This document shows, in pieces, positions 1-64,000 of a DNA stretch of 64,000 nucleotides. The stretch is from Flammeovirga sp. SJP92 (GTDB taxonomy: Bacteria > Bacteroidota > Bacteroidia > Cytophagales > Flammeovirgaceae): assembly GCF_001583495.1 (NCBI RefSeq), contig NZ_LQAQ01000014.1:1-64000 (forward strand), in the 5' to 3' direction. How positions within the stretch are numbered: position 1 is the first letter of the stretch; the number at the start of each line of letters is the position of its first letter. The position numbers and the translations under genes are program-made. Under the pieces are notes generated by a model. That model searched no databases and had not been told where the DNA came from. It saw nothing but the letters and a program-made list of their open reading frames with translations.

Positions 1-105
1 GGATGGGAACAAGTGGTCATACTCATTTCCTGACTGAATTCTTCGCTTTTTATCTACTGTAACACCCAAACCGCCATTCAAGTATCTTACTTGATGTTGG
101 CTCAT
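1..105 (-). CDS. 5' end of an unidentified protein gene, cut by the window edge
   Basis: An ATG on the minus strand at 103-105 opens a frame that stays open for all 35 codons to the window edge. The peptide begins MSQHQVRYLNGGLGVTVDKK. I do not recognise the family. It lies at the left end of what looks like a mobile island, so it is probably another island gene. A frame this short can be open by chance, so the call is tentative. Confidence 0.35.
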   Translation of the reverse strand, partial: MSQHQVRYLNGGLGVTVDKKRRIQSGNEYDHLFPS

Positions 106-342
106 AATTTCGTTGTCTCTATCTTAATTCTTAGGCAAGAACGCACCATTTTTTTGTTTGATAAAGAGGTGCTTCTCTAGGTAAACTAATTTGATGAAAT
201 AAAATTAGGAGCTTAGGTTTATGAAATTTTGATCTAATTCAACGTATTTAATCTAGTTTGATGTTTTTACTTTTTTTCTAATGTTTTACTAGAATAGAAA
301 TGATTAACTTTAATACTTCAGATAACTTAATTCCAACTAAAT
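106..342. other. AT-rich intergenic region
   Basis: This stretch separates the cut-off leftward gene from the rightward small gene at 343, so it should hold both of their promoters. I see no convincing promoter pair, hairpin or short gene in it. Confidence 0.3.
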
Positions 343-621
343 ATGATTCCTGGTAGAGATAAAATATCCAATAGTGACTTTATTAAAATGCTCAATCAAA
401 ATATCCATTTTGATATTAAAAACAAGTTTATTGAAGAATTCAAAAAGGGAACTGTTGTATTTCAAAAAAAGCAAATTGCTGCAATGCTAAATATCAATGA
501 AGGCTCATTTAACTATCAAGTAAGACAACTGGGCTACGATAGCCGTAAAATAATCAAACGTAAGGACGTCATCGATATCCTCAATGAATTGTTTCAAATT
601 GATTTACTTGAAGAGGATTAA
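343..621 (+). CDS. small protein of unknown function, possibly DNA-binding
   Basis: This 92-residue protein is rich in Lys, Ile and Asn. Its central part (about residues 35-75, with QIAAMLNINEGSFNYQVRQL) has the rhythm of a helix-turn-helix: a helix, a tight turn at NINEGS, then a second helix with basic residues. That would suit a small regulator of a mobile element, but this is inference and I do not recognise a family. It is the only plus-strand gene in the left part of the island. A hairpin terminator follows the stop codon directly, which supports a real, separately transcribed gene. Confidence 0.55.
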   Translation: MIPGRDKISNSDFIKMLNQNIHFDIKNKFIEEFKKGTVVFQKKQIAAMLNINEGSFNYQVRQLGYDSRKIIKRKDVIDILNELFQIDLLEED

Positions 622-650
622 AAAAAGCCATCACATTGTGACGGCTTTTA
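621..650 (+). terminator. rho-independent terminator after the small plus-strand gene
   Basis: An A-run is followed by the stem GCCaTCACA / TGTGAcGGC and by TTTT. The A-run on the left could also let it stop leftward transcription. Confidence 0.65.
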
Positions 651-682
651 ATAGCTATTTTTCTGATACTAAATTACTATGT

Positions 683-922
683 TTATCTCGATTCTTCCTG
701 ATTTAGCCCCATACCTTCCCCTTCATATCCTCCATCATCTGAATCCAGGTGATTAAGTTCCATAAGATCCGCCAACCTTTTCAGCTGAATACCCTGAAGC
801 ATTGAAGCTATAACACCAGGATGCTGTGCATGTTTTTCTCCCAAAGTACCTTTTACTGCTTCTTGAACCTCAGTGATTGCCTCTTTATAGTCTTCAACAA
901 TTTCTTCATTAATGTTTTCCAT
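683..922 (-). CDS. small acidic protein of unknown function
   Basis: A 79-residue, strongly acidic protein with no signal peptide or membrane segment. Residues 1-30 (MENINEEIVEDYKEAITEVQ) and 35-60 look helical, and the tail is rich in Gly, Glu and Asp. No family recognised. Small acidic proteins are common on mobile elements, where some act as DNA mimics or antirestriction proteins, but nothing here shows that role. It is convergent with the gene at 343, with a terminator between them. Confidence 0.5.
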   Translation of the reverse strand: MENINEEIVEDYKEAITEVQEAVKGTLGEKHAQHPGVIASMLQGIQLKRLADLMELNHLDSDDGGYEGEGMGLNQEESR

Positions 923-1161
923 CTTAGTGTTTCTAATTTGTGTTCTAATTCTTTAAGAACTCTAAGATAGAAGACAGTAAATCCGTTCTAAAGAGATGCT
1001 AATCTGTGTTAGCCAATTTGACCTGATTACTTGTTTTTATTTTGAATATACACCTCAGTGTTCATGCAAGATTGTATAATATTAAAAATGAACGTTGGAA
1101 TAGCGTAAATACAGTGTAAAATGTACGTAGTAACGGTATTTTGACTTGTATTTAAAGTATA

Positions 1162-1315
1162 GTTTGAACGTAAAATAAAGTTAGAATTGAAGGTCTTTGT
1201 TAGATAAAAATTTTATAATTTCAATTTGTGTATAAAAAATATTCTTATACTTTGAAAAGTATAAGAATATATAAACCTAGCTTAACACATTATTTGGAAT
1301 AACTTACGTTCAAAC
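1162..1315. repeat. perfect 12-bp inverted repeat GTTTGAACGTAA, arms 131 bp apart
   Basis: GTTTGAACGTAA at 1162-1173 and TTACGTTCAAAC at 1304-1315 are exact reverse complements. They enclose the terminator behind the ATPase-HNH cassette. This could be the footprint of a small transposable element, a recombination site or a regulator-binding pair. I found no matching copy on the far side of the cassette. Confidence 0.5.
1239..1270 (-). terminator. terminator of the ATPase-HNH defence cassette
   Basis: A perfect 15-bp dyad (ATATTCTTATACTTT and its complement) has a two-base centre. Read on the minus strand it is followed by a T-rich run (the complement of 1231-1239). It lies about 85 bp past the stop codon of the HNH gene, so it most likely ends the cassette transcript. 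Confidence 0.65.
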
Positions 1316-1355
1316 ACCATAATTATGTAACTATCATATATGCCCAAATAACTTT

Positions 1356-2339
1356 TCATATTAGTTTTTTACACCATGTGCCCTCATATATATCCCTTTT
1401 TAACTTTCCAAGTTTATACAAATGCACTTGTTCTTTACATTTTGGAATCTCTGCCACTTCCAATAGGTCTTCATCAACTTTCTCATTAAAAATAGCTTCA
1501 ATTTCATTCTTTTTACTTGGGGTCATCTTTGCAATTAAATTAAACTTCTCTAATAATTGAGCTTTTGCTGTATTGTAACGTTCAATCAGACATAAATCTC
1601 TAATTGACTTATCAGAAAAGCCATTTATACTTTCAAAAGTTATTTGAAATTTATTCAAATCCATACCATAAATAAACGGATTTTCTAATTGAAATTGGAA
1701 ATAATTTTCAAAGGATTTATCGAATGGATTAATATGTGTATTTATTAAAAATAATATTTCACCTTTAAATCTTGAATTACAATTGTGACATGAAGGAACC
1801 AAATTATACATAGATAATGCTAAAAAAGGGTACTTACTCTGAGGAACAAAATGATCTAGATCTAACAAAGCTAATTTGCTTTTTTTTACATCTCGAGTCA
1901 CTATACTTAATTCATCAAAATTACAATAAGGACATGGTATTCTTTGTTCGAAACCTAATTCTTTTAAATAATCAATACAGAATTTAGACTGTCGAAATGT
2001 ATCATAATTAAAGATTCTTTTTAGATTATTTCCTATTGTAGAATCTACAATTTTACCTTTAGAGTTAGTTGTATAAAAGATATCAGTAGAATATTTATCA
2101 TTAAACAAAGTAATGATTTCGTTTAATAAAAAGGGACTACCAATTAGTATATTTTTTAACCTTATCAATAAAAAGCGATAGACTTCTTTATCAATTTTTG
2201 TAGTGGCTTTATGATATTCATTCTTTAGCTTATAATGAGTTGAACGTTTCATAAATGTGCCATCTTTTTTTTTGGGATTAAGGTTTTTGTAAAATAACTC
2301 CTCTTGTTTTACTCTATTATTGATTTCTATTTTTAGCAT
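1356..2339 (-). CDS. HNH endonuclease, PtuB-like effector of a Septu-type defence pair
   Basis: A 327-residue protein with a zinc-ribbon HNH nuclease core. CPYC (136-139) and CHNC (184-187) give four zinc-binding cysteines. The catalytic segment is LDLDHFVPQS (159-168) and the later conserved asparagine lies in SMYNLVPSC (176-184). The N-terminal 130 and C-terminal 120 residues are lysine-rich and match nothing I recognise. The start overlaps the end of the upstream ATPase gene by 23 bp, so the two are translationally coupled. An SMC/ABC-like ATPase followed by an HNH protein is the Septu (PtuA-PtuB) arrangement; in that system the HNH protein degrades nucleic acid during phage infection. Nuclease assignment is firm; Septu membership is inferred from gene order and domain types. 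It is longer than typical PtuB as I know it. Confidence 0.8.
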   Translation of the reverse strand: MLKIEINNRVKQEELFYKNLNPKKKDGTFMKRSTHYKLKNEYHKATTKIDKEVYRFLLIRLKNILIGSPFLLNEIITLFNDKYSTDIFYTTNSKGKIVDSTIGNNLKRIFNYDTFRQSKFCIDYLKELGFEQRIPCPYCNFDELSIVTRDVKKSKLALLDLDHFVPQSKYPFLALSMYNLVPSCHNCNSRFKGEILFLINTHINPFDKSFENYFQFQLENPFIYGMDLNKFQITFESINGFSDKSIRDLCLIERYNTAKAQLLEKFNLIAKMTPSKKNEIEAIFNEKVDEDLLEVAEIPKCKEQVHLYKLGKLKRDIYEGTWCKKLI

Positions 2340-4035
2340 TTTCCAACATTTTTTCTAATTTAAATCTAATCACATCATCACCTAAAATAGAAACTATGTG
2401 TTTAACTTCTTCTAGTTTGTATTCATCAAGTTCTGAAGATTTTAGCATAGTTACAGCATTTTTAATTTTTGTGTAAGCAAATTTACTTATCGTTCCTCCA
2501 TTGAGGAAAAATGAATTAGTATATAAATCAAGGAGATTTGTTCCAAAGGTTTCTTTTGGAGACTTATTATATGGAATTACCTCACACATAAACTCATCAT
2601 TTTTATCCAAATATATAAGATTACACCTAGGCAAATCAGAAACTAAAAATGGAGAATGAGAAGTAAGTATTATCTGAATTTCAACATCATATATTAGATC
2701 AAAATATTGAAGTATTCGGCTAAGGAATTCTTGTTGCCAAACAGGATGCATATACAAATCACCTTCATCAATGCAAATTAATAAATGTTTCCTATTATTT
2801 ACTTTTTTTATTACGGAATGAAACTGTGAAAAAACATTCAAAAAGGCTTTATGACCAGAACTTATGCCTCCCCATGACAATTCTAGAATACGTTTATGAT
2901 TAAAAATCGATAAATTATCTTTTAAGATTTTTTTATTTTCATGGTTGAAATCAATAAAATAAAAGGCTTTCGACTGATTATACTTTCCTTCTTTGACTAA
3001 TCTAGGATTTAAATCTTTAATGGCTTTAATAAAATGTAATAATGAAAATGCATCATTTTTAGTTAAACCATTTATTTCAGTAAATTCAAAAAATATTAAT
3101 TGAATAAATTTATCAATAGCCTCAACAAGATCTTTGATATTTAAATTATTGTAATTTTCAAATACGCTAGTAAATATATCCTTTAAAGATGTAAACCCTG
3201 TATTTATCTCAAATAATTCATTACTTATATTTCTTATTTCAATTACCGCTTCAGATAATATATATGAAAATAAGGAGTATGTATATGAATAAGTAAAATG
3301 ATTAATTGGATTACTTGTTTTTAAAGCATTCTTAAACTTTTTATTAATAACATCTAGAATTTCAGAATCAATGTAATTTATTTCGGCTTTATTTTTTTTT
3401 ACATAAGATGGTTTTATGGTAGTCGATATAATTATACTTCTTGGAATTTCTAAATCTAGATTATGATAATTTTCTGATAATAAGAATTTAAATTGATTTA
3501 GGATATCACTTTTTCTCTTAGTAACAGATTTACTAGGTGTTAAGTTAATTACAGAACTTGGTATATTTAATTCTCTATCATCTTGTATATTTGAAAAATA
3601 TGCAACATTTAAATTGGATAAATCTTCAGAGTCATTAATTAAATTGAATGGGGTCTCAGAAATAATACTTGAATTAAAATTTGAATAAACATAAATCCGG
3701 CTGGCGGACCTTAAATTTGAATCAACTCGTAATTGAATATCTGGTGTGTTATTTGATCTAAAAACAGCCACAAAATTAAAATAAAATGTACTTTTCTTGC
3801 TTTTAATAATGTTAGCAATAAGTTCAAGTAAATTACTTTTCCCTGTTGAATTCTTACCAATAACACCTGTAACATTTAATATCTTTTCCCCAAAAATATT
3901 ATGTTTTTTTTCTATTTCATCTAGTTTAAGATGTTTACTATTCCTTTGATATTCTATCTCGTAACTATCTGACAGGTTAAAACCAATATTTTTAAAATTA
4001 CGAAATCCATCAACCCAAATATATAAAAGTTCCAT
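2317..4035 (-). CDS. AAA/ABC-type ATPase, PtuA-like sensor of a Septu-type defence pair
   Basis: A 572-residue ATPase of the RecF/SMC/OLD-like class. The Walker A motif GKNSTGKS is at 60-67, directly after an N-terminal strand pair. A long, poorly conserved helical insertion (about 100-380) follows. Then come a signature-like segment LSWGGISSGHKAFLN, Walker B LLICIDEGD (418-426) with the catalytic glutamate, and the His-switch TSHSPF (458-463). No TOPRIM nuclease domain follows, so it is not an OLD or Gabija GajA protein; the nuclease is supplied by the overlapping HNH gene. It probably binds DNA or senses infection using ATP and controls the partner, as known for PtuA. It is the first gene of the cassette and lies in the island next to replication-type genes. 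Confidence 0.8.
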   Translation of the reverse strand: MELLYIWVDGFRNFKNIGFNLSDSYEIEYQRNSKHLKLDEIEKKHNIFGEKILNVTGVIGKNSTGKSNLLELIANIIKSKKSTFYFNFVAVFRSNNTPDIQLRVDSNLRSASRIYVYSNFNSSIISETPFNLINDSEDLSNLNVAYFSNIQDDRELNIPSSVINLTPSKSVTKRKSDILNQFKFLLSENYHNLDLEIPRSIIISTTIKPSYVKKNKAEINYIDSEILDVINKKFKNALKTSNPINHFTYSYTYSLFSYILSEAVIEIRNISNELFEINTGFTSLKDIFTSVFENYNNLNIKDLVEAIDKFIQLIFFEFTEINGLTKNDAFSLLHFIKAIKDLNPRLVKEGKYNQSKAFYFIDFNHENKKILKDNLSIFNHKRILELSWGGISSGHKAFLNVFSQFHSVIKKVNNRKHLLICIDEGDLYMHPVWQQEFLSRILQYFDLIYDVEIQIILTSHSPFLVSDLPRCNLIYLDKNDEFMCEVIPYNKSPKETFGTNLLDLYTNSFFLNGGTISKFAYTKIKNAVTMLKSSELDEYKLEEVKHIVSILGDDVIRFKLEKMLENAKNRNQ

Positions 4036-4316
4036 TTGTACGTTAGTTAATTATCTGATTACTCAATAGATAAGATTATATGTAAACATATTCATGAATG
4101 ATGTATATTGTAGCTAAACTTCAATTATTGAAAACTTCATACAACTGATATTTAATGATTTACCATTACCAACCTAAGAATTTACTTAGTCAACAAAGAT
4201 GAAAACTTTGTACACCATATTCACTTTTTAATATATCTTTTTTGTAATGTTATATTAGTTACTACAAATAAACGTGTTTTACTTAACAAAACATGCATGT
4301 ATTTATCAATACATAA

Positions 4317-5615
4317 TCACAAAATCGTATTATCCACGCCCTTCACTGCCTGGTTATAATAAAAAGTAACTGATTGCACTACCCCCTCAGCTTTTTGTTT
4401 CATTACCCTATCATACATTATTTTAAAACCTGAAAAATTAGAAATCAACTCATCAATAGTTTCATTGAATTTCAATTTCTTTTGATGCTTTTCTCTTTCC
4501 TCTTTTGTATCTAAAGAATACCAATATTTTGAAGCTAAATCATCTGTCATATGCACAGAAGTTGACTTCTTATATAGTACTAAAGCCTTAAAAATTGACT
4601 CCTTGAAACTTGCATTATATCTCAATGATGTTTGATCTATGACACCTCGTTCTGCTTGATGCCTTACAACCTTATCATTGATGTCTTTAAAACCATCAAA
4701 GAATGGTCGACAATCGTTTACCAAAATTCTTTTGCTTTCTATTTTAGATTGTAAAGATTGTATGATTTGTGTTCCGGCTTCGTCATTATCAGTATAGCAA
4801 TGGAACGTATGGTAATGATTTGTCAACCTTTCAAAGTACTGTTGAAATACAGCAGTTGTATTGAGGATTATGATATCCGTATTAAAAATTAAATCTGCTC
4901 TATTTGTATAGTTTAAAATGGAAAGAAAATCAATCATACTTTCAAATATTGTCACTTCTTTCACTGTTGTATCAAACCTTTTACATCTTATATAAGTTAG
5001 ATCTTTTTTACCAATAGAGGATTTAAATCTTTTATCGGTAGACATTGAGGTCAACTCCCAACCGTCTGACATATTTTTCCATCCAATTGCAAAAAATGGC
5101 TTCCCATCTTTTCTTAAATTTCCGTTTGATTTATAGAGAACCACAGACATATGATTTGCTGCATCATTAGGATTAACACCCCTACTTTTTAAGTATTTTA
5201 TTGCCATACTATTTTTCAAAATATCTTTATGGCTTATGTATTCATTTTGTGAAGTCTGGAAAACTTCTCCTTCATTGATTGTTTTTGCTTGTACATCATG
5301 AAAAGTTTCTGTCATTTTAGAATGATCTGCAACTGGTGTTTCATTATACAAAATTCGATAGGCTTCTTTATCTGATACATTTTTCATTTGTACCACTAGA
5401 TCTGCAATATGACCTCCTACCCCAGTTGAGTGATCAAACCATACATCTTTTTGTATATCAACTTTAAAACTTGGATTTGAATCACTTCCAGTAATTGGAG
5501 AACTATACCAAAACTCCTTACCTCCTTTTCTTATTTTCTTGGGTATATGGTTCTGCTTGAATAAATATTCTGCAATTGTTGGTAACTGCGTTGATAACTT
5601 TTTTTCTTTTTTCAT
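4317..5615 (-). CDS. TOPRIM-domain DNA primase of mobile-element type
   Basis: A 432-residue protein built like the compact primases of Bacteroidota plasmids and integrative elements. Residues 8-95 resemble the CHC2 zinc-binding domain of DnaG primases (YSSPITGSDSNPSF, then VWFDHSTGVGGHIADLV), but the zinc-ligand cysteines are missing. The TOPRIM fold spans about 215-310, with the acidic residues E225 (in IFESMIDFL) and D275/D277 (in TDNDEAG) that would bind catalytic magnesium. The last 110 residues are charged and unassigned. It would make RNA primers for element replication or transfer (inference). Four iteron-like repeats start 25 bp upstream of its ATG. No relaxase or helicase gene is visible beside it. 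Confidence 0.75.
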   Translation of the reverse strand: MKKEKKLSTQLPTIAEYLFKQNHIPKKIRKGGKEFWYSSPITGSDSNPSFKVDIQKDVWFDHSTGVGGHIADLVVQMKNVSDKEAYRILYNETPVADHSKMTETFHDVQAKTINEGEVFQTSQNEYISHKDILKNSMAIKYLKSRGVNPNDAANHMSVVLYKSNGNLRKDGKPFFAIGWKNMSDGWELTSMSTDKRFKSSIGKKDLTYIRCKRFDTTVKEVTIFESMIDFLSILNYTNRADLIFNTDIIILNTTAVFQQYFERLTNHYHTFHCYTDNDEAGTQIIQSLQSKIESKRILVNDCRPFFDGFKDINDKVVRHQAERGVIDQTSLRYNASFKESIFKALVLYKKSTSVHMTDDLASKYWYSLDTKEEREKHQKKLKFNETIDELISNFSGFKIMYDRVMKQKAEGVVQSVTFYYNQAVKGVDNTIL

Positions 5616-5639
5616 ATTTGAAATCTTTATTTAGTATGT

Positions 5640-5690
5640 ACTTAGAATGAAAAACTTAGAATTAAGAGACTTAGAATGAATACTTAGAAT
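5640..5690. repeat. four iteron-like direct repeats of ACTTAGAAT
   Basis: Exact copies start at 5640, 5654, 5669 and 5682, that is at spacings of 14, 15 and 13 bp. Most are followed by GA or TA. The array ends about 25 bp before the primase ATG, so it is either an initiator-binding iteron array or an operator controlling the primase. Confidence 0.6.
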
Positions 5691-5780
5691 TATAAGTTTT
5701 AACAGTCTTTACCCATTATGACTATTAATGAGTCTGTATTTTGAGACGAATACATTAAAGTTTAGGGTGTAGGATATCAG

Positions 5781-5808
5781 GCCACTTTTTGAGTGGCTTT
5801 TCTTTTTT
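5781..5808 (+). terminator. orphan rightward terminator hairpin
   Basis: GCCACT-TTTTG-AGTGGC is followed by TTTTCTTTTTT on the plus strand. The flanking genes are both leftward, so a plus-strand transcript of unknown origin, perhaps an antisense RNA, may end here. Confidence 0.5.
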
Positions 5809-5911
5809 CAAGTTTTTGAGTGTCCCTCAGCTGATCAATACTGAAAGGAATACGTCTATTCAATACTCAAAAAACAATTATATTTCTTTAAGGTGTCTAA
5901 CTCTTAGAGTG

Positions 5912-6418
5912 TTACAATGAAAGGATAGAATGCAATAGGAAGATGGCCCAAAAGTTTTTCTCATTTTTAGAAATAACAATTACTCCAGCTTCTTCTAACC
6001 GGTTATAATGCCTTTGTAAACGTTCGTAATCTGCTTTTGTGTAATTACCACGTGTCTTGATTTCTTTTGTGCTAATTGACTTACACATCGCCATTGGTGG
6101 TAAATCTAATTGTACATATTTCTTACCTTCAATAATTTTTGATTTGCCTTTTACTTTTTGATCATTTGCAAACCTATATCCTAAATATGCTGTAAAGATC
6201 TTATCTGCACGCATAAAGTGGGTATCTTTTACAGATTGCTTTTTGGGTGCATCCCCCCTATTGTCATTATACACTTCTACTTGTATGTTATATTTTATAA
6301 GGTGATCTCTTAGATTATTGGCTGTCTCGATAAAAATGTCTTTACGTTCCTTTCGAATTCTTTCAGGTGCTGTACGTACTTCTTTGTTATCGGTTGTAAC
6401 CGTAACTGTATTATTCAT
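5912..6418 (-). CDS. unknown island protein with possible winged-helix C-terminal part
   Basis: A 168-residue basic protein. The N-terminal part is charged (RIRKERKDIF); the middle contains FTAYLGYRFANDQ; and residues 120-160 (KTRGNYTKADYERLQRHYNR, then LEEAGVIVIS) look like the recognition helix and wing of a winged-helix domain. That fold is common in plasmid replication initiators and partition proteins, but the link is inference and the protein is shorter than typical Rep proteins. The C-terminus is hydrophobic (FWAIFLLHSIL), which is unusual after a winged helix and may reflect a frameshift or just divergence. The start is preceded by a TGTGTA repeat array, and the primase gene follows. 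Confidence 0.55.
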   Translation of the reverse strand: MNNTVTVTTDNKEVRTAPERIRKERKDIFIETANNLRDHLIKYNIQVEVYNDNRGDAPKKQSVKDTHFMRADKIFTAYLGYRFANDQKVKGKSKIIEGKKYVQLDLPPMAMCKSISTKEIKTRGNYTKADYERLQRHYNRLEEAGVIVISKNEKNFWAIFLLHSILSL

Positions 6419-6439
6419 TTTATTATTGCTATATGTGTG

Positions 6440-6478
6440 ACTGTGTATTAACTGTGTAATTGTGTATCGACTGTGTGT
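6440..6478. repeat. tandem ACTGTGTA-type repeats upstream of the 168-residue gene
   Basis: Variants of A(C/T)TGTGT(A/G) start at 6440, 6451, 6459 and 6470. They fill the short gap between two leftward genes, 22-60 bp before the start codon at 6418. The same TGTGTA core returns at 6755-6817, so a single element-encoded protein may bind both places. Confidence 0.5.
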
Positions 6479-6727
6479 TTACCAATCAAAAGACATAAAC
6501 TGCATTAAATTCTGTTTGTCCAATCCATTAAGAAATTCCAAAGGATTTTTAGAATTCACAAATGTTCTATAGAGATGCTGTCCGCATTCACCAAAACATT
6601 TATTAAAGTGATATTCTTTTTCTGTTGGTGAACTGCATTTCATTCTACTTTCGAAATCTCTCACATTACCAATGAACATACTAATTGTGATATAAGTCTG
6701 ACGCTCATTTATTATAGAATTACTCAT
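6479..6727 (-). CDS. small unknown island protein
   Basis: An 82-residue soluble-looking protein with three cysteines (in MKCSSP, NKCFGEC) and an aromatic C-terminus (LMQFMSFDW). No family recognised. It lies between two TGTGTA repeat arrays, in line with the leftward island genes. Placement and plausible codon use support it as a gene. Confidence 0.5.
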   Translation of the reverse strand: MSNSIINERQTYITISMFIGNVRDFESRMKCSSPTEKEYHFNKCFGECGQHLYRTFVNSKNPLEFLNGLDKQNLMQFMSFDW

Positions 6728-6754
6728 TATGATTAAATTTTAAACACAAACTTT

Positions 6755-6822
6755 CTACTGTGTTTTACACTCTACACAGACAAACATATTGTGTAGGTCT
6801 GTGTAAGAGTGTGTAAACAACA
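6755..6822. repeat. inverted TGTGTA/TACACA repeat cluster
   Basis: TTTTACACTCTACACAGAC (6763-6781) and the segment at 6797-6817 (GTCTGTGTAAGAGTGTGTAA core) are imperfect reverse complements about 15 bp apart. With other TGTGTA cores between them they form an operator-like cluster in the gap upstream of the 82-residue gene. Confidence 0.5.
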
Positions 6823-6846
6823 TAAAAGTGAACCGCTAAGCTATAC

Positions 6847-8016
6847 CTAACTAATTTTGCTATTACTGAAATCTAATTCTGATTGTCCTGGGTTGGTGTA
6901 ATGAGGGCGATGTTCATTATTGTATTTATCCTTACAATTTCCATCACCTTTATTACAACAAAACTTCTGAGAAGGGTGCTTTGCCTTAAAACTTCTTCCA
7001 CAAGTGAGGCAAACTTTCTGGTTCTTATCAGGTAGGGGAGCAGAAAAACCTATTCTACTTTCTTCTTTCTTTTCTTCAACTTTTGGAGGTCCAAACGCAC
7101 TAATAGAATAGGCTCCTTGTTGTGGAACATGAAAGTTACTTGCATTACTCATTTGTTGATTCTTATGAGCTAGTTGATAACTAATTTTGCCAGCTATTTT
7201 TTCCGCAAACTTTGATTCAACTGAATAACAATAAAACAACGATAACCATAATGTTACTTCAAATAAAATGGAAAGACTCATCGCAATGGATTCCCAAAAT
7301 TGAAAGTTCTCTGAATTATCTGATAATGCTTCCTGCTCCAATTGCGATAAATCATTTAATTTGCTTACCCTTTCCTTTTCCAAAACTGCTTTTCTATCTT
7401 CTACATTAGTAAGTTTTTTTCTCACAGCTAGATTAGAAACATTTATCTTCCCTTTGTAGCTAACGGAATTAATATATTCTTTTGTTTCTTGATTTATCTT
7501 CAAAATTGCATTTTCGAAATCATCATTCACCTTTTTTCTTTCCTCCTCATAATTCACTTTTATAGAGTTGGATTGATCCGCGAGATATTCACCCCATTTC
7601 GCTCCTCCAAGAGTGGAAGTAAAAGCAGATACTAAACCAAGTAAAACAATAAAAAAGATAAGGGATGAGGAATACTTTTTAGTATTGTAGTGTTTGGCTA
7701 ATAATCTTTCTAAGCTAAATCGTTTTGAAAGCTCTATCAATCCGAGTAAAAGAATACTGGCCACTAACAGTACAATTACGAAACCTTTATTGTTATGAAG
7801 ATCAATAATAAAGGAAATTGGTAAAAAAGCAGCTAATAAAAAGCTAATAATTTGAGCTATAAAACTCACTCCTTTAATAAAAAGAGGAGGGGTACTTTTT
7901 TCTTCTTTAGAATACTTATTATGTATTCTCAAAGCTTCATTAAGTTGACCTTGTTGTTTAAGCCAATTGGCTTCATGATCTTTTTGATTTTGAATTTGAT
8001 CAAACACATCTTTCAT
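6847..8016 (-). CDS. four-helix membrane protein with coiled coil and C-terminal zinc ribbon
   Basis: A 389-residue protein of unknown function. Membrane segments are predicted by eye at about 48-70, 77-95, 117-137 and 240-262. Between the third and fourth is a highly charged, probably coiled-coil stretch (150-235). The soluble C-terminal tail ends in a short cysteine cluster, CLTCGRSF (from about 343) followed by FCCNKGDGNC, that looks like a zinc ribbon. It is the third gene of a leftward operon, 18 bp after the 113-residue gene. A membrane anchor with a cytoplasmic zinc finger could tether DNA or sense stress, but no role can be assigned. Confidence 0.6.
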   Translation of the reverse strand: MKDVFDQIQNQKDHEANWLKQQGQLNEALRIHNKYSKEEKSTPPLFIKGVSFIAQIISFLLAAFLPISFIIDLHNNKGFVIVLLVASILLLGLIELSKRFSLERLLAKHYNTKKYSSSLIFFIVLLGLVSAFTSTLGGAKWGEYLADQSNSIKVNYEEERKKVNDDFENAILKINQETKEYINSVSYKGKINVSNLAVRKKLTNVEDRKAVLEKERVSKLNDLSQLEQEALSDNSENFQFWESIAMSLSILFEVTLWLSLFYCYSVESKFAEKIAGKISYQLAHKNQQMSNASNFHVPQQGAYSISAFGPPKVEEKKEESRIGFSAPLPDKNQKVCLTCGRSFKAKHPSQKFCCNKGDGNCKDKYNNEHRPHYTNPGQSELDFSNSKIS

Positions 8017-8034
8017 AGTTATTGTATTTAGGTT

Positions 8035-8376
8035 TTAATCCTCCACAATTATTTTCCAGCCCTCTTTTTCATAGTAAGTAATTAAAGCCCAAGTTCTAAT
8101 AACAATATCTTTTACTGATTTATGATACCCATTAATACCTGATTTACTACCACGAAGAAGAAAAATGTAACCACCTGAATCAAAGGTTAAATCGAAAATA
8201 CCTTTATTAGATATTACTTTGATTTTTCTATAATCAATAGTATCAAGGTCAAAATTTGGCAATAGAACTACTTCCTCATATGAAGAAGACAAAGAATTAA
8301 CTTTAACTATTCCATTTTTTTCGATCTTATTTAATTCAAGGTTTTCTAAAGAGCAATTATAGCTTGTTCTGTTCAT
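8035..8376 (-). CDS. unknown island protein
   Basis: A 113-residue protein without signal peptide or membrane helix. It is rich in beta-type segments (YEEVVLLPNFDL, GIFDLTFDSGGYIFLLRG) and ends in a charged patch (YEKEGWKIIVED). No family recognised. Its start overlaps the stop of the upstream gene by 4 bp (ATGA type), which shows translational coupling and supports both as real genes. Confidence 0.55.
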   Translation of the reverse strand: MNRTSYNCSLENLELNKIEKNGIVKVNSLSSSYEEVVLLPNFDLDTIDYRKIKVISNKGIFDLTFDSGGYIFLLRGSKSGINGYHKSVKDIVIRTWALITYYEKEGWKIIVED

Positions 8377-8732
8377 TTGTAGTTTGTTGGTAAAAGTATT
8401 ATCTGACCAGCTTTTAAGTCATTTGCGTTTGCCACATCATTTAGTAAAAGTAACAAACAAAAGTTTACTTCATGAGTTTCTGCAACTCTCCACCACGACC
8501 ATATATCGTTGGGATTATAATCAGGAATTACAAACTCCTTTATTTCATTACACCGTTTCAATCGATGTACCTCCGCAATCATTTCAAAAGTAAATTTACA
8601 GATTGAGAAAGTGCTTAATACAGCGTTTCCAGCCTTATCATTATTTTTGATAGGCGTTATTTCTACAAAACTTGATAATACTACTGTTAATAATATCATA
8701 AGAATTGCATTTGAAACTTTAAAATGTTTCAT
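8373..8732 (-). CDS. secreted or membrane-anchored protein with a possible LysM-like end
   Basis: A longer frame opens with GTG at 8768, but that codon lies inside a terminator hairpin, so I place the start at the ATG at 8732, giving 119 residues. This start yields a clean signal peptide or anchor (MKHFKVSNAILMILLTVVLS). The end reads WWRVAETH ... LLLLLNDVANANDLKAGQII, then LLPTNY. That recalls a LysM repeat (position-dependent Asn, then L..GQ..L.P), which binds peptidoglycan. The match is by eye only. It is the first gene of the operon running to 6847, about 110 bp downstream of a well-formed leftward promoter. Confidence 0.55.
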   Translation of the reverse strand: MKHFKVSNAILMILLTVVLSSFVEITPIKNNDKAGNAVLSTFSICKFTFEMIAEVHRLKRCNEIKEFVIPDYNPNDIWSWWRVAETHEVNFCLLLLLNDVANANDLKAGQIILLPTNYK

Positions 8733-8762
8733 TTGTTGTACATTTTTATTTAAATGATAAAA

Positions 8763-8799
8763 GGTCACGAGGGTTGCAGCCCGTTATGTGGCCTTTTTT
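8763..8799. terminator. hairpin terminator or attenuator ahead of the island operon
   Basis: GGTCAC (8763-8768) pairs with GTGGCC (8788-8793), with an inner GGG/CCC stem. T6 follows on the plus strand, and the minus strand has a shorter T-run. It sits between the leftward promoter (8845-8876) and the first gene (8732), so it could attenuate the operon. Confidence 0.5.
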
Positions 8800-8817
8800 A
8801 TTATTAAAGATTTTTTT

Positions 8818-8825
8818 TAACTTTG
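8818..8825 (+). promoter_or_regulatory. possible -7 element (TAACTTTG) for the XRE regulator
   Basis: TAACTTTG fits the Bacteroidota -7 consensus TANNTTTG and lies 98 bp upstream of the regulator start. No good TTTG lies 19-21 bp further upstream, so support is partial. Confidence 0.3.
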
Positions 8826-8834
8826 TATAAGTAA

Positions 8835-8851
8835 ATCTTTAACTCAAAGAT
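8835..8851. promoter_or_regulatory. candidate operator palindrome
   Basis: ATCTTT-aactc-AAAGAT is a perfect 6+6 dyad. It overlaps the -7 element of the leftward promoter and the predicted start of the rightward transcript. It is placed where the XRE-type regulator encoded at 8923 could repress the island operon and itself. Confidence 0.4.
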
Positions 8852-8876
8852 ATAAGGTTAAATTTAATAATTCAAA
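8845..8876 (-). promoter_or_regulatory. leftward promoter of the island operon
   Basis: On the minus strand TTTG (8873-8876), a 20-bp spacer and TATCTTTG (8845-8852) match the Bacteroidota primary-sigma consensus TTTG-N19-21-TANNTTTG. Transcription would start near 8838 and enter the operon starting at 8732. Confidence 0.55.
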
Positions 8877-8922
8877 CTTTGATTTAATATTTTTATAATG
8901 TTTAATTTAAATTATAACAATT

Positions 8923-9420
8923 ATGAGTGAAATCTCAGAAAGAATTATACAGCTGTATGATTTGGATACTTGGGGAAAATCAAAGGAACTTGCTGATAGA
9001 ATGGGAGTTAGTAAAATCACAGTCAATAATTACAAGAACTGTGAAACTCCTCCACAAAAATTAATTCAGCAAATAACAAAAGACTTTGATGGTAAAGAAG
9101 GGCGACCTTTAATAAATTGGAATTGGCTTTTTTCTGGTGTTGAACCTATGTTCAAAGAAGTTTCTGAAACTCCTTTGGAACCTAAACCAGAAAAAAGAGA
9201 AGATAAATTAGATAAAATACTTTCTAAAGTAGATCTTATGGAAGATTACATAAAAAGACTAGAAAGTAAGTTTAAAGAATCTGAGATGAGAAACCGTCTT
9301 ATGATGGATGGTTTAGGCTTTCGGCTCACTAACTTAGAAGGTGGAGATTTAAACGTGGGAAAGCAAAATGATGGTTCATTAGGAGTTACTATTGCTAAGG
9401 TTTACAAGCCTGTTGCATAA
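8923..9420 (+). CDS. XRE/CI-type helix-turn-helix regulator
   Basis: A 165-residue protein. Residues 5-50 contain a phage-repressor-type helix-turn-helix (GKSKELADRMGVSKITVNNY, then a KN..TPP turn), like the CI-repressor N-terminal domain. A segment with INWNWLFSG (about 65-73) is typical of this repressor group. Residues 85-125 are charged and helical, probably a coiled coil for dimerisation. There is no LexA-like peptidase domain, so it is not expected to self-cleave as lambda CI does. It faces away from the leftward island operon across a shared control region, the usual layout of a mobile-element switch. It is likely autoregulated through the dyad at 8835-8851 (inference). Confidence 0.75.
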   Translation: MSEISERIIQLYDLDTWGKSKELADRMGVSKITVNNYKNCETPPQKLIQQITKDFDGKEGRPLINWNWLFSGVEPMFKEVSETPLEPKPEKREDKLDKILSKVDLMEDYIKRLESKFKESEMRNRLMMDGLGFRLTNLEGGDLNVGKQNDGSLGVTIAKVYKPVA

Positions 9421-9549
9421 CTCCGGTCAATCAACCAAAGATACTAATATTTTAGTATCGCGGTCGTGAATCATCAACATAAATGATTGATTATCAAAGA
9501 CCTTGTCTGAATGTAATATTTTCATGACAAATAGTCATATCAAAATTCT
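9421..9549. other. junction between accessory island and core region, with hairpins
   Basis: A perfect 8-bp hairpin (GATACTAA-TATT-TTAGTATC, 9440-9459) and a weaker one around 9469-9488 lie here. To the left are mobile-element-type genes and to the right the conserved envelope cluster. This is the most likely place for the right boundary of the island, but no attachment-site duplicate can be shown within the window. Confidence 0.35.
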
Positions 9550-10884
9550 ATGGAGAACAGAGAATTATTATCTATAAAACAAAGATTCGGAATTATTGGC
9601 AACGCCAGTAGTCTGAACCATGCTATACAAGTAGCGGCACAAGTCGCTTCAACAGACTTAACTGTAATGATTACGGGAGAAAGTGGATCTGGTAAAGAGT
9701 CCTTCTCTAAAATAATTCATCAGTTAAGTGCTCGAAAACACGGAAAGTTTATTGCCATAAACTGTGGAGCGATACCAGAAGGCACCATCGACTCAGAACT
9801 TTTCGGTCACGAAAAAGGATCATTTACAGGAGCTAATGAATCTAGAAAAGGATACTTTGAAGTAACTGATGGAGGCACAATTTTTCTGGATGAAATTGGT
9901 GAAATGCCTGTGGAAACGCAAGCAAGGTTACTTAGGGTACTGGAAAACAAAGAATTTATCCGCGTAGGTTCTTCTAAGGTTCTAAAAACGGATGTACGAG
10001 TTGTAGCCGCTACAAACGTAAACCTTTTGAAGAATGTACAAAAAGGTAAATTCCGTGAAGATCTTTATTACCGTTTGAATACTGTGCCGATTGCCGTCCC
10101 TCCATTAAGAGAAAGAGGCAATGATATTGAATTATTATTCAGAAAGTTTGCCACAGATTTTGCAGAGCAATACCACGTACAACCTCTTTCACTTACGCCT
10201 GAAGCAAAGAGAATTTTGTTAAGCTTTTCCTTCCCTGGTAACATCCGTCAACTGAAAAACTTAGCAGAGCAAATGTCAGCTTTAGAATTGGAACGCGTTG
10301 TTTCTGGAGAAACAATGCAACGCTATCTTCCCAATGCCAATAATCAATTGAGGGTACTGGACAATGAAGATCAATCTTTAAATGAGAGAGACCTATTATA
10401 TAAGGTGTTGTTTGACATGAGGCAGGACATGAACGATTTGAAAAAAATTGTGATTCAATTGGCTCAAGGTAAAACCAATGCAAGTACTGTTTTGGCGGAA
10501 AATCCGAAACTTTTCAGTAATGTAATGGACGAAGGAAGCACCAGTACTCCTGCACCAAGCAGAGAAACTGGACTTACGGTGAGACCTAACACAACGCCAT
10601 CTACTTTTAATTACAATACACCTCCTCCCCCAGCACCTGAAAATAATGATCCTTTAATTATCACTTCGGATGACGACAACTACGACAACAATACCTATGA
10701 TTTAGATAAAGTTGTAGAAGTGAAAGCTGAAGAGGAATCTCTTTCTATAGAAAAGAAAGAAAAAGAATTGATTATTAAAGCATTACAAAAAAACAATAAC
10801 AAAAGAAAGTACGCCGCACAAGACTTAGGTATTTCAGAGCGTACCTTGTATAGAAAGATAAAACAATACGAATTAGATGAATAA
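9550..10884 (+). CDS. sigma54-dependent transcriptional activator without a sensor domain
   Basis: A 444-residue enhancer-binding protein. The AAA+ domain starts almost at once (residues 15-245): Walker A GESGSGKE (43-50), the sigma54-contact loop GSFTGA (90-95, where most members have GAFTGA), Walker B TIFLDEIGEM (110-119) and a sensor/arginine segment REDLYYRLN. A low-complexity Pro/Thr/Asn linker (about 330-400) leads to a Fis-type helix-turn-helix (410-444, with AAQDLGISERTLYRKI). No receiver, GAF or PAS domain is present, so activity must be set by expression or by another protein. It overlaps lptE by 8 bp; this gene order (activator, LptE, TPR protein, SecG) recurs in Bacteroidota, which hints at a role in envelope biogenesis. 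Confidence 0.85.
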   Translation: MENRELLSIKQRFGIIGNASSLNHAIQVAAQVASTDLTVMITGESGSGKESFSKIIHQLSARKHGKFIAINCGAIPEGTIDSELFGHEKGSFTGANESRKGYFEVTDGGTIFLDEIGEMPVETQARLLRVLENKEFIRVGSSKVLKTDVRVVAATNVNLLKNVQKGKFREDLYYRLNTVPIAVPPLRERGNDIELLFRKFATDFAEQYHVQPLSLTPEAKRILLSFSFPGNIRQLKNLAEQMSALELERVVSGETMQRYLPNANNQLRVLDNEDQSLNERDLLYKVLFDMRQDMNDLKKIVIQLAQGKTNASTVLAENPKLFSNVMDEGSTSTPAPSRETGLTVRPNTTPSTFNYNTPPPPAPENNDPLIITSDDDNYDNNTYDLDKVVEVKAEEESLSIEKKEKELIIKALQKNNNKRKYAAQDLGISERTLYRKIKQYELDE

Positions 10885-11407
10885 ACTATTCAAATTCTCA
10901 AGGGTACTTATCCTTTTACCTCTATTCGCATTATCAGCTTGTACTGGAGTGCGGTTTACTTTTTCAGGGGTAAATATTGACCCTGCCATTAAGACTTTTT
11001 CGGTGGAGCAATATACCAATGAAGCTTCAGACGGACCTCCAACAATGGCTTTTACATTTACGGATGAACTAACACAATATATTCTTCGTAATACAAGTTT
11101 GACGATGGCACCTCAAGGCCTTAAAGGCGATCTTGAATTTGGTGGGGCCATTACGGGATATAGAGTGACACCTGTATCTCCAGGTGGTGGAGAACAACAA
11201 CAAACGGAGCAACAACGTCTTACAATTACTGTTAAAACGAACTTTATCAATAATTTTGACGACGAAAAAAGTTTTGAACAAGGGTTCTCATTTTTCTTTG
11301 ATTTCCCTGGTACTCAAAATGTACAAGATGTTGAAAGTGAAGCTGTAGACATCATTTTTGAACAAATTGTTTATGATACCTTCCAAAAAGCACTAGCAGA
11401 TTGGTAA
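10877..11407 (+). CDS. lptE: LptE-like lipopolysaccharide-assembly lipoprotein
   Basis: A 176-residue outer-membrane lipoprotein with signal sequence and lipobox LSAC. The body follows the LptE pattern of Bacteroidota: a first strand VRFTFSGVNIDPAIKTFSVE, a Phe-Thr-Asp-Glu-Leu helix (FTDELTQYIL), TSLTMAPQGLKGDLEFGG, then ITGYRV, a QRLTITVKTNF strand, a FEQGFSFFFDF segment and the closing helix ending ALADW. LptE plugs the LptD translocon that inserts LPS in the outer leaflet. The sequence identity among LptE proteins is low, so the call rests on pattern and neighbourhood. A strong terminator follows the stop codon. Confidence 0.8.
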   Translation: MNKLFKFSRVLILLPLFALSACTGVRFTFSGVNIDPAIKTFSVEQYTNEASDGPPTMAFTFTDELTQYILRNTSLTMAPQGLKGDLEFGGAITGYRVTPVSPGGGEQQQTEQQRLTITVKTNFINNFDDEKSFEQGFSFFFDFPGTQNVQDVESEAVDIIFEQIVYDTFQKALADW

Positions 11408-11414
11408 AAAAGTG

Positions 11415-11463
11415 TATATTTGGATATAAAGCAATATTTTGTTTTATATCCAAATATATTTTT
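11415..11463 (+). terminator. strong terminator after lptE
   Basis: A perfect 16-bp stem (TATATTTGGATATAAA with its complement at 11443-11458), a 12-base loop and a following T-run. It separates lptE from the TPR gene, which therefore may need its own promoter or depend on read-through. Confidence 0.7.
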
Positions 11464-11492
11464 ATCCCCCACTTCGAGCTTACTCTTAAAAC

Positions 11493-12824
11493 GTGAATCA
11501 TATATTAATAAAAAATTGGTTACAAAATCCTTCGACAATAACCAACGATGATGCGGAGGAAATCAAGAAAGCAATTGATGCCTACCCCTATTTTGCAGCT
11601 TTGAGAGTTTTATTAGCTAAAGCTGAAAAAGGTAATGATGAGGTGGTTAAAAGTGCGGCTGCATATGTATCCCACAGACCATCATTACAAGCCTTTTTAG
11701 ACACTGATTTTGACAATAACATCAATTTACCTAGCACTAGTGGTATTGAGATTGAAAGAGATGAAGCAGAACTACTAGAAACGTTATCATCTGAACAGGA
11801 AATCAGTGAGTTGCAAGAAGAAGCAACAGAAGAGGCTCCTACTACTTATAATACCACTGAAGAAACAACTACAATTGAAGAGGAAGAAGTTGAAAATGAA
11901 CTAACTCTGACTCCAATTGAAAGAGAAATTGAATCACTTAACACTTCACATGAAGAAGATTTAGAAGAAAAAATCTTAAGTGATTTAGCCGCAAACGACG
12001 AGATCAACACCACTCCAGAACCTTCTGAAACAACCACTTCAACATCTATTGCTGATGAAGTGCTGGCAGAACTTTCAAGAATGTCAAGCCAAATTCATGA
12101 TGATGATGAAAATGTTGAGGTAGAAACATCCAACATCACTGAAGAAAAGGTTGAAGAAGAAGAAACTATTGAAGTAGAAAATAATACAATTGAAGGGGAG
12201 ACAATTGAAGAAATTGATGATGACACCTCTTTAGGCATTACTTCTGATGAAATGATGGACCGCTTCCAAGGCTTCTTGGATACAAAGAAGAAAAAGGAAT
12301 CTGAAATCATCAATGAATTATCTCAAGAAGATGAAGTGGATGCCGATCTTTTAGATTTTAGTAAAAATGCTTCAAAGTACGCTGTAGAAGATGTCAATCA
12401 AGAATTAACTTTCAATGGCAATTCTATTCCTTTATATGACATAAATCTTCCTGATGATGTAACGGAAGAAAACAGTTACGAGGAAAGTATAAAAGAAATG
12501 GATGATTCGAATATCATTGACTTCAATCAATTCAACCCGGAGTCAACGATGTCATCTCAACAGAAAATCATTAATCATTTCATCAATGAGCATCCTGTAA
12601 TTCCTCCAGTAGCACAAAATGAGGAAGGTTCGGAAGACAGTATAGATCTCTCTGAGGTGAACCAAAACAGTGAATTCACACCTAAAACGGAGAGTTTCGC
12701 AAAAATGTTGGAGAAACAAGGAAAAAAAGAGGAAGCAATATCAATTTATCAACATCTTATCTTGAAAAATCCAAATAAAGCTACTTTATTTGCAGAACGA
12801 ATTGAATTCTTACAAAAGAATTAG
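11493..12824 (+). CDS. acidic protein with C-terminal TPR-like segment
   Basis: A 443-residue protein starting with GTG at 11493 (no in-frame ATG is close). Residues 1-65 form a helical domain (DAYPYFAALRVLLAKAEKG, AAAYVSHRPSLQAFL). Residues 70-260 are low-complexity and rich in Glu and Thr. The last 40 residues (ESFAKMLEKQGKKEEAISIY, then QHLILKNPNKATLFAERI) match one TPR motif. Proteins of this shape sit between LptE and SecG in many Bacteroidota genomes, with no proven function. The strongly acidic middle suggests a flexible cytoplasmic linker. It is followed by secG after 31 bp. Confidence 0.65.
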   Translation: MNHILIKNWLQNPSTITNDDAEEIKKAIDAYPYFAALRVLLAKAEKGNDEVVKSAAAYVSHRPSLQAFLDTDFDNNINLPSTSGIEIERDEAELLETLSSEQEISELQEEATEEAPTTYNTTEETTTIEEEEVENELTLTPIEREIESLNTSHEEDLEEKILSDLAANDEINTTPEPSETTTSTSIADEVLAELSRMSSQIHDDDENVEVETSNITEEKVEEEETIEVENNTIEGETIEEIDDDTSLGITSDEMMDRFQGFLDTKKKKESEIINELSQEDEVDADLLDFSKNASKYAVEDVNQELTFNGNSIPLYDINLPDDVTEENSYEESIKEMDDSNIIDFNQFNPESTMSSQQKIINHFINEHPVIPPVAQNEEGSEDSIDLSEVNQNSEFTPKTESFAKMLEKQGKKEEAISIYQHLILKNPNKATLFAERIEFLQKN

Positions 12825-12855
12825 AGTTATATAAAGTTATAAACATTATAATACA

Positions 12856-13215
12856 ATGATGTACTTTTTCATAATCTTGATCTTAGTAATTGCTGTACTT
12901 CTTGTATTAGTAGTTTTAGCTCAGGATTCTAAAGGTGGAGGACTTACTGGTGACATGGGCGCTGCAAGTAGCTCTATGATGGGTGCAAGAAGAGCTTCTT
13001 CTTGGATTGAAAACGCAACTTGGATTTTAGCTGTATCTTTGTTTGTATTATCTATTGGCGTGAACATCTTCATTCCTAAAGATAACACAGCAAATACACC
13101 GACTTCATCAAGTATCGAAAACGCAGAAGAGGTATTGCCACCAACGCCTACTACTCTTCCAGCTGAAGAAGGTACTCCTGCTGAAGCTCCTAGTGAAGCA
13201 GCTCCTGCTGAGTAA
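12856..13215 (+). CDS. secG: protein-export membrane protein SecG
   Basis: A 119-residue subunit of the SecYEG translocon. Two membrane helices (about 3-22 and 54-75) flank the family signature LAQDSKGGGLTGDMG (21-35) and a Ser/Met-rich loop (SSSMMGARRA). After the second helix comes a Bacteroidota-type Pro/Ala/Glu-rich tail of about 40 residues. It follows the TPR gene by 31 bp and is closed by a bidirectional terminator. Confidence 0.92.
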   Translation: MMYFFIILILVIAVLLVLVVLAQDSKGGGLTGDMGAASSSMMGARRASSWIENATWILAVSLFVLSIGVNIFIPKDNTANTPTSSSIENAEEVLPPTPTTLPAEEGTPAEAPSEAAPAE

Positions 13216-13240
13216 CACACATAATCAATATAGATTAATA

Positions 13241-13273
13241 AAAAAACCACTTGATTCAACGAGTGGTTTTTTT
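13241..13273. terminator. bidirectional terminator between secG and the DUF1761 gene
   Basis: The stem AAAAAACCACT / AGTGGTTTTTT is flanked by A-runs and T-runs, so it can end both convergent transcripts. Confidence 0.75.
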
Positions 13274-13284
13274 ATTGCCTAATT

Positions 13285-13701
13285 TTAGAAAGGCCAGCCT
13301 CCTATTATGGCTCCTTGCACGGTTAAAAATGTGATTTGATAACCACAATCAATCAACCATAATTTAATAGACCTTCTTTGATACAGATAATTAATCCCCA
13401 TGGAACAGCCCACAAACATTATTCCTATAATAAAACCATGCATTGCTCCATTATGAAGTCCAAAATCCTGATTACCGTGAGCCATTAACATTGCTTGTCC
13501 AAATGACATCACTAACATTAAAATAAAACTTGTCCCAAAAATCTTTGGCATACTCCCTTCTTGTAAGTATTCATCTGTAAATCCTAATTCTTTTTGCCAA
13601 GTCTTCCCAAAAACAGAGGGATTATACCATATTGCTCCAAAAACAAACGAGACCAATGCAGCAACTAATACTGCTAAAAAATTAATTGAAGAAAAATCCA
13701 T
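13285..13701 (-). CDS. DUF1761 family membrane protein
   Basis: A 138-residue protein with four hydrophobic segments (about 8-27, 55-74, 85-104, 115-134). The pattern FGAIWYNPSVFGKTWQKELG after the first helix and GAMHGFIIGIMF in the third are characteristic of DUF1761. Function of the family is unknown. It stands alone, convergent with secG. Confidence 0.75.
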   Translation of the reverse strand: MDFSSINFLAVLVAALVSFVFGAIWYNPSVFGKTWQKELGFTDEYLQEGSMPKIFGTSFILMLVMSFGQAMLMAHGNQDFGLHNGAMHGFIIGIMFVGCSMGINYLYQRRSIKLWLIDCGYQITFLTVQGAIIGGWPF

Positions 13702-13911
13702 AGTAAAAGTTTAATAAACAGTGAGTAGTTATTCTAAGTACAAATTCAAAATTAAATTATCAATTCAATAGAACAATAAATTATCACTTACCTTATTAAA
13801 TATCAACGAATTACTAAATAAACTTTCAAGAGAATAAAATTATTTTTCAAATACAATAGGGTTTTCTCTCCTACTTTCCCCTTCCATAAGTAGATAATAA
13901 ACTCTAGAAAA

Positions 13912-15768
13912 ATGAAAAAATTAATACAATTCTCCGCAATTATCGGACTTCTTACATTCGCTTTATTCACTTCATGTGAAAACATAGAAAAGGCAGACAA
14001 AGTATTTCTTCATGGTAAAATTTACACCGTTAATGAGCAACAGAAATGGGCTGAAGCTGTTGCGATTAAAGACAATAAAATTGTTTTTGTTGGTAATGAT
14101 AATGAAATAGAAAAATATATTAATTCGAATACTGAGGTCGTAGATCTTGATGGGAAAATGATGCTTCCAGGCTTTGTAAGTGGTCATGATCATCTTATTT
14201 CTTCCAATTGGATGAAAGCAGGAGTAGAACTTTTTGACGCAAAATCAAAGGAGGACTACCTTAGAATGATCAAAGAATATGCAGATAGTCATCCGGAAGA
14301 GCCAATTGTTTTTGGTTATGGATGGAATAAAGATACTTATGGTGGATGGCCAACAGCAAAGGAACTAGATAAAGCTGTCCCAGATCGTCCTGCAATGATA
14401 TTTGACTTTACTATTCATGATATGTGGTTCAATACAAAAGGATTGGAAGCAGGTGGTGTCACTAAGGACTCTCCTGATACCGTTCCGGGGATGTCGTATT
14501 GGAGAAGAAATCCTGATGGTTCTCCTCAAGGTGTGGGTGTTGAAATCATCTGGCTGGAGGCTTATATCAAAGCTGGTGCTTGGAACCCTGCCAAAATGAT
14601 GGAGGAAAGTCAAGAAGTACTTTATAACAAATCAGCTTCAACTGGTATGACTACTGTAATTAATCAAGGCCTAATCACTCCTAACTTGATGAACTTTGAG
14701 CGTTACAAAAAGGATATGGTTTATTCTTTTGAGATGTTGGATTCATTGGATAAAATCGGTGAGTTAAAAATCAGAACTTTCCAGAATTATGTCTATAAAA
14801 ATTCTGATTTCGATGTAGACGAGTTCGTTGCTGATGCTCTTAAATTAAAAGGGAAATATAATTCAGACCGCCTTAGACTACATGGTATTAAAATTCACCC
14901 TGAAGGAAACTGGAATAGCAACACTTCATTGATGCTTGAAAATTTCAGCAATATTGATTCTAAGGGAGTATCAGGTGTTGGTCAAGATAAGCTGATGGAA
15001 ATTCACTTAAAATCCAACAGAAATGGATTGGATGTGCATACTCACGTAGACGGAACAGCAACAACAAGATATACTATTGATGCTATTGAAGCTTCAATAA
15101 AAGAAGGAAATACTGCTGCTAGAAATGTATTGCAACATTATTTCTGGACACACCCTGACGATCATCAAAGAGTTTTGGACATGAAGATTCCAGTGAATAC
15201 TACTCCATTATTTGGTTCTGACTGGCAGGGTCAAGCAAAAGATGCTTATAAATTTATGGGCAAGTACAGAACAGACAATTACTATATGCGATACACAGAG
15301 TTGCCTGTTCATGAAGGACACAATTTAAGTATCAGTGCTGATGTTCCTAGTTCACCTGTAAACCTTGTAGATCCACTGTTCAGTGTTGAAGGAGCTGTAA
15401 CGTTACAAGATCCGCAAAATGAGAACTCAATACCTTTCCCTACTACAAAAACGCCAATGCAAGTAGAACAGGCAATCAAAGCGGTAACCATCTACCCTGC
15501 ATGGCAAGCGAGAATGGAGGATAAAATCGGTTCAGTTGAAGTAGGAAAATATGCTGATTTTGTGATTCTAGAAGAAAATGTTTTTGAAGCTGGCTTAAGA
15601 GACATTGCGGACATTAAAGTATATGCCACAATTATGGATGGTAAGTATACTTATCAAAAAGAAAATGATGGCAACCTAACAAATACAGGTTCAAAGCATA
15701 AAGTATTCTTACCAAAAGAATTAGGATGTTGTGAGCATGGTCATCCAGAACATCTTCATAATCACTAA
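13912..15768 (+). CDS. amidohydrolase (YtcJ-like) lipoprotein with His/Cys-rich tail
   Basis: A 618-residue protein with a lipoprotein signal (lipobox cysteine 22, LFTSCEN). The amidohydrolase fold follows: N-terminal beta-sandwich (KVFLHGKIYTVN, 31-42), then the metal-binding HxH as H92-D-H94 in LPGFVSGHDHL, further histidines (GIKIHPEGN, VHTHVDG), and the closing beta-sandwich with VGKYADFVILEEN. Members of this exoenzyme group hydrolyse amide or ester bonds; the substrate is unknown. The last residues, CCEHGHPEHLHNH, form a His/Cys cluster that may bind metal. The lipoprotein signal suggests location at the outer membrane or periplasm. It has its own terminator. Confidence 0.8.
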   Translation: MKKLIQFSAIIGLLTFALFTSCENIEKADKVFLHGKIYTVNEQQKWAEAVAIKDNKIVFVGNDNEIEKYINSNTEVVDLDGKMMLPGFVSGHDHLISSNWMKAGVELFDAKSKEDYLRMIKEYADSHPEEPIVFGYGWNKDTYGGWPTAKELDKAVPDRPAMIFDFTIHDMWFNTKGLEAGGVTKDSPDTVPGMSYWRRNPDGSPQGVGVEIIWLEAYIKAGAWNPAKMMEESQEVLYNKSASTGMTTVINQGLITPNLMNFERYKKDMVYSFEMLDSLDKIGELKIRTFQNYVYKNSDFDVDEFVADALKLKGKYNSDRLRLHGIKIHPEGNWNSNTSLMLENFSNIDSKGVSGVGQDKLMEIHLKSNRNGLDVHTHVDGTATTRYTIDAIEASIKEGNTAARNVLQHYFWTHPDDHQRVLDMKIPVNTTPLFGSDWQGQAKDAYKFMGKYRTDNYYMRYTELPVHEGHNLSISADVPSSPVNLVDPLFSVEGAVTLQDPQNENSIPFPTTKTPMQVEQAIKAVTIYPAWQARMEDKIGSVEVGKYADFVILEENVFEAGLRDIADIKVYATIMDGKYTYQKENDGNLTNTGSKHKVFLPKELGCCEHGHPEHLHNH

Positions 15769-15784
15769 AATTCTGTCAAAGACA

Positions 15785-15820
15785 AGAAGCTATTTCACGT
15801 GTTGTGAAATAGCTTCTCTT
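15785..15820 (+). terminator. terminator of the amidohydrolase gene
   Basis: A perfect 14-bp stem (AGAAGCTATTTCAC and complement) with a five-base loop, then CTTTATTT. Confidence 0.7.
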
Positions 15821-15855
15821 TATTTAAGTACCAGGACAAATGATATTTTTTTTAT

Positions 15856-15980
15856 CCTAATACTTATGTAGCCCCTGTACACTGTCCACCGTACACACTG
15901 TACGGTGTATAGTGTACAAGCAGTACGGTGAATAGCGTACAGTCTGTACGGTGGGTAGTGTACTAAACATTCACTTTCTT
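15856..15980 (+). repeat. dispersed repeat A, copy 1: array of four 23-bp units
   Basis: The core is four adjacent 23-bp units: one inverted (15875-15897) and three direct (15898-15920, 15921-15943, 15944-15966), each built on GTACGGTGnnTAGTGTAC. Units 1 and 2 pair with 17 of 20 positions to form a long hairpin. Homology to copy 2 (50335-50458, opposite orientation) extends into both flanks (TCCTAATACTTATGTA side and AACATTCACTTTCTTC side). It sits between two convergent genes, behind the amidohydrolase terminator. Confidence 0.8.
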
Positions 15981-16009
15981 CCACCCTATTCATTAGATTG
16001 AGATATGAT

Positions 16010-19000
16010 TTATTTCTTCAAAATTCTCTTCACAATCTGCTGCTCTCCTACTTGGACTTTTACTAAGTAAATGCCAGAAGTAAGCGAGGCTCCGTCCAAA
16101 TCAATCACTGTCTGTCCTACTTGAACATCCTTAATGATTGTATTCAATACTTTACCTTGCAAACTGATCAGTTGAAGATTCATTTTACCAGACTCATGTA
16201 CATTCAACTGAATGCTTGCTGTAGTGTTGAAAGGGTTTGGATAAGTAGTCATTTCCAATAATTCACCTTCCAATGGATTATTTACAGCAATTTGTCTTGT
16301 ACTACTTGAAGCTGCATTATTCATTGCATTCAACAAACTGATTGAAGGATCCTCTACATCAAAAGTCAATTCCCAGATGATTGTACCTTGTAAACCGTTA
16401 TTTCTTGCATAATTCACTTTTGCCGCCGCTCCTTTTGGTGTTTCAAAGTAGATATCTCTTCCATCAAGACCCACATAACCGTTTAACTGATTGGCGTCAT
16501 TTGGATCATAAGAAGTAGGTGCATCAGGATATAAACTTACAATTTCATCATAACCGATAAAATAGAATCCATTGGCTCCTTGCCCTGCCTCAGCTTTTGT
16601 CAGTGAAAGATCATAACCGTAGAAAGGCACACCAATTGTCAGCTTACTCTTATTCACACCGTGACCAGACCCTTGCCAAGTAGACCAGTTACCACTCCAG
16701 TATTCTAATGAAGTTTCTACAGAATAAATAGGGTTATCAGCACTTGCTTTAGCGTATTTACTATTGTCTACATCATACAATGATGAGTGAGGACCAATTG
16801 GCGAATCACTCCAAGAACCTGTAAAGTCATAGGTCATCAAGCCTAACCAATCAAGGTATTCTACAAAATCAGCATCATAGTTATTACCATACCAAGGCGT
16901 AGCAAAAACAGCTGATGATAAAAGCATTGATGGACGCTTCGCTCTTAATTTCTTCGCCAATAAAGTCAATCCATAAGCGGCAGGGTGAGCTCCTTGCTCT
17001 ACTTCTCCACCCCATTTATCTGTACCTCTTGTTCTACCACCTTGCTCTGAAGTACCCGGAATTGCAGGATCTTGCCAGAAACATTCCATATCCAAGTCAA
17101 TTCCATCTAAGTTATACTTATCTACAAAAGCTAATAATTTATCAGCTGCCGCATCAATTGAAGCTGGATTACTTCTATAACCTTCCATTACTTTAAGGAA
17201 ACCATAATCTTCTGCACCACCTAAGGCGATTGAAACTGTAGCTCCTGCACTATGTGCTTTTGGAACAATGATCGGCAATAATGAATCTAGTACATGAAGT
17301 GATTCAGCTGTATATTCACCACTTGCAAAATCAGCATCTGTATAAGCACCGCCTACTTTTGTATCATAAACAAGGAACGATACATTAACGTGAGTAACTT
17401 TAGTATAATCCAAATCTCCAGGGCTTCCTTTCCAAGTTGGAACATAACCAATAATACGTTGTTGTCCTGTTGGAGCTGGCGCAAATGGACCTGTCAGATT
17501 AATACTACCGTCTGCATTGATATCATTAACCGCTGAAGTTGTGAATTGAACCGCTTTTGTAGCTGTAGTCACATTACCTTGATCATCAGTTGCTGTTGCT
17601 GTGATTTCATAAGTACCGAAAGCTGTTGGAGTGAATGTCGTTGAAGAAGCATTGACCGTCATTCCATCCACAGTTAATACAACGTTAGAAACTGTTCCAT
17701 TCTCATCAGTAGCTTCAACTGCAATATCAATTGTTGTCAACGAAGTATAAGTATCTCCAGATGGATGAATAAATGTTACTGTTGGTACTACATCACCGAT
17801 ACCGCCATTTCCGCAAACTTCACCAGTATCTGACCAAGGATCACCACCGTCAGGAGCATTACCTTGTGTCCACCATTTTGCACTGTAAATTACACCATTG
17901 TAAACTACTTTGTCTCCACCTGTGTAAACCTCTGTCGATGACCATTCAGGATAAGGACATTCTACTACATCTGGCTTTTCTGAAACCGTGATTACTTTAC
18001 TATCCGAAGCTGTTAAACCATCATTGTCAGTTACAGTTACTGCTACAGTGTATGTTCCAAAAATAGTAACACTATAATCGCCTTCTGCAACTACGTCACC
18101 ATTGACAGTGTACTCTGTTGAAGCAATAGTACCGTCTTGATCCGAAGAAGTAGATGAGATTGTGAATGTATATGGAAGTGTTTCAACTTCAACAGTTCCA
18201 GAAGCTGATAAAGCTAATGTCACTTCAGGTGCTAATGGCTGAGGTTCGGTTACAGTTACTACCGCTTGAATCGTTGCTGTCAAACCATCACTATCTGTAG
18301 CCGTTGCCACAACAGTATATTCTCCATAAGCATTGATATCAAATGATGTACCTGTTACTGCTTCACCATTAACCGTTACTTCAGTCGAAACCACTGTCCC
18401 GTCTTCATCAGTACTAGTCGTTGATAAATCTAATGTATGCGGGAAGCTTTCTACCATTACAGTTTCAGATGCAAGTGCATTAAAAGAAACTGATGGTGCT
18501 ACAGGACCTACTTCACATGGACCTAATGTTTTCCACCAATGTTCTGCTGAACCTGGAGTCACATTGTATAAATTATTAACAGCCGCTTCATAGAGAATTC
18601 CATTATAGCTAACTACATCACCCGAGTTGTAAATTGTAGGATATCCTTGATATTCTGGAGCATCACATCCTATTGTACCTGTAGTTTCCTCTTCAATTGT
18701 GATAGAAACAGAAGCACTAGCGGTTGCTCCCTCATTATCCGTTACAGTTACTGCAATAGTATAAGTTCCAAAAGCTGATGGCGTCCAAGAAGCTGGTGAA
18801 GCTGTAAATTCTTGACCATCTACTGCAATAAGCGTTGATGCAATCGTTCCATCTTCATCTTGTGCATCCAATACAATTTCAATTGCATCTAATGTTTTCG
18901 AAGTGATTTTTGTTCCATCTAATGGTGATGTAATTGATACAGTTGGATCTATATTCGGTACAGTAGGATCTGAAATAGTAATAGTACCCGTTTTAATTGT

Positions 19001-20776
19001 CGATTTTCCTTGATCATCTGTTACCGTCACTTCTACAGATTGCTCACCATACGCTGAAGGCAAGAAAGATACTGTATTTGTATTTCCAGAAGTGGTATAA
19101 GCTGCATTATTTCCATTGACTAAAACTGCAATTGAAGCAATTCCTGTATCATCAGATGCTGTAAAAGTGAAAGACACTTCAGCTAATTCAGTTTGTTCGA
19201 TGGCTTCTGAAGGTAAAGTCAATGCCACTACAGGAGCTGGATTAACAGGACCTGCATTTTCTGCAAAAACCTTATTAACAACATGTACTAATTCTGGCTT
19301 CGTATCAGGACATAACGGATAAGTTCCAACCTTTCCAGTTTCAGCACCCACATTCCAATCTGTAAATACAGTCCAGATTATCACACCTCCAATATTGTTA
19401 TCTGTGATATATTTTGATTTCAGACCAATAGACTCCTCATCATCGTAACTTGTGAAATAGCTTACACCATTTGCCTCTTTCGTCATATAAGGAACCTGAG
19501 CTTGACTATCCCAGTGTCTTGTCCAGCCACCAGACGCCAAAGCTTCTTTTACTTGGAAATAGTATGGAGAACCTTCCGTAGCACCCCAGTTATTTAAATC
19601 TGCCGCTGATGAAACTGGTCCATCTACAGAGAAAGTAACATCTTTTTTAATGGTCGGCACATTCACGCCAGGAGTACCTTCCACAACGACACCTCTACCA
19701 TAAAAGGCCATTCCCATGTTGATCTTTTCAGTATCAACACCTAGTTCATCACGCATATAAGAGAATGTTGTATGCCATGAGAAATCTCCCCACTCCTCAC
19801 CATCATAAGGATATAATGGTGAATTGTGACCTGAAATACCTGACCATCCACCATGAAAATCATAAGACATCATGTTGTAGTAGTCCATTACTTTGTTTAA
19901 TTCAGTCCACTCCAAATTTTGCAATTTTGCAGGAGCTGCACTAAACGCCGCTGTTAGTAAACGGTCTGGCCCGATCACATCTCTGATGTCTTGCATCAAA
20001 AGCGTAAAATTGTGGTAATCGGCTTCAGAACCTGTAAAATTCATACCTGCAAATGGCCCTGGATATTCCCAGTCGATATCAATTCCGTCAAAACCGTAAT
20101 CTTCTACCAAAGTTCTACAATCTTCTAAGAATCTTGCCTTTTTAACAGGATCTGCCGCCATTTCTGGAAAATGCTTACACATTGACCAGCCACCAATAGA
20201 GGCCATTACTTTCACTCCGTACTCATGTGCAATACCAATCATACCCGGTGTAGGATATTCTGTCAATGGCCAACCGCCTGTTTCACCAGTAGCAGTTTTA
20301 GTCCATCCTTTCCAACCTCCATCAGGGTGAGGCTCATAACCTAATTCTGACAGCACTTCATCCCATCCCCAGAATTCTTGAGGAAAACCAAGTACCATTG
20401 CCTGATCATGAGACGAGTACTTATCCGGATGTAATAAATCGGCAGGGCTTTGAATCGCACTTTCTTGGTAAATCTGCTTGTTTCTCAAATCACCACTGTG
20501 CATAGATCCATCTACAGCCACTCCAAAGAAGGAGAAATTAAGAATGGTGTACTGTGAGTAATCAATGTTGTAGTGGTTGAGCGCTCCTTTCGGAATGTTG
20601 AAGTCTGCACCTTTCCATGCATCCCAGTTGGGTACATATCCGATGACTTGTTTTTGGTGATCGCTTGTAGCATAAGGGCTTCCGCTGTCAATTTGAGCGT
20701 AAGCACTTGCAAAAGAGAGCATACCAATAAGGCATGCATAAAGTCCAAGCCTGAACTTTCTAGTTAAGCTTTGCAT
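16010..20776 (-). CDS. secreted chitinase with two GH18 domains, two CBM5/12 modules and T9SS sorting domain
   Basis: A 1588-residue extracellular enzyme. After the signal peptide (to about 28) comes a first GH18 domain (43-500) with the catalytic motif DGIDIDWE (E237). Next are two Ig/PKD-like repeats (515-700), a chitin-binding CBM5/12 module (about 703-755, with YNSGDVVSYNGILYEA and the Trp pair), two more Ig-like repeats, a second CBM5/12 (about 940-995, GGDKVVYNGVIYSAKWW), one Ig-like repeat, and a second GH18 domain (1110-1470) with DGIDLDME (E1231). A type A T9SS sorting domain ends the protein (1516-1588, TTYPNPFNTTASIQL ... GIYLVKVQ). The plan resembles ChiA of Flavobacterium johnsoniae, which also has GH18 domains at both ends and needs T9SS, but here chitin-binding modules fill the middle. 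Transcribed alone. Confidence 0.93.
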   Translation of the reverse strand: MQSLTRKFRLGLYACLIGMLSFASAYAQIDSGSPYATSDHQKQVIGYVPNWDAWKGADFNIPKGALNHYNIDYSQYTILNFSFFGVAVDGSMHSGDLRNKQIYQESAIQSPADLLHPDKYSSHDQAMVLGFPQEFWGWDEVLSELGYEPHPDGGWKGWTKTATGETGGWPLTEYPTPGMIGIAHEYGVKVMASIGGWSMCKHFPEMAADPVKKARFLEDCRTLVEDYGFDGIDIDWEYPGPFAGMNFTGSEADYHNFTLLMQDIRDVIGPDRLLTAAFSAAPAKLQNLEWTELNKVMDYYNMMSYDFHGGWSGISGHNSPLYPYDGEEWGDFSWHTTFSYMRDELGVDTEKINMGMAFYGRGVVVEGTPGVNVPTIKKDVTFSVDGPVSSAADLNNWGATEGSPYYFQVKEALASGGWTRHWDSQAQVPYMTKEANGVSYFTSYDDEESIGLKSKYITDNNIGGVIIWTVFTDWNVGAETGKVGTYPLCPDTKPELVHVVNKVFAENAGPVNPAPVVALTLPSEAIEQTELAEVSFTFTASDDTGIASIAVLVNGNNAAYTTSGNTNTVSFLPSAYGEQSVEVTVTDDQGKSTIKTGTITISDPTVPNIDPTVSITSPLDGTKITSKTLDAIEIVLDAQDEDGTIASTLIAVDGQEFTASPASWTPSAFGTYTIAVTVTDNEGATASASVSITIEEETTGTIGCDAPEYQGYPTIYNSGDVVSYNGILYEAAVNNLYNVTPGSAEHWWKTLGPCEVGPVAPSVSFNALASETVMVESFPHTLDLSTTSTDEDGTVVSTEVTVNGEAVTGTSFDINAYGEYTVVATATDSDGLTATIQAVVTVTEPQPLAPEVTLALSASGTVEVETLPYTFTISSTSSDQDGTIASTEYTVNGDVVAEGDYSVTIFGTYTVAVTVTDNDGLTASDSKVITVSEKPDVVECPYPEWSSTEVYTGGDKVVYNGVIYSAKWWTQGNAPDGGDPWSDTGEVCGNGGIGDVVPTVTFIHPSGDTYTSLTTIDIAVEATDENGTVSNVVLTVDGMTVNASSTTFTPTAFGTYEITATATDDQGNVTTATKAVQFTTSAVNDINADGSINLTGPFAPAPTGQQRIIGYVPTWKGSPGDLDYTKVTHVNVSFLVYDTKVGGAYTDADFASGEYTAESLHVLDSLLPIIVPKAHSAGATVSIALGGAEDYGFLKVMEGYRSNPASIDAAADKLLAFVDKYNLDGIDLDMECFWQDPAIPGTSEQGGRTRGTDKWGGEVEQGAHPAAYGLTLLAKKLRAKRPSMLLSSAVFATPWYGNNYDADFVEYLDWLGLMTYDFTGSWSDSPIGPHSSLYDVDNSKYAKASADNPIYSVETSLEYWSGNWSTWQGSGHGVNKSKLTIGVPFYGYDLSLTKAEAGQGANGFYFIGYDEIVSLYPDAPTSYDPNDANQLNGYVGLDGRDIYFETPKGAAAKVNYARNNGLQGTIIWELTFDVEDPSISLLNAMNNAASSSTRQIAVNNPLEGELLEMTTYPNPFNTTASIQLNVHESGKMNLQLISLQGKVLNTIIKDVQVGQTVIDLDGASLTSGIYLVKVQVGEQQIVKRILKK

Positions 20777-21085
20777 TGTTCAATAGTTGATAGTTAAAAA
20801 TAATTTAATGTAGTAGCTTGAATGAGGAGTGTTACTGAAGAATTACAATCCTCTTTGCTGGTTACACTTCAAAACTATTTCATTTACAACTATTTACAAT
20901 AATTCAAAGTATGACATTTTCGGGTACTAAGTGTTCATTAAACACTTTAATAATGGGTACAAATTAAAAATTGAAGAGGGTACAAAACCATTACAAAAGT
21001 CGTTTTTTAGAGTGAGTTTAAGGGTACAATCAAAAATAGAAGGGAAACAAATAAGATTTTTCATTTACATTCAAAAGAACGCATA
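20777..21085. other. 309-bp intergenic region with the chitinase promoter
   Basis: It holds the leader and a candidate promoter of the chitinase gene and the 3' flank of the arsO-like gene. No gene or strong terminator is visible. Confidence 0.4.
20870..20899 (-). promoter_or_regulatory. candidate chitinase promoter
   Basis: On the minus strand TTG (20897-20899), a 19-bp spacer and TAGTTTTG (20870-20877) fit the Bacteroidota consensus. The implied 5' leader is about 85 bases. Confidence 0.4.
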
Positions 21086-22138
21086 TTATTGTAGAATATA
21101 AGCTACAATTTCCTCAACGGTTCTTCTAGCGGTTTTTCCAACTCCATAAATTGTTGCCGAAGCATAGCCAGTCCAGTTTCCCATTCCCACTAGCCATAAC
21201 CCCTCTTGCCCTAGTACTTTAGTATTCTTTGTCTTTACTTTTTCATTTTCAACAATATTCAATGAAGAAAGATAATCCAACTTTGTACTAAAGCCAGTAC
21301 ACCACAATACAGTATCAAATTGTTCATGAGTACCATCTTCCCAAATTACACCATCTGAAGTAAAAGTGAATGTGCTTGGTCTATGATTCAACACCCCTCT
21401 TTCTCTTGCATCTTTCACAGAATCGAGCATTACAATATCACTGATTGAATAGGCTTCCTCTGAGATTTCACCTTTTAAATATTCTCTGTATTTTTTATTC
21501 GCTTGCTCAAAAAGGTGTCGACCATCTACGTCATCAGGTAAAAAATTTGGAGGTGATAAAGTAGCCCACTGTACTTTTTTATGTTGAGTCAATTCTGCCA
21601 CTAGTTGAGCTCCGCTATTTCCTCCTCCAACAATCAATAATTTATCGCCTTGAATATCTGAGGGCTTCTGATAGTCAACAGAATGCAACTGTTGTCCTAA
21701 AAAAGAATCTATTCCTTCATATTGAGGAATTTTTGGTCCTGATGCTGTTCCTGTTGCACCAACCACTGCTTTCGTTAAATACTCTCCTTTATTGGTTTTG
21801 ATACGGTAAAGTCCATTTTCATAAACTGTATCCTCTACTTTTACAGGTCTTTCAATTGGGAAATTGTAACGTTTTTCGTATTTCTCAAGATAACTGATAA
21901 ACTCTTTTTTGGTTGGATATTCCTTTTCAGGAGGAGGTAACATCCACCCAGATAAAGAAGAATAGACCCCTGGAGAAAATAACTGAAGTGAGTCCCAAGC
22001 TTTATTCCATGCTCCTCCTGCTTTTTGGTTATCATCTAAAATTAAAAACTTCAAACCATGCCTATTTAAAAAATAAGCCACTGACAATCCTGCTTGCCCA
22101 CCTCCTATTATTATTACATCAAATTTATTCATTCTCAA
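21086..22138 (-). CDS. ArsO-like flavin-dependent monooxygenase
   Basis: A 350-residue flavoprotein. The N-terminal FAD-binding Rossmann motif is IIGGGQAGLS (about 10-19). The NADPH-binding motif VGGGNSGAQ lies mid-protein, and a C-terminal ATG-type segment reads WCTGFSTKLDYL. The stretch LFSPGVYSSLSGWMLPPPEK, followed by YPTKKEFISYLEKY, is typical of the ArsO family, NADPH-dependent monooxygenases found in arsenic-resistance operons. No ars gene is nearby, so an arsenic role is not shown here; other small-molecule oxidations are possible. A repeat-B palindrome lies 27 bp upstream of the start codon. Start could equally be the second Met, two codons on. Confidence 0.75.
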   Translation of the reverse strand: MRMNKFDVIIIGGGQAGLSVAYFLNRHGLKFLILDDNQKAGGAWNKAWDSLQLFSPGVYSSLSGWMLPPPEKEYPTKKEFISYLEKYEKRYNFPIERPVKVEDTVYENGLYRIKTNKGEYLTKAVVGATGTASGPKIPQYEGIDSFLGQQLHSVDYQKPSDIQGDKLLIVGGGNSGAQLVAELTQHKKVQWATLSPPNFLPDDVDGRHLFEQANKKYREYLKGEISEEAYSISDIVMLDSVKDARERGVLNHRPSTFTFTSDGVIWEDGTHEQFDTVLWCTGFSTKLDYLSSLNIVENEKVKTKNTKVLGQEGLWLVGMGNWTGYASATIYGVGKTARRTVEEIVAYILQ

Positions 22139-22159
22139 TCGTATACTTTACTCTGCAGT

Positions 22160-22181
22160 AAGAGATGTTTCAAACATGCTC
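22160..22181 (-). repeat. dispersed repeat B, copy 1 (palindromic)
   Basis: A 22-bp sequence identical, in reverse orientation, to 50236-50257. Its core ATGTTTcAAACAT (22165-22177) is a perfect 6+1+6 dyad. It lies just ahead of the arsO-like start codon, where an operator would be expected. Confidence 0.55.
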
Positions 22182-22287
22182 AAAAGGTTACCACAAATCC
22201 TTCTATAGTTATTATCACAAAATAAGCACATTTACAGCGTGATAGAACTATACTTTTTAATAACAATCTTAAATTTAATGACAATTA

Positions 22288-23721
22288 TCATTTTTTATTT
22301 TCAATTCCATTTGAATTCACCAAACTAAAAAGAAAAGAAATCCCCTGAAATATCAACAAAAAAATAAATGGAATTGCCCCTGCAATAGCAATCACTTTAT
22401 TCAAGTCAACGTTATTTTCATAAATCAATGCTAATGTGATACCTATCATTACAAGGCTCCACATCATTTTATTTGTTTTAGATTCTTCTTCTGTCAGCAA
22501 TGCGGTCACATAAACAGCTGAGTCGGCACTTGTAATTACGAAAGTGATCAATAAAACAATGGCAATAAGGGAAAGTAATAACGGGTATTGAAATGCATCG
22601 AAAAAAGTAAAAATACCTTGAGTATAATCCTTCATCACTTCAGTTTCAATCGTTGAATAATTACTCATAATACTACTTCCACCTCCAAAAGCTACAAACC
22701 AAATCATAGATATTAGAGTAGGGACACCGATTACGCAAATTAAGAATTCCCTGATTGTTCTGCCTTTTGATATTCTTGCTATAAACAACCCTGTAAATGG
22801 AGCCCATGCCACCCACCATAAAAGATACACAATGGTCCATGCCCTTGACCACTCTGCGTTTGCCTCATTGATTGAAAAGGAAACTTTAGGTAAAAAAAGG
22901 AAATAATCAATCAATTCCTCAAAAAATAAGCTGGATAATGGGGCAACCCCAACACAAAAGATGATCACAAGCAATAATGCAGATGCTAAGAACACATTAA
23001 AATTACTCAATAATTGCACCCCTTTTTTTAACCCCGAAAGAGATGATAAAGTAAAAATAACAGCGATAAAAAGAAGAAGGATAACCCTAAATTTCAAGCC
23101 TAATACTTCACTCTCGAAAATGGAATTCAAACCTGTCTGGATTAATGCTATTGAATTGGCTAATGTACCAGATACACCAAAGAGAATTGAAAAAACAGCT
23201 AGTATATCTACACTTTTCAATAAGTATCCTGTTTTGGAGGACAAAGTGTAAGAAATTGTCATCTTCCTGCCTTTGTTGTAGGTGAACCATGCTATGATTA
23301 ATCCCGAAAAAGCATAAATACTCCAAGCATGCAATCCCCAATGAAAATTAGTGATACTTAACGCAATGATAATATCGTTAGTGCTATTTAAGGGAGATGA
23401 CAAATGGAAGATTGGCTCTGCTACTCCCCAGAAAATCAAACCAGATCCCATACCTGCTGCAAAAAGCATGGAGAACCATGATAAATTGGAGAATTCTGGT
23501 GTAGAATTCCCCAATTTAACTTTCCCGTAAGGAGATATTATTAATATTAAACAAAGCAAAAGTATTGATGTAATAATGAGCAGGAAAGTTGTATCAAACG
23601 TTAACAAAAGAACTCCTACAACATTGTTTACTACATCAATGCTATGCTTTGGAAAAACCAAAAAAATAAGTGCTACTGTAATACTCAGCCCAAGGCTTAA
23701 GTGATTAAAGGTAACTTTCAT
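22288..23721 (-). CDS. BCCT family transporter (betaine/choline/carnitine type)
   Basis: A 477-residue membrane protein with about 12 hydrophobic helices. The family signature is clear: WFSMLFAAGMGSGLIFWGVA followed by EP, and later the tryptophan-rich segment IVYLLWWVAWAPFTGLFIA followed by RISKGRT. BCCT carriers import trimethylammonium compounds with sodium or protons, usually for osmoprotection. The glycine-rich GMGSG form is the one seen in sodium-coupled members. It follows the metallophosphatase gene by 4 bp, so it is the third gene of a leftward operon with a split 5'-nucleotidase; that pairing is unusual for an osmolyte carrier. Substrate cannot be told from sequence alone. Confidence 0.85.
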   Translation of the reverse strand: MKVTFNHLSLGLSITVALIFLVFPKHSIDVVNNVVGVLLLTFDTTFLLIITSILLLCLILIISPYGKVKLGNSTPEFSNLSWFSMLFAAGMGSGLIFWGVAEPIFHLSSPLNSTNDIIIALSITNFHWGLHAWSIYAFSGLIIAWFTYNKGRKMTISYTLSSKTGYLLKSVDILAVFSILFGVSGTLANSIALIQTGLNSIFESEVLGLKFRVILLLFIAVIFTLSSLSGLKKGVQLLSNFNVFLASALLLVIIFCVGVAPLSSLFFEELIDYFLFLPKVSFSINEANAEWSRAWTIVYLLWWVAWAPFTGLFIARISKGRTIREFLICVIGVPTLISMIWFVAFGGGSSIMSNYSTIETEVMKDYTQGIFTFFDAFQYPLLLSLIAIVLLITFVITSADSAVYVTALLTEEESKTNKMMWSLVMIGITLALIYENNVDLNKVIAIAGAIPFIFLLIFQGISFLFSLVNSNGIENKK

Positions 23722-23725
23722 AAAA

Positions 23726-24664
23726 TCAGACTAAGTAGCTATTAAAAGCATCTGTATTATAAGCTAACTTTTCTTTTGTTTTTTGATTGAAGTAGAAATC
23801 TAGTCTACCTAATTTAATTCCAGCATACCCTACCTGAGTGATCAATACATCCTTTTGAACTGCATTTTTCTTTACAACAGGCTCATCTAAGAATGTATGA
23901 GAGTGTCCTCCAATGATCACATCAATATCTTTTGTTTTTTCAGCCAAAACCATGTCAGAATAATCACCTTCATTGAACGCTTTAAAACCTAAATGAGAAA
24001 GACAGATCACAAGATCACATTTATTCTCCTCTTTTAGAGTTTTAGTCATCTCTTGTGCCTTTTCAATAGCATCAAGATAGATTGTCTCTTTATAACAGGA
24101 CTTAGATACTAGGCCATCTAATTTAATACCAACTCCAAATACACCAATTTTTAAACCGCCTTTTTCAAAGATTTTGTACGGTTTAGTTTTCCCGTCAGCT
24201 GATGTATTTTTAAAATCGTAATTACTAACTAGAAAATCGAAATTGGCATGCGGTAACATCTCAGAGAAGCCGTCAATAGTATTATCGAAATCATGATTTC
24301 CCATTGTTGCGGCATCATATTTCATCTCTGACATAGATTTGAATTCAATCTCTCCCTTGAAAAAGTTAAAATAAGGAGTGCCTTGAAATATATCTCCAGC
24401 ATCTAATAATAACACATTATCCTCCTCTTTTCTGATCTTTTCAACCAAAGCTTTACGCTTGGCAACACCGCCTAAACCACCATATCTTTTATGGCTATCA
24501 GGGAAAGGTTCGATCTGACTGTGCGTATCATTGGTATGTAAAATTGTGATTTTAACAGGTTTCTGATCAGCAGAAGCCCACGACATAGGCATTAATAAAC
24601 CTAAGGTACTTAATGCAGAACCTTTCGCTAAAACTTTAATAAATTCTCTTCTATTGTTCTCCAT
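23726..24664 (-). CDS. metallophosphatase, catalytic half of a 5'-nucleotidase, Tat-exported
   Basis: A 312-residue protein. The N-terminus NNRREFIKVLAKGSALSTLG is a twin-arginine signal. The calcineurin-like metal site follows: ILHTNDTHSQ (first Asp/His pair), LLLDAGDIFQGTPYFNF, MGNHDFD, then SHLGF and GGHSHTF. This is the catalytic domain of UshA/5'-nucleotidase proteins; the substrate-binding C-terminal domain is missing and is encoded by the next gene upstream. It hydrolyses nucleotides or related phosphoesters in the periplasm (family knowledge). Gaps of 4 bp on both sides place it in a tight operon. Confidence 0.85.
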   Translation of the reverse strand: MENNRREFIKVLAKGSALSTLGLLMPMSWASADQKPVKITILHTNDTHSQIEPFPDSHKRYGGLGGVAKRKALVEKIRKEEDNVLLLDAGDIFQGTPYFNFFKGEIEFKSMSEMKYDAATMGNHDFDNTIDGFSEMLPHANFDFLVSNYDFKNTSADGKTKPYKIFEKGGLKIGVFGVGIKLDGLVSKSCYKETIYLDAIEKAQEMTKTLKEENKCDLVICLSHLGFKAFNEGDYSDMVLAEKTKDIDVIIGGHSHTFLDEPVVKKNAVQKDVLITQVGYAGIKLGRLDFYFNQKTKEKLAYNTDAFNSYLV

Positions 24665-24668
24665 TTCC

Positions 24669-25400
24669 TTAAATAATCCTTGATTTATTATCTACAACAA
24701 TGCCATTTGGCTTAGACTTACAATATTCTAATAATACATCTCGTATCATTAGTTCAAGATCTATATATCCAGTACCTTTTTTTAGGAAACTCATATTGTC
24801 TCCGCCATGGTACAAGTAGTCTGAAGTTAATATTGCATACTCCTTATTAGGGTCAAAATCTTCTCCATTGACCTTAGCATCAACCACTTTATCACCTTCT
24901 AATTTCAAAAGCAAACCTGAAATTGCTTCTTTATTTTTGGCTACCATATTGATTAAATCCATCATTTCATCCCCTTTTAGATAAATGATAATCAACTTAT
25001 TATCAAATGGCATTAACTTATAGATATTTCTCACTAAAATATCTCCGGCAAAAATATTAGACCTTAAGCCTCCGTTGTTCATCAAGCAGATGTCAACTTT
25101 CGCTTCTGTGTGATTCTCTACATACTCTCTAGTTGCATCACAAGTGAAGTTCCCAAGTGTGTTTACCTCTCCCCATTTCACAAGATCAACAGGAGTAGAT
25201 GAAAGCACCTGATTCATCTTTTTATCCAATTTTTCTTTATAGGGTTTGATAAGAGTTGAGAGCGTATCATCCGGAGTTATTGAATTATCGATAGAAGTTG
25301 GATGATAAGTAATTTTTGTAAGACTTTGCCTCTCGGTTTTACAACCAATAAGAAGAAAAGCCACAATTAAGAATTGGTAAATTTTGTTCATTTTGAACAT
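24669..25400 (-). CDS. 5'-nucleotidase C-terminal domain lipoprotein
   Basis: A 243-residue protein with lipoprotein signal (LLIGCKTE). The rest is the C-terminal substrate-binding domain of 5'-nucleotidases: LGNFTCDATREYVE, the hallmark ICLMNNGGLRSNIFAGDI, then LTSDYLYHGGDNMSFLKKG. With the metallophosphatase 4 bp downstream it makes up one complete enzyme in two chains: one lipid-anchored, the other exported by Tat. The split form is common in Bacteroidota. It is the first gene of the operon. The start may be the ATG at 25391, three codons on, which gives a neater signal. Confidence 0.85.
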   Translation of the reverse strand: MFKMNKIYQFLIVAFLLIGCKTERQSLTKITYHPTSIDNSITPDDTLSTLIKPYKEKLDKKMNQVLSSTPVDLVKWGEVNTLGNFTCDATREYVENHTEAKVDICLMNNGGLRSNIFAGDILVRNIYKLMPFDNKLIIIYLKGDEMMDLINMVAKNKEAISGLLLKLEGDKVVDAKVNGEDFDPNKEYAILTSDYLYHGGDNMSFLKKGTGYIDLELMIRDVLLEYCKSKPNGIVVDNKSRII

Positions 25401-25657
25401 TGAGTTAAACGATCATTTAGTAGGCGATAAAAATAGAATAGATATTCAGCTTTATCAAAATGGAAATGATAATTGATTCAAAAATGAGCATTTTGATTCA
25501 ATTTTAACATTTATTTGACTTTTCTTCTTCTCTGAATGCAATTTTTACCCCATATGATATGATTATAGAATCTTTAATAGTATTTTGCGTAACATTCATT
25601 TTATAATAATCGTTAACAAAAACGAGCTACAATTTAATTCATCAGATTATAACTAAC

Positions 25658-28600
25658 ATGACGAATAAGATACATTTCTTTTTTATTGCTCTTTTCACGT
25701 TTTTATGCTTTAGTGTACATGCACAAGATGTTATCATTGAGAAAGAAAATGGACAATTGCCGGCCCCTGCTGGTGAGCAAACAGGATTTGGACAAAAAAT
25801 TCTTTATTCCAATTCAAACAATTTATTATTCACCCACAACGACCAAAAAGTTTTTTCTTATCAAAGAAACTCAAGCGGTGATTATGAATTAGTGGATACA
25901 AGTTCGGATTATACTAACTACAAGGCCACTGTCACAACCATTACGGTTTATGATGAAGGCAATAATCCGACTAATATTGATTTAATAAAAAGTGATTATA
26001 AGTATGTCATCAATACTGGATCAGAAGTTGACCTATTTGACTATGAAGCAACTACTGACCATCCTATCCTTTTAGGTTTTGACAGTTCTGAAGGACTTTG
26101 GTATTATGGTATTTTCATTACTGAAATTCAATCTTATTACTATTTCAATTCGCCTTTCAGTTTTAGTGATTTTTACTTGAATAACACTAACGACTCTGGT
26201 GAATTCACGCCTATGACTGGTCCTCTATTCTTTGGACAGGATATGCACTACACTTCAGATAACATTACAGTAACTGTAGGTGGAAATGATTTCACTTTGT
26301 CTAAAATGAAAGATGAGTTTGATAATGATGTTTATTTAGATTTAGATTTATCAAGTGAAGCAGGACAAATCATTAACAATACGAACAACTTGATTTATGG
26401 ACTAGAATATTCTTCTGGACGATATTTTTATTACGTTTATAATGAGACTGATGCTTTATATGAATTAGTTGACACTTCATATCCTACTTTTGAAGATTTT
26501 GTAACTAATGATTATTTCCCATATGATTCATTTATTGAAGAGAGGGACTATAGTGTAAAGGCTCTTTCTACTAGTGAAATCACACTTTCAAGAACACTTT
26601 CTCATGTTGAATTTGATGAAACCAATCAACAATTATTGCTAGGTTTTGAAGATCAATATTACAATCAAGGTGTAATTGAAAAGTACAATCTCTCACTTGA
26701 GTTGCTTGAAGCAGGTATGGGATTATGGGATAAAGCAGGTATTATTTCACCTATTCATGCCGTTTCTGGTTTTGGTAGAAACTTTGACATTGGAAACAAT
26801 ACTGTAATTGCATCTGATCAAGGCATTGAGATACAAGATAATTCAAATACACTCGTAGACTCTGTACACATCGCATCAAAAGTTGTTGGTTTAAAACACT
26901 TTAATGATAATAGTTCTGTTCTGATATGGACTGAAGACGAAATAGCAATCTATCATGAACCAACGTTTACAAGTGTAGGAAGTCTTGTTAATATTACATC
27001 TATTTCCACTCCAGTAAATGATGCTGAAATCATTGAGAATGGGGATGACTTTGCGGTTCTTATAACTTTTGACGATGATGAAGTAATTCATTCTTTTAGA
27101 AGTACCTTCCCTACTTCACCAAATCCTTTCAGCTTACCAATTACACCTCTAGCAGTTGTTACTAAACCTAATGAAACTCCAGGTGCAAATCAAAACTTCA
27201 TTTTCTCTCAAAGTGATTTAGGAACATTTGGTTTATCCAGAGATCTTCAAAGTCTATTTACCTTAGATTATGACTTCACATCAAATATTCTTACTCTAAG
27301 TAAAATAGATGATATCACAGGAATTGAAAACGCAGCTTTATTTGGTGAAGATTTCAGTTTAGAGTCGAGTTTAGTGATTTCTACATTCGAAAATTATCTT
27401 ACGGAATATATTTTCCAATATCAAACGGAAGCAGATGGAGATTGGACTGCTGCTTCAACATGGGTGAACGGTTTTGTTCCTTTAGGTCTTGATCAAGATT
27501 TGATTAAAATTAGCCATGATGTCTACAAGGATGATGAATTAACGATAAAAGCATCAAGTTTTGAAATTGAAAATACTGGTATACTCACTTTACCGGAAGG
27601 TAATGCTACTTCTGCTGCAATTGATGAGTTCACAAACAGTGGTACTTTAAATGTCGGTAGTAAATCAACATTTGCCATCCAAGCAGGTATAAATAATACA
27701 GGAGCACAAATAAACATTGGCAGTGACAATCAGTTCGAAAAACGTGAAGCTCTGTTTGATTTCTTCCAAAACTCTGATGACACTAGAGTATTTAACAATG
27801 AAGGTTTAATTACAATAAATGAAAGTGGTTACTTAATCATTGGGGGTAACTGGAAAAATACAGCCGCTAACGGTATTGTTTTTACAAGTGATAGCGATCA
27901 AAGTGATTCTGAATATGCAAAGATTGAGATTTATACAGAAGAGCATGATATAACTGTTGATCTAGTTGATATTTCAATTCCAGACCTAACACTTTCCAAC
28001 TATTCTAGTAATTTAACTATTACAGGTGATGTTCATGTTCATAATAATTTTTATCAAGATATAGAAGGTGATATTATCAATACTGATGGATTGAACCTTT
28101 TTATTGAAGCTCCTATTTATGAAAGTGATAGAGTATATGTTGAATTTGGAGATCTTGTATTAAACAACCTAACAATTGTAAGTGATCAACATGAATTAGA
28201 TGGTTTTTCTTTTAAAGTAAAAGGAATTCTAGATTTACAGGCCGACTTTTATCCATACGGTGAATTCATAATTGAAGTAGATGAAACGAAAAACCAGATT
28301 ATTGGTGATTATGCAATCCGTTCTGATTTTGATTACTACACTGCAAGTTTCTATTTAGATTTAAATAAAGAACCTAGTAGTTTTTCAATGAATATTCCAT
28401 TTGCAGTAGACATGAATAGTGAAGGCGGACAATTTAGTTTTGATACTCCAATTTCACTAAATAATCTTACTCCTACTTACCCAAGTGAACCGGATGGTAA
28501 TATTCAAATCAATATCACACCCAATACTTTTTATTATTCGGACATATCATTCCAAATAGAAAGTGTTGATTATTATGCATATAAAAATAGAACTTGGAAC

Positions 28601-31600
28601 TTCTATTTAGAAAATATAGATCAGCTTTCAGGTAGTGTCACAACCTCTTTAGAAGGAGCAATTCCTTATTATGTTGATGAAGTTTCAGATTACAACTTTG
28701 CACTTTATGATGCTTATGCAGAGGGTGATCCTTACTCTCTGCTTACTGGTCATACTATAGTAGATGATAATATCTCTGTTAATATTAATTTTACAGCTCA
28801 GGATTACAACCTTTCACTTACTTCACTAAAAGACCAGAAGTTATTCCACTCTATTAAAGATGACTTATGGGATTCGAATGAGACTTGGGATATTTATGAT
28901 ATTCCTTCTTCAAACGATAGTGTAGTTGTCAGACATGATATTATTGTTGAATCTGGTTATTTTGGAGAAGGAGAAATTACGGAAGGTGAGTTTACTGTTG
29001 GAGAGTTAACAGAAGCTGAAACTTCTGAGTCAGAAACTAACAATATTATTATTTCCGGCATTTATAGTGCTAACGCCGTAAATATCACTTCAAGAGATGT
29101 TGAAGGAGAAAATGTATATGGCTCTTTATATGTCGATGGATACTCTTCTCCTGTATTATTTAGATGTAGCAATATTATTATTGACGATCAATGTGATTTA
29201 ACACTGTCAGATTATGCCACAGTTGTAATTGATGATATTGAAGAACTTGAAGTTCCAATTATACCTGAAGGAAAAAGCACAACTAACCCTGTCATTAATA
29301 TAAATGGAAACATTAGTATAAATACTGAATCATTTTTAGAAATACACAGAGACATCAATTGGAATGGTACACTTTCAAGTGATGAAACTTCAGAAGTTTC
29401 ATTTTATGGTGATATCATCTCGGGTTCCTCAACTTTCCAAGCCTCCAATTTCACTTTTAATGAGTTAGACTCTGAAGACGACAGAGTTATTAACATTAAT
29501 GTTCCTTTTGAAATTTTAGACTATGGCTCTATTCAAAGCCAAGGTCAATTAGGTATTAATTTCAATAATGGCTTTTCAATGGCCTCATCAGCATTAATTC
29601 AAGACTTAGGTTATGTAACGATTAATGGAGATGAGAGTGGTTCTTCCGATGTATTGGATTTATATACTTTTGAATATTCTAAAGAAAGTGAACTCGTTGT
29701 TGAAATAGTTGAGAACAATGACACTGATAACTTCTTAAGCCTTACAATTAATGACTATGAGACAGTCAATTTCAATAATAGTGTAACTATTGGAAAGAGC
29801 TTAATTGTCAATAATTCAAATGATAATAAAACCACAATCAACCATCATGGAGATAACTTTATTATAAATTATGAAGGTAATTCACCTGATACTTTTGAGG
29901 AAATTCTTTCCTTTACTAATGTTGAAAAATTCATAGGTAACCTTGATGCATCTACAACATTGAACTTGAATTGGGAAGGACTTCAATTTAATAAACCTAT
30001 TTTCGATGGCTCCACTTACTTTGAAAACTTTGTAAGTGTTGGTGATACTGTATACTTGGTCAATCCAGACTTTATTAATATCTCAGGCAGCTTTGCCTTA
30101 TTAGCACAGCAACCTGTTATTCGCCATGTAGAAAAACAATTATTAGATGACTCTTTTGTTCAAACTGATATCATAAGATCAGATCAAGATTCTATCTACT
30201 TTAGGTTTTTGGTCAATACTTTAGGTGGTACACGAAATTCATTGCATGAAGAAGAAGTATTAAACATTTATTATAATGACAACTTAATTAGCAGTGCATC
30301 ATATACCATCATTCCAAGGAGCTCTGATGGATCTACCACGCAAGAGGCTTACGGCTTTCCAAAAGAGGATTTAGATGGACTCGGTGGTTTTGATATATCA
30401 GCGTATCAAAATGTTGATTTGTATATGGCATTAGAACATGATTCTGTTTCAAGTTCTGAAAGTACTAGATCGCTTATTACCTACTTGAATATTCCAAGTG
30501 GATATGTTCATGAAATTGATAGAGAACCGTTAGTCAACTTCATAAGAAATTTAGAATTTATTGGTAAAGAATCTGTTGAAACACAATTTAACTGGACCGA
30601 TGATGATCTCACACAATGGTTAACTTATGGTGTATTAGATTCTTTAGAAAACCTTTCTGATTATATAGTACTAAATGGTGAAGGTAGAGTTTTAAGTATT
30701 GATTTTTCTAATAAAAATATCGTTGGTGTTGACTTCACAACTTTAGATTTTAGTAATGTAATTTCTTCTGAAGGTGAAGGAATTATCCTCAATGATGCGG
30801 AGCTGTTAAGCACTCCTATTTTAGAAATGGAATACCTAACAATCATCGACCTTGACGAAAACTATCTTGATTACAGTGATTTAGAAGGTTTTGATCAAGG
30901 AAGTTTCAGTTTTGATCTAGAATACAGCACCCCTGCCTCTCCTTTTGATTCATTTAGTTTTGACTTCAAAAAAGACGTAGCGAATACAACATACATCTTC
31001 AATCAAGAGGGTACTTATCAATATGATAATATTGCCATTACTAATGATACTGACCCGGGTGACGCAATCAATGTAATCAATAACGGAGATGGAACACATA
31101 CATTTGAATTTGATTACACAGGAAAAGCAGAAGGAGACCATAATTATACAATCGTCATCGAAAATACCGGGACATTCGAAAATCTTTCAAGTGTTCCTCA
31201 AATTGAATTTGCCCTAACAGCAACTATCGAAAACGGAGAAGCTGAAAAGGATACATTATTTAATTTCTTAACTGCCTTAGGTGGTTACGAATCAATAAGT
31301 ATGGCTGACAATATGAGAGATTGGGCCGATGCTGATAAATTTATTATTGATGAGTTTGGGTATGTAACTGACATTGACATTTCTGGTTTAGGACTTACAA
31401 GTGTTCCTGAGAAGATCTACGATTTTAATAATTTAACTGACCTTAATGTAAGTAGTAATGAATTATTTTTTGATGATCTAGATGCTTTATATACAGGTTT
31501 TACAGCTAACGGATTATCTGTTGATATTGTATTTGACACTCAAGACTACAGTTATACGATCAATACTCCAACTATTCATCATGGAGAACAATTTATTACT

Positions 31601-34600
31601 GAAGAAGATTTCAGTTCTTATTCAGGTGAAAATGATTTAACATATGAATGGTATCTTAATGGTAGCTTTGTTTCAGATGCTAGTCTACTTAGCGGAGACC
31701 ACTTTACCATTCCTGTAATTGATGAAACTTATGATGGCAACAACCTTGAATTACAGTTAACACATGGTAATTACGATGAACTTGTAATTACGGTTGCTGA
31801 ATATAATTTAGTTTACGCTTTAGGTCGTGAAGACTCCGTAGCTCTTTATGACTTATTGGTTGAAATTGGTTTAAATCCTGACTTGACTTTAAATATGAGA
31901 GAATGGGTTGATGAAGACAACGAAAGCATTGCTACAACTATTGATGTATTTGGTAGAGTCACCGCTCTTGATTTATCTGACAAAGGATTGTCTTCAATTC
32001 CAACGAATTTGAGTAGGTTGGAGTATTTAGAAACTGTTAATATTGCAGACAATAACCTTGAAGACATTACACTAAGCAGTTATGTTAATAAAGGTGGAGA
32101 CAACATACTCTTTAATGTAGATAACAACCAGCTTTTCTTTGATGACATTATTGATAACCAAGACTTCATTAGCAGTTACAATATTCAAACATACAATAGC
32201 TTCACTACTGAAAATGAAGTGGTGACTTACGGAGATTCTTATAGCTACGATGGTAGTATTTCAGGCTTTACGTTGAATTATACTTGGGTAAGAGAAAGCG
32301 ACAATTCTAACTTTGAAGCTGCATCTCTTTTAAATATTCCATTTATGGATGATACTTTTGCTGACAGTTACCTTTTAAGTGTCACTTCAAATGATGTTGC
32401 TAATTTATCGATTGATATTGCAAGAGTAAATCTAGGGTTTACACTAGGCCAAGAAGATTCAGTAGCCTTATATAATCTTTTTGTTGAATTAGGAATCACA
32501 CCTGATCAAAGTTTGGAAATGCGTCAATGGCTAGATAACAATAATGATAGTATCGCTACTGAAATTGATAATTACGGTAGAGTAATTTCATTAGACTTAT
32601 CAAGCAGAGGACTCTCAAATTTACCAGCAAATGTAGCTTCTTTCGATTATCTGACTACTGTTGATTTAACTGATAATCAATTTGAAGATATTGCTCTGAC
32701 ATCTTATATCAATACTAATTCAGAAAATATATTATTTGATTTAGATAGCAACTATCTTTTCTTTGACGACATCATTGACAATAGTGCGTTTATCAGTAGT
32801 TATGCTGATCAAACTTATATTGATGCAGATACATTAACTCAAGTAGTGAGTTATGGAGACAGCTACAGTTTTGATGGAGCTTTTGTAGGACAAACTTTAA
32901 ATTATGTATGGACAAAAGAAAGTGACGACTCTCAAGTGAGTCTTACATCGCTATTCAGTATTGATTTCATGGAAAGTCAAGATGGAGATAGTTACAGACT
33001 AAACGTAACTTCTGACGCGGTGAGTGGCTTAACTATTTTCACAAAACAGATTGATGTATTATTCACTTTAGGTCAGGAAGACTCTTTACTATTGCATCAG
33101 ATGTTTACAGAAATTGGTCATACAGCTTATGACCCTTCTACTGAGTTTAGAACTTGGATGCCAGAGAGAGTTGAAATTGATAATTATGGTAGAGTATTAG
33201 GATTGGATTTATCAGGCTTTAATATTAATGACGATGAAACCAATGTATTAAGCAGCCTACCTTCTCAATTAAGTTCATTTGAATATTTAACTGAGCTACA
33301 GCTTGAGAACAACTATTTAGATTTTGATGATCTAGCGTCAATTGATGCTCTAGTTGACATTACAACTTACACTCCTCAGCTAAGCGTTCCATTTACAGAG
33401 AGTCATTTTGTAGTACAATACGCTGACTTTTCAAAAGAGTACACATCAACAGAAACGAGAAAATACTCATGGGTATTTAATGAAGATACTTTGAATACTG
33501 CTGATGTTGCTTTACTTGAAGTATTCTCTTTCGATCCTTCAAAAGAAGGTTTATATCAATTGATTGAAAGTGCCCCTGAGAGTCAATGGAATGATTTAAA
33601 ATTACTGATTGGAGAAGTGACATTAAACTACCAAAGTTTAATTTCTGAAGCAGATTCGATCGCCCTCCATCGATTATTCACTCGTATGGCTGTTGACTTT
33701 GATGATACTGAAAGAATCATTGATTGGCCAAGAATGGAATACAATTTAGATGGAGAAATTACAGCAATTTTCTTACACGAATTGAATAGTTCCGATTCAC
33801 TTCCAAACTTAATTGCTCAATTTGATGATTTAGAAACTCTTAAGTTATACAACAGTAATATTTCCCATATCAGCGACAGTCTATGGAATATCAATACACT
33901 GGAATATCTTGATTTATCTGACAATAATTTATTTGATGATGATATCAATGGATTAAGCAGATTAAGCAACCTCACTACATTATGGTTGAGTTTGAATAAC
34001 CTTTCAGAGATTCCTGATATCAGTGGCAATTTCAACTTAAGATACTTTATTGCAGATGATAATAATATCACGAATATTGGATCTGAATTTAACGGTTTAT
34101 TGAATTTAATTGACTTATCACTTGCCGGAAATAATATTGAAACCATTACTACTGATTTCACACAGTTGATTTCATTGAAAAAGTTAGATTTCTCAAGAAA
34201 CAACCTAACAGAGTGGGTAGCAGAACTTCCTGAAAGTGTTGAAGAGTTACTATTGTACACCAATTCAATTTCATCGTTGGCTAATATCCCAAATGATATT
34301 ATTGTCAATATTGCTGACAACATCTTATTCTATGATGATCTTGAAGGATACTTAGTAGAGTTCTTAAACTACTCTCCTCAGCGTTTTGATATTCAATATG
34401 AGAACATAGCCATGATCCAAGGTGAAAACTACAGCTACTCACACAATTTTGAAAGTGAAGAATTAATTTATATCTGGTTTAAAGATGGTGTTATTATAGA
34501 CACACTTCAAACAAAAGATATTAATCTTGTTGATATGAAAAATGCTGATGCAGGGGTTTATACATGTTTTGTTTCTCATCCGTATTGGACAGATCTTTCG

Positions 34601-35380
34601 ATTCAAACGGTACAAATCAGCATTGGTATCAATTGTGGAGATGATTTGAGTGTTAGCTTGCAAACTAACTCTAATGAGTGGTTCTGTGATGGAGATGAGA
34701 TTGATGTACAGATTGAAGCAGTCAGTTCATCAAGCGATCTTACTTACATCTGGTATAAAGGTGATGAATTGCTTCCATTGTTGAATACTGCAGTGGTCAG
34801 TGTTCATGAAGCTGGTAAATATTCTGTAAAAGTTCAGACTTCAGAAGGTTGTATTTCTTTCTCAGACAGTATAGAAGTTCGTATTTCAACACCAATTGAA
34901 ATTCCAACTATCATCGCACAAAATGATTCTCTTACTGTAGATGTGGTTGATAACAATCTTCAATACTTCTGGTATATTGATGGCGAATTAACAGAAGAAA
35001 GTGGTGCTATCATTCCAAAATATGTCAGTGGTAATTACACTGTTGAAGTCGTGAATGAATCAGGCTGTTCTGAAACATCAGAAATATTTACAGTTCTTCC
35101 TTCAGATATAGTTACAAATCTTGATAATGAACTAAAAGACTTGATCAGTTTGTACCCTCAACCAGCAAATCAGATCTTGAACATTTCATTTGACAGCTTT
35201 ATTCAGGTAGATCAAATTAACTTTATCACTACTTCAGGTACAAAAGTGAACATTGACTTCACTCAAAACCAAGATAGTTATGAAGTTCCTACACAAACGC
35301 TGAAAAATGGTATTTACTTATTGGAATTAATTCAAAAAGATGGACTTACATCTTATCATAAAGTCTTGATTACACACTAA
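25658..35380 (+). CDS. giant T9SS-exported surface protein with leucine-rich and tandem ~208-residue repeats
   Basis: A 3240-residue secreted protein. It has a signal peptide (FFFIALFTFLCFSVHAQ). Residues 25-1600 are Asp/Asn/Ser-rich beta structure without a clear family; about 590-760 resembles outer-membrane adhesin passenger repeats (EADGDWTAASTWVNGFVPLG). From about 1620 on a unit recurs at roughly 1620, 1864, 2054, 2262, 2470 and 2663: a helix such as REDSVALYDLLVEIGL, a degenerate leucine-rich repeat (GRVTALDLSDKGLSSIP) and a beta domain. The best-conserved copies are about 208 residues apart. Canonical LRRs fill 2680-2830 (LEYLDLSDNNL). Ig-like domains and a type A T9SS sorting domain (about 3160-3240, LYPQPANQIL ... 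NGIYLLEL) close it. Likely an adhesin or recognition protein (inference). Confidence 0.85.
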   Translation: MTNKIHFFFIALFTFLCFSVHAQDVIIEKENGQLPAPAGEQTGFGQKILYSNSNNLLFTHNDQKVFSYQRNSSGDYELVDTSSDYTNYKATVTTITVYDEGNNPTNIDLIKSDYKYVINTGSEVDLFDYEATTDHPILLGFDSSEGLWYYGIFITEIQSYYYFNSPFSFSDFYLNNTNDSGEFTPMTGPLFFGQDMHYTSDNITVTVGGNDFTLSKMKDEFDNDVYLDLDLSSEAGQIINNTNNLIYGLEYSSGRYFYYVYNETDALYELVDTSYPTFEDFVTNDYFPYDSFIEERDYSVKALSTSEITLSRTLSHVEFDETNQQLLLGFEDQYYNQGVIEKYNLSLELLEAGMGLWDKAGIISPIHAVSGFGRNFDIGNNTVIASDQGIEIQDNSNTLVDSVHIASKVVGLKHFNDNSSVLIWTEDEIAIYHEPTFTSVGSLVNITSISTPVNDAEIIENGDDFAVLITFDDDEVIHSFRSTFPTSPNPFSLPITPLAVVTKPNETPGANQNFIFSQSDLGTFGLSRDLQSLFTLDYDFTSNILTLSKIDDITGIENAALFGEDFSLESSLVISTFENYLTEYIFQYQTEADGDWTAASTWVNGFVPLGLDQDLIKISHDVYKDDELTIKASSFEIENTGILTLPEGNATSAAIDEFTNSGTLNVGSKSTFAIQAGINNTGAQINIGSDNQFEKREALFDFFQNSDDTRVFNNEGLITINESGYLIIGGNWKNTAANGIVFTSDSDQSDSEYAKIEIYTEEHDITVDLVDISIPDLTLSNYSSNLTITGDVHVHNNFYQDIEGDIINTDGLNLFIEAPIYESDRVYVEFGDLVLNNLTIVSDQHELDGFSFKVKGILDLQADFYPYGEFIIEVDETKNQIIGDYAIRSDFDYYTASFYLDLNKEPSSFSMNIPFAVDMNSEGGQFSFDTPISLNNLTPTYPSEPDGNIQINITPNTFYYSDISFQIESVDYYAYKNRTWNFYLENIDQLSGSVTTSLEGAIPYYVDEVSDYNFALYDAYAEGDPYSLLTGHTIVDDNISVNINFTAQDYNLSLTSLKDQKLFHSIKDDLWDSNETWDIYDIPSSNDSVVVRHDIIVESGYFGEGEITEGEFTVGELTEAETSESETNNIIISGIYSANAVNITSRDVEGENVYGSLYVDGYSSPVLFRCSNIIIDDQCDLTLSDYATVVIDDIEELEVPIIPEGKSTTNPVININGNISINTESFLEIHRDINWNGTLSSDETSEVSFYGDIISGSSTFQASNFTFNELDSEDDRVININVPFEILDYGSIQSQGQLGINFNNGFSMASSALIQDLGYVTINGDESGSSDVLDLYTFEYSKESELVVEIVENNDTDNFLSLTINDYETVNFNNSVTIGKSLIVNNSNDNKTTINHHGDNFIINYEGNSPDTFEEILSFTNVEKFIGNLDASTTLNLNWEGLQFNKPIFDGSTYFENFVSVGDTVYLVNPDFINISGSFALLAQQPVIRHVEKQLLDDSFVQTDIIRSDQDSIYFRFLVNTLGGTRNSLHEEEVLNIYYNDNLISSASYTIIPRSSDGSTTQEAYGFPKEDLDGLGGFDISAYQNVDLYMALEHDSVSSSESTRSLITYLNIPSGYVHEIDREPLVNFIRNLEFIGKESVETQFNWTDDDLTQWLTYGVLDSLENLSDYIVLNGEGRVLSIDFSNKNIVGVDFTTLDFSNVISSEGEGIILNDAELLSTPILEMEYLTIIDLDENYLDYSDLEGFDQGSFSFDLEYSTPASPFDSFSFDFKKDVANTTYIFNQEGTYQYDNIAITNDTDPGDAINVINNGDGTHTFEFDYTGKAEGDHNYTIVIENTGTFENLSSVPQIEFALTATIENGEAEKDTLFNFLTALGGYESISMADNMRDWADADKFIIDEFGYVTDIDISGLGLTSVPEKIYDFNNLTDLNVSSNELFFDDLDALYTGFTANGLSVDIVFDTQDYSYTINTPTIHHGEQFITEEDFSSYSGENDLTYEWYLNGSFVSDASLLSGDHFTIPVIDETYDGNNLELQLTHGNYDELVITVAEYNLVYALGREDSVALYDLLVEIGLNPDLTLNMREWVDEDNESIATTIDVFGRVTALDLSDKGLSSIPTNLSRLEYLETVNIADNNLEDITLSSYVNKGGDNILFNVDNNQLFFDDIIDNQDFISSYNIQTYNSFTTENEVVTYGDSYSYDGSISGFTLNYTWVRESDNSNFEAASLLNIPFMDDTFADSYLLSVTSNDVANLSIDIARVNLGFTLGQEDSVALYNLFVELGITPDQSLEMRQWLDNNNDSIATEIDNYGRVISLDLSSRGLSNLPANVASFDYLTTVDLTDNQFEDIALTSYINTNSENILFDLDSNYLFFDDIIDNSAFISSYADQTYIDADTLTQVVSYGDSYSFDGAFVGQTLNYVWTKESDDSQVSLTSLFSIDFMESQDGDSYRLNVTSDAVSGLTIFTKQIDVLFTLGQEDSLLLHQMFTEIGHTAYDPSTEFRTWMPERVEIDNYGRVLGLDLSGFNINDDETNVLSSLPSQLSSFEYLTELQLENNYLDFDDLASIDALVDITTYTPQLSVPFTESHFVVQYADFSKEYTSTETRKYSWVFNEDTLNTADVALLEVFSFDPSKEGLYQLIESAPESQWNDLKLLIGEVTLNYQSLISEADSIALHRLFTRMAVDFDDTERIIDWPRMEYNLDGEITAIFLHELNSSDSLPNLIAQFDDLETLKLYNSNISHISDSLWNINTLEYLDLSDNNLFDDDINGLSRLSNLTTLWLSLNNLSEIPDISGNFNLRYFIADDNNITNIGSEFNGLLNLIDLSLAGNNIETITTDFTQLISLKKLDFSRNNLTEWVAELPESVEELLLYTNSISSLANIPNDIIVNIADNILFYDDLEGYLVEFLNYSPQRFDIQYENIAMIQGENYSYSHNFESEELIYIWFKDGVIIDTLQTKDINLVDMKNADAGVYTCFVSHPYWTDLSIQTVQISIGINCGDDLSVSLQTNSNEWFCDGDEIDVQIEAVSSSSDLTYIWYKGDELLPLLNTAVVSVHEAGKYSVKVQTSEGCISFSDSIEVRISTPIEIPTIIAQNDSLTVDVVDNNLQYFWYIDGELTEESGAIIPKYVSGNYTVEVVNESGCSETSEIFTVLPSDIVTNLDNELKDLISLYPQPANQILNISFDSFIQVDQINFITTSGTKVNIDFTQNQDSYEVPTQTLKNGIYLLELIQKDGLTSYHKVLITH

Positions 35381-35385
35381 AAAAT

Positions 35386-35426
35386 AAAGCAGTTGATCTT
35401 TCGTAAAACGATTGACCAACTGCTTT
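35386..35426 (-). terminator. hairpin between convergent genes, T-run on minus strand
   Basis: The stem AAAGCAGTTG / CAACTGCTTT has an inner TCG/CGA pair. Read on the minus strand it is followed by a T-run. It begins 6 bp after the stop of the giant gene. Confidence 0.5.
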
Positions 35427-35441
35427 AAAATAGACAAAATT

Positions 35442-35477
35442 AAAGTCCTAGCTGCGAGCCATGCATCTAGGACTTTT
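35442..35477. terminator. second hairpin between convergent genes
   Basis: The stem AAAGTCCTAG / CTAGGACTTT with a 15-base loop is followed by TTTT on the plus strand and preceded by AAA, so it may serve either strand. Confidence 0.55.
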
Positions 35478-35534
35478 AATTTATACAGAAAACAGGTTTG
35501 AGTTATGATTCTATTATTTGATAATGTGTTATTC

Positions 35535-35675
35535 TTATTCTACAGTAATGACATCCATTGATGATTCATTAACTTTGACAGTAACGTCTCCTTCTTCCCC
35601 GGTCTGCATAGCATTTAACATTGAGAATAAACCAATTAAGAAAATCAATGCTAAAATTTTAATTAATGCTTTCAT
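35535..35675 (-). CDS. 46-residue hydrophobic small protein
   Basis: An ATG at 35673-35675 opens a 46-codon frame beginning MKALIKILALIFLIGLFSML. This is a basic start followed by a 17-residue hydrophobic helix, typical of a signal peptide or single membrane anchor. A short acidic, Val/Thr-rich tail (GEEGDVTVKVNES) follows. Hairpins that could end its transcript lie downstream. The coherent signal plus acidic-tail layout makes it more credible than a chance frame. Function unknown. Confidence 0.5.
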   Translation of the reverse strand: MKALIKILALIFLIGLFSMLNAMQTGEEGDVTVKVNESSMDVITVE

Positions 35676-35956
35676 GGGGGGAACTATTTTTTTTTAATTT
35701 ACTATCAATTTTATAACAATTAAGTACGGGCAAAAGACAAATTAATATAAGTTTTTATGCAAAATAACTGAATAATACAAGCAATATCTTCAAATAGTAC
35801 TATTTATATAAGTCTCTTCATTTTTCAACTCTAAACGAAATCACATTTACTTTTTTATTCCTATTTCAAGTGAAGAATTTAACTTTATGGAAAAAGAGAA
35901 TTATATTTATTCTTAAGTTTTCTTATGAAAAATATAATCACCAATATTTCTATAAT

Positions 35957-37951
35957 ATGCTGAAAATTCTCTGTAGTCTTTTTCTAATTATTAACTTTTG
36001 TAATACCACTTTCAGTCAAAATGACTCCACATTGACCAAAACCTTTTTTCCTAAAAAGGGAAAAGCTCTCAATACTGCAAAACAAAATTTCAAGATTGGT
36101 GAAAATTGGTTGAATCAATATAACAACTTAGACAGTGCATTATTGTACTTCAACAAGGTAAATGATTTTTGTTCAAATATAAATGAAGTCAATTATCAAC
36201 TTGGTTATTGTCACCTTCAGCAGGGAAACCTTTCTCTTGCCGATTCTTTTGCAACAAAAGCGTATCAGCTTAATACTACCTTACCAATACTTTATCTTAA
36301 TGCAAGAGTACATCATTACAGAGAAAATGCCGTAAAAGCATTGCACTTCTATCAAAAGTATATTGAGTTATACAAACCTCCTACATCACCTGATAAAAAA
36401 TATGTAGAGAGGTTGATAAAACATGCCAAAGCTATGCTTCTTTCCTCAAATGAGAATTACGTAGTTAATAATATGGATAGCTTAAACTCTGAATTTGATG
36501 AATTTTCTCCAATATTTATCCCTAGTACTCATCAGCTTTTCTTTACTTCCAATAAAAAGTCGATGAGTAATATCAATGAAGAAAGTACTAATATTTATTA
36601 TTCTTTTTGGGAAGATAGTTTATTTCAAAAAGGGAAAATTCTTAACAATAGAAGTATTAATATAAAAGGAAACAGTGGTCTTTCTTCTATTTCAAAATCA
36701 GGCAAGACAATGGTGATCTATCATGGTTTTGGTGTGGGTAAATTATATTATGCTAAAATTGACCTAAACAAAGACATCAAACTTCCTGAAAACAAAAAGA
36801 AATTACCCTCTCCTATTAACAACTTCTTTTATGAAGTGGTAGGGGGAACATTTACACCAGATGGAAAAGCATTTTATTTTTCTTCAAAACGTAAAGATGG
36901 TGCTTTCAATCTGTACTACACTAAGAGAGATGGTAAGAAGTGGATAGATCCTATTTTGGTTGAAAACATCAATTCTAAAGGAAATGAAATTGATCCTTTT
37001 TTCTCAACTAATGGAGATACACTTTTTTTCTCATCTGATGGACCTAAAAGTATTGGTGGATATGATATTTTCTATACTACAAAAAAGGATGAAAATAATT
37101 GGTCCACTCCTATTGGATTACCAATGCCAATCAATTCAGCTTATGATGAAAAAACACCAAGTACCAATGACAATGGCAGTTTAATTTTATTCAGTTCAAA
37201 TAGACCAAATGGAAAAGGTGGTTTTGATATTTATAGTTCTTCTTATGAAAAAGAGAAAGCGATTGTAAAAAAGGATGTACAATCAAAAGCGAAAAAAGGT
37301 AGTAATCTATTCGATTTAGATTCAATTCTCAGTGAAAATCTTTTGAACACCAAATTATACATATTAAGTAATGTAGACTCTAGTCAAATTGCTGATGCAG
37401 ATATTACAATCTATACTCATCCTGAAAACACCGTAATGAGAAGGCTGAAAACCGATACAAATGGAATAGCAAAAATTGATGCTGTTCCCATAGAGCATGT
37501 TTTCGGGATCAATATTATCAAAAAAGGTTATGATTTATATTCTCGAAAAATCTATATCGACTCGCTTCAAAGTGTATATACTCTATTTCTAGGCCCCATT
37601 AAACTAAATCAAAACATCACCTTAAACAATATATTTTTCGATACCAATTCTAGCAAAATAAAAAAAGCGTCCTACAATGAGCTAGAAAATATTCTTTCCT
37701 TTTTGACCGTAAACCCTTCTATTGCAATACAAATAGAAGGCTATACTGATAACACTGGAGACCATGATATTAATGTGATGCTTTCACAAAAAAGAGCTGA
37801 TGCTATCGTCAACTATCTTATCACATCAGGAATTAAAAAAGAAAGACTTGTAAGCAAGGGCTTTGGAGAAGAAAACCCCATAGCCGACAATAACACTGCT
37901 GAAGGGAAAGCCAAGAACAGAAGAACGGAATTCAAGGTCATTAAAAACTAA
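35957..37951 (+). CDS. PorE-like protein: TPR, beta-propeller, carboxypeptidase-regulatory-like and OmpA domains
   Basis: An open frame begins with GTG at 35870, but the ATG at 35957 gives a clean signal peptide (MLKILCSLFLIINFCNTTFS), so I start there (664 residues). Domains in order: TPR-like helices (about 20-140: NYQLGYCHLQQGNLSLADSF), a WD40-like PD40 propeller (about 170-440; repeats such as SFSSKRKDGAFNLYYTKRDG-type blades with FYFSSKRKDG and LFFSSDGP), a carboxypeptidase-regulatory-like beta domain (about 465-540, ITIYTHPE...DTNGIAKIDAVP), and an OmpA peptidoglycan-binding domain (about 550-664: EGYTDNTGDHDINVMLSQKR ... ERLVSKGFGEENP). PorE of the T9SS has this same order. It follows a T9SS cargo gene, yet such proteins have many paralogues, so PorE itself is not proven. 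Confidence 0.75.
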   Translation: MLKILCSLFLIINFCNTTFSQNDSTLTKTFFPKKGKALNTAKQNFKIGENWLNQYNNLDSALLYFNKVNDFCSNINEVNYQLGYCHLQQGNLSLADSFATKAYQLNTTLPILYLNARVHHYRENAVKALHFYQKYIELYKPPTSPDKKYVERLIKHAKAMLLSSNENYVVNNMDSLNSEFDEFSPIFIPSTHQLFFTSNKKSMSNINEESTNIYYSFWEDSLFQKGKILNNRSINIKGNSGLSSISKSGKTMVIYHGFGVGKLYYAKIDLNKDIKLPENKKKLPSPINNFFYEVVGGTFTPDGKAFYFSSKRKDGAFNLYYTKRDGKKWIDPILVENINSKGNEIDPFFSTNGDTLFFSSDGPKSIGGYDIFYTTKKDENNWSTPIGLPMPINSAYDEKTPSTNDNGSLILFSSNRPNGKGGFDIYSSSYEKEKAIVKKDVQSKAKKGSNLFDLDSILSENLLNTKLYILSNVDSSQIADADITIYTHPENTVMRRLKTDTNGIAKIDAVPIEHVFGINIIKKGYDLYSRKIYIDSLQSVYTLFLGPIKLNQNITLNNIFFDTNSSKIKKASYNELENILSFLTVNPSIAIQIEGYTDNTGDHDINVMLSQKRADAIVNYLITSGIKKERLVSKGFGEENPIADNNTAEGKAKNRRTEFKVIKN

Positions 37952-38018
37952 TTCCCATTATTTTGTTGGTCTAAGAAAATGATCCGTTATCTTCGTACAA
38001 AATTAAAAATATAGAACA

Positions 38019-38990
38019 ATGATAGTTGTAACAGGTGCTGCCGGATTCATTGGCAGCTGTATGATTTCTAGATTGAACGAAGATAACTTCAATCATATCG
38101 TTGCAGTAGACGATTTTTCATTTCCAGAAAAAAATAAAAACCTTGAAGGAAAGAAAATCTTAGAGAAAGTTGAAAGAGAAGAATTCTTTGAGTGGTTGGA
38201 TAAAAATCATTTAGAAGTTGAATTTATTTTTCACTTGGGTGCTAGAACAAGTACAGCTGAATTCAATAGAGAGATCCTTGCTCATTTGAATACTGATTAC
38301 ACAAAAAAAATGTGGAATGCGACCATTAAATATGCTATTCCATTAGTCTATGCTTCTTCTGCCGCTACTTATGGCTTAGGAGAATTAGGGTACGAAGACA
38401 GCGAGACAATTATTCCAGATTTGAAACCTTTGAATCCTTATGGAGAATCAAAGAATGATTTTGATATTTGGGCTTTAGGTCAAAAAAAGAAACCAATGTT
38501 CTGGGCTGGTTTGAAGTTCTTCAATGTTTATGGTCCTAACGAGTATCATAAAGAGAGAATGGCATCAGTAGTATTCCATGCGTTCAATCAGATCAGTAAA
38601 ACAGATGGAATGAAACTTTTCCAATCGCACAATCCTGATTATAGAGACGGAGAACAACAAAGAGACTTTGTTTATGTTAAAGACGTTGTGGAAATCATGA
38701 TGTTCTTAATGTATCACCGTCAAGCTAAAAGTTCTGGCATCTATAATGTTGGTACTGGTGAAGCAAGAACATTCTTAGATCTTACAAAAGCTACTTTTAA
38801 GGCTATGGGTAAAGCAGAGAACATTTCTTACATTCCAACTCCAGAAGACATTAGAGACAAGTACCAATACTTTACTGAAGCTACAATGGAGAAGCTTAGA
38901 AAAATTGGCTACGACAAACCTTTTACTTCTCTAGAAGAAGGTGTTGAAGACTACGTGAAGAATTATTTGACAGAAAGTAAGCGTTACTAA
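38019..38990 (+). CDS. hldD: ADP-L-glycero-D-manno-heptose 6-epimerase (HldD type)
   Basis: A 323-residue short-chain epimerase. The NAD(P)-binding motif is GAAGFIG (6-12), the catalytic Ser region YASSAATYG (111-119) and the Tyr/Lys pair NPYGESK (Y141, K145). Segments FIFHLGARTSTAEFNREI, KFFNVYGPNEYHKERMASVV and DGEQQRDFVYVKDVV fit the HldD (RfaD) subfamily well. HldD makes the heptose precursor of inner-core LPS. No other heptose gene is adjacent. It is transcribed alone and ends at a strong terminator. Confidence 0.85.
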   Translation: MIVVTGAAGFIGSCMISRLNEDNFNHIVAVDDFSFPEKNKNLEGKKILEKVEREEFFEWLDKNHLEVEFIFHLGARTSTAEFNREILAHLNTDYTKKMWNATIKYAIPLVYASSAATYGLGELGYEDSETIIPDLKPLNPYGESKNDFDIWALGQKKKPMFWAGLKFFNVYGPNEYHKERMASVVFHAFNQISKTDGMKLFQSHNPDYRDGEQQRDFVYVKDVVEIMMFLMYHRQAKSSGIYNVGTGEARTFLDLTKATFKAMGKAENISYIPTPEDIRDKYQYFTEATMEKLRKIGYDKPFTSLEEGVEDYVKNYLTESKRY

Positions 38991-39011
38991 TTGATCAAAT
39001 TGATATAAAAA

Positions 39012-39050
39012 AATGCCTTAGCTTTAATTTTCAAAGCTAAGGCATTTTTT
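39012..39050. terminator. bidirectional terminator between hldD and cydB
   Basis: The stem AATGCCTTAGCTTT / AAAGCTAAGGCATT has a seven-base loop and is flanked by A-run and T-run, serving both convergent genes. Confidence 0.8.
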
Positions 39051-39066
39051 ATTTTAGGAGGAAATC

Positions 39067-40104
39067 CTAATAACTATGTTCATCTAATTTCACTCTTCCC
39101 CAGAATACCTTATATACAATAAATGTGTAGGCCAAAACCAAAGGAGTTCCAATCGCTGCAATTGTCAACATCAGTCCTAATCCTTTTTGAGAAGCTGCAG
39201 CATTATAAATTGTAATTGAATTATTCGGGTCATTAGAAGCAATCAATAAATTTGGATACAATTGAACTGCCACTAAGATTAAAAGTAAACTAAAAGTTAA
39301 AGAAGAAAATATAAACGCCTGCATATATTTCTTTTTCCTTGCCAAACGTGGAATATTTGCAATGGCAAGAATAGCAGTTAAAGGCAAGAAAAATAATGAA
39401 GGATGGTCTTTAAAACGTTCTGCTAAATGTGGTTGAAAAATCAAGGTAAACACACTTAAAACACCAAACATCACAATAAAACCAATCATACATTTCTCCA
39501 ACATTTTCACTACTTTATCAAATAGCTTTCCTTCTGTTTTTAATGTAAGATAAATTGCACCGTGCATCATCATCAAGGCCAATGTTGTTAGACCTACTAA
39601 AATAGAAAAAGGGTTTAAGAACATCGTTAAATGAGGATTTATTGCTTCATAGTTTTCATCCAAAGGAAAACCTTTCAAGACATTTCCTAAAACAACACCT
39701 AATAAAAAGGCAATCATTCCACTTGAAATACTGTAGGATACATCCCACATGGTTCTCCACCATTTCATCTCCTCTTTACTTCTAAACTCAATAGAAATGG
39801 CTCTCAAAATGATAAACATAATAAAGAGCATAAAGGGAATATACATGGCTGAAAACAAAGTAGCATAGAAAACAGGGAAACCTGCAAACAAAGTACCTCC
39901 ACCAATGACTAACCATACTTCGTTACCATCCCAAACTGGACCTACTGCATTCAAAGCAATACGTCTGTTACGGTCTTCTTTAATAAATAAATGCATGGCT
40001 CCTGCTCCTAAATCAAAGCCATCTAAAATGCCATATCCTGAGAATAAAGCTCCTACTACCAAAAACCAAAGCGTAGGGTAATCTAATCCTAAAAATGTTT
40101 CCAT
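39067..40104 (-). CDS. cydB: cytochrome bd quinol oxidase subunit II
   Basis: A 345-residue protein with about nine membrane helices. The N-terminal signature GYGILDGFDLGAGAM (about 23-37) and the long block WDGNEVWLVIGGGTLFAGFP (58-77) followed by VFYATLFSAMYIPFML are diagnostic of CydB. With CydA it forms the oxygen-scavenging bd oxidase in the inner membrane, which reduces oxygen with quinol. It lies 12 bp after cydA in the same transcript. No cydX-like small gene was found in the short space behind it. Confidence 0.93.
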   Translation of the reverse strand: METFLGLDYPTLWFLVVGALFSGYGILDGFDLGAGAMHLFIKEDRNRRIALNAVGPVWDGNEVWLVIGGGTLFAGFPVFYATLFSAMYIPFMLFIMFIILRAISIEFRSKEEMKWWRTMWDVSYSISSGMIAFLLGVVLGNVLKGFPLDENYEAINPHLTMFLNPFSILVGLTTLALMMMHGAIYLTLKTEGKLFDKVVKMLEKCMIGFIVMFGVLSVFTLIFQPHLAERFKDHPSLFFLPLTAILAIANIPRLARKKKYMQAFIFSSLTFSLLLILVAVQLYPNLLIASNDPNNSITIYNAAASQKGLGLMLTIAAIGTPLVLAYTFIVYKVFWGRVKLDEHSY

Positions 40105-40116
40105 GGTTGTATTTTA

Positions 40117-41493
40117 TTATTCTGAGAAAAAGTCATTAATTCCTTGTTGGTGCGGTCTGTGATCCATTAAATGTGTATCAGAAGGACCGTGCTTGATCTT
40201 TTTATTCAACAAGTAAATAAAGAGTATAAACAGTAATGTGTAGATAAAGGTAAACATGACCAAAGAGAATAATACTTGATCTGCTTGTACGGCTTTAGAT
40301 AATGCATCTGACGTTCTTAACAAGCCGTAAACCACCCAAGGTTGTCTTCCCATTTCAGCCGCAAACCATCCAAACTGATTGGCTAACTGTGGTAATATCA
40401 CTGCAAACACAAATACCCATAACAGCCATTTCTGCTTAAATAAGGTACCTCTAAACCAATAGAACGAACCTACTACTGACAATCCTATCAACATCATTCC
40501 AATACCTACCATCAAATGATAAAACTGGAACACAGCATTGATCTGTGTTGGGATTTCATCTTCTGGAAAAGCATCTAACCCCTCTACTTTACCGTCAAAA
40601 TTAAACTGTGTCAAGAAGGCCAGTCCTCCTGGAACTTTCACTCCATAAACTTCTTTACTCTCTTGATCTACCCAACCAAATAGGTATAAATCCGCTGAGT
40701 GATCTGTATAATAATGTCCTTCAAAAGCCGCTAATTTTGCAGGTTGATTTTCCGCTACACCATCGGCTGACATATGTCCTAAAAACAACTGTACAAATGA
40801 GAAAAAAGTGGCGGCAATCAATCCTAACTTAATACCTAATTTTGAAATATCTTGATGTCTTTCTCTTACTAAATAATAAGCATGTACACTGATAAATAAA
40901 AAGGCTCCTGCTAAAAAGGCTCCTACCCAAACGTGTAAAATTCTCTCCACACTTGACGGGTTAAAAACCATCTCCCAAAAATCTGTAATTTCAGCCCTTG
41001 CTTCCATTCCTTCTCCCACAATTTTGTATCCTGCAGGAGTCTGTTGCCAACTGTTAGCCACCACAATCCAAATGGCTGAGAACATTGAACCAAAGAAAAC
41101 ACCAACGGTTGACATAAAGTGTACCCTAGGGCTCACTTTATTCCACCCAAAAAGCAGAATCCCTAAAAAACTACTTTCTAAGGCAAAAGCAAAAATCCCT
41201 TCTGCAGCTAATGCAGAGCCAAAAATATCACCAACATATCTGGAATAAGTGGCCCAATTGGTACCAAACTCAAACTCCATTACAATACCGGTGGCTACTC
41301 CAATACCGAAAGTCAAGGCAAATATTTTTACCCAAAACCGAGTCAGTACCTCATACCTTTGGTCTTTTGTTTTTAAAAATAATCCTTCTGAAATTACCAA
41401 CATCAATCCGATTCCGATACTCAATGGTGGATAGATGTAATGAAATGAAACGGTAAACGCAAACTGAATTCTTGATAGTATTTCTACATCCAT
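40117..41493 (-). CDS. cydA: cytochrome bd quinol oxidase subunit I
   Basis: A 458-residue haem-bearing subunit. Key features: an axial histidine near the start (H18 in FTVSFHYIYPPLS), the acidic helix with FGTNWATYSRYVGDIFG and LAAEGIFAFALE, HVWVGAFLAGAFL, and the family signature GRQPWVVYGLLRT. The Q-loop region (DHSADLYLFGWVDQESKEV) is short, so this is the short-Q-loop type, shorter than the 522-residue E. coli protein. It is first in the cydA-cydB operon. The leader (41494-41580) has two nested inverted repeats that may be regulatory. Confidence 0.94.
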   Translation of the reverse strand: MDVEILSRIQFAFTVSFHYIYPPLSIGIGLMLVISEGLFLKTKDQRYEVLTRFWVKIFALTFGIGVATGIVMEFEFGTNWATYSRYVGDIFGSALAAEGIFAFALESSFLGILLFGWNKVSPRVHFMSTVGVFFGSMFSAIWIVVANSWQQTPAGYKIVGEGMEARAEITDFWEMVFNPSSVERILHVWVGAFLAGAFLFISVHAYYLVRERHQDISKLGIKLGLIAATFFSFVQLFLGHMSADGVAENQPAKLAAFEGHYYTDHSADLYLFGWVDQESKEVYGVKVPGGLAFLTQFNFDGKVEGLDAFPEDEIPTQINAVFQFYHLMVGIGMMLIGLSVVGSFYWFRGTLFKQKWLLWVFVFAVILPQLANQFGWFAAEMGRQPWVVYGLLRTSDALSKAVQADQVLFSLVMFTFIYTLLFILFIYLLNKKIKHGPSDTHLMDHRPHQQGINDFFSE

Positions 41494-41797
41494 AGTTAGG
41501 CTATATCATAGTGTTTTGACTTTACTAACTTAATCAACTTTTGGTTGATAATCTTTGTTTTTTTATAGTAAAGTCGAAATATAAATCTGTTGCACAAAAA
41601 TACTCCAAATTAATTGAAGAGTAAGCCCATTTTGGATTGTTCACATACATTTTGAATTCAAAAAACAATGACACCACTACGACAGTACTTTATAAAATCT
41701 TAAAGTTTGTTATTGAAAAAAATCTAGACATTAAAAAATGCGATTCCATGAATTGAAACCGCATTACTATTACTCATTTTGGATTTATAATTTTTAC
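41494..41797. other. cydA upstream region, 304 bp
   Basis: This region should hold the cydAB promoter and the 3' flank of the CBS gene. Two nested inverted repeats lie at 41518-41575. No gene is visible. Only an isolated -7-like element (minus strand TATTTTTG, 41595-41602) was found, without a -33 partner. Confidence 0.4.
41518..41575. promoter_or_regulatory. nested inverted repeats in the cydAB leader
   Basis: GACTTTACTA (41518-41527) pairs exactly with TAGTAAAGTC (41566-41575). Inside it ATCAAC (41533-41538) pairs with GTTGAT (41544-41549). The block starts 25 bp upstream of the cydA start. It may be a leader-RNA structure or a regulator site; it is not a canonical FNR box, whose half-sites are TTGAT then ATCAA. 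Confidence 0.45.
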
Positions 41798-42253
41798 TTA
41801 CCAAGTTGTAGAGCTTAAATCGACTGCAGCTCTAAGAATATCTCTTCTTGATACCTGACCAATTAATTTTCCATTTTTTGTTATTGGGTATCTTCTGAAT
41901 GAAGAATTCTCGAATAACATGGCTACTTCCACAACATCTTTGTCAGATGAAATAGAACTTACAGCTTTGGTCATGTAATCTCTTACTTTTCCTTGACTTG
42001 CCGGATAATTGAGATATCTGCTTTCAAGAATGACATGTAAACAATCTTTCTCTGATAGCATCCCTACCAAATCTCCGTCTTCATTTACAACTGGTGCTCC
42101 TGAAATTTTCTTTTCTACAAGCACTTCCATTGCCTCCTCTATATTTTGTTCGGGAGTGAAAACGATCAGTTGTTTAGTCATATACTGCTCTACACTAGGA
42201 TAAGGTTTTACGTCATGTGGATTTTCGAGTACTCTTTTGGGTGTAAAATTCAT
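41798..42253 (-). CDS. tandem CBS-domain protein
   Basis: A 151-residue protein made of one Bateman module. The first CBS domain covers about 19-80 (VEQYMTKQLIVFTPEQNIEE, GAPVVNEDGDLVGMLSEKD) and the second about 88-146 (VRDYMTKAVSSISSDKDVVE, RRYPITKNGKLIGQVSRRDI). Such stand-alone modules bind adenosine nucleotides and act as energy sensors; partner unknown. It is transcribed alone upstream of cydA. Confidence 0.85.
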   Translation of the reverse strand: MNFTPKRVLENPHDVKPYPSVEQYMTKQLIVFTPEQNIEEAMEVLVEKKISGAPVVNEDGDLVGMLSEKDCLHVILESRYLNYPASQGKVRDYMTKAVSSISSDKDVVEVAMLFENSSFRRYPITKNGKLIGQVSRRDILRAAVDLSSTTW

Positions 42254-42429
42254 TTTAGTAATTATTTAGTGGTTATTGGATGAGCGATTAAAACGATAAT
42301 AGAAAAAATCTCTACTAATAATCTTATTTAGTCTCATAATATACACATTATCAGCGTTAAAAGCTAATTAAAACTCTAAATAATACAGACGTATGAGAAT
42401 TATCCAATTGTAAAATTAAAAATGAAGTA

Positions 42430-43173
42430 CTACTCAAACACCTTCAATAATTCACCTCTATAGCTTTGACCAACAGGGAGTTCTACTTCACCCAAGCCCA
42501 ACACATTTCCTTCCAAAGTTTCTATCTCATCAACATTGACGATATACGACTTATGAATACGGATAAACCCTTTGTCCGCTAATGAATCCTCTAGCTTTTT
42601 TAAGGAAGCTAACGCCAAAATAGTTTTATCTTTTGTATGAAAAGCGACGTACTCTTTCTTCCCTTCCATATAAATTAGCTTATCAAACCTCACTTTATAC
42701 AGTTTATAATCGGCCTTTATCGTAAGGCTATCTGATTTAGTTTCAATATAAGAACTGCTATGTGAGTCTTCCTGTGTTTCCTCTTCTTTGGATTGATGAC
42801 GAGATTTAATCAGATCAAACTGTTCTATCACTTTATTTACCGTTTGTAAAAAACGCGGCAAAGTGATGGGTTTCAATAAATAATCAAATGCATTGAGTTC
42901 AAACCCTTTAATAGCATACTCTGAATATGCCGTAGTAAAAACAATCATTGGACGTTTCGCTTGCATGGTTTCAACAAACTCAATTCCAGATAAATTGGGC
43001 ATCTGAATATCCAAAAAGAGCAAATCAACTTCATTGCTTTGCATAAACGTCATCGCTTCTATCGCATTTTTGAAAGTCCCCAACACTTCCAACTGTGGAA
43101 CTTTAGAGGCATAATCTTTAATTAAGCTTCTTGCTAAATGCTCATCATCAACAATTATTGTTTTTATTTTCAT
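42430..43173 (-). CDS. LytTR-family response regulator
   Basis: A 247-residue regulator. Residues 1-120 are a receiver domain with the acidic pair D9/D10 and phospho-acceptor D55 (LLFLDIQMPN). A charged, Ser/Glu/His-rich linker (123-142) leads to a LytTR DNA-binding domain (about 145-245, with YMEGKKEYVAFHTKDK and GFIRIHKSYIVNVDEI). LytTR proteins bind direct repeats of DNA rather than palindromes. It is 11 bp downstream of its histidine kinase gene. The divergent efflux operon is a plausible target (inference). Confidence 0.9.
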   Translation of the reverse strand: MKIKTIIVDDEHLARSLIKDYASKVPQLEVLGTFKNAIEAMTFMQSNEVDLLFLDIQMPNLSGIEFVETMQAKRPMIVFTTAYSEYAIKGFELNAFDYLLKPITLPRFLQTVNKVIEQFDLIKSRHQSKEEETQEDSHSSSYIETKSDSLTIKADYKLYKVRFDKLIYMEGKKEYVAFHTKDKTILALASLKKLEDSLADKGFIRIHKSYIVNVDEIETLEGNVLGLGEVELPVGQSYRGELLKVFE

Positions 43174-43184
43174 TTTAATTTCAG

Positions 43185-44252
43185 CTATTTTTTGATTTCC
43201 AATTTAATCTCAAACTCCTTCTCACCTTCGTTGATATCCAAGTGATGAGCATTAGGATAAATAAGATCCAATCGTTTTTGAACATTTTTCAGTCCAATTC
43301 CTCCTACCGCTATTCGGCTTACATTTTCAGTCACTGTATTCTTCACTTTCAACGTAAGCTGTTCTTCTTTCTGCTGCAACTCAATGGTCACAAAACCCTC
43401 CGGATTTTCCTCCAGCCTACTAAACTTAAAGGCATTTTCAATAAATGGTTCTAAAAGCATAGGTGCTATTTGAAACTGTGGATTCTGAATATCAATTACA
43501 AATGAAATATTCTGTGGTGATTCTGTTTTCAGTTGCTGGAAATCTATATAATTATGTAAATAAGTAATGTCTTTTTCTAAGGCCACAATTTCTTCATTAC
43601 AATCATATAATAAATAACGGAGCATTTCAGAGAGCTTTGCAATATTGTCTGTTGCTTGTGGCATCTGCATGTAAGACATACTGTAGATATTGTTAAGTGC
43701 ATTAAACAAGAAATGAGGATTGATCTGAGATCTTAAAAACTTCAATTCCGCTTCAATTTTACCTTGCACCAATTCTTTTTTCTTAAGTTGTTCCTTTTCA
43801 TCGTGATTACTCAACTTCAAAACCGTACTGACCAATATTGAAATCAAAATAAATACACTGCCAAAACCAAAAGGCCAAATCCACTCAAATGTCAGCTGTC
43901 CGTTGAGCTTTTCTTTCAATTCTAAATGCTCTGCGAAAAATAGTTCAGGATCTAATAAATGAAAAGTTTCTCTGCTCAAAAACAATAATATCTTGATGGC
44001 TACGATATAAAGTACAATCGCTGCTATCACATAAAATAGATTCCGGTTTCTTTTTATTAATAATTGGGGAACTAATAATTCTATATTAGTAACTACCACA
44101 AAAAGAAAAATACCTGTTGTGATGGAAGCACGGATCAATGCAAACTTAGCACCCAGCCAAAAATCTGTGCTTACTAGAAATATAAATAAAGCAATGGAAA
44201 TTAATGGCAACACCGCTCTACTTGGTATAGAAAAGTTAAATCGTTCTTTCAT
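43185..44252 (-). CDS. LytS-like sensor histidine kinase
   Basis: A 355-residue kinase of the His_kinase (PF06580) type. Four membrane helices occupy about 14-29, 42-68, 72-93 and 127-146, with no large periplasmic sensor. A short coiled linker leads to the phospho-acceptor motif SQINPHFLFNALNNIYSM (H180) and then the ATPase with N-box EPFIENAFKFS and G-box GGIGLKNVQKRL. The cognate regulator follows. The signal is unknown; with the sensor embedded in the membrane, it may detect membrane state. It is divergent from the RND efflux operon. Confidence 0.9.
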   Translation of the reverse strand: MKERFNFSIPSRAVLPLISIALFIFLVSTDFWLGAKFALIRASITTGIFLFVVVTNIELLVPQLLIKRNRNLFYVIAAIVLYIVAIKILLFLSRETFHLLDPELFFAEHLELKEKLNGQLTFEWIWPFGFGSVFILISILVSTVLKLSNHDEKEQLKKKELVQGKIEAELKFLRSQINPHFLFNALNNIYSMSYMQMPQATDNIAKLSEMLRYLLYDCNEEIVALEKDITYLHNYIDFQQLKTESPQNISFVIDIQNPQFQIAPMLLEPFIENAFKFSRLEENPEGFVTIELQQKEEQLTLKVKNTVTENVSRIAVGGIGLKNVQKRLDLIYPNAHHLDINEGEKEFEIKLEIKK

Positions 44253-44488
44253 TCAGCTATATTTTCCTCAAAAGAATAGATATAAAAATTAAAAAAATAG
44301 TTCTATCAACAAAACTGCATTTTTTATCGATAAATAACATGATTTCCTCAACGAACAGGGTTATTGATCAAATATCCTCATTCGTAGAAAGGTTCAGCAA
44401 GTTGGTTGATTTAATTATGCTCCAGCATATTGAATGATTTATTTCGAGCTTGAAAATAAATCAAACATTATCAAACTATCTAATTTTT

Positions 44489-45616
44489 ATGTCTCGTAAA
44501 CACCTTATCACTATTGTAGGCGTTATCGTTTTAATTGGAGTGGCAAGCTTCAGTTCATATACAATGCTCAAGAACAAGCCTGTTCCCGCTAAAGGTATTA
44601 AAAAAGAGAAAGTCTTATCTATCAAAGCTGAGAAAGCTAAATTTATCAATGTAGACAACAATCAGATCTACCATGGTAGAGTAAATGCAGCACAAACGTA
44701 TATCCTTTCTACAGAGGTTTCTGGTAGAATTATGAATACAAATGTGGCGTTGAAAGAAGGTAATACTTTCCGAAAGGGACAAAAATTAGTACATATATTC
44801 AGTAATGACATAGAAGCTACTTTAAAATCACAAAAGAGTAGTTTTATGAATACAATTGCTTCCATATTACCTGATCTTAAGATTGATTATAAATCGGAAT
44901 ACGACAAGTGGTATGGATTCTTTAAACAAGTAAATATTGCAAAACCTTTACCTGAACTTCCAACTATCAATTCAGATCAAGAACGTTTGTTCTTAGCATC
45001 TAGAAATTTGATTACTGAGTATTACTCTATCCAACAGTCAGAAATCAACCTTGCAAAATACAATATCTACGCACCTTTTAACGGTACTTTCAAATCTGTA
45101 CGCTTAGAAGCTGGATCTATTGCTTCTCCGGGTACCGAAATTGGAATTATCAGCAGAACTGATGCATTAGAAGTTATTGTTGAAGTGGAGCCAAAAAATG
45201 CCAAGTGGATTAAATCTGGCGACCATGTGAATGTAGTGACGGAATCTGAAGACCACTCTTCTATTACAGGTAAAGTAATCAGAAAGGCAAAAATTGTTGA
45301 CCCTCAATCACAAACTATCAAGGTTTATGTAAGAATCAGTCCCAACTCAAATGATCAAATCTATGAAGGGCAATTCGTTTATGTTGAGTTTAAAGGTGAT
45401 GAGTTAAAAGACGTTGTTGAATTACCAAGAGAGGCTATTACTGACTCTAAATACATTTTTGTGGTAGAGAACAAACAGTTGAAGCAGAAAGAAATTGACA
45501 TCATCAAAACCAATGGTGATAGCTATTATATCAAAGGGGTTTCTTCGAATGACGTGATCGTTACAGAGTCCGTTTTCAATGGAAAAGAAGGAATGAAAGT
45601 AAACATCAGAAGCTAA
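44489..45616 (+). CDS. RND efflux periplasmic adaptor (membrane fusion protein)
   Basis: The frame extends upstream to TTG at 44450, but the ATG at 44489 gives a sensible N-terminal anchor (SRKHLITIVGVIVLIGVASF), so I start there (375 residues). The HlyD/AcrA-type adaptor pattern is visible: a biotinyl-lipoyl half (YILSTEVSGRIMNTNVALKE), a helical hairpin (about 105-195) unlike classic ones in sequence, the second lipoyl half (YNIYAPFNGTFKSVRLEAGS), then the beta-barrel and membrane-proximal domains (VEVEPKNAKWIKSGDHVNVV). It would bridge the inner-membrane pump and outer-membrane channel encoded directly downstream. Confidence 0.85.
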   Translation: MSRKHLITIVGVIVLIGVASFSSYTMLKNKPVPAKGIKKEKVLSIKAEKAKFINVDNNQIYHGRVNAAQTYILSTEVSGRIMNTNVALKEGNTFRKGQKLVHIFSNDIEATLKSQKSSFMNTIASILPDLKIDYKSEYDKWYGFFKQVNIAKPLPELPTINSDQERLFLASRNLITEYYSIQQSEINLAKYNIYAPFNGTFKSVRLEAGSIASPGTEIGIISRTDALEVIVEVEPKNAKWIKSGDHVNVVTESEDHSSITGKVIRKAKIVDPQSQTIKVYVRISPNSNDQIYEGQFVYVEFKGDELKDVVELPREAITDSKYIFVVENKQLKQKEIDIIKTNGDSYYIKGVSSNDVIVTESVFNGKEGMKVNIRS

Positions 45617-45638
45617 TCACTACGCATAAAAATCAAAT

Positions 45639-48600
45639 ATGAAAAAGCTTGTCACAGCATTTGTAGAAAAACCTTTCTATGCACACATGTCTTTACTTCT
45701 TATCATTCTGCTAGGAGGTATTGCCACATACAGCATGAGAAAAGCGTCTTTCCCGCTTATTGAATCACGTATTATTACAGTCACTGTAATGTACCAAGGT
45801 GCTTCTCCAAAAGAAATGGATGAAGGTGTCACAACCCTTATTGAAAATGAAATCAGAGGTATTCCTGGTATAAAGGAAACAAGATCTGTTTCGGCTGAAA
45901 ACGTTGCCACTGTTACAGTTACCACAGAAGCCAAGGCTGATATTGATGAAGTATTGACCGATGTCAAAAATGCCGTTGATGGTATTTCTAACTTTCCTGC
46001 CGGCGCTGAAAAACCTTCTGTTTCCAAGACTAGAGCAACAACGAGTGCCATGTTCTTAGACCTTAAAGGTGAAAATCTAAGAGATCTGAAAAATTATGCA
46101 CAGCGTATTGAAGATGACTTCCTTGCGTCTGGAAAAATCTCTCAGATTGCAATTTCAGGCTTCCCTAATACTGAAATTTCAGTTGAAGTAGATGAAGACC
46201 TTTTACGTCGTTATAACATCAGCATCGATGATATCAAGACAGCTATTTCGAATAACAACCTTGATATCACTGGTGGTACAATTAAGAATGAAAGAGAAGA
46301 AATTGCCGTTTTAGCAAGATACCGTTCTTCTGACCCTGATAAAATCAAAGATATTGTAGTAAGAGCTACTACTGATGGCCGCGTAATTAAAGTTGGTGAT
46401 TTAGCTGATGTACATTATCAATTTGCCGATGTACCGAATGCCGTTTGGATGAATGGTAAAAATGCCATCTCAATTCAAATCAGCAAGTTGCACACCGAGG
46501 ATTTACAAAACATTTCTGAGTACATCAATGAGTACAAAGAAGAGTTTAATGCTACTCATGATGACGCCGAACTGATCATTGGATTTGACTTCCTCTCAGT
46601 CGTTAATACGCGTTTAGATACTCTAGTTGAAAATGGACTGTTGGGTATTATCCTTGTGGTCATCACGTTATCATTGTTCTTAAGTTTCCGTCTTTCACTT
46701 TGGGTAGCTTGGGGTATTCCATCTTCATTCCTTGGTATGTTTATTTTTGCCAGTTTGATGGGTGTTACACTAAATATGATCTCCCTTTTCGGTATGATCT
46801 TGATTATCGGTATTCTGGTGGATGATGGTATTGTGATTGGTGAAAATATCTTTACGCATTATGAAATGGGTAAATCTCCTATCAATGCTGCAATTGATGG
46901 TACAATGGAAGTAATCCCTGCCGTTCTTACTTCAGTTTCTACAACAATTATTGCTTTCTTCCCTTTCCTTTTCTTAGAATCAGGTTTAGAAATGATGGCA
47001 GAAATGGCTTTGGTTGTAATACTCTGTCTGTTGTTCTCATTATTTGAAGGTATGTTCTTATTGCCGTCTCACGTGAGTTCTCCAAAAGTATTAACGCCTA
47101 GAAAAGATGAGTCGAAGTTCAACAAAGTTCGTAAAGCACTTGATAGAGTGATCTTTACTTTCAGAGATAAAATATATGTTCCAATCCTTCGATTCTTATT
47201 AGATCACAAATGGTTTGGCATCTCAATTCCAGCGGCCGCAATTATTATTACAGTGGGTTTGATTGGAGGTAGAGTAATTGAATTGACTTTCTTCCCTAGC
47301 CCTCCTGGTGACTTCTTTAATATTGATTTAGCCTTAAAGCCCGGTATTCACCAAGACACTACCAAAACATACCTAATGCGTTATGAAGATGCTGTCTGGG
47401 AAGCGAATGAGGCGTTGAAAGAAGAATATAATACTGACTTTGAGTTTTTCGAACATACATTTGTGAGTTTAGGCAGTGCCTTCAGTGGTTCAGAAAGCGG
47501 TACACACACTGGTTCAGTTTTCGTAATTATGGAAGACCTGACAGACTCACCGATTGATGCTTCAACCATCAAAGCAAAAGTAAATGAGATTATTGGTGAA
47601 GAGCCTACCGCCCGTAAATTATCTGTTGGAGCCAACAACATGTGGGGCGCACCTGTATCCATCAGTTTATTAGGCTATAATTATGACGAGCTAGAACAAG
47701 CTTCAGATTTCTTAAAAGCTGAATTAAATGAGCATACGTCCCTTTACAATGTGATGGACAATAATCAGATTGGTGGTCAGGAGATCCGTTTACATTTGAA
47801 ACCAAAAGCGTATGCATTAGGATTTACTGAAGCTTCTTTGATGTCGCAAGTGAGAAATGGTTTCTTCGGTGCAGAAGCACAGCGCCTGCAAGTCAATAAA
47901 GATGAAATCCGAATTTATGTAAGGTACAAGAAAGAAAACCGCAACACCCTCGGTGACCTTGAAAGAATGCGTATCCGTACAGTAGAAGGTTTATACCCTC
48001 TTTCATTATTGGCAGACTTTAATGTTACTCGTGGTCCTGTGGCCATCAACCATTACAATGGTGAAAAAGAGATTAAAGTAGATGCCTATATGTTGAATGC
48101 TCAAGATCCTGTAATTCCAATTATTGAAGACTTAGAGAAATCTGTACTTCCAGAACTTGAAGCATTGTATCCTTCAGTAAGATATGAATATCAGGGACAA
48201 TTGAAGAGTTCAAAAGAAGATTCTGAGGAACTGGTGAATACATACGCTATTGCATTCCTCTTAATCATCATGATTTTGATGCTCCACTTCCGTTCATTCA
48301 CACAAGCGGCCATTGTTCTTGCTATGATTCCGTTGGGTATCATTGGGGCAATGTGGGGACATGGTATCGAAGGGCAAACCATCTCAATGTTCAGTATGCT
48401 AGGTATGGTCGCACTTTCGGGTACTATTATTAATGACGCCGTAGTTTACCTTTCAAAATTCAATCAGGATTTATTATCAGGAATGAAATTCGATGACGCC
48501 CTAATCAACGCCGGTAAATCAAGATTCAGACCTATCCTTTTGACAACTTTGACCACAACTATAGGTCTATATCCAATGATTTTGGAGACATCTCCACAAT

Positions 48601-48854
48601 CTAGATTCTTAGTTCCTGTTGCCATTTCATTGGCCTACGGAATTATGATTGGTACGGTCTTCATCTTAACTATTCTTCCTGTGTTAGTAAAAGTAATTAA
48701 TGATGCTAGAAGAGGTAAGAAATGGGTATTGACAGGTAAAAAGCCATCAAGAGAAGAAGTAGAAAATGTCTTTACTGAGATCGAAGCATCAAAAGCTATG
48801 AAAGCAAAGGATGCTCAATATAATGAAGACAACAAAGTATTAGAAGCCTATTAG
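45639..48854 (+). CDS. RND family efflux pump
   Basis: A 1071-residue inner-membrane transporter of the AcrB/CusA superfamily. An N-terminal helix is followed by the first porter domain (SRIITVTVMYQGASPKEMDE), a helix bundle with the proton-relay motif IIGILVDDGIVIGENI (paired aspartates in TM4), a second porter half (about 540-840) and the closing helix bundle with GMVALSGTIINDAVVYLSKF and RFRPILLTTLTTTIGLYPM. The length and paired halves fit a complete trimeric pump. The lack of the heavy-metal-type Met motifs favours organic substrates (HAE-1/HAE-like group), though the substrate is not known. It lies 22 bp after the adaptor gene. Confidence 0.92.
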   Translation: MKKLVTAFVEKPFYAHMSLLLIILLGGIATYSMRKASFPLIESRIITVTVMYQGASPKEMDEGVTTLIENEIRGIPGIKETRSVSAENVATVTVTTEAKADIDEVLTDVKNAVDGISNFPAGAEKPSVSKTRATTSAMFLDLKGENLRDLKNYAQRIEDDFLASGKISQIAISGFPNTEISVEVDEDLLRRYNISIDDIKTAISNNNLDITGGTIKNEREEIAVLARYRSSDPDKIKDIVVRATTDGRVIKVGDLADVHYQFADVPNAVWMNGKNAISIQISKLHTEDLQNISEYINEYKEEFNATHDDAELIIGFDFLSVVNTRLDTLVENGLLGIILVVITLSLFLSFRLSLWVAWGIPSSFLGMFIFASLMGVTLNMISLFGMILIIGILVDDGIVIGENIFTHYEMGKSPINAAIDGTMEVIPAVLTSVSTTIIAFFPFLFLESGLEMMAEMALVVILCLLFSLFEGMFLLPSHVSSPKVLTPRKDESKFNKVRKALDRVIFTFRDKIYVPILRFLLDHKWFGISIPAAAIIITVGLIGGRVIELTFFPSPPGDFFNIDLALKPGIHQDTTKTYLMRYEDAVWEANEALKEEYNTDFEFFEHTFVSLGSAFSGSESGTHTGSVFVIMEDLTDSPIDASTIKAKVNEIIGEEPTARKLSVGANNMWGAPVSISLLGYNYDELEQASDFLKAELNEHTSLYNVMDNNQIGGQEIRLHLKPKAYALGFTEASLMSQVRNGFFGAEAQRLQVNKDEIRIYVRYKKENRNTLGDLERMRIRTVEGLYPLSLLADFNVTRGPVAINHYNGEKEIKVDAYMLNAQDPVIPIIEDLEKSVLPELEALYPSVRYEYQGQLKSSKEDSEELVNTYAIAFLLIIMILMLHFRSFTQAAIVLAMIPLGIIGAMWGHGIEGQTISMFSMLGMVALSGTIINDAVVYLSKFNQDLLSGMKFDDALINAGKSRFRPILLTTLTTTIGLYPMILETSPQSRFLVPVAISLAYGIMIGTVFILTILPVLVKVINDARRGKKWVLTGKKPSREEVENVFTEIEASKAMKAKDAQYNEDNKVLEAY

Positions 48855-48907
48855 ATCAAAAGATATTCCCTGCTTGAATCTTACAATTTAAGTAGGGATA
48901 AAAGAAA

Positions 48908-50236
48908 ATGATAATGAAAAATATATTTATTTCGGCACTTTTGTTTCTGTTTACTTTTTCTCAAGTAACAGCACAACAACAGGAAGTGACTGTTTCTCAA
49001 ACCATCAACTTGGGTTTAGCTGAGGCTATTGCTCAAGGTTTGGAAAATAACTACGATATCCGCATTGAAGCACAAAATGTAGATATCGCAAAAACAAACA
49101 ATACATTAGAAAATGCCGGTTTGTTTCCTTCACTTAGTGTCAATACTGCTTGGAACCAACAATGGTCACAGGCTGTAAGCTCAAGTTTAGGAAATGTTAC
49201 TCCTGATGTAAAAACACAGTTCACCATCTTCAATGGTTTCCAAGTTTGGATCAATAAAGCACAATTGGAAGAGCTACAACATTTCTCCGAAGGAAATGCT
49301 CAAATTGTGATTGAAAACACCATCAAAGATATTATTGTAGGATATTATGGGGCGTTGTTAGAGCAAAACAGACTGGAAGTTGCAGAACGTCTTTCTCAAT
49401 TATCAAAAGAACGTTATGATTATACTAACTCTCAAAAAGAGTTAGGGCAAAAAGTAACTTATGATGTTTTACAGGCCAAAGTAGCTTGGTTTGAGGATAG
49501 AAAGACAGCTTTAGAACAAAAGAACACTTTGCAGGTCAAACTTCGTGAGTTAAACTTTATCATGGGAGTTCCTGAAGAGCAACAAACAACTTATAATCTT
49601 ACAGAAGATTTTGAAGCTGTTGAGAAAGATTATGTTCTTCAAGATTTGATTCAGAGGTTAAATGCCGACAACTCCACACTGAAAAATCAGTATGTCAATC
49701 AAATTATCAAACAAAAAGATATTGAATTGGCAAAAGCTGCTTTTATGCCTCAAGTCACAGGTAATGCCAGCCTTAATTATACTCATCAATACGCTGTGGG
49801 AGGAAATATTCCCAATTTTATGGTGGATGGTATCAACGGTTCTGTAGGAATGACTCTTTCACTTCCAATCTATATGGGAGGAAGCAGAAGAAGAGCAAAG
49901 CAGATTGCCACTATCAACAAACAAATTGCAGATATTGAAACTGCTCAAATGTCACATAGCTTAAACAATCAAATGATGCAAGTGTATGATACTTATGTTC
50001 TTCAAAGAGAAATTTTAGATTTAGCGGAAGAACAAGTAGCTACGGCTCAGTTGAACTTAGATATGTCGACCGAAAGATATAGAAACGGACAGATTAACTC
50101 CTTTAACCTTCGTGATGTTCAGATTCAATATCTGGACGCACAAAATTCCCGACTGTCAGCCATCTTTAATTTAATTTCTACGAATACAGAAATTGTAAGA
50201 TTGACGGGAGGTATCATTGATGCCTATGGCAATTAG
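48908..50236 (+). CDS. TolC-family outer-membrane efflux channel
   Basis: A 442-residue protein with signal peptide (ISALLFLFTFSQVTAQ). Two tandem halves of the outer-membrane efflux protein fold follow: LGLAEAIAQGLENNYDIRIE, FNGFQVWINKAQLEELQHF, then LSLPIYMGGSRRRAKQIATI in the second half, with long helices around. It forms the exit duct for the two upstream genes. The stop codon TAG at 50234-50236 overlaps the first base of repeat B copy 2, and a terminator follows. Confidence 0.9.
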   Translation: MIMKNIFISALLFLFTFSQVTAQQQEVTVSQTINLGLAEAIAQGLENNYDIRIEAQNVDIAKTNNTLENAGLFPSLSVNTAWNQQWSQAVSSSLGNVTPDVKTQFTIFNGFQVWINKAQLEELQHFSEGNAQIVIENTIKDIIVGYYGALLEQNRLEVAERLSQLSKERYDYTNSQKELGQKVTYDVLQAKVAWFEDRKTALEQKNTLQVKLRELNFIMGVPEEQQTTYNLTEDFEAVEKDYVLQDLIQRLNADNSTLKNQYVNQIIKQKDIELAKAAFMPQVTGNASLNYTHQYAVGGNIPNFMVDGINGSVGMTLSLPIYMGGSRRRAKQIATINKQIADIETAQMSHSLNNQMMQVYDTYVLQREILDLAEEQVATAQLNLDMSTERYRNGQINSFNLRDVQIQYLDAQNSRLSAIFNLISTNTEIVRLTGGIIDAYGN

Positions 50237-50257
50237 AGCATGTTTGAAACATCTCTT
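50236..50257 (+). repeat. dispersed repeat B, copy 2, starting on the TolC stop codon
   Basis: A 22-bp sequence, reverse complement of 22160-22181, with the perfect dyad ATGTTTgAAACAT at 50240-50252. Similarity runs on into TTAGT. It lies between the stop codon and the terminator. Confidence 0.55.
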
Positions 50258-50287
50258 TTAGTAAAAATTTAGATTGATTTATTTTTA

Positions 50288-50320
50288 AATCCCAATCAGT
50301 TTTGGTTGGGATTTTTTTAT
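50288..50320 (+). terminator. terminator of the RND efflux operon
   Basis: The stem AATCCCAA / TTGGGATT with a ten-base loop is followed by a run of T. Confidence 0.75.
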
Positions 50321-50334
50321 AAGTAATAAGGTAG

Positions 50335-50458
50335 AAGAAAGTGAATGTTTCGTACACTACCCACCGTACACACTGTACGCTGTTCACCGTACTGCTTGTA
50401 CACTATACACCGTACAGTGTGTACGGTGAATAGTGTACAGACAATACATAAGTACTAG
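50335..50458 (-). repeat. dispersed repeat A, copy 2: array of four 23-bp units
   Basis: Units at 50349-50371, 50372-50394 and 50395-50417 are in one orientation and 50418-50440 in the other, matching copy 1 (15856-15980) reversed. The outer pair of units (50395-50417 and 50418-50440) can form a hairpin with 19 of 20 positions paired. It lies between convergent genes, just after a terminator, as copy 1 does. Confidence 0.8.
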
Positions 50459-50506
50459 GACAGAAAAAGGAGCAATTTTAGGTTTTATCTTTTTTCCTGA
50501 TTCTTA

Positions 50507-50962
50507 CTAATTATAGATCACCACATACGCATTCAAAGAAGTGGCGATATTAATCCAAATGAAATAAGGAAGAATTAATAATGACCAGAACCTAAGTTGT
50601 TTGTAATAATTCAAAAGATAAATATAAATCAAAGCTGTCAGAGCAGTGATGATAACCAAACCAAACAAGGTATTTCTGAAATAAAAGAATACAGGATTCC
50701 AGCTGATATTAAGAATCACTTGAGCACCATAGAGTACAAAAAACAACAATCTATTTTCCTTATTATAAAGCTTTGCTAAAAACACTGAAAAAGTAATCAT
50801 AATGGTAGTCCATGCCACACCAAATACCCATCCAGGAGGCGTCCATGGTGCTTTATTCATTGCCTGATACCATTCTGATGGCACACCATCCCCAGTAAAA
50901 AAGCCACCTATGGCTAAACCTGAAAAGTTTATTATTAAGAAAACGATTATTCTAATCCACAT
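50507..50962 (-). CDS. tspO: TspO/MBR family protein
   Basis: A 151-residue protein with five membrane helices. The signature APWTPPGWVFGVAWT (about 38-52) and the later NISWNPVFF are conserved in TspO, the tryptophan-rich sensory protein that binds tetrapyrroles and responds to oxygen, light or stress. It is a single gene, convergent with the efflux operon. Confidence 0.9.
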   Translation of the reverse strand: MWIRIIVFLIINFSGLAIGGFFTGDGVPSEWYQAMNKAPWTPPGWVFGVAWTTIMITFSVFLAKLYNKENRLLFFVLYGAQVILNISWNPVFFYFRNTLFGLVIITALTALIYIYLLNYYKQLRFWSLLILPYFIWINIATSLNAYVVIYN

Positions 50963-51358
50963 AAATCTTTTTTTTTGGAAGTTTGAATTGATAAAAAACG
51001 AAGTTCAATTGAATCAAACTGATTTACTTTTACAGGTATTCAAATGAGCTTTCCTATTATTAAATCTATAGTTGCAAAGATTGTTTTAGAGCATGTTTGA
51101 AAAAATAGAAGTTCTATAGTTGATGAAATTAATAAACTCACGTTCTGAGAGGATGAATTTTCACTAAAAGAGATGCTTCAAACATGTTATTAGGACTGTT
51201 GAACTAAAGTTACATTTTGATTAAATCCCCTTTAAATTGGAACTTTTTGTATTAATTGAAGTCTCTTGATAGTGATTTAAAGAACTTTTCAGATACATGA
51301 AACTGTGGTTATCACTTCACTGTTAAAGAAGTAACTATTCCTGTTAGACCTAATTTTT
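50963..51358. other. 396-bp intergenic region with a repeat-B-like inverted pair
   Basis: It separates divergent tspO and the cysteine-patterned lipoprotein gene. No coding frame is visible. The segment 51088-51187 is bounded by inverted copies of CATGTTTGAA and looks like a small non-coding mobile element. Confidence 0.45.
51088..51187. repeat. possible miniature element with repeat-B ends
   Basis: CATGTTTGAA (51092-51101, within AGAGCATGTTTGAA) and TTCAAACATG (51178-51187, within ACTAAAAGAGATGCTTCAAA) are inverted. Both ends resemble the two halves of repeat B at 22160 and 50236, as if those were solo or collapsed copies. Confidence 0.45.
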
Positions 51359-52258
51359 ATGAAAAACCTAAAGCTGCTTTTACTCGTTATTGCACCATTT
51401 ATTGTTATGGCCTGCGACCTCATCAATGATGAGGAAGACTGCTCTACTGCAAGTGTTTTAAGACATTACAACACACTAATAAGCGACATTTCCAGGGCAG
51501 ATACAACGGACTGTCAAGCAATAGCTGAAGCCCTAGATTCTGCAATTGTTTTTGTGGAAGACAACAAAATTTGTGTTGTGACTTCTTTTGCATCCGCAGA
51601 CAGTACCATTGACGCACTTAGTTTTATTGACAATGAGCTTGAAAAATGGAAAACAACAAGAGCTCAATACGATGAATGTGCTGGATTTACTACATCCGTT
51701 GCTCCTTGCTCAGCAGAAATGATCGCTTCTAAAAGAGATGAATATAAAATTGCATATTATGATGCTTATGATAGCAGAAATTGCGATGACATTTTAGCTG
51801 CTATTGATACTTATGTCTCTTATATGGAAGAGAATAAAGATTGTATTGCAGAAAGCTCTTCTATTGCTGCAGTTGATACTGAAATAGAGGTATTTATCAG
51901 TGCACGAAAAATCATTTTAGAAAGTAGTTGTCACGCAGATGTTTTGGAAACATTCAATCTTTTTGGACAAATAACTGAAGTCAGTGAAATGAGTTGCGTT
52001 CAAGCCGCCTCTACTTTTGTCAAAGCGGAGAGTCTTTATCAAGATGCATTGCTTGAACAAAATTGTCATTCATTGATTTTAAATGCTGAACGTATTATAG
52101 AAATATATGATAATAAATTGGACTGTTTAGTGGAATTTGTAGCTGACAAATATGAATTCACTGAAGACGAAGCAAGAGAGATCATCACTCAGAAAATTGG
52201 TATTATTAATCAAAATCTAGAGTCTGCAAAATCAAATTGCTCTGGTTTTGATGAATGA
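51359..52258 (+). CDS. lipoprotein with three four-cysteine repeats
   Basis: A 299-residue lipoprotein (lipobox VMAC, Cys19). The other cysteines fall into three repeats of four: 28/52/72/107, 117/142/162/191 and 213/236/256/294. In all three, the second and third Cys are exactly 20 residues apart, and the first and second 23-25. Each repeat is helical and acidic (ALDSAIVFVEDNKIC, AIDTYVSYMEENKDC, NAERIIEIYDNKLDC). This suggests three copies of a disulfide-stapled helical module on the cell surface or in the periplasm. No known family recognised. Confidence 0.6.
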   Translation: MKNLKLLLLVIAPFIVMACDLINDEEDCSTASVLRHYNTLISDISRADTTDCQAIAEALDSAIVFVEDNKICVVTSFASADSTIDALSFIDNELEKWKTTRAQYDECAGFTTSVAPCSAEMIASKRDEYKIAYYDAYDSRNCDDILAAIDTYVSYMEENKDCIAESSSIAAVDTEIEVFISARKIILESSCHADVLETFNLFGQITEVSEMSCVQAASTFVKAESLYQDALLEQNCHSLILNAERIIEIYDNKLDCLVEFVADKYEFTEDEAREIITQKIGIINQNLESAKSNCSGFDE

Positions 52259-52404
52259 TTAAGAAGGAAGTTATTTTCTTTTGTAATTAACCTATAATAA
52301 GTGGTATTCCACTAGCTTTAAGTTTATTTTTTAAGTATATTTATTGAAAGAAAAAATTAAAAACTCGATTGGTATTACAGGTGCATAGTAGACCAATGTG
52401 AGTG

Positions 52405-52433
52405 GCCTTTCAAGCAATTGAAAGGCTTTTTTT
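52405..52433. terminator. terminator between the lipoprotein gene and the MATE gene
   Basis: GCCTTTCAA / TTGAAAGGC with a four-base loop and T7 on the plus strand. It lies about 150 bp past the lipoprotein stop. Confidence 0.7.
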
Positions 52434-52437
52434 ATGT

Positions 52438-53796
52438 CTAGTTATTTACCAAGTTCTTAGCCCATTTTCCGGAGTTCTTTCTCCACATATAAACTGCCAA
52501 ACGTAGATATTCTTCCAAAGAGACAATGATGTAAACCCAAAAGATGGAAAGGTCAAAAACAAAAGCACCTAAAATTCCGAGCGGTATAGAGAATATCCAC
52601 GTACTGAACATCCCCAATACTGTGGTAAACTTGGTATCACCGCCTGATCTTAAAATACCTGCTGCTACGATAAAATTGGACATTTTACAAGGTAAAAGGA
52701 AGGCAAAAATATAACACAGCTCCATAGTAATTACGGCTACTTCATCTGTTACTTGATATAGCTTAATGTAAAGTGGAGTGAGCAAGGCAATAAACACCGC
52801 AACGATGATAGAAGAAATCAGGGTCAATTTTAATAACTTAGTGCCATATACTTTTGCTTTAAGAATATTGTTTTGCCCCAACTGATAACCAATAACAATA
52901 GCTCCTGCAGATGCTAATCCCATAAAGAAACCAATACTCAACATTTGTAATGGCAAAGTCATAGTCATTGCGGCAATATCGACTGTACCCATTTTACCAT
53001 AAATCATGGAATAACAAGTTTCTCCAATAGCCCAAGACATATCTCCAAGGATTAATGGTGCACTTACACTTAGTAATGGATAGATAGCAGATTTATCAAA
53101 ATGGAATAAATGGTTTAGCTTTACATTTCCAGGATAATTTTTCCATTGCATAATTCCCCAGAGGGCAATTGCCTCAATCCACATCGAAATAACAGTGGCC
53201 CATGCGGCACCTTCCATTCCTAATGCAGGAACACCAAAGCCACCAAAAATCAACCAATAGTTTACAATTGTATTGACAATCACTTTAATAAAACTCAACT
53301 GCATCACCAGTTTCGCTTTACCTATACTTCTTAAAGAAGAACTATATGCACCACTTAACAATATGGCAGGAAAACCGACAGCTACAATCTGCTGATAAAG
53401 TCCTCCATAATGTATTACTTCAGGATCATTGGAAAATAATGAAAGAATTTGTGAAGGAAAGAGTACACTCATTGCAATACCCAAAAGCATTACCAGGAAA
53501 CCAATTTTCAATAAGTCTCCCACTAAATAACTGATCTTGTCTTTTTCCTTTTTCCCCCAATATTGAGCGATAAAAACACCAGCACCGTTGGCTAATCCCA
53601 TGATACCAACAATGTAAACGAAGGTAAGTCTTCCTCCAAGCCCCACTGAGGCAATGATTGTCTCTCCAAGTTGCCCTACCATCACTTGATCTACCATTCC
53701 TAATGCATATTGCAAAAGGCTTTGCATAGAAATTGGCAAAGCAACATCCCAAACTTCCTTGTAGAACTTTCTTTGATTGTTTTTTAAAGACAACAT
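52438..53796 (-). CDS. MATE family efflux transporter
   Basis: A protein of about 452 residues with 12 membrane helices in two related halves (ALPISMQSLLQYALGMVDQV in the first, SAPLILGDMSWAIGETCYSM in the second), typical of MatE carriers that export drugs or cations using a sodium or proton gradient. The frame reaches ATG at 53829, but a -7-like element (minus strand TACTTTTG, 53832-53839) would place the transcript start at that codon. I therefore favour the ATG at 53796 (MLSLKNNQRKFYKEVW). Single gene. Substrate unknown. Confidence 0.85.
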   Translation of the reverse strand: MLSLKNNQRKFYKEVWDVALPISMQSLLQYALGMVDQVMVGQLGETIIASVGLGGRLTFVYIVGIMGLANGAGVFIAQYWGKKEKDKISYLVGDLLKIGFLVMLLGIAMSVLFPSQILSLFSNDPEVIHYGGLYQQIVAVGFPAILLSGAYSSSLRSIGKAKLVMQLSFIKVIVNTIVNYWLIFGGFGVPALGMEGAAWATVISMWIEAIALWGIMQWKNYPGNVKLNHLFHFDKSAIYPLLSVSAPLILGDMSWAIGETCYSMIYGKMGTVDIAAMTMTLPLQMLSIGFFMGLASAGAIVIGYQLGQNNILKAKVYGTKLLKLTLISSIIVAVFIALLTPLYIKLYQVTDEVAVITMELCYIFAFLLPCKMSNFIVAAGILRSGGDTKFTTVLGMFSTWIFSIPLGILGAFVFDLSIFWVYIIVSLEEYLRLAVYMWRKNSGKWAKNLVNN

Positions 53797-53917
53797 ATTT
53801 AATATGTGAGAGTAACTAAATTGAAACATTACAAAAGTAAGCTCAAGTTGGTTAAATGGAAGAAGAGTTGAGCTTTATTAGGCAAGAAAGATTAGATTCT
53901 TTAATGGATTTTTATAA

Positions 53918-54499
53918 TTACAGTCTCTCTGCGGTCATTTTTGATAACATAGCCCACTGAACTGCGATTAAGGTTTTAGCATCTCTTATTTTATCTGATT
54001 GATAGAGTTTGACCATCTCGTCATAAGTATATTTAATCACTCTGATGTCCTCTCCTTCATGAAGATTTCCACCTCCTTCTGATATTTGTTGATCCAGCTC
54101 TGCAAAAAACAACGCTACTTTCTCATTACATCCTCCTGGTGTTGAATAAAATGTAGACAGATACTGTACATTCTTTAAAGAATAACCAATTTCTTCCTTA
54201 GTTTCTCTACGCAATGCCTGTTCAGCTGTTTCTCCTTCATCTACCATTCCAGCCATGCATTCTACCAAAAGGCCATTAGGATTTTCCTCTGAAAGAGTGG
54301 GTATTCTTATTTGTTCAACAAACCAGTATTTTTGCTCTGCAGTATGATAAAATAAACCTGCAATCGCTTCATTTCTCACTACAACTTCTCTTGATATTTC
54401 ACCAGATCTTAAACCGTTAAATTTTTGGTGATCAAATTTTACTACATCAATTTTTAGAAACCCATCATAGGCTCTTGTTCGCTTTTTAATGTTTATCAT
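53918..54499 (-). CDS. Nudix hydrolase, ADP-sugar pyrophosphatase type
   Basis: A 193-residue enzyme with a perfect Nudix box: G84, E90, R98-E99, E102-E103 and G105 (GMVDEGETAEQALRRETKEE core). The N-terminal domain (VVVRNEAIAGLFYHTAEQKY, WFVEQIRIP) and PNGLLVECMAGMVDEGE fit the NudF/NudK group, which splits ADP-ribose or GDP-mannose into nucleoside and sugar phosphates. Which of these is the substrate cannot be told. Single leftward gene, divergent from the gene at 54753. Confidence 0.85.
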   Translation of the reverse strand: MINIKKRTRAYDGFLKIDVVKFDHQKFNGLRSGEISREVVVRNEAIAGLFYHTAEQKYWFVEQIRIPTLSEENPNGLLVECMAGMVDEGETAEQALRRETKEEIGYSLKNVQYLSTFYSTPGGCNEKVALFFAELDQQISEGGGNLHEGEDIRVIKYTYDEMVKLYQSDKIRDAKTLIAVQWAMLSKMTAERL

Positions 54500-54752
54500 T
54501 ACATTTTATTTAAATGATTCTCACCGCTAAAATAATCAACTCCTTTCATAAATTTTCAAATCTTTTTACTGTAGCTACAACTAGATTATTATTACTTGAA
54601 TATGAAATATTTATATTTTGTCATTCAAAGACGATCAGTTGTCATAAACAAACAAATATTCCAATTATTTCAACAAATATCTTTACCTTACGTAATAGAA
54701 AAGATATTTTGAAAAGGAGTAAATTCTATTTTTCACAAAACTCAAAAGACAA

Positions 54753-55244
54753 ATGAAAGCATTAGCACTATTTTCTTTTTTCATCCTATTTACCACTTCT
54801 TTATTTGCCCAGGAGAAATTACTCTTAGATAAGGATTACACTTATAAAATGGATTACAAAGCCTTCAAAAAGCTTTACAAAAAAGAAGATGATAGAGATA
54901 AAAAGGAATTTATTATTTATGATGGACTAAAAGCATATAAAAAAAATATGTCAGGTTACTATGTAGCCTATAAATGTAAATTCAATGCTCAAAGAAAATT
55001 AATCGGTTTTGATATTCAATTTGTAGCAGATTCTAAAGAAGATGTGAGAGATATTTCAGTTTCCTATATGCAAGAGCTAGTCAACGAACATGGCTATGTT
55101 CAGAAAAAAGTTGGAGGAACTAAAGTAGCTTATGAAAAAGATATTTTCTCTTATAAATTCCAAACTTTAGGTTATGATTACATTGATAAGAGAAAGAAAA
55201 AGTGGATCGCTAAATATCAGATGAGAGCTTACGACCACAATTAA
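54753..55244 (+). CDS. small secreted protein of unknown function
   Basis: A 163-residue protein with a clean signal peptide (MKALALFSFFILFTTSLFAQ). The mature part is very rich in Lys, Asp and Tyr (YKMDYKAFKKLYKKEDDRDK) with alternating strands and helices. I recognise no family. Own terminator downstream. Confidence 0.6.
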   Translation: MKALALFSFFILFTTSLFAQEKLLLDKDYTYKMDYKAFKKLYKKEDDRDKKEFIIYDGLKAYKKNMSGYYVAYKCKFNAQRKLIGFDIQFVADSKEDVRDISVSYMQELVNEHGYVQKKVGGTKVAYEKDIFSYKFQTLGYDYIDKRKKKWIAKYQMRAYDHN

Positions 55245-55266
55245 AAATTATTTAATGCATTTAAAT

Positions 55267-55304
55267 AGCCAGAATTTTATTTGTGAAATTCTGGCTGTTT
55301 TTTT
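55267..55304 (+). terminator. terminator after the small secreted protein gene
   Basis: A perfect 11-bp stem AGCCAGAATTT / AAATTCTGGCT followed by a T-run. Confidence 0.75.
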
Positions 55305-55314
55305 ATATAAAGAT

Positions 55315-56649
55315 TTACCCTACCTCTCCTATTTCTTCTGTTTTATATTCCTTTTGAGAAAAAATAAAATACAAATAACTTCCTCCAAGAATAGCGAAGA
55401 AAATCATAGCTAAAGTAAAATTGTAATAGGTCATGGATAATATTGAAACTGTTGCAATAATTAGTGCTATAGCTGGAAAAAATGGATACAAAGGTACTTT
55501 ATAAGATCTTTCTAGTTCTAGTTCATTTCTTCGTAAAGCGAATAAACTCAGCATAGAAATAATATACAATGTTAAAGCCCCAAAACATGCTATAGTAATA
55601 ATTTCTCCAGTTTTCCCAGTAAAAAGAGCCACTATTCCAATACACATATTGATGATCAAGGCATTGGTGGGTGTCTTATATTTTGAATGTACTTTACCCA
55701 ATTGTTTTGGTGCATAGCCTACCCTCCCAAACTCAAAAGTAGATCGGCCTGCCGCCAAAATAATTCCATGAAAAGAGGCTATCAACCCTAACAAACCAAT
55801 ACCTATTAAAAATTTATATAGAAAATGCCCTTCACTTACTACCTGCCCTAAGGCTAATGGCAAAGGAGAATCTGATGCGATAGAAGAACCTGAAGGGTAA
55901 ACTATTTTTTCCCAGCCTCCTACACCAACAGCAGACAAAAATGTGAGCACGCATAAAAATACCAAAGTTGCAATTGCAGAACCAAAGCCTAAATAAATAC
56001 TCTTTTGTGGATTTTTCGTTTCTTCAGCAACGTTTGCAATTCCTTCAATGGCAAGGAAAAACCAAATGGCAAAAGGAATTGCAGCAAATACGCCTTCATA
56101 TCCAAATGGCAAGGCATTCATTTGTAGGTTTTGAACTTCAAAGTGGGGAAGTGTGAATCCTGCAAACAAAAGTAGCTCAAATACAGCCAAAATAGTTATA
56201 ATCAACTCAAAAGAAGCTGCTAAATGGACTCCAAAAATATTGATGGCAGTAAAGATAAAATAAGCTCCAATGGAAAAATATATAACGTCAATTTCGGGAT
56301 ATAATAAATGGAGATATGCACCAATAGCAGCCGCAATTGCAGGAGGAGCAAAAATGAATTCGATGTTTTGAGCCATACCTCCAATAAATCCAAAATGTTT
56401 CCCTAAACCTCTATGTGCGTATTCAAAGGCTCCTCCTGCCTTCGGAATAGCACAAGCCAATTCTGTATACGAAAGCGTAAAAGTCACATACATAATAATG
56501 ATAAAAAAAGTGGCGATAGCTAAACCTAATGTTCCTCCTTCGGCTAATCCTAAATTCCAGCCGAAATACATTCCTGATATAACATAACCGACTCCTAGGC
56601 CCCATAGCATTAAGGGAGTTAGTGTTTTGGATAATTGTGAGTTGCTCAT
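55315..56649 (-). CDS. APC-family amino-acid/amine permease, ethanolamine permease-like
   Basis: A 444-residue, 12-helix transporter. The first helices (LWGLGVGYVISGMYFGWNLG, then AEGGTLGLAIATF) and the segment ELACAIPKAGGAFEYAHRGL are close to the ethanolamine permease (Eat) subfamily. Later motifs are EGIANVAEETKNPQKSIYLG and GRSTFEFGRVGYAPK. It would import ethanolamine or a related amine with protons. No eut genes are near, so substrate remains open. It is a single leftward gene, about 120 bp behind the acyl-CoA synthetase terminator. Confidence 0.8.
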   Translation of the reverse strand: MSNSQLSKTLTPLMLWGLGVGYVISGMYFGWNLGLAEGGTLGLAIATFFIIIMYVTFTLSYTELACAIPKAGGAFEYAHRGLGKHFGFIGGMAQNIEFIFAPPAIAAAIGAYLHLLYPEIDVIYFSIGAYFIFTAINIFGVHLAASFELIITILAVFELLLFAGFTLPHFEVQNLQMNALPFGYEGVFAAIPFAIWFFLAIEGIANVAEETKNPQKSIYLGFGSAIATLVFLCVLTFLSAVGVGGWEKIVYPSGSSIASDSPLPLALGQVVSEGHFLYKFLIGIGLLGLIASFHGIILAAGRSTFEFGRVGYAPKQLGKVHSKYKTPTNALIINMCIGIVALFTGKTGEIITIACFGALTLYIISMLSLFALRRNELELERSYKVPLYPFFPAIALIIATVSILSMTYYNFTLAMIFFAILGGSYLYFIFSQKEYKTEEIGEVG

Positions 56650-56728
56650 TTGAAATAGTTATTAATGCATATTTCTATCAAATCCTTAAGATTTTGTTAA
56701 TATGCCTTCGTTCAATAAAAAAATAAAA

Positions 56729-56752
56729 AGCCCCACACAAGTATGAGGCTTA
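56729..56752 (-). terminator. terminator of the acyl-CoA synthetase gene
   Basis: On the minus strand AAGCCTCATAC pairs (with G-U pairs) with GTGTGGGGCTT and is followed by TTTATTTTTTT. Confidence 0.65.
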
Positions 56753-56772
56753 TAAAAAGGGTGAATATAATA

Positions 56773-58413
56773 CTATTCGAAAATTACAGTTTCGGTTTCT
56801 TCAAACCATTGACCGTAATAAGGACTATGTATTTTTTCTAAATGGTTTCTCTTCAACTTCAATGTTGGCGTCAATAAACCATTGTCAATTGTCCAATCTT
56901 CTTTCATCACAATAGCTTTAGCTACTTTTTCATAATTTGGAAGATTTTCGTTCAAGTCTTTTAATGAACCTTTAATGGAAGTTCTTAAAGCGTCTTGAGA
57001 AAGTTCTTTACCCACTTCAGAAGGAACAATTAGAGCAATTGGCTGAGGAATACCCGTTCCAACTACACAAACCTGTTCAATATTTGCATTATCTGATAAT
57101 GGCAATTCAAGGTGGTTAGGAGATATATATTTTCCTTTATCCGTTTTGAATTGATCTTTTACTCTACCAACAATCGATAGGTATCCATCATGATCATATT
57201 CACCTAAATCACCCGTTCTCAAATAACCTTCATCATCAAACAGTTCTTTTGTTTTCTCTTCATCATTGTAGTAACCAAGCGTCAAACAATCACTCAGCAA
57301 GCAAACTTCACCTTCTGGCGAAAGCTTGGTTTTTATATGGTCATACTTCTGCCCTACAGTACCAATTTTGTTCATACCAGGAAAGTTCATATGGGACACA
57401 CAAATATCTTCTGACATACCATAACCTTGATTTACATCAATACCCAGTTTCTTAAACCACTCTTGCAGGTCTGGAGAAATTGGTGCTGCACCAGAAATTA
57501 CAGAAACAGCTTCTTGGAAGCCCAAAGCTGAGATAATTTTCTTTTTAATGACATTGTTGATAATTGGTATCTTAAGCAATAAGTCTAATCTACTTTGAGG
57601 CATTTTCTTTAAAATACTCTCTTGGAATTTCTGAAAAATTCTCGGTACTGCGAAGAACATATGTGGCTTTGCTTCAGCCAAATTTGCAGGGAAAGATTCC
57701 AAAGACTCAGGAAAAGCAATGCTACCACCTAGATAAACTCCAATGAATTCGTATGCAGCTCTTTCAGCAATATGCGCCAATGATAAGAAAGCAAAAAATC
57801 TTGGATGTCTTGGCAACGTAAAATGGTGTTCAAACTCTGAAACAGCAAATTCTACACTTCCATAGCTATGCATCACTCCCTTCGGATTGCCTGTTGTACC
57901 TGATGTATACAAGATAGTCATCAGGTCATCTTTGGCAGGCTTATAAACATCTTGAATAGGCGCTGATTTTTCAATCATTTTATCCCATCCATGTTCTTCA
58001 TTTACACCATGCATCTCTATTCCTATCTTAGGAATACCTTGTATACCTTCCTTTTGCGATGCATAATCATCCAATTTACCAACAAAAATGGCTTTGGAAC
58101 CACTATGTTCCAATATCAATTTAATTGTAGCCTTATCAGTAGTAGGGTAAATTGGAATACTTACACAGCCTGCCATTAATATAGCTAAATCGGCCATGAT
58201 CCAATGAGAACAGTTTTTTGATAAAATTGCCACATGGCTTCCCTTTTCAATTCCCATTTCCTGTATAGCAGTCGCCATTCTTCTGATCTGATCAGCGGCT
58301 TCCTGATAAGATAATGTTATTTTTCTGCCATGAATATTTTGATGCAAAAAAGGTTGATTAGGTGTCTCCTTTTCCCATTTCTGGAAAGCATCCAAAACAG
58401 ATATAAAGCCCAT
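56773..58413 (-). CDS. long-chain fatty-acid--CoA ligase (AMP-binding)
   Basis: A 546-residue adenylate-forming enzyme. P-loop TILYTSGTTGNPKGVM (166-181), then NQGYGMSED, the nucleotide-binding YLRTGDLGEYDHDGYLSIVG (about 395-415), the hinge RVKDQFKTDKGKYISP, and a C-terminal lysine. It activates fatty acids to acyl-AMP and acyl-CoA at the membrane. It is shorter than the usual 590-600 residues of Bacteroidota FadD-like enzymes, but all core motifs are present. Single gene. Confidence 0.9.
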   Translation of the reverse strand: MGFISVLDAFQKWEKETPNQPFLHQNIHGRKITLSYQEAADQIRRMATAIQEMGIEKGSHVAILSKNCSHWIMADLAILMAGCVSIPIYPTTDKATIKLILEHSGSKAIFVGKLDDYASQKEGIQGIPKIGIEMHGVNEEHGWDKMIEKSAPIQDVYKPAKDDLMTILYTSGTTGNPKGVMHSYGSVEFAVSEFEHHFTLPRHPRFFAFLSLAHIAERAAYEFIGVYLGGSIAFPESLESFPANLAEAKPHMFFAVPRIFQKFQESILKKMPQSRLDLLLKIPIINNVIKKKIISALGFQEAVSVISGAAPISPDLQEWFKKLGIDVNQGYGMSEDICVSHMNFPGMNKIGTVGQKYDHIKTKLSPEGEVCLLSDCLTLGYYNDEEKTKELFDDEGYLRTGDLGEYDHDGYLSIVGRVKDQFKTDKGKYISPNHLELPLSDNANIEQVCVVGTGIPQPIALIVPSEVGKELSQDALRTSIKGSLKDLNENLPNYEKVAKAIVMKEDWTIDNGLLTPTLKLKRNHLEKIHSPYYGQWFEETETVIFE

Positions 58414-58507
58414 AGTTATGTTTCTATTTAAATGTTTCAGTTCGGATATTAATGAATAGTAAGTATAATAAAATTGCTAATATTTAATAACATTAACAAA
58501 TCATTTT

Positions 58508-61500
58508 CTAGAATAATGCAATTAAGTTCATACTTCCTATGTGTACACTGTTAGAATTTTCTGATTTTCGTCCATCATACTGAACTCTTAACTGCATACC
58601 ATTAAACAAACTTTGAGTCCAAGAGACATTCCATTTTAAATTCACACCCTCATTCAGTGCATCAAGCATTTCATATCCTATGGCAGAATTAGGATCTCCA
58701 TCATAGTTTTGGAAAATAGCAGAGAATCTTCCTGTAATTGTAAATAATGATGCTTTATTCCATTTTGCCTCAAAAGAAGCTTCCTGAATTTGAGAAGATT
58801 CTTGATTTGTTTCTGGGTTGAGTTCTCCTAATTTTCTCTTTATGCTATAACCTAATGAATAACGCATAAAAATAGAAGGCTGAAATGAAATAGACGGAGT
58901 CATTCCCACCTCATTGATATTGTAATTTCTATCTTCTAAATAATCTGAACCAGAATTTATCATTCTTTGGTACCCTTCTAACTTCAATGTCAATAGCTTA
59001 GTCACATTTACCCTTCCACCAAGAGTATAACGAATATCCTGTCTTACTTCCCGTCCTTGTGTGAGTAATTGTGTATTTTCAAGGGATATAATTCTAAAAT
59101 CAGCACCATAAAATGGATTGTTTCTATTGAAAAATAAGGTATTTCTAAATGCATAATTATAAGCCAGCATTTCTTCTTCTGTTACACTTCCAGGAAATGG
59201 AGAATACCTACCCCAAATATCGTCTGTTAAACTTTTTTTATCGACCAATAAAGACGCATTATTAGAGAACTTTGACACCATCTTTTTCAGTGCCTCTTTC
59301 TTCTGCCACTTATTAGGGGCCTTTAGGTTCAACCTCAAATTTAAAGTAGATCTATAGGCAGGTATATAATCATCTGTCGGTGTATAAAATCTAGCGTATT
59401 GTCTCTCATCAGGGTTCTGAGCTAAAAAGAACTCATTTTGATCTTGAATTCCATCTCCATTCAAATCTCTCCAAGTATGTGTACCTCTTCCATCTTCTAC
59501 CCTAACATACACAAACTCCCTCAACAATTCTCTGGAAGATGAAATAGTATATGTACCATTTAATTTGCCTATACCTTGACCAAAGTTTACGCCTCCTACC
59601 AAACGTCCTTGAATAGATTCCTCATCAGATGGTTCACTTGCAAAATAATCCGTCCATTTCCGATAAGTTGCTCCCAATTGAATGTTTCCTCTCCTTCCTG
59701 ATTTCCCTACATTCAATTGATACGTATTAGAGATAGTTTGCAGTTCCATTTTTCCATTTCGTGGAGCTTTATCTTCTCTGTAAGAATAATTAAAGTTGAA
59801 ATTCCAATTCAAGCTATCACCACTTTTCAAATAAGCTTCATGCTCTTCAAAGTTCATCCATGAATAAACTATAGAATCGGTACCCATTAATTTTGTAGAC
59901 TGCTGATCCAATTTGTAATTATAACCGGGTATTAGTATTTCACCTTTATAAAAAACACCTCCATTCAATCTTAACCAATCTGCCTTTTGATTTTCATTCA
60001 GCAATTGAGAATTCATATTAAATAAATCTCCTACAGCATTGAATTTACCAATATGATATTTCAAATGAGTGTCATGTTGATATCCACTAATGGCATCTTC
60101 TCTCTCTCTTTGAGCAAAAATATAACTTATATTTCTATCCTTTTTATCTTTTAAAGCTAAACCTCCTTCGATATAAATTTCTTCTCCCTCTGGCAAATCT
60201 TCATAATTCAAAGCCCAATTTCTATCAAATTCAACGCTCCTAAATCGATCAATACTACTAAAATCTTTTCCTATCTGCATCAATGAAGCATGTGTAGACA
60301 AAAGGTACCGTTCGCCTAAAGGACGTTCTTGTGATTGGATTCCAAAGTTTAATGCACTTCCCTTATTATTCCCGTTATCCATCACAGAAAACAAATTAAT
60401 GTCCTGGTTAGAAAAAGCTCCCTCAAAAGAAATTGTTTCATAATTGGTTACTTTATAACTACCTCCAGCAGTGATCATTTGTTTACTATTTGGAGCCTCA
60501 AGTCTCCTCACAGGCAAATAGCGTCCTTGACGAACACCATTTTCAGGTGAAACCCATTTATAATACCTTCCAAAAGAGGTCACTTCATCTAAAATATAAT
60601 CTCCATTACCTTGACCAACATCAGAAAATCCAGCGGTATATAAAGGTGTATCATCAAAATTTGCTCGCCTCAAACACAAAACACTCTCTCCTCCAAGCGT
60701 AACTGTATCAACTTCAGTATATAAAATTCTATTAGGATCAAATTCCGAAACGGTATCAATAGCCGGAACTATTGCATTCTGAAGGCTATCTCCTATTCCA
60801 GCTAACACTCTTTTTTCATCATCTGATAATGAAAAAAACAGACTACTATTTCTATCATCTTTCTCCTGATAAAAATTGAAAAAAGCATCCCATTTTTGTC
60901 CAGACATATAATGACTACCCTCAGTAATTGTACGGCTATAATACTGTGTAGCATATTCATAATCTATTCTTATTCGAGTATATTGGGTGATTAACACCTT
61001 TTCTGTAAAAGTAATTTCAGCTAAATTATAATCAATCACATAGTCTGCATCAAACCCTCTTCCCATCAATTTACCATCAATATATACCTTCTCTGAATTT
61101 GCAATGACTACTATATTACTCTCACCATTAGGCCCCCTTAATCGATAAGGTCCCAAAACTCCATCAATAGGAGCTATTTGAGCAGAATAAAATTGTCCCT
61201 TTGCCACAGATATTCCTCCTTTTGTAACACTTTTCACCTTAGTTGAATCATCACCCAGCATAATTTTAGCTTGAGCACCTTGCACATTTTTATAATACCT
61301 AAGGAATACACTAGGATTATTTTTCATCACAATATCACCCGCAGACAATTGAGCATTTCTGTGAGCCAATTCTATATATACCCTATCAAAATCTTGTATC
61401 TGTTGTGTATTTCCTTCTGGCTGAAAAGGCAAATCCTGATCCGTCAATATTGCAGTCAACTGTACATCATCAGTGATATTTCCTTGTAATTGAAGGTTCA

Positions 61501-61996
61501 TAGCAGAATTTACAAATACATCCTGAGAATTACCCATTGAAATCCCTCTTGAAATACTCCCTGTCTTCTCTATATTTGGTGCACTAAACAGTTCCTCTTT
61601 TTTTTGTTTTTCTTCTATCTCAAGAATGTATCTCTCATTTTTTTTAGCAAGCCCATAACCTCCAGATTGATAAAGTTCTTGTGAACGGTGTTGAAAACCA
61701 CTAAATAGTTGAGATGGATAGATTCGATATTCAATTAAAGCTTTTATGGAAGAATCTTTTAACTTTTCTCCGTTTACATGAAATAGATGAATAAAATTAT
61801 CTTCACCTAAGTTGAACTTTAAATCTAAATGCTCTGGAGTTGTTTTTATGATACGAACTGAAGACTGGAATATAGTATTTGAATCCAAATATACACTATC
61901 ACTACCCACCCACTTCTGTTTTAAAAGGGTGGTTTGTGCAAAAATGGCATCTGAAGAAATAAAACAGAGAAGGATTAATAAAATTCTATATAACAA
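58508..61996 (-). CDS. large outer-membrane beta-barrel-like protein conserved in Bacteroidota, function unknown
   Basis: A 1162-residue exported protein. The start is TTG at 61996: AAGGA lies 5 bases upstream, an in-frame stop lies just before it, and it gives a clean signal peptide (LYRILLILLCFISSDAIFAQ). The N-terminal part (130-370) holds a conserved block: GSISRGISMGNSQDVFVNSA, DQDLPFQPEGNTQQIQDFDR, GPYRLRGPNGESNIVVIANS, then EKVYIDGKLMGRG. The remainder is alternating beta strands rich in aromatic residues (LNLRLNLK, SFQPSIFMRYSLGYS), as in outer-membrane barrels. It carries an EF-hand-like calcium loop (DLNGDGIQDQNE). I know this as a conserved Bacteroidota family without assigned function. 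It is divergent from the exopolysaccharide export genes. Confidence 0.65.
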   Translation of the reverse strand: MLYRILLILLCFISSDAIFAQTTLLKQKWVGSDSVYLDSNTIFQSSVRIIKTTPEHLDLKFNLGEDNFIHLFHVNGEKLKDSSIKALIEYRIYPSQLFSGFQHRSQELYQSGGYGLAKKNERYILEIEEKQKKEELFSAPNIEKTGSISRGISMGNSQDVFVNSAMNLQLQGNITDDVQLTAILTDQDLPFQPEGNTQQIQDFDRVYIELAHRNAQLSAGDIVMKNNPSVFLRYYKNVQGAQAKIMLGDDSTKVKSVTKGGISVAKGQFYSAQIAPIDGVLGPYRLRGPNGESNIVVIANSEKVYIDGKLMGRGFDADYVIDYNLAEITFTEKVLITQYTRIRIDYEYATQYYSRTITEGSHYMSGQKWDAFFNFYQEKDDRNSSLFFSLSDDEKRVLAGIGDSLQNAIVPAIDTVSEFDPNRILYTEVDTVTLGGESVLCLRRANFDDTPLYTAGFSDVGQGNGDYILDEVTSFGRYYKWVSPENGVRQGRYLPVRRLEAPNSKQMITAGGSYKVTNYETISFEGAFSNQDINLFSVMDNGNNKGSALNFGIQSQERPLGERYLLSTHASLMQIGKDFSSIDRFRSVEFDRNWALNYEDLPEGEEIYIEGGLALKDKKDRNISYIFAQREREDAISGYQHDTHLKYHIGKFNAVGDLFNMNSQLLNENQKADWLRLNGGVFYKGEILIPGYNYKLDQQSTKLMGTDSIVYSWMNFEEHEAYLKSGDSLNWNFNFNYSYREDKAPRNGKMELQTISNTYQLNVGKSGRRGNIQLGATYRKWTDYFASEPSDEESIQGRLVGGVNFGQGIGKLNGTYTISSSRELLREFVYVRVEDGRGTHTWRDLNGDGIQDQNEFFLAQNPDERQYARFYTPTDDYIPAYRSTLNLRLNLKAPNKWQKKEALKKMVSKFSNNASLLVDKKSLTDDIWGRYSPFPGSVTEEEMLAYNYAFRNTLFFNRNNPFYGADFRIISLENTQLLTQGREVRQDIRYTLGGRVNVTKLLTLKLEGYQRMINSGSDYLEDRNYNINEVGMTPSISFQPSIFMRYSLGYSIKRKLGELNPETNQESSQIQEASFEAKWNKASLFTITGRFSAIFQNYDGDPNSAIGYEMLDALNEGVNLKWNVSWTQSLFNGMQLRVQYDGRKSENSNSVHIGSMNLIALF

Positions 61997-62442
61997 AATT
62001 CCTTTTCAATATTAAATGGTATTGGAGTATAAAGTTTAGAAAAAACGATCATTCAAAGATAGAAAAAATACAAGATTCAAAAAAAGTCCAAATTATTGTC
62101 AAAACAAGGTTTCTTAATACATTTTAAGCAGAAAACTTAAAGCAACATTAATTCAAAGTATTGTACAAAATTATTTTTTTTGGATATATTGCAGCTTAAA
62201 TAATAGAAACGATTAAAATATCTAATAAAAATAAACTGTAAACGAGCTTTTTGATTTCATTTCATAAAAACTGGATTATTCTTTGATTACTATATTGTAT
62301 AATCAGTCATAAAGTAAATTTTATGAAAATTATATCCAATATTGTAACTTTGGACTATTCTTAAAAGCTCTCAGTTAACATATTGTTTTATCACTTTTCA
62401 GAGACAAAAACTTTTTGGATTAACTTTTTAAATTACAAACAC
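61997..62442. other. 446-bp divergent control region
   Basis: It lies between the large outer-membrane protein gene and the exopolysaccharide export operon and should hold promoters for both. Apart from the candidate promoter at 62320-62352 I see no gene, hairpin or repeat. Confidence 0.4.
62320..62352 (+). promoter_or_regulatory. candidate promoter of the exopolysaccharide export operon
   Basis: TAACTTTG (62345-62352) is an excellent Bacteroidota -7 element, but the -33 region (TTTTATG) is poor. Transcription would start near 62358, which leaves too little leader for the TTG at 62383 but fits a start at 62443. Confidence 0.45.
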
Positions 62443-63258
62443 TTGAATTCCAAGAAACTTTTATATTTTTTAGTAGGACTTACCCTTTGCGTAAGCAGCT
62501 GTGTTTCAAACAAGAAATTAACTTACTTAAAACACGAAGGAGAGCTTCAAGAAGAAGTTGTTTATGACTCAATATACAGAACAACTCCAACGGTTCCTTT
62601 AGCCTTGAATACTTTACGACCTTTTGATCAAATTCTTGTAGAAGTTAAAACAGTAACTCCCCCCGAATATAACCCATTTGCATATGTTGAAAGTATTGCT
62701 GGAAATAATGTAGCCAATATTCAACATCCAGAACAAGGTAGCTTATTAGGATATACAATTAATGAAGAAGGCAATGTTGACTTACCTTTAATAGGAAATA
62801 TTAAGTTAGCAGGTCTAACTTTTTCACAAGCTGAATTCAAAATAAAAGAAATACTCGATGATATGATGGATAACCCTGCTGTAAGGATTAAGTTATTAAA
62901 CTTCAGGTATTCAATTTTAGGAGAAGTAACGAGACCTGGCATTTATGGCACTTTCAGTAGAGAAATGTCAATATTAGAAGCTGTTGCAAAAGCCGGTGGA
63001 ATAAAAGAATTTGGAGATAGAGCTAAGGTTAAACTACTAAGAAAAAATGGTGTAACTATGGAAACAATCTATCTCAATCTAAATGATGAAAAATTTGTAA
63101 ATAGTCCTTATTATTACTTACAACAGGAAGATGTTTTAGTAATACTCCCATTAAAAAGAAGACCTACTTTAGAATATGTCCAAAAAAACGTATCTATCGT
63201 AGCCTCAATAACAGCAGCACTTGTCTCTATTGTTACCCTAATTACTGTTAATCGATAA
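62443..63258 (+). CDS. polysaccharide export lipoprotein, Wza-like
   Basis: The frame is open from TTG at 62383, but a lipoprotein signal fits best from the TTG at 62443 (LNSKKLLYFLVGLTLCVSSC), giving 272 residues. The mature protein has the Poly_export domain (about 45-150: RPFDQILVEVKTV, YTINEEGNVDLPLIGNIKLA), a SLBB domain (SILGEVTRPGIYGTFSREMS, then AVAKAGGIKEFGDRAKVKLL) and a C-terminal hydrophobic helix (VASITAALVSIVTLITV). Wza-type proteins form the outer-membrane channel for capsule or exopolysaccharide. A Wzc-like gene follows after 7 bp. Start uncertain. Confidence 0.85.
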   Translation: MNSKKLLYFLVGLTLCVSSCVSNKKLTYLKHEGELQEEVVYDSIYRTTPTVPLALNTLRPFDQILVEVKTVTPPEYNPFAYVESIAGNNVANIQHPEQGSLLGYTINEEGNVDLPLIGNIKLAGLTFSQAEFKIKEILDDMMDNPAVRIKLLNFRYSILGEVTRPGIYGTFSREMSILEAVAKAGGIKEFGDRAKVKLLRKNGVTMETIYLNLNDEKFVNSPYYYLQQEDVLVILPLKRRPTLEYVQKNVSIVASITAALVSIVTLITVNR

Positions 63259-63265
63259 AAATATC

Positions 63266-64000
63266 ATGCTTAAGGATAAAGATAATTATTACAATAAGAT
63301 ACAATCAGACCCCGAGGATAAAGCAATCCAAGATTTCAAGAAATGGTTTTATTTGTGTTTGGAACAGTGGAAATGGATCATTTTATCAATTTCAATCGGA
63401 TTGACTGCATCAATCCTAGTAAGTTTATATCAAACAAACCGTTGGTCTGTTACTACAGAACTTGTAAAAAAAAGTACTGAAAGGAAAAGTAATTCAACTG
63501 ATTTTATGTCAATGCTACCTATTGATGCAATGGGAGCTGAATTCAGTAAGATAAACTTAGAATATGAAAAACGATATTTTACATCTAATGAAGTATTGTA
63601 TAACCTAATCGACAAACTTAATTTGAATATTCATTATTATGACATAAAAGTTATTAAAGTTACAGAACTCTACAAAAACAGACCTTTTAGTATAATTTAT
63701 GATAAAGAATCCACATGGACTCCTTTCAATGAAAATATTAACTTGATACCCTTAGAAGGTTTTAAAGAATTTCAACTTATTGTTGACAGTGATACTTCTG
63801 CTATATTTTTTGAAGGTAAAACATTCAAATTCTCTAAAAAATATAATATCAATGGATTTATTTTTAAAGTTGTAAAAGAAGATATTTCTTTTGAGAACTT
63901 TAATGGACTCTCGTTCATAATAAACACCAACATTTTAGAATTAAGGAATTTAAGAAAAAAAATCTCTTTCAATGTTTTGGGTGAAAAAAACACTGATCTT
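63266..64000 (+). CDS. exopolysaccharide co-polymerase / Wzc-like tyrosine kinase, 5' part, cut by the window end
   Basis: The frame opens with ATG at 63266 and stays open for 245 codons to the window edge. The N-terminus has a charged start, FKKWFYLCLEQWKWIILSIS then a membrane helix, and a long periplasmic region (EKRYFTSNEVLYNLIDKLNL). This matches the Wzz/Wzc chain-length domain. The second helix and the kinase domain would lie beyond the window. With the Wza-like gene 7 bp upstream, it would control polysaccharide polymerisation and export. Confidence 0.75.
   Translation, partial: MLKDKDNYYNKIQSDPEDKAIQDFKKWFYLCLEQWKWIILSISIGLTASILVSLYQTNRWSVTTELVKKSTERKSNSTDFMSMLPIDAMGAEFSKINLEYEKRYFTSNEVLYNLIDKLNLNIHYYDIKVIKVTELYKNRPFSIIYDKESTWTPFNENINLIPLEGFKEFQLIVDSDTSAIFFEGKTFKFSKKYNINGFIFKVVKEDISFENFNGLSFIINTNILELRNLRKKISFNVLGEKNTDL

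Follow-up and report, generated by a model that had tools for sequence, protein, structure and literature searches.

A four-unit hairpin repeat of Flammeovirga as the probable core of a lineage-specific MITE-like element

An array of four repeat units occurs twice in the window, the whole 64,000-nucleotide stretch analysed here from the marine bacterium Flammeovirga sp. SJP92, whose draft genome (G000) comprises 123 contigs and 8.49 Mb. This array is probably the hairpin-forming interior of a non-coding MITE-like element restricted to its lineage, for which an enzyme acting in trans at TA would be needed and whose propagation would be linked to the hairpin. Several traits of a MITE are observed: the element is short, non-coding, multi-copy and intergenic (the two window copies measure 167 and 183 bp, and its own genome has 12), and it shows presence or absence at orthologous sites. 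The non-autonomous mobile family suspected in the sequence-only reading is supported by the 12 copies, by presence and absence between species and by the empty site of a window copy. New here are the constant number of four units and the covariation of the spacers. Our search of the literature found no work joining Flammeovirga and MITE.

The core is 87 bp long and is built of one inverted and three direct 18-bp units (GTACGGTGnnTAGTGTAC) with 5-bp spacers between them. This means that the exactly adjacent 23-bp units first described here are real, 23 bp being one unit plus one spacer. Within the window, eight unit matches with at most three mismatches were seen, against 0.06 expected from shuffles. 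Core A occupies 15877-15963 on the plus strand, with the inverted unit 1 at 15877-15894 (minus) and units 2, 3 and 4 at 15900-15917, 15923-15940 and 15946-15963 (all plus), separated by the spacers ACACT, AAGCA and AGTCT. Core B lies at 50352-50438 on the minus strand, with spacers ACACT, AAGCA and AGTGT, the first and third of which are fully complementary; its units fall at 50352-50369, 50375-50392 and 50398-50415 (minus) and 50421-50438 (plus), and this reversed order confirms the opposite orientation of the two copies. The homology of about 125 bp including flanks is also real but slightly longer, 144 bp at 90% (15847-15990 against 50325-50468), and no other place in the genome matches copy A as well as copy B does.

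Full cores occur 12 times in the source genome, on 9 contigs, and four times in a congener (G004) that we take to be Flammeovirga aprica, where the flanks place three of them at the sites of own copies C14a, C6 and C61a. A DNA search of 38 genomes with the core found it in these two. A covariance model run on 18 genomes of the family again found it in these two, and in none of the remaining 16, seven of them congeners and nine other members of the family; in each genome 150 first-look candidates were scored, out of as many as about 1,570, and very weak copies may be missed. Among plasmids, no match to the core was obtained. Viral relatives were tried and rejected: 18 stretches carry CACCGTAC-N5-GTACGSTG and none has the unit array, 13 of them having an ATTTT or AAAAT spacer palindrome and three a single unit-like match (up to three mismatches). 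The palindrome in those 13 stretches of the viral contigs (L121-L138), CACCGTACATTTTGTACGGTG or its AAAAT form, is unrelated to the unit; it stands at two places in five contigs, the second copy often within about 45 bp, and it looks like a paired binding site.

The sequence-only reading had held that just two copies with no variation in unit number would point to a simple duplication; the copies are 12 and not 2, yet the number of units is indeed constant, with four units in 12/12 copies. Genome-wide, 70 unit matches with up to three mismatches were found (42 for the reversed-pattern control), of which 51 have two mismatches or fewer; 48 of these 51 form the 12 four-unit arrays, and a variable unit number was thereby rejected. 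One of the remaining three lies at C35 in apparent coding sequence, and the other two overlap at C81, where the flanks are retained and the core is reduced to a collapsed 32-bp palindrome. An autonomous element bearing the unit was likewise sought and rejected, there being no unit with up to two mismatches outside the arrays, C35 and C81.

Copy A is read as a putative MITE of 167 bp at 15827-15993 (plus strand), from the TA at 15825-15826 to the TA at 15994-15995. Its left terminal repeat (15827-15842, plus) matches AGTACTAGGACAAAAG at 14 of 16 positions; the right one (15978-15993, minus) is degenerate, with 9 of 16 matches here and 11 in its F. aprica ortholog. At this site a segment of about 165 bp, present in F. 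aprica, is absent from two other species (G005 and G003), which retain the downstream gene end and the upstream terminator-like hairpin (15785-15817, plus, downstream of the left gene); since that hairpin is also found in these genomes that lack the element, it probably predates the insertion. In the BLAST comparison with G005, the left match ends at 15821 and the right one starts at 15987, the two being one base apart in G005, and the resulting edges (15822-15986) lie 5-7 bp off the TA reading. Copies A and B are flanked by TA at either end, as are other members of the superfamily described below; the empty-site alignment of copy A is not base-exact at the edge, and the TA edges are a reading by eye because pairwise alignments put a few bases inside the gap. 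G003 also carries an insertion of different sequence, located beyond the terminator hairpin as seen from this site.

Copy B, directly behind a stop codon, would be a MITE of 183 bp at 50322-50504 (minus strand), from the TA at 50505-50506 to the TA at 50320-50321, with ends matching the superfamily terminal repeat at 12 and 11 of 16 positions. Both copies contain an internal copy of the terminal-repeat motif: TATCCTAATACTTA at 15853-15866 (minus), which may represent the right end of a mini-MITE, either nested or abutting, and TAAGTACTAGGACA at 50449-50462 (plus). Judged by eye, the right flank of both copies, GAAACATTCACTTTCTTC, is similar to the right-end module found in further superfamily members. 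F. aprica has a different superfamily member almost exactly where copy B lies, so that an exchange of interiors is possible. Elsewhere, the C61a core is absent in G005 and G003, where the edges are not sharp, and the cores of C14b, C61b and C120a are absent in F. aprica; the F. aprica contigs or alignments stopped short of the sites C32, C44, C102, C120b and C88, and C99 gave no match.

The ends of the window copies resemble those of a TA-flanked MITE-like superfamily that extends over the source genome, with the terminal repeat AGTACTAGGACA (for example L145, L163, L165, L167 and L172). The end AATACTTAAGTACTAGGACA has 36 matches with up to three mismatches, against one for the reversed control, and at least one of the 36 (L175) resembles coding sequence. 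The nearest paired ends span 162-259 bp and enclose several interior modules; neighbouring members abut, often head to head, as TGTCCTAGTACT-TA-AGTACTAGGACA, with one TA common to both. When the 10,984 TA-preceded 16-mers of the window (both strands) were scored in the same way against AGTACTAGGACAAAAG, 2 reached 14 matches, 4 reached 12, 10 reached 11 and 143 reached 9. A further lone superfamily end, AATACTAAAGTACTAGGGCA, lies at 21207-21226 of the window, on the minus strand.

Only for the two window copies and the F. aprica ortholog of copy A could a terminal repeat be found at each end. For the other 10 own copies, both ends were not found within 200 bp; the flanks that these copies share are of other kinds, mostly GGATAG.... 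One of them, C120b, has a left end (15/16) at 138 bp without a right end, and L068 of F. aprica similarly has a left end (16/16) at 147 bp alone. The flank module GGATAG...GAGCTGAATA has five matches, all beside core copies. Another interspersed repeat, CGTAGACCCATAATTGAAATTTT..., is about 63 bp long; it stands beside L068, at L120, and is matched 16 times in the source genome, at C84, C111, C12 and other places.

TA is the target of IS630, and the source genome has a single match to the IS630-type family PF13358, L186 (C39:10013-10462), in two frames. A role of this element as the direct parent is not supported, as its ends, TA-CATTGTAAAC and GTTTACAGTG-TA, differ from the superfamily ends. 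An L186-like end, GTTTACAATGTA, was seen just left of the cores C120a and C61b. The genome also holds seven matches to the Y1 transposase family: two are shorter remnants with stops (L071 and L072), and four genes of 173-186 aa (L073, L074, L076 and L077) we take to be RAYT-like by length and motif. Candidates for a REP-associated transposase thus exist, but none of the seven Y1 loci carries the array within about 1.5 kb on each side; these loci contain just four single unit-like matches (up to five mismatches), in L072, L075 and L076. Among the families searched (PF13358 and Y1), no partner transposase with matching ends was found.

The 16 cores (12 own and four of F. aprica) align without gaps, and the whole core is one quasi-palindrome, in which unit 1 faces unit 4, spacer 1 faces spacer 3, and the start of unit 2 faces the end of unit 3. 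The best fold is the whole 87-nt block in 9 of the 12 own copies and unit 1 on unit 2 in the other three (C32, C120b and C102); as an alignment-wide structure the latter hairpin was rejected, its covariation not being beyond that of shuffles (118/500). Folded as RNA, nine of the cores gave shuffle z-scores of -4.9 to -13.1. The plus strand folds better in 16/16 cores, the advantage ranging from 3.1 to 16.5 kcal/mol. Five near-constant columns in which most pairs are G.T account for part of this: counted across every pair and copy, G.T cells number 75 and A.C cells 5, and once these columns are set aside the figures are 8 and 5. The five columns may descend from one founder, thus weighing little more than one event.

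The spacers vary more than the units, with 58 of 240 cells off the commonest base against 34 of 1152. When orthologs are counted once, leaving 13 sites, and G.T is allowed, spacer 1 is paired with spacer 3 at 48 of 65 positions (shuffle mean 39.3, p 0.00045) and the two are fully paired in 7 of the 13 sites (shuffle p 0.0001), in shuffles that ignore relatedness. With all 16 rows the pairing is 57/80 (p 0.0019), and the control spacer pairs 1-2 and 2-3 gave no pairing signal in the same test. For the whole structure, the cells paired (1/500), the covariation score (1/500) and the cells changed on both sides (11 against 4.1 in shuffles, 0/500) are above the shuffles; two of the five measures, pairs changed on both sides (116/500) and further pair types (341/500), are not. 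Watson-Crick pairs between spacers 1 and 3 number four of five in C14a and C88, three in C120a, two in C44 and C102, and none in C32 and C120b. Even with G.T allowed, these spacers are incompletely paired in 6 of the 12 own copies, and the F. aprica copy L067, in which three spacer pairs and two further ones are gone, is decaying. The earlier suggestion of selection for structure thus stands in part: it gains from spacer covariation beyond shuffles on some measures, and it is weakened by the null measures, the incompletely paired own copies and the decaying copy. Pairing looks as if it were maintained in source copies and lost in residents.

Both window copies lie between convergent genes, as had been noted. 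This is not the rule for the family, since mechanical ORF calls place only 7 of the 12 own copies in convergent gaps, four between tandem genes and one between divergent genes; in 4/4 tandem cases the core is oriented as the genes. The sole ORF of at least 70 aa across an own core, one of 80 aa at C61b, is purely mechanical. As for the statement that both window copies sit just behind a terminator, copy A follows the hairpin at 15785-15817, and copy B has a hairpin on its opposite side, directed from the opposing gene. A strict script covering 200 bp found a terminator-like hairpin on the left in 2 of the 12 own copies (C14a and C61a) and one on the right, pointing the other way, at C14b and weakly at C102, and none at most own copies; the terminator claim therefore holds for the window and was not borne out for most copies. 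The C102 core stands between two 170-bp direct repeats (L062:4752-5229) that are 91% identical and 308 bp apart, start to start.

Other origins of the array have to be weighed against a MITE-like element. It is possible in principle that recombination or template switching between intergenic mosaics exchanges modules, the core itself not transposing. The flanks common to copies over differing lengths, the recurrence of flank modules in different combinations, the different MITE of F. aprica at the copy B site and the direct duplication adjoining C102 all fit such an exchange; however, the segment present or absent at copy A against two species has ends matching the terminal-repeat family, and we consider module exchange unlikely as the main explanation. 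A simple duplication within the region, with no wider family, could draw on copy B being the best match to copy A, and has practically no chance: it is refuted by the copies on nine contigs and the four in F. aprica.

The core could also be a structured RNA kept for a host function, such as 3'-end protection, an RNase III substrate or an sRNA, with an unknown route of spread. The prevalence of G.T over A.C on one strand, the better folding of the plus strand, the spacer covariation and the agreement with gene orientation at the four tandem sites speak for such an RNA. Against it, at most 4 of the 12 sites are shared with F. aprica, as this draft assembly has just four copies; L067 has lost several pairs; outside the five near-constant columns the G.T cells number 8 against 5 A.C cells; no promoter was seen by eye; a terminator precedes the core at C14a and C61a; and no Rfam match was obtained in the window at the gathering threshold. 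A conserved host RNA is thus quite unlikely. The REP/BIME-like family first proposed, in which a RAYT (Y1) transposase would act on single-stranded DNA to move short extragenic palindromes, is very unlikely. The core is indeed palindromic, extragenic and repeated, and the genome has Y1 matches, including the RAYT-like ones; yet the array is missing from 7/7 Y1 loci, the unit number is fixed, and the window copies have terminal repeats. REPs are described as 20-40 bp long, with a GTAG or CGTC tag, a high copy number and an often repeat-flanked RAYT (PMC3733652), and as usually numbering more than 100 per genome (PMC2817692), against 12 copies here. The repeated block is 87 bp and not a 20-40 bp palindrome, no such tag is seen by eye at the core ends of the 16 aligned copies, and no repeat-flanked RAYT was seen here.

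Judged by description and not by sequence, BrickBuilt, from Porphyromonas gingivalis (Bacteroidota), is the known element that comes closest. BrickBuilt is described as an intergenic, species-limited MITE of 19 copies with 23-nt tandem repeats and predicted long stem-loops, with terminators and/or polyadenylation sites predicted beside 10 of the 19 (PMC4596501). Its repeat number varies, the length of one element differing between two strains (991 and 807 nt); its ends, for example GAGACCTTTGCA, are like those of ISPg1/ISPg9 and similar to those of other MITEs of the genome with different interiors, and its target duplications differ in length (PMC4596501). The two share the 23-bp period, a stem-loop built of repeats, a limited host range, terminators near some copies and, at the window copies here, ends that resemble those of MITEs with different interiors. 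Unlike BrickBuilt, the element here has four fixed units, one of them inverted, in TA-flanked segments of 167 and 183 bp with other ends.

Among other short elements, RUP (about 107 bp) has ends resembling IS630-Spn1, which is hypothesised to move it, and Streptococcus pneumoniae has 110 RUP and 125 BOX, overrepresented between convergent genes (PMC3049150); the part of that report available to us does not mention a four-unit palindrome (PMC3049150). Like RUP and BOX, the present element is a short structured repeat with putative terminal inverted repeats, often between convergent genes; it differs in its lower copy number and in that a partner IS is named for RUP and none here. TA flanks likewise recall RUP and IS630-type MITEs, but the sole IS630-type gene of this genome has other ends. 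ERIC, which is the same as RU-1, is an imperfect palindrome for which we know of no 23-bp unit structure. It is an intergenic MITE of enterobacteria (PMC10969869), and RU-1 is 127 bp long (PMC2759123); compared by description and not by sequence, ERIC and the core are both intergenic, and their hosts differ. MITE transcripts are said to form stable stem-loops in general, and such elements can insert into one another (PMC10969869).

Under the preferred reading, a MITE-like element with a hairpin core, the element would be non-autonomous and moved in trans by a Tc1/mariner-IS630-type transposase or another TA-duplicating enzyme. Insertions would persist mainly downstream of genes, where they presumably do least harm. 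The four-unit palindrome would be retained because the hairpin would matter for propagation, given that spacers 1 and 3 change jointly from copy to copy and that copies already resident may decay. TA-inserting miniature elements are normally thought to need terminal repeats alone. It is conceivable, though doubtful, that propagation involves recognition of the core in cis, as a hairpin of single-stranded DNA or RNA, the 18-mers of the core being read by sequence and its spacers only by pairing; new source copies would then keep complementary spacer pairs. If true, the propagation of a TA-inserting miniature element would include a step that depends on structure.

The intergenic regions of the source genome appear as mosaics of TA-flanked mini-elements. 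Beside BrickBuilt, the present repeat would be another MITE-like element of this phylum with a 23-bp period, in this case fixed in the form of a single long hairpin. Its spacer covariation raises the question of whether an internal hairpin is active in mobility, or whether such palindromes are self-correcting.
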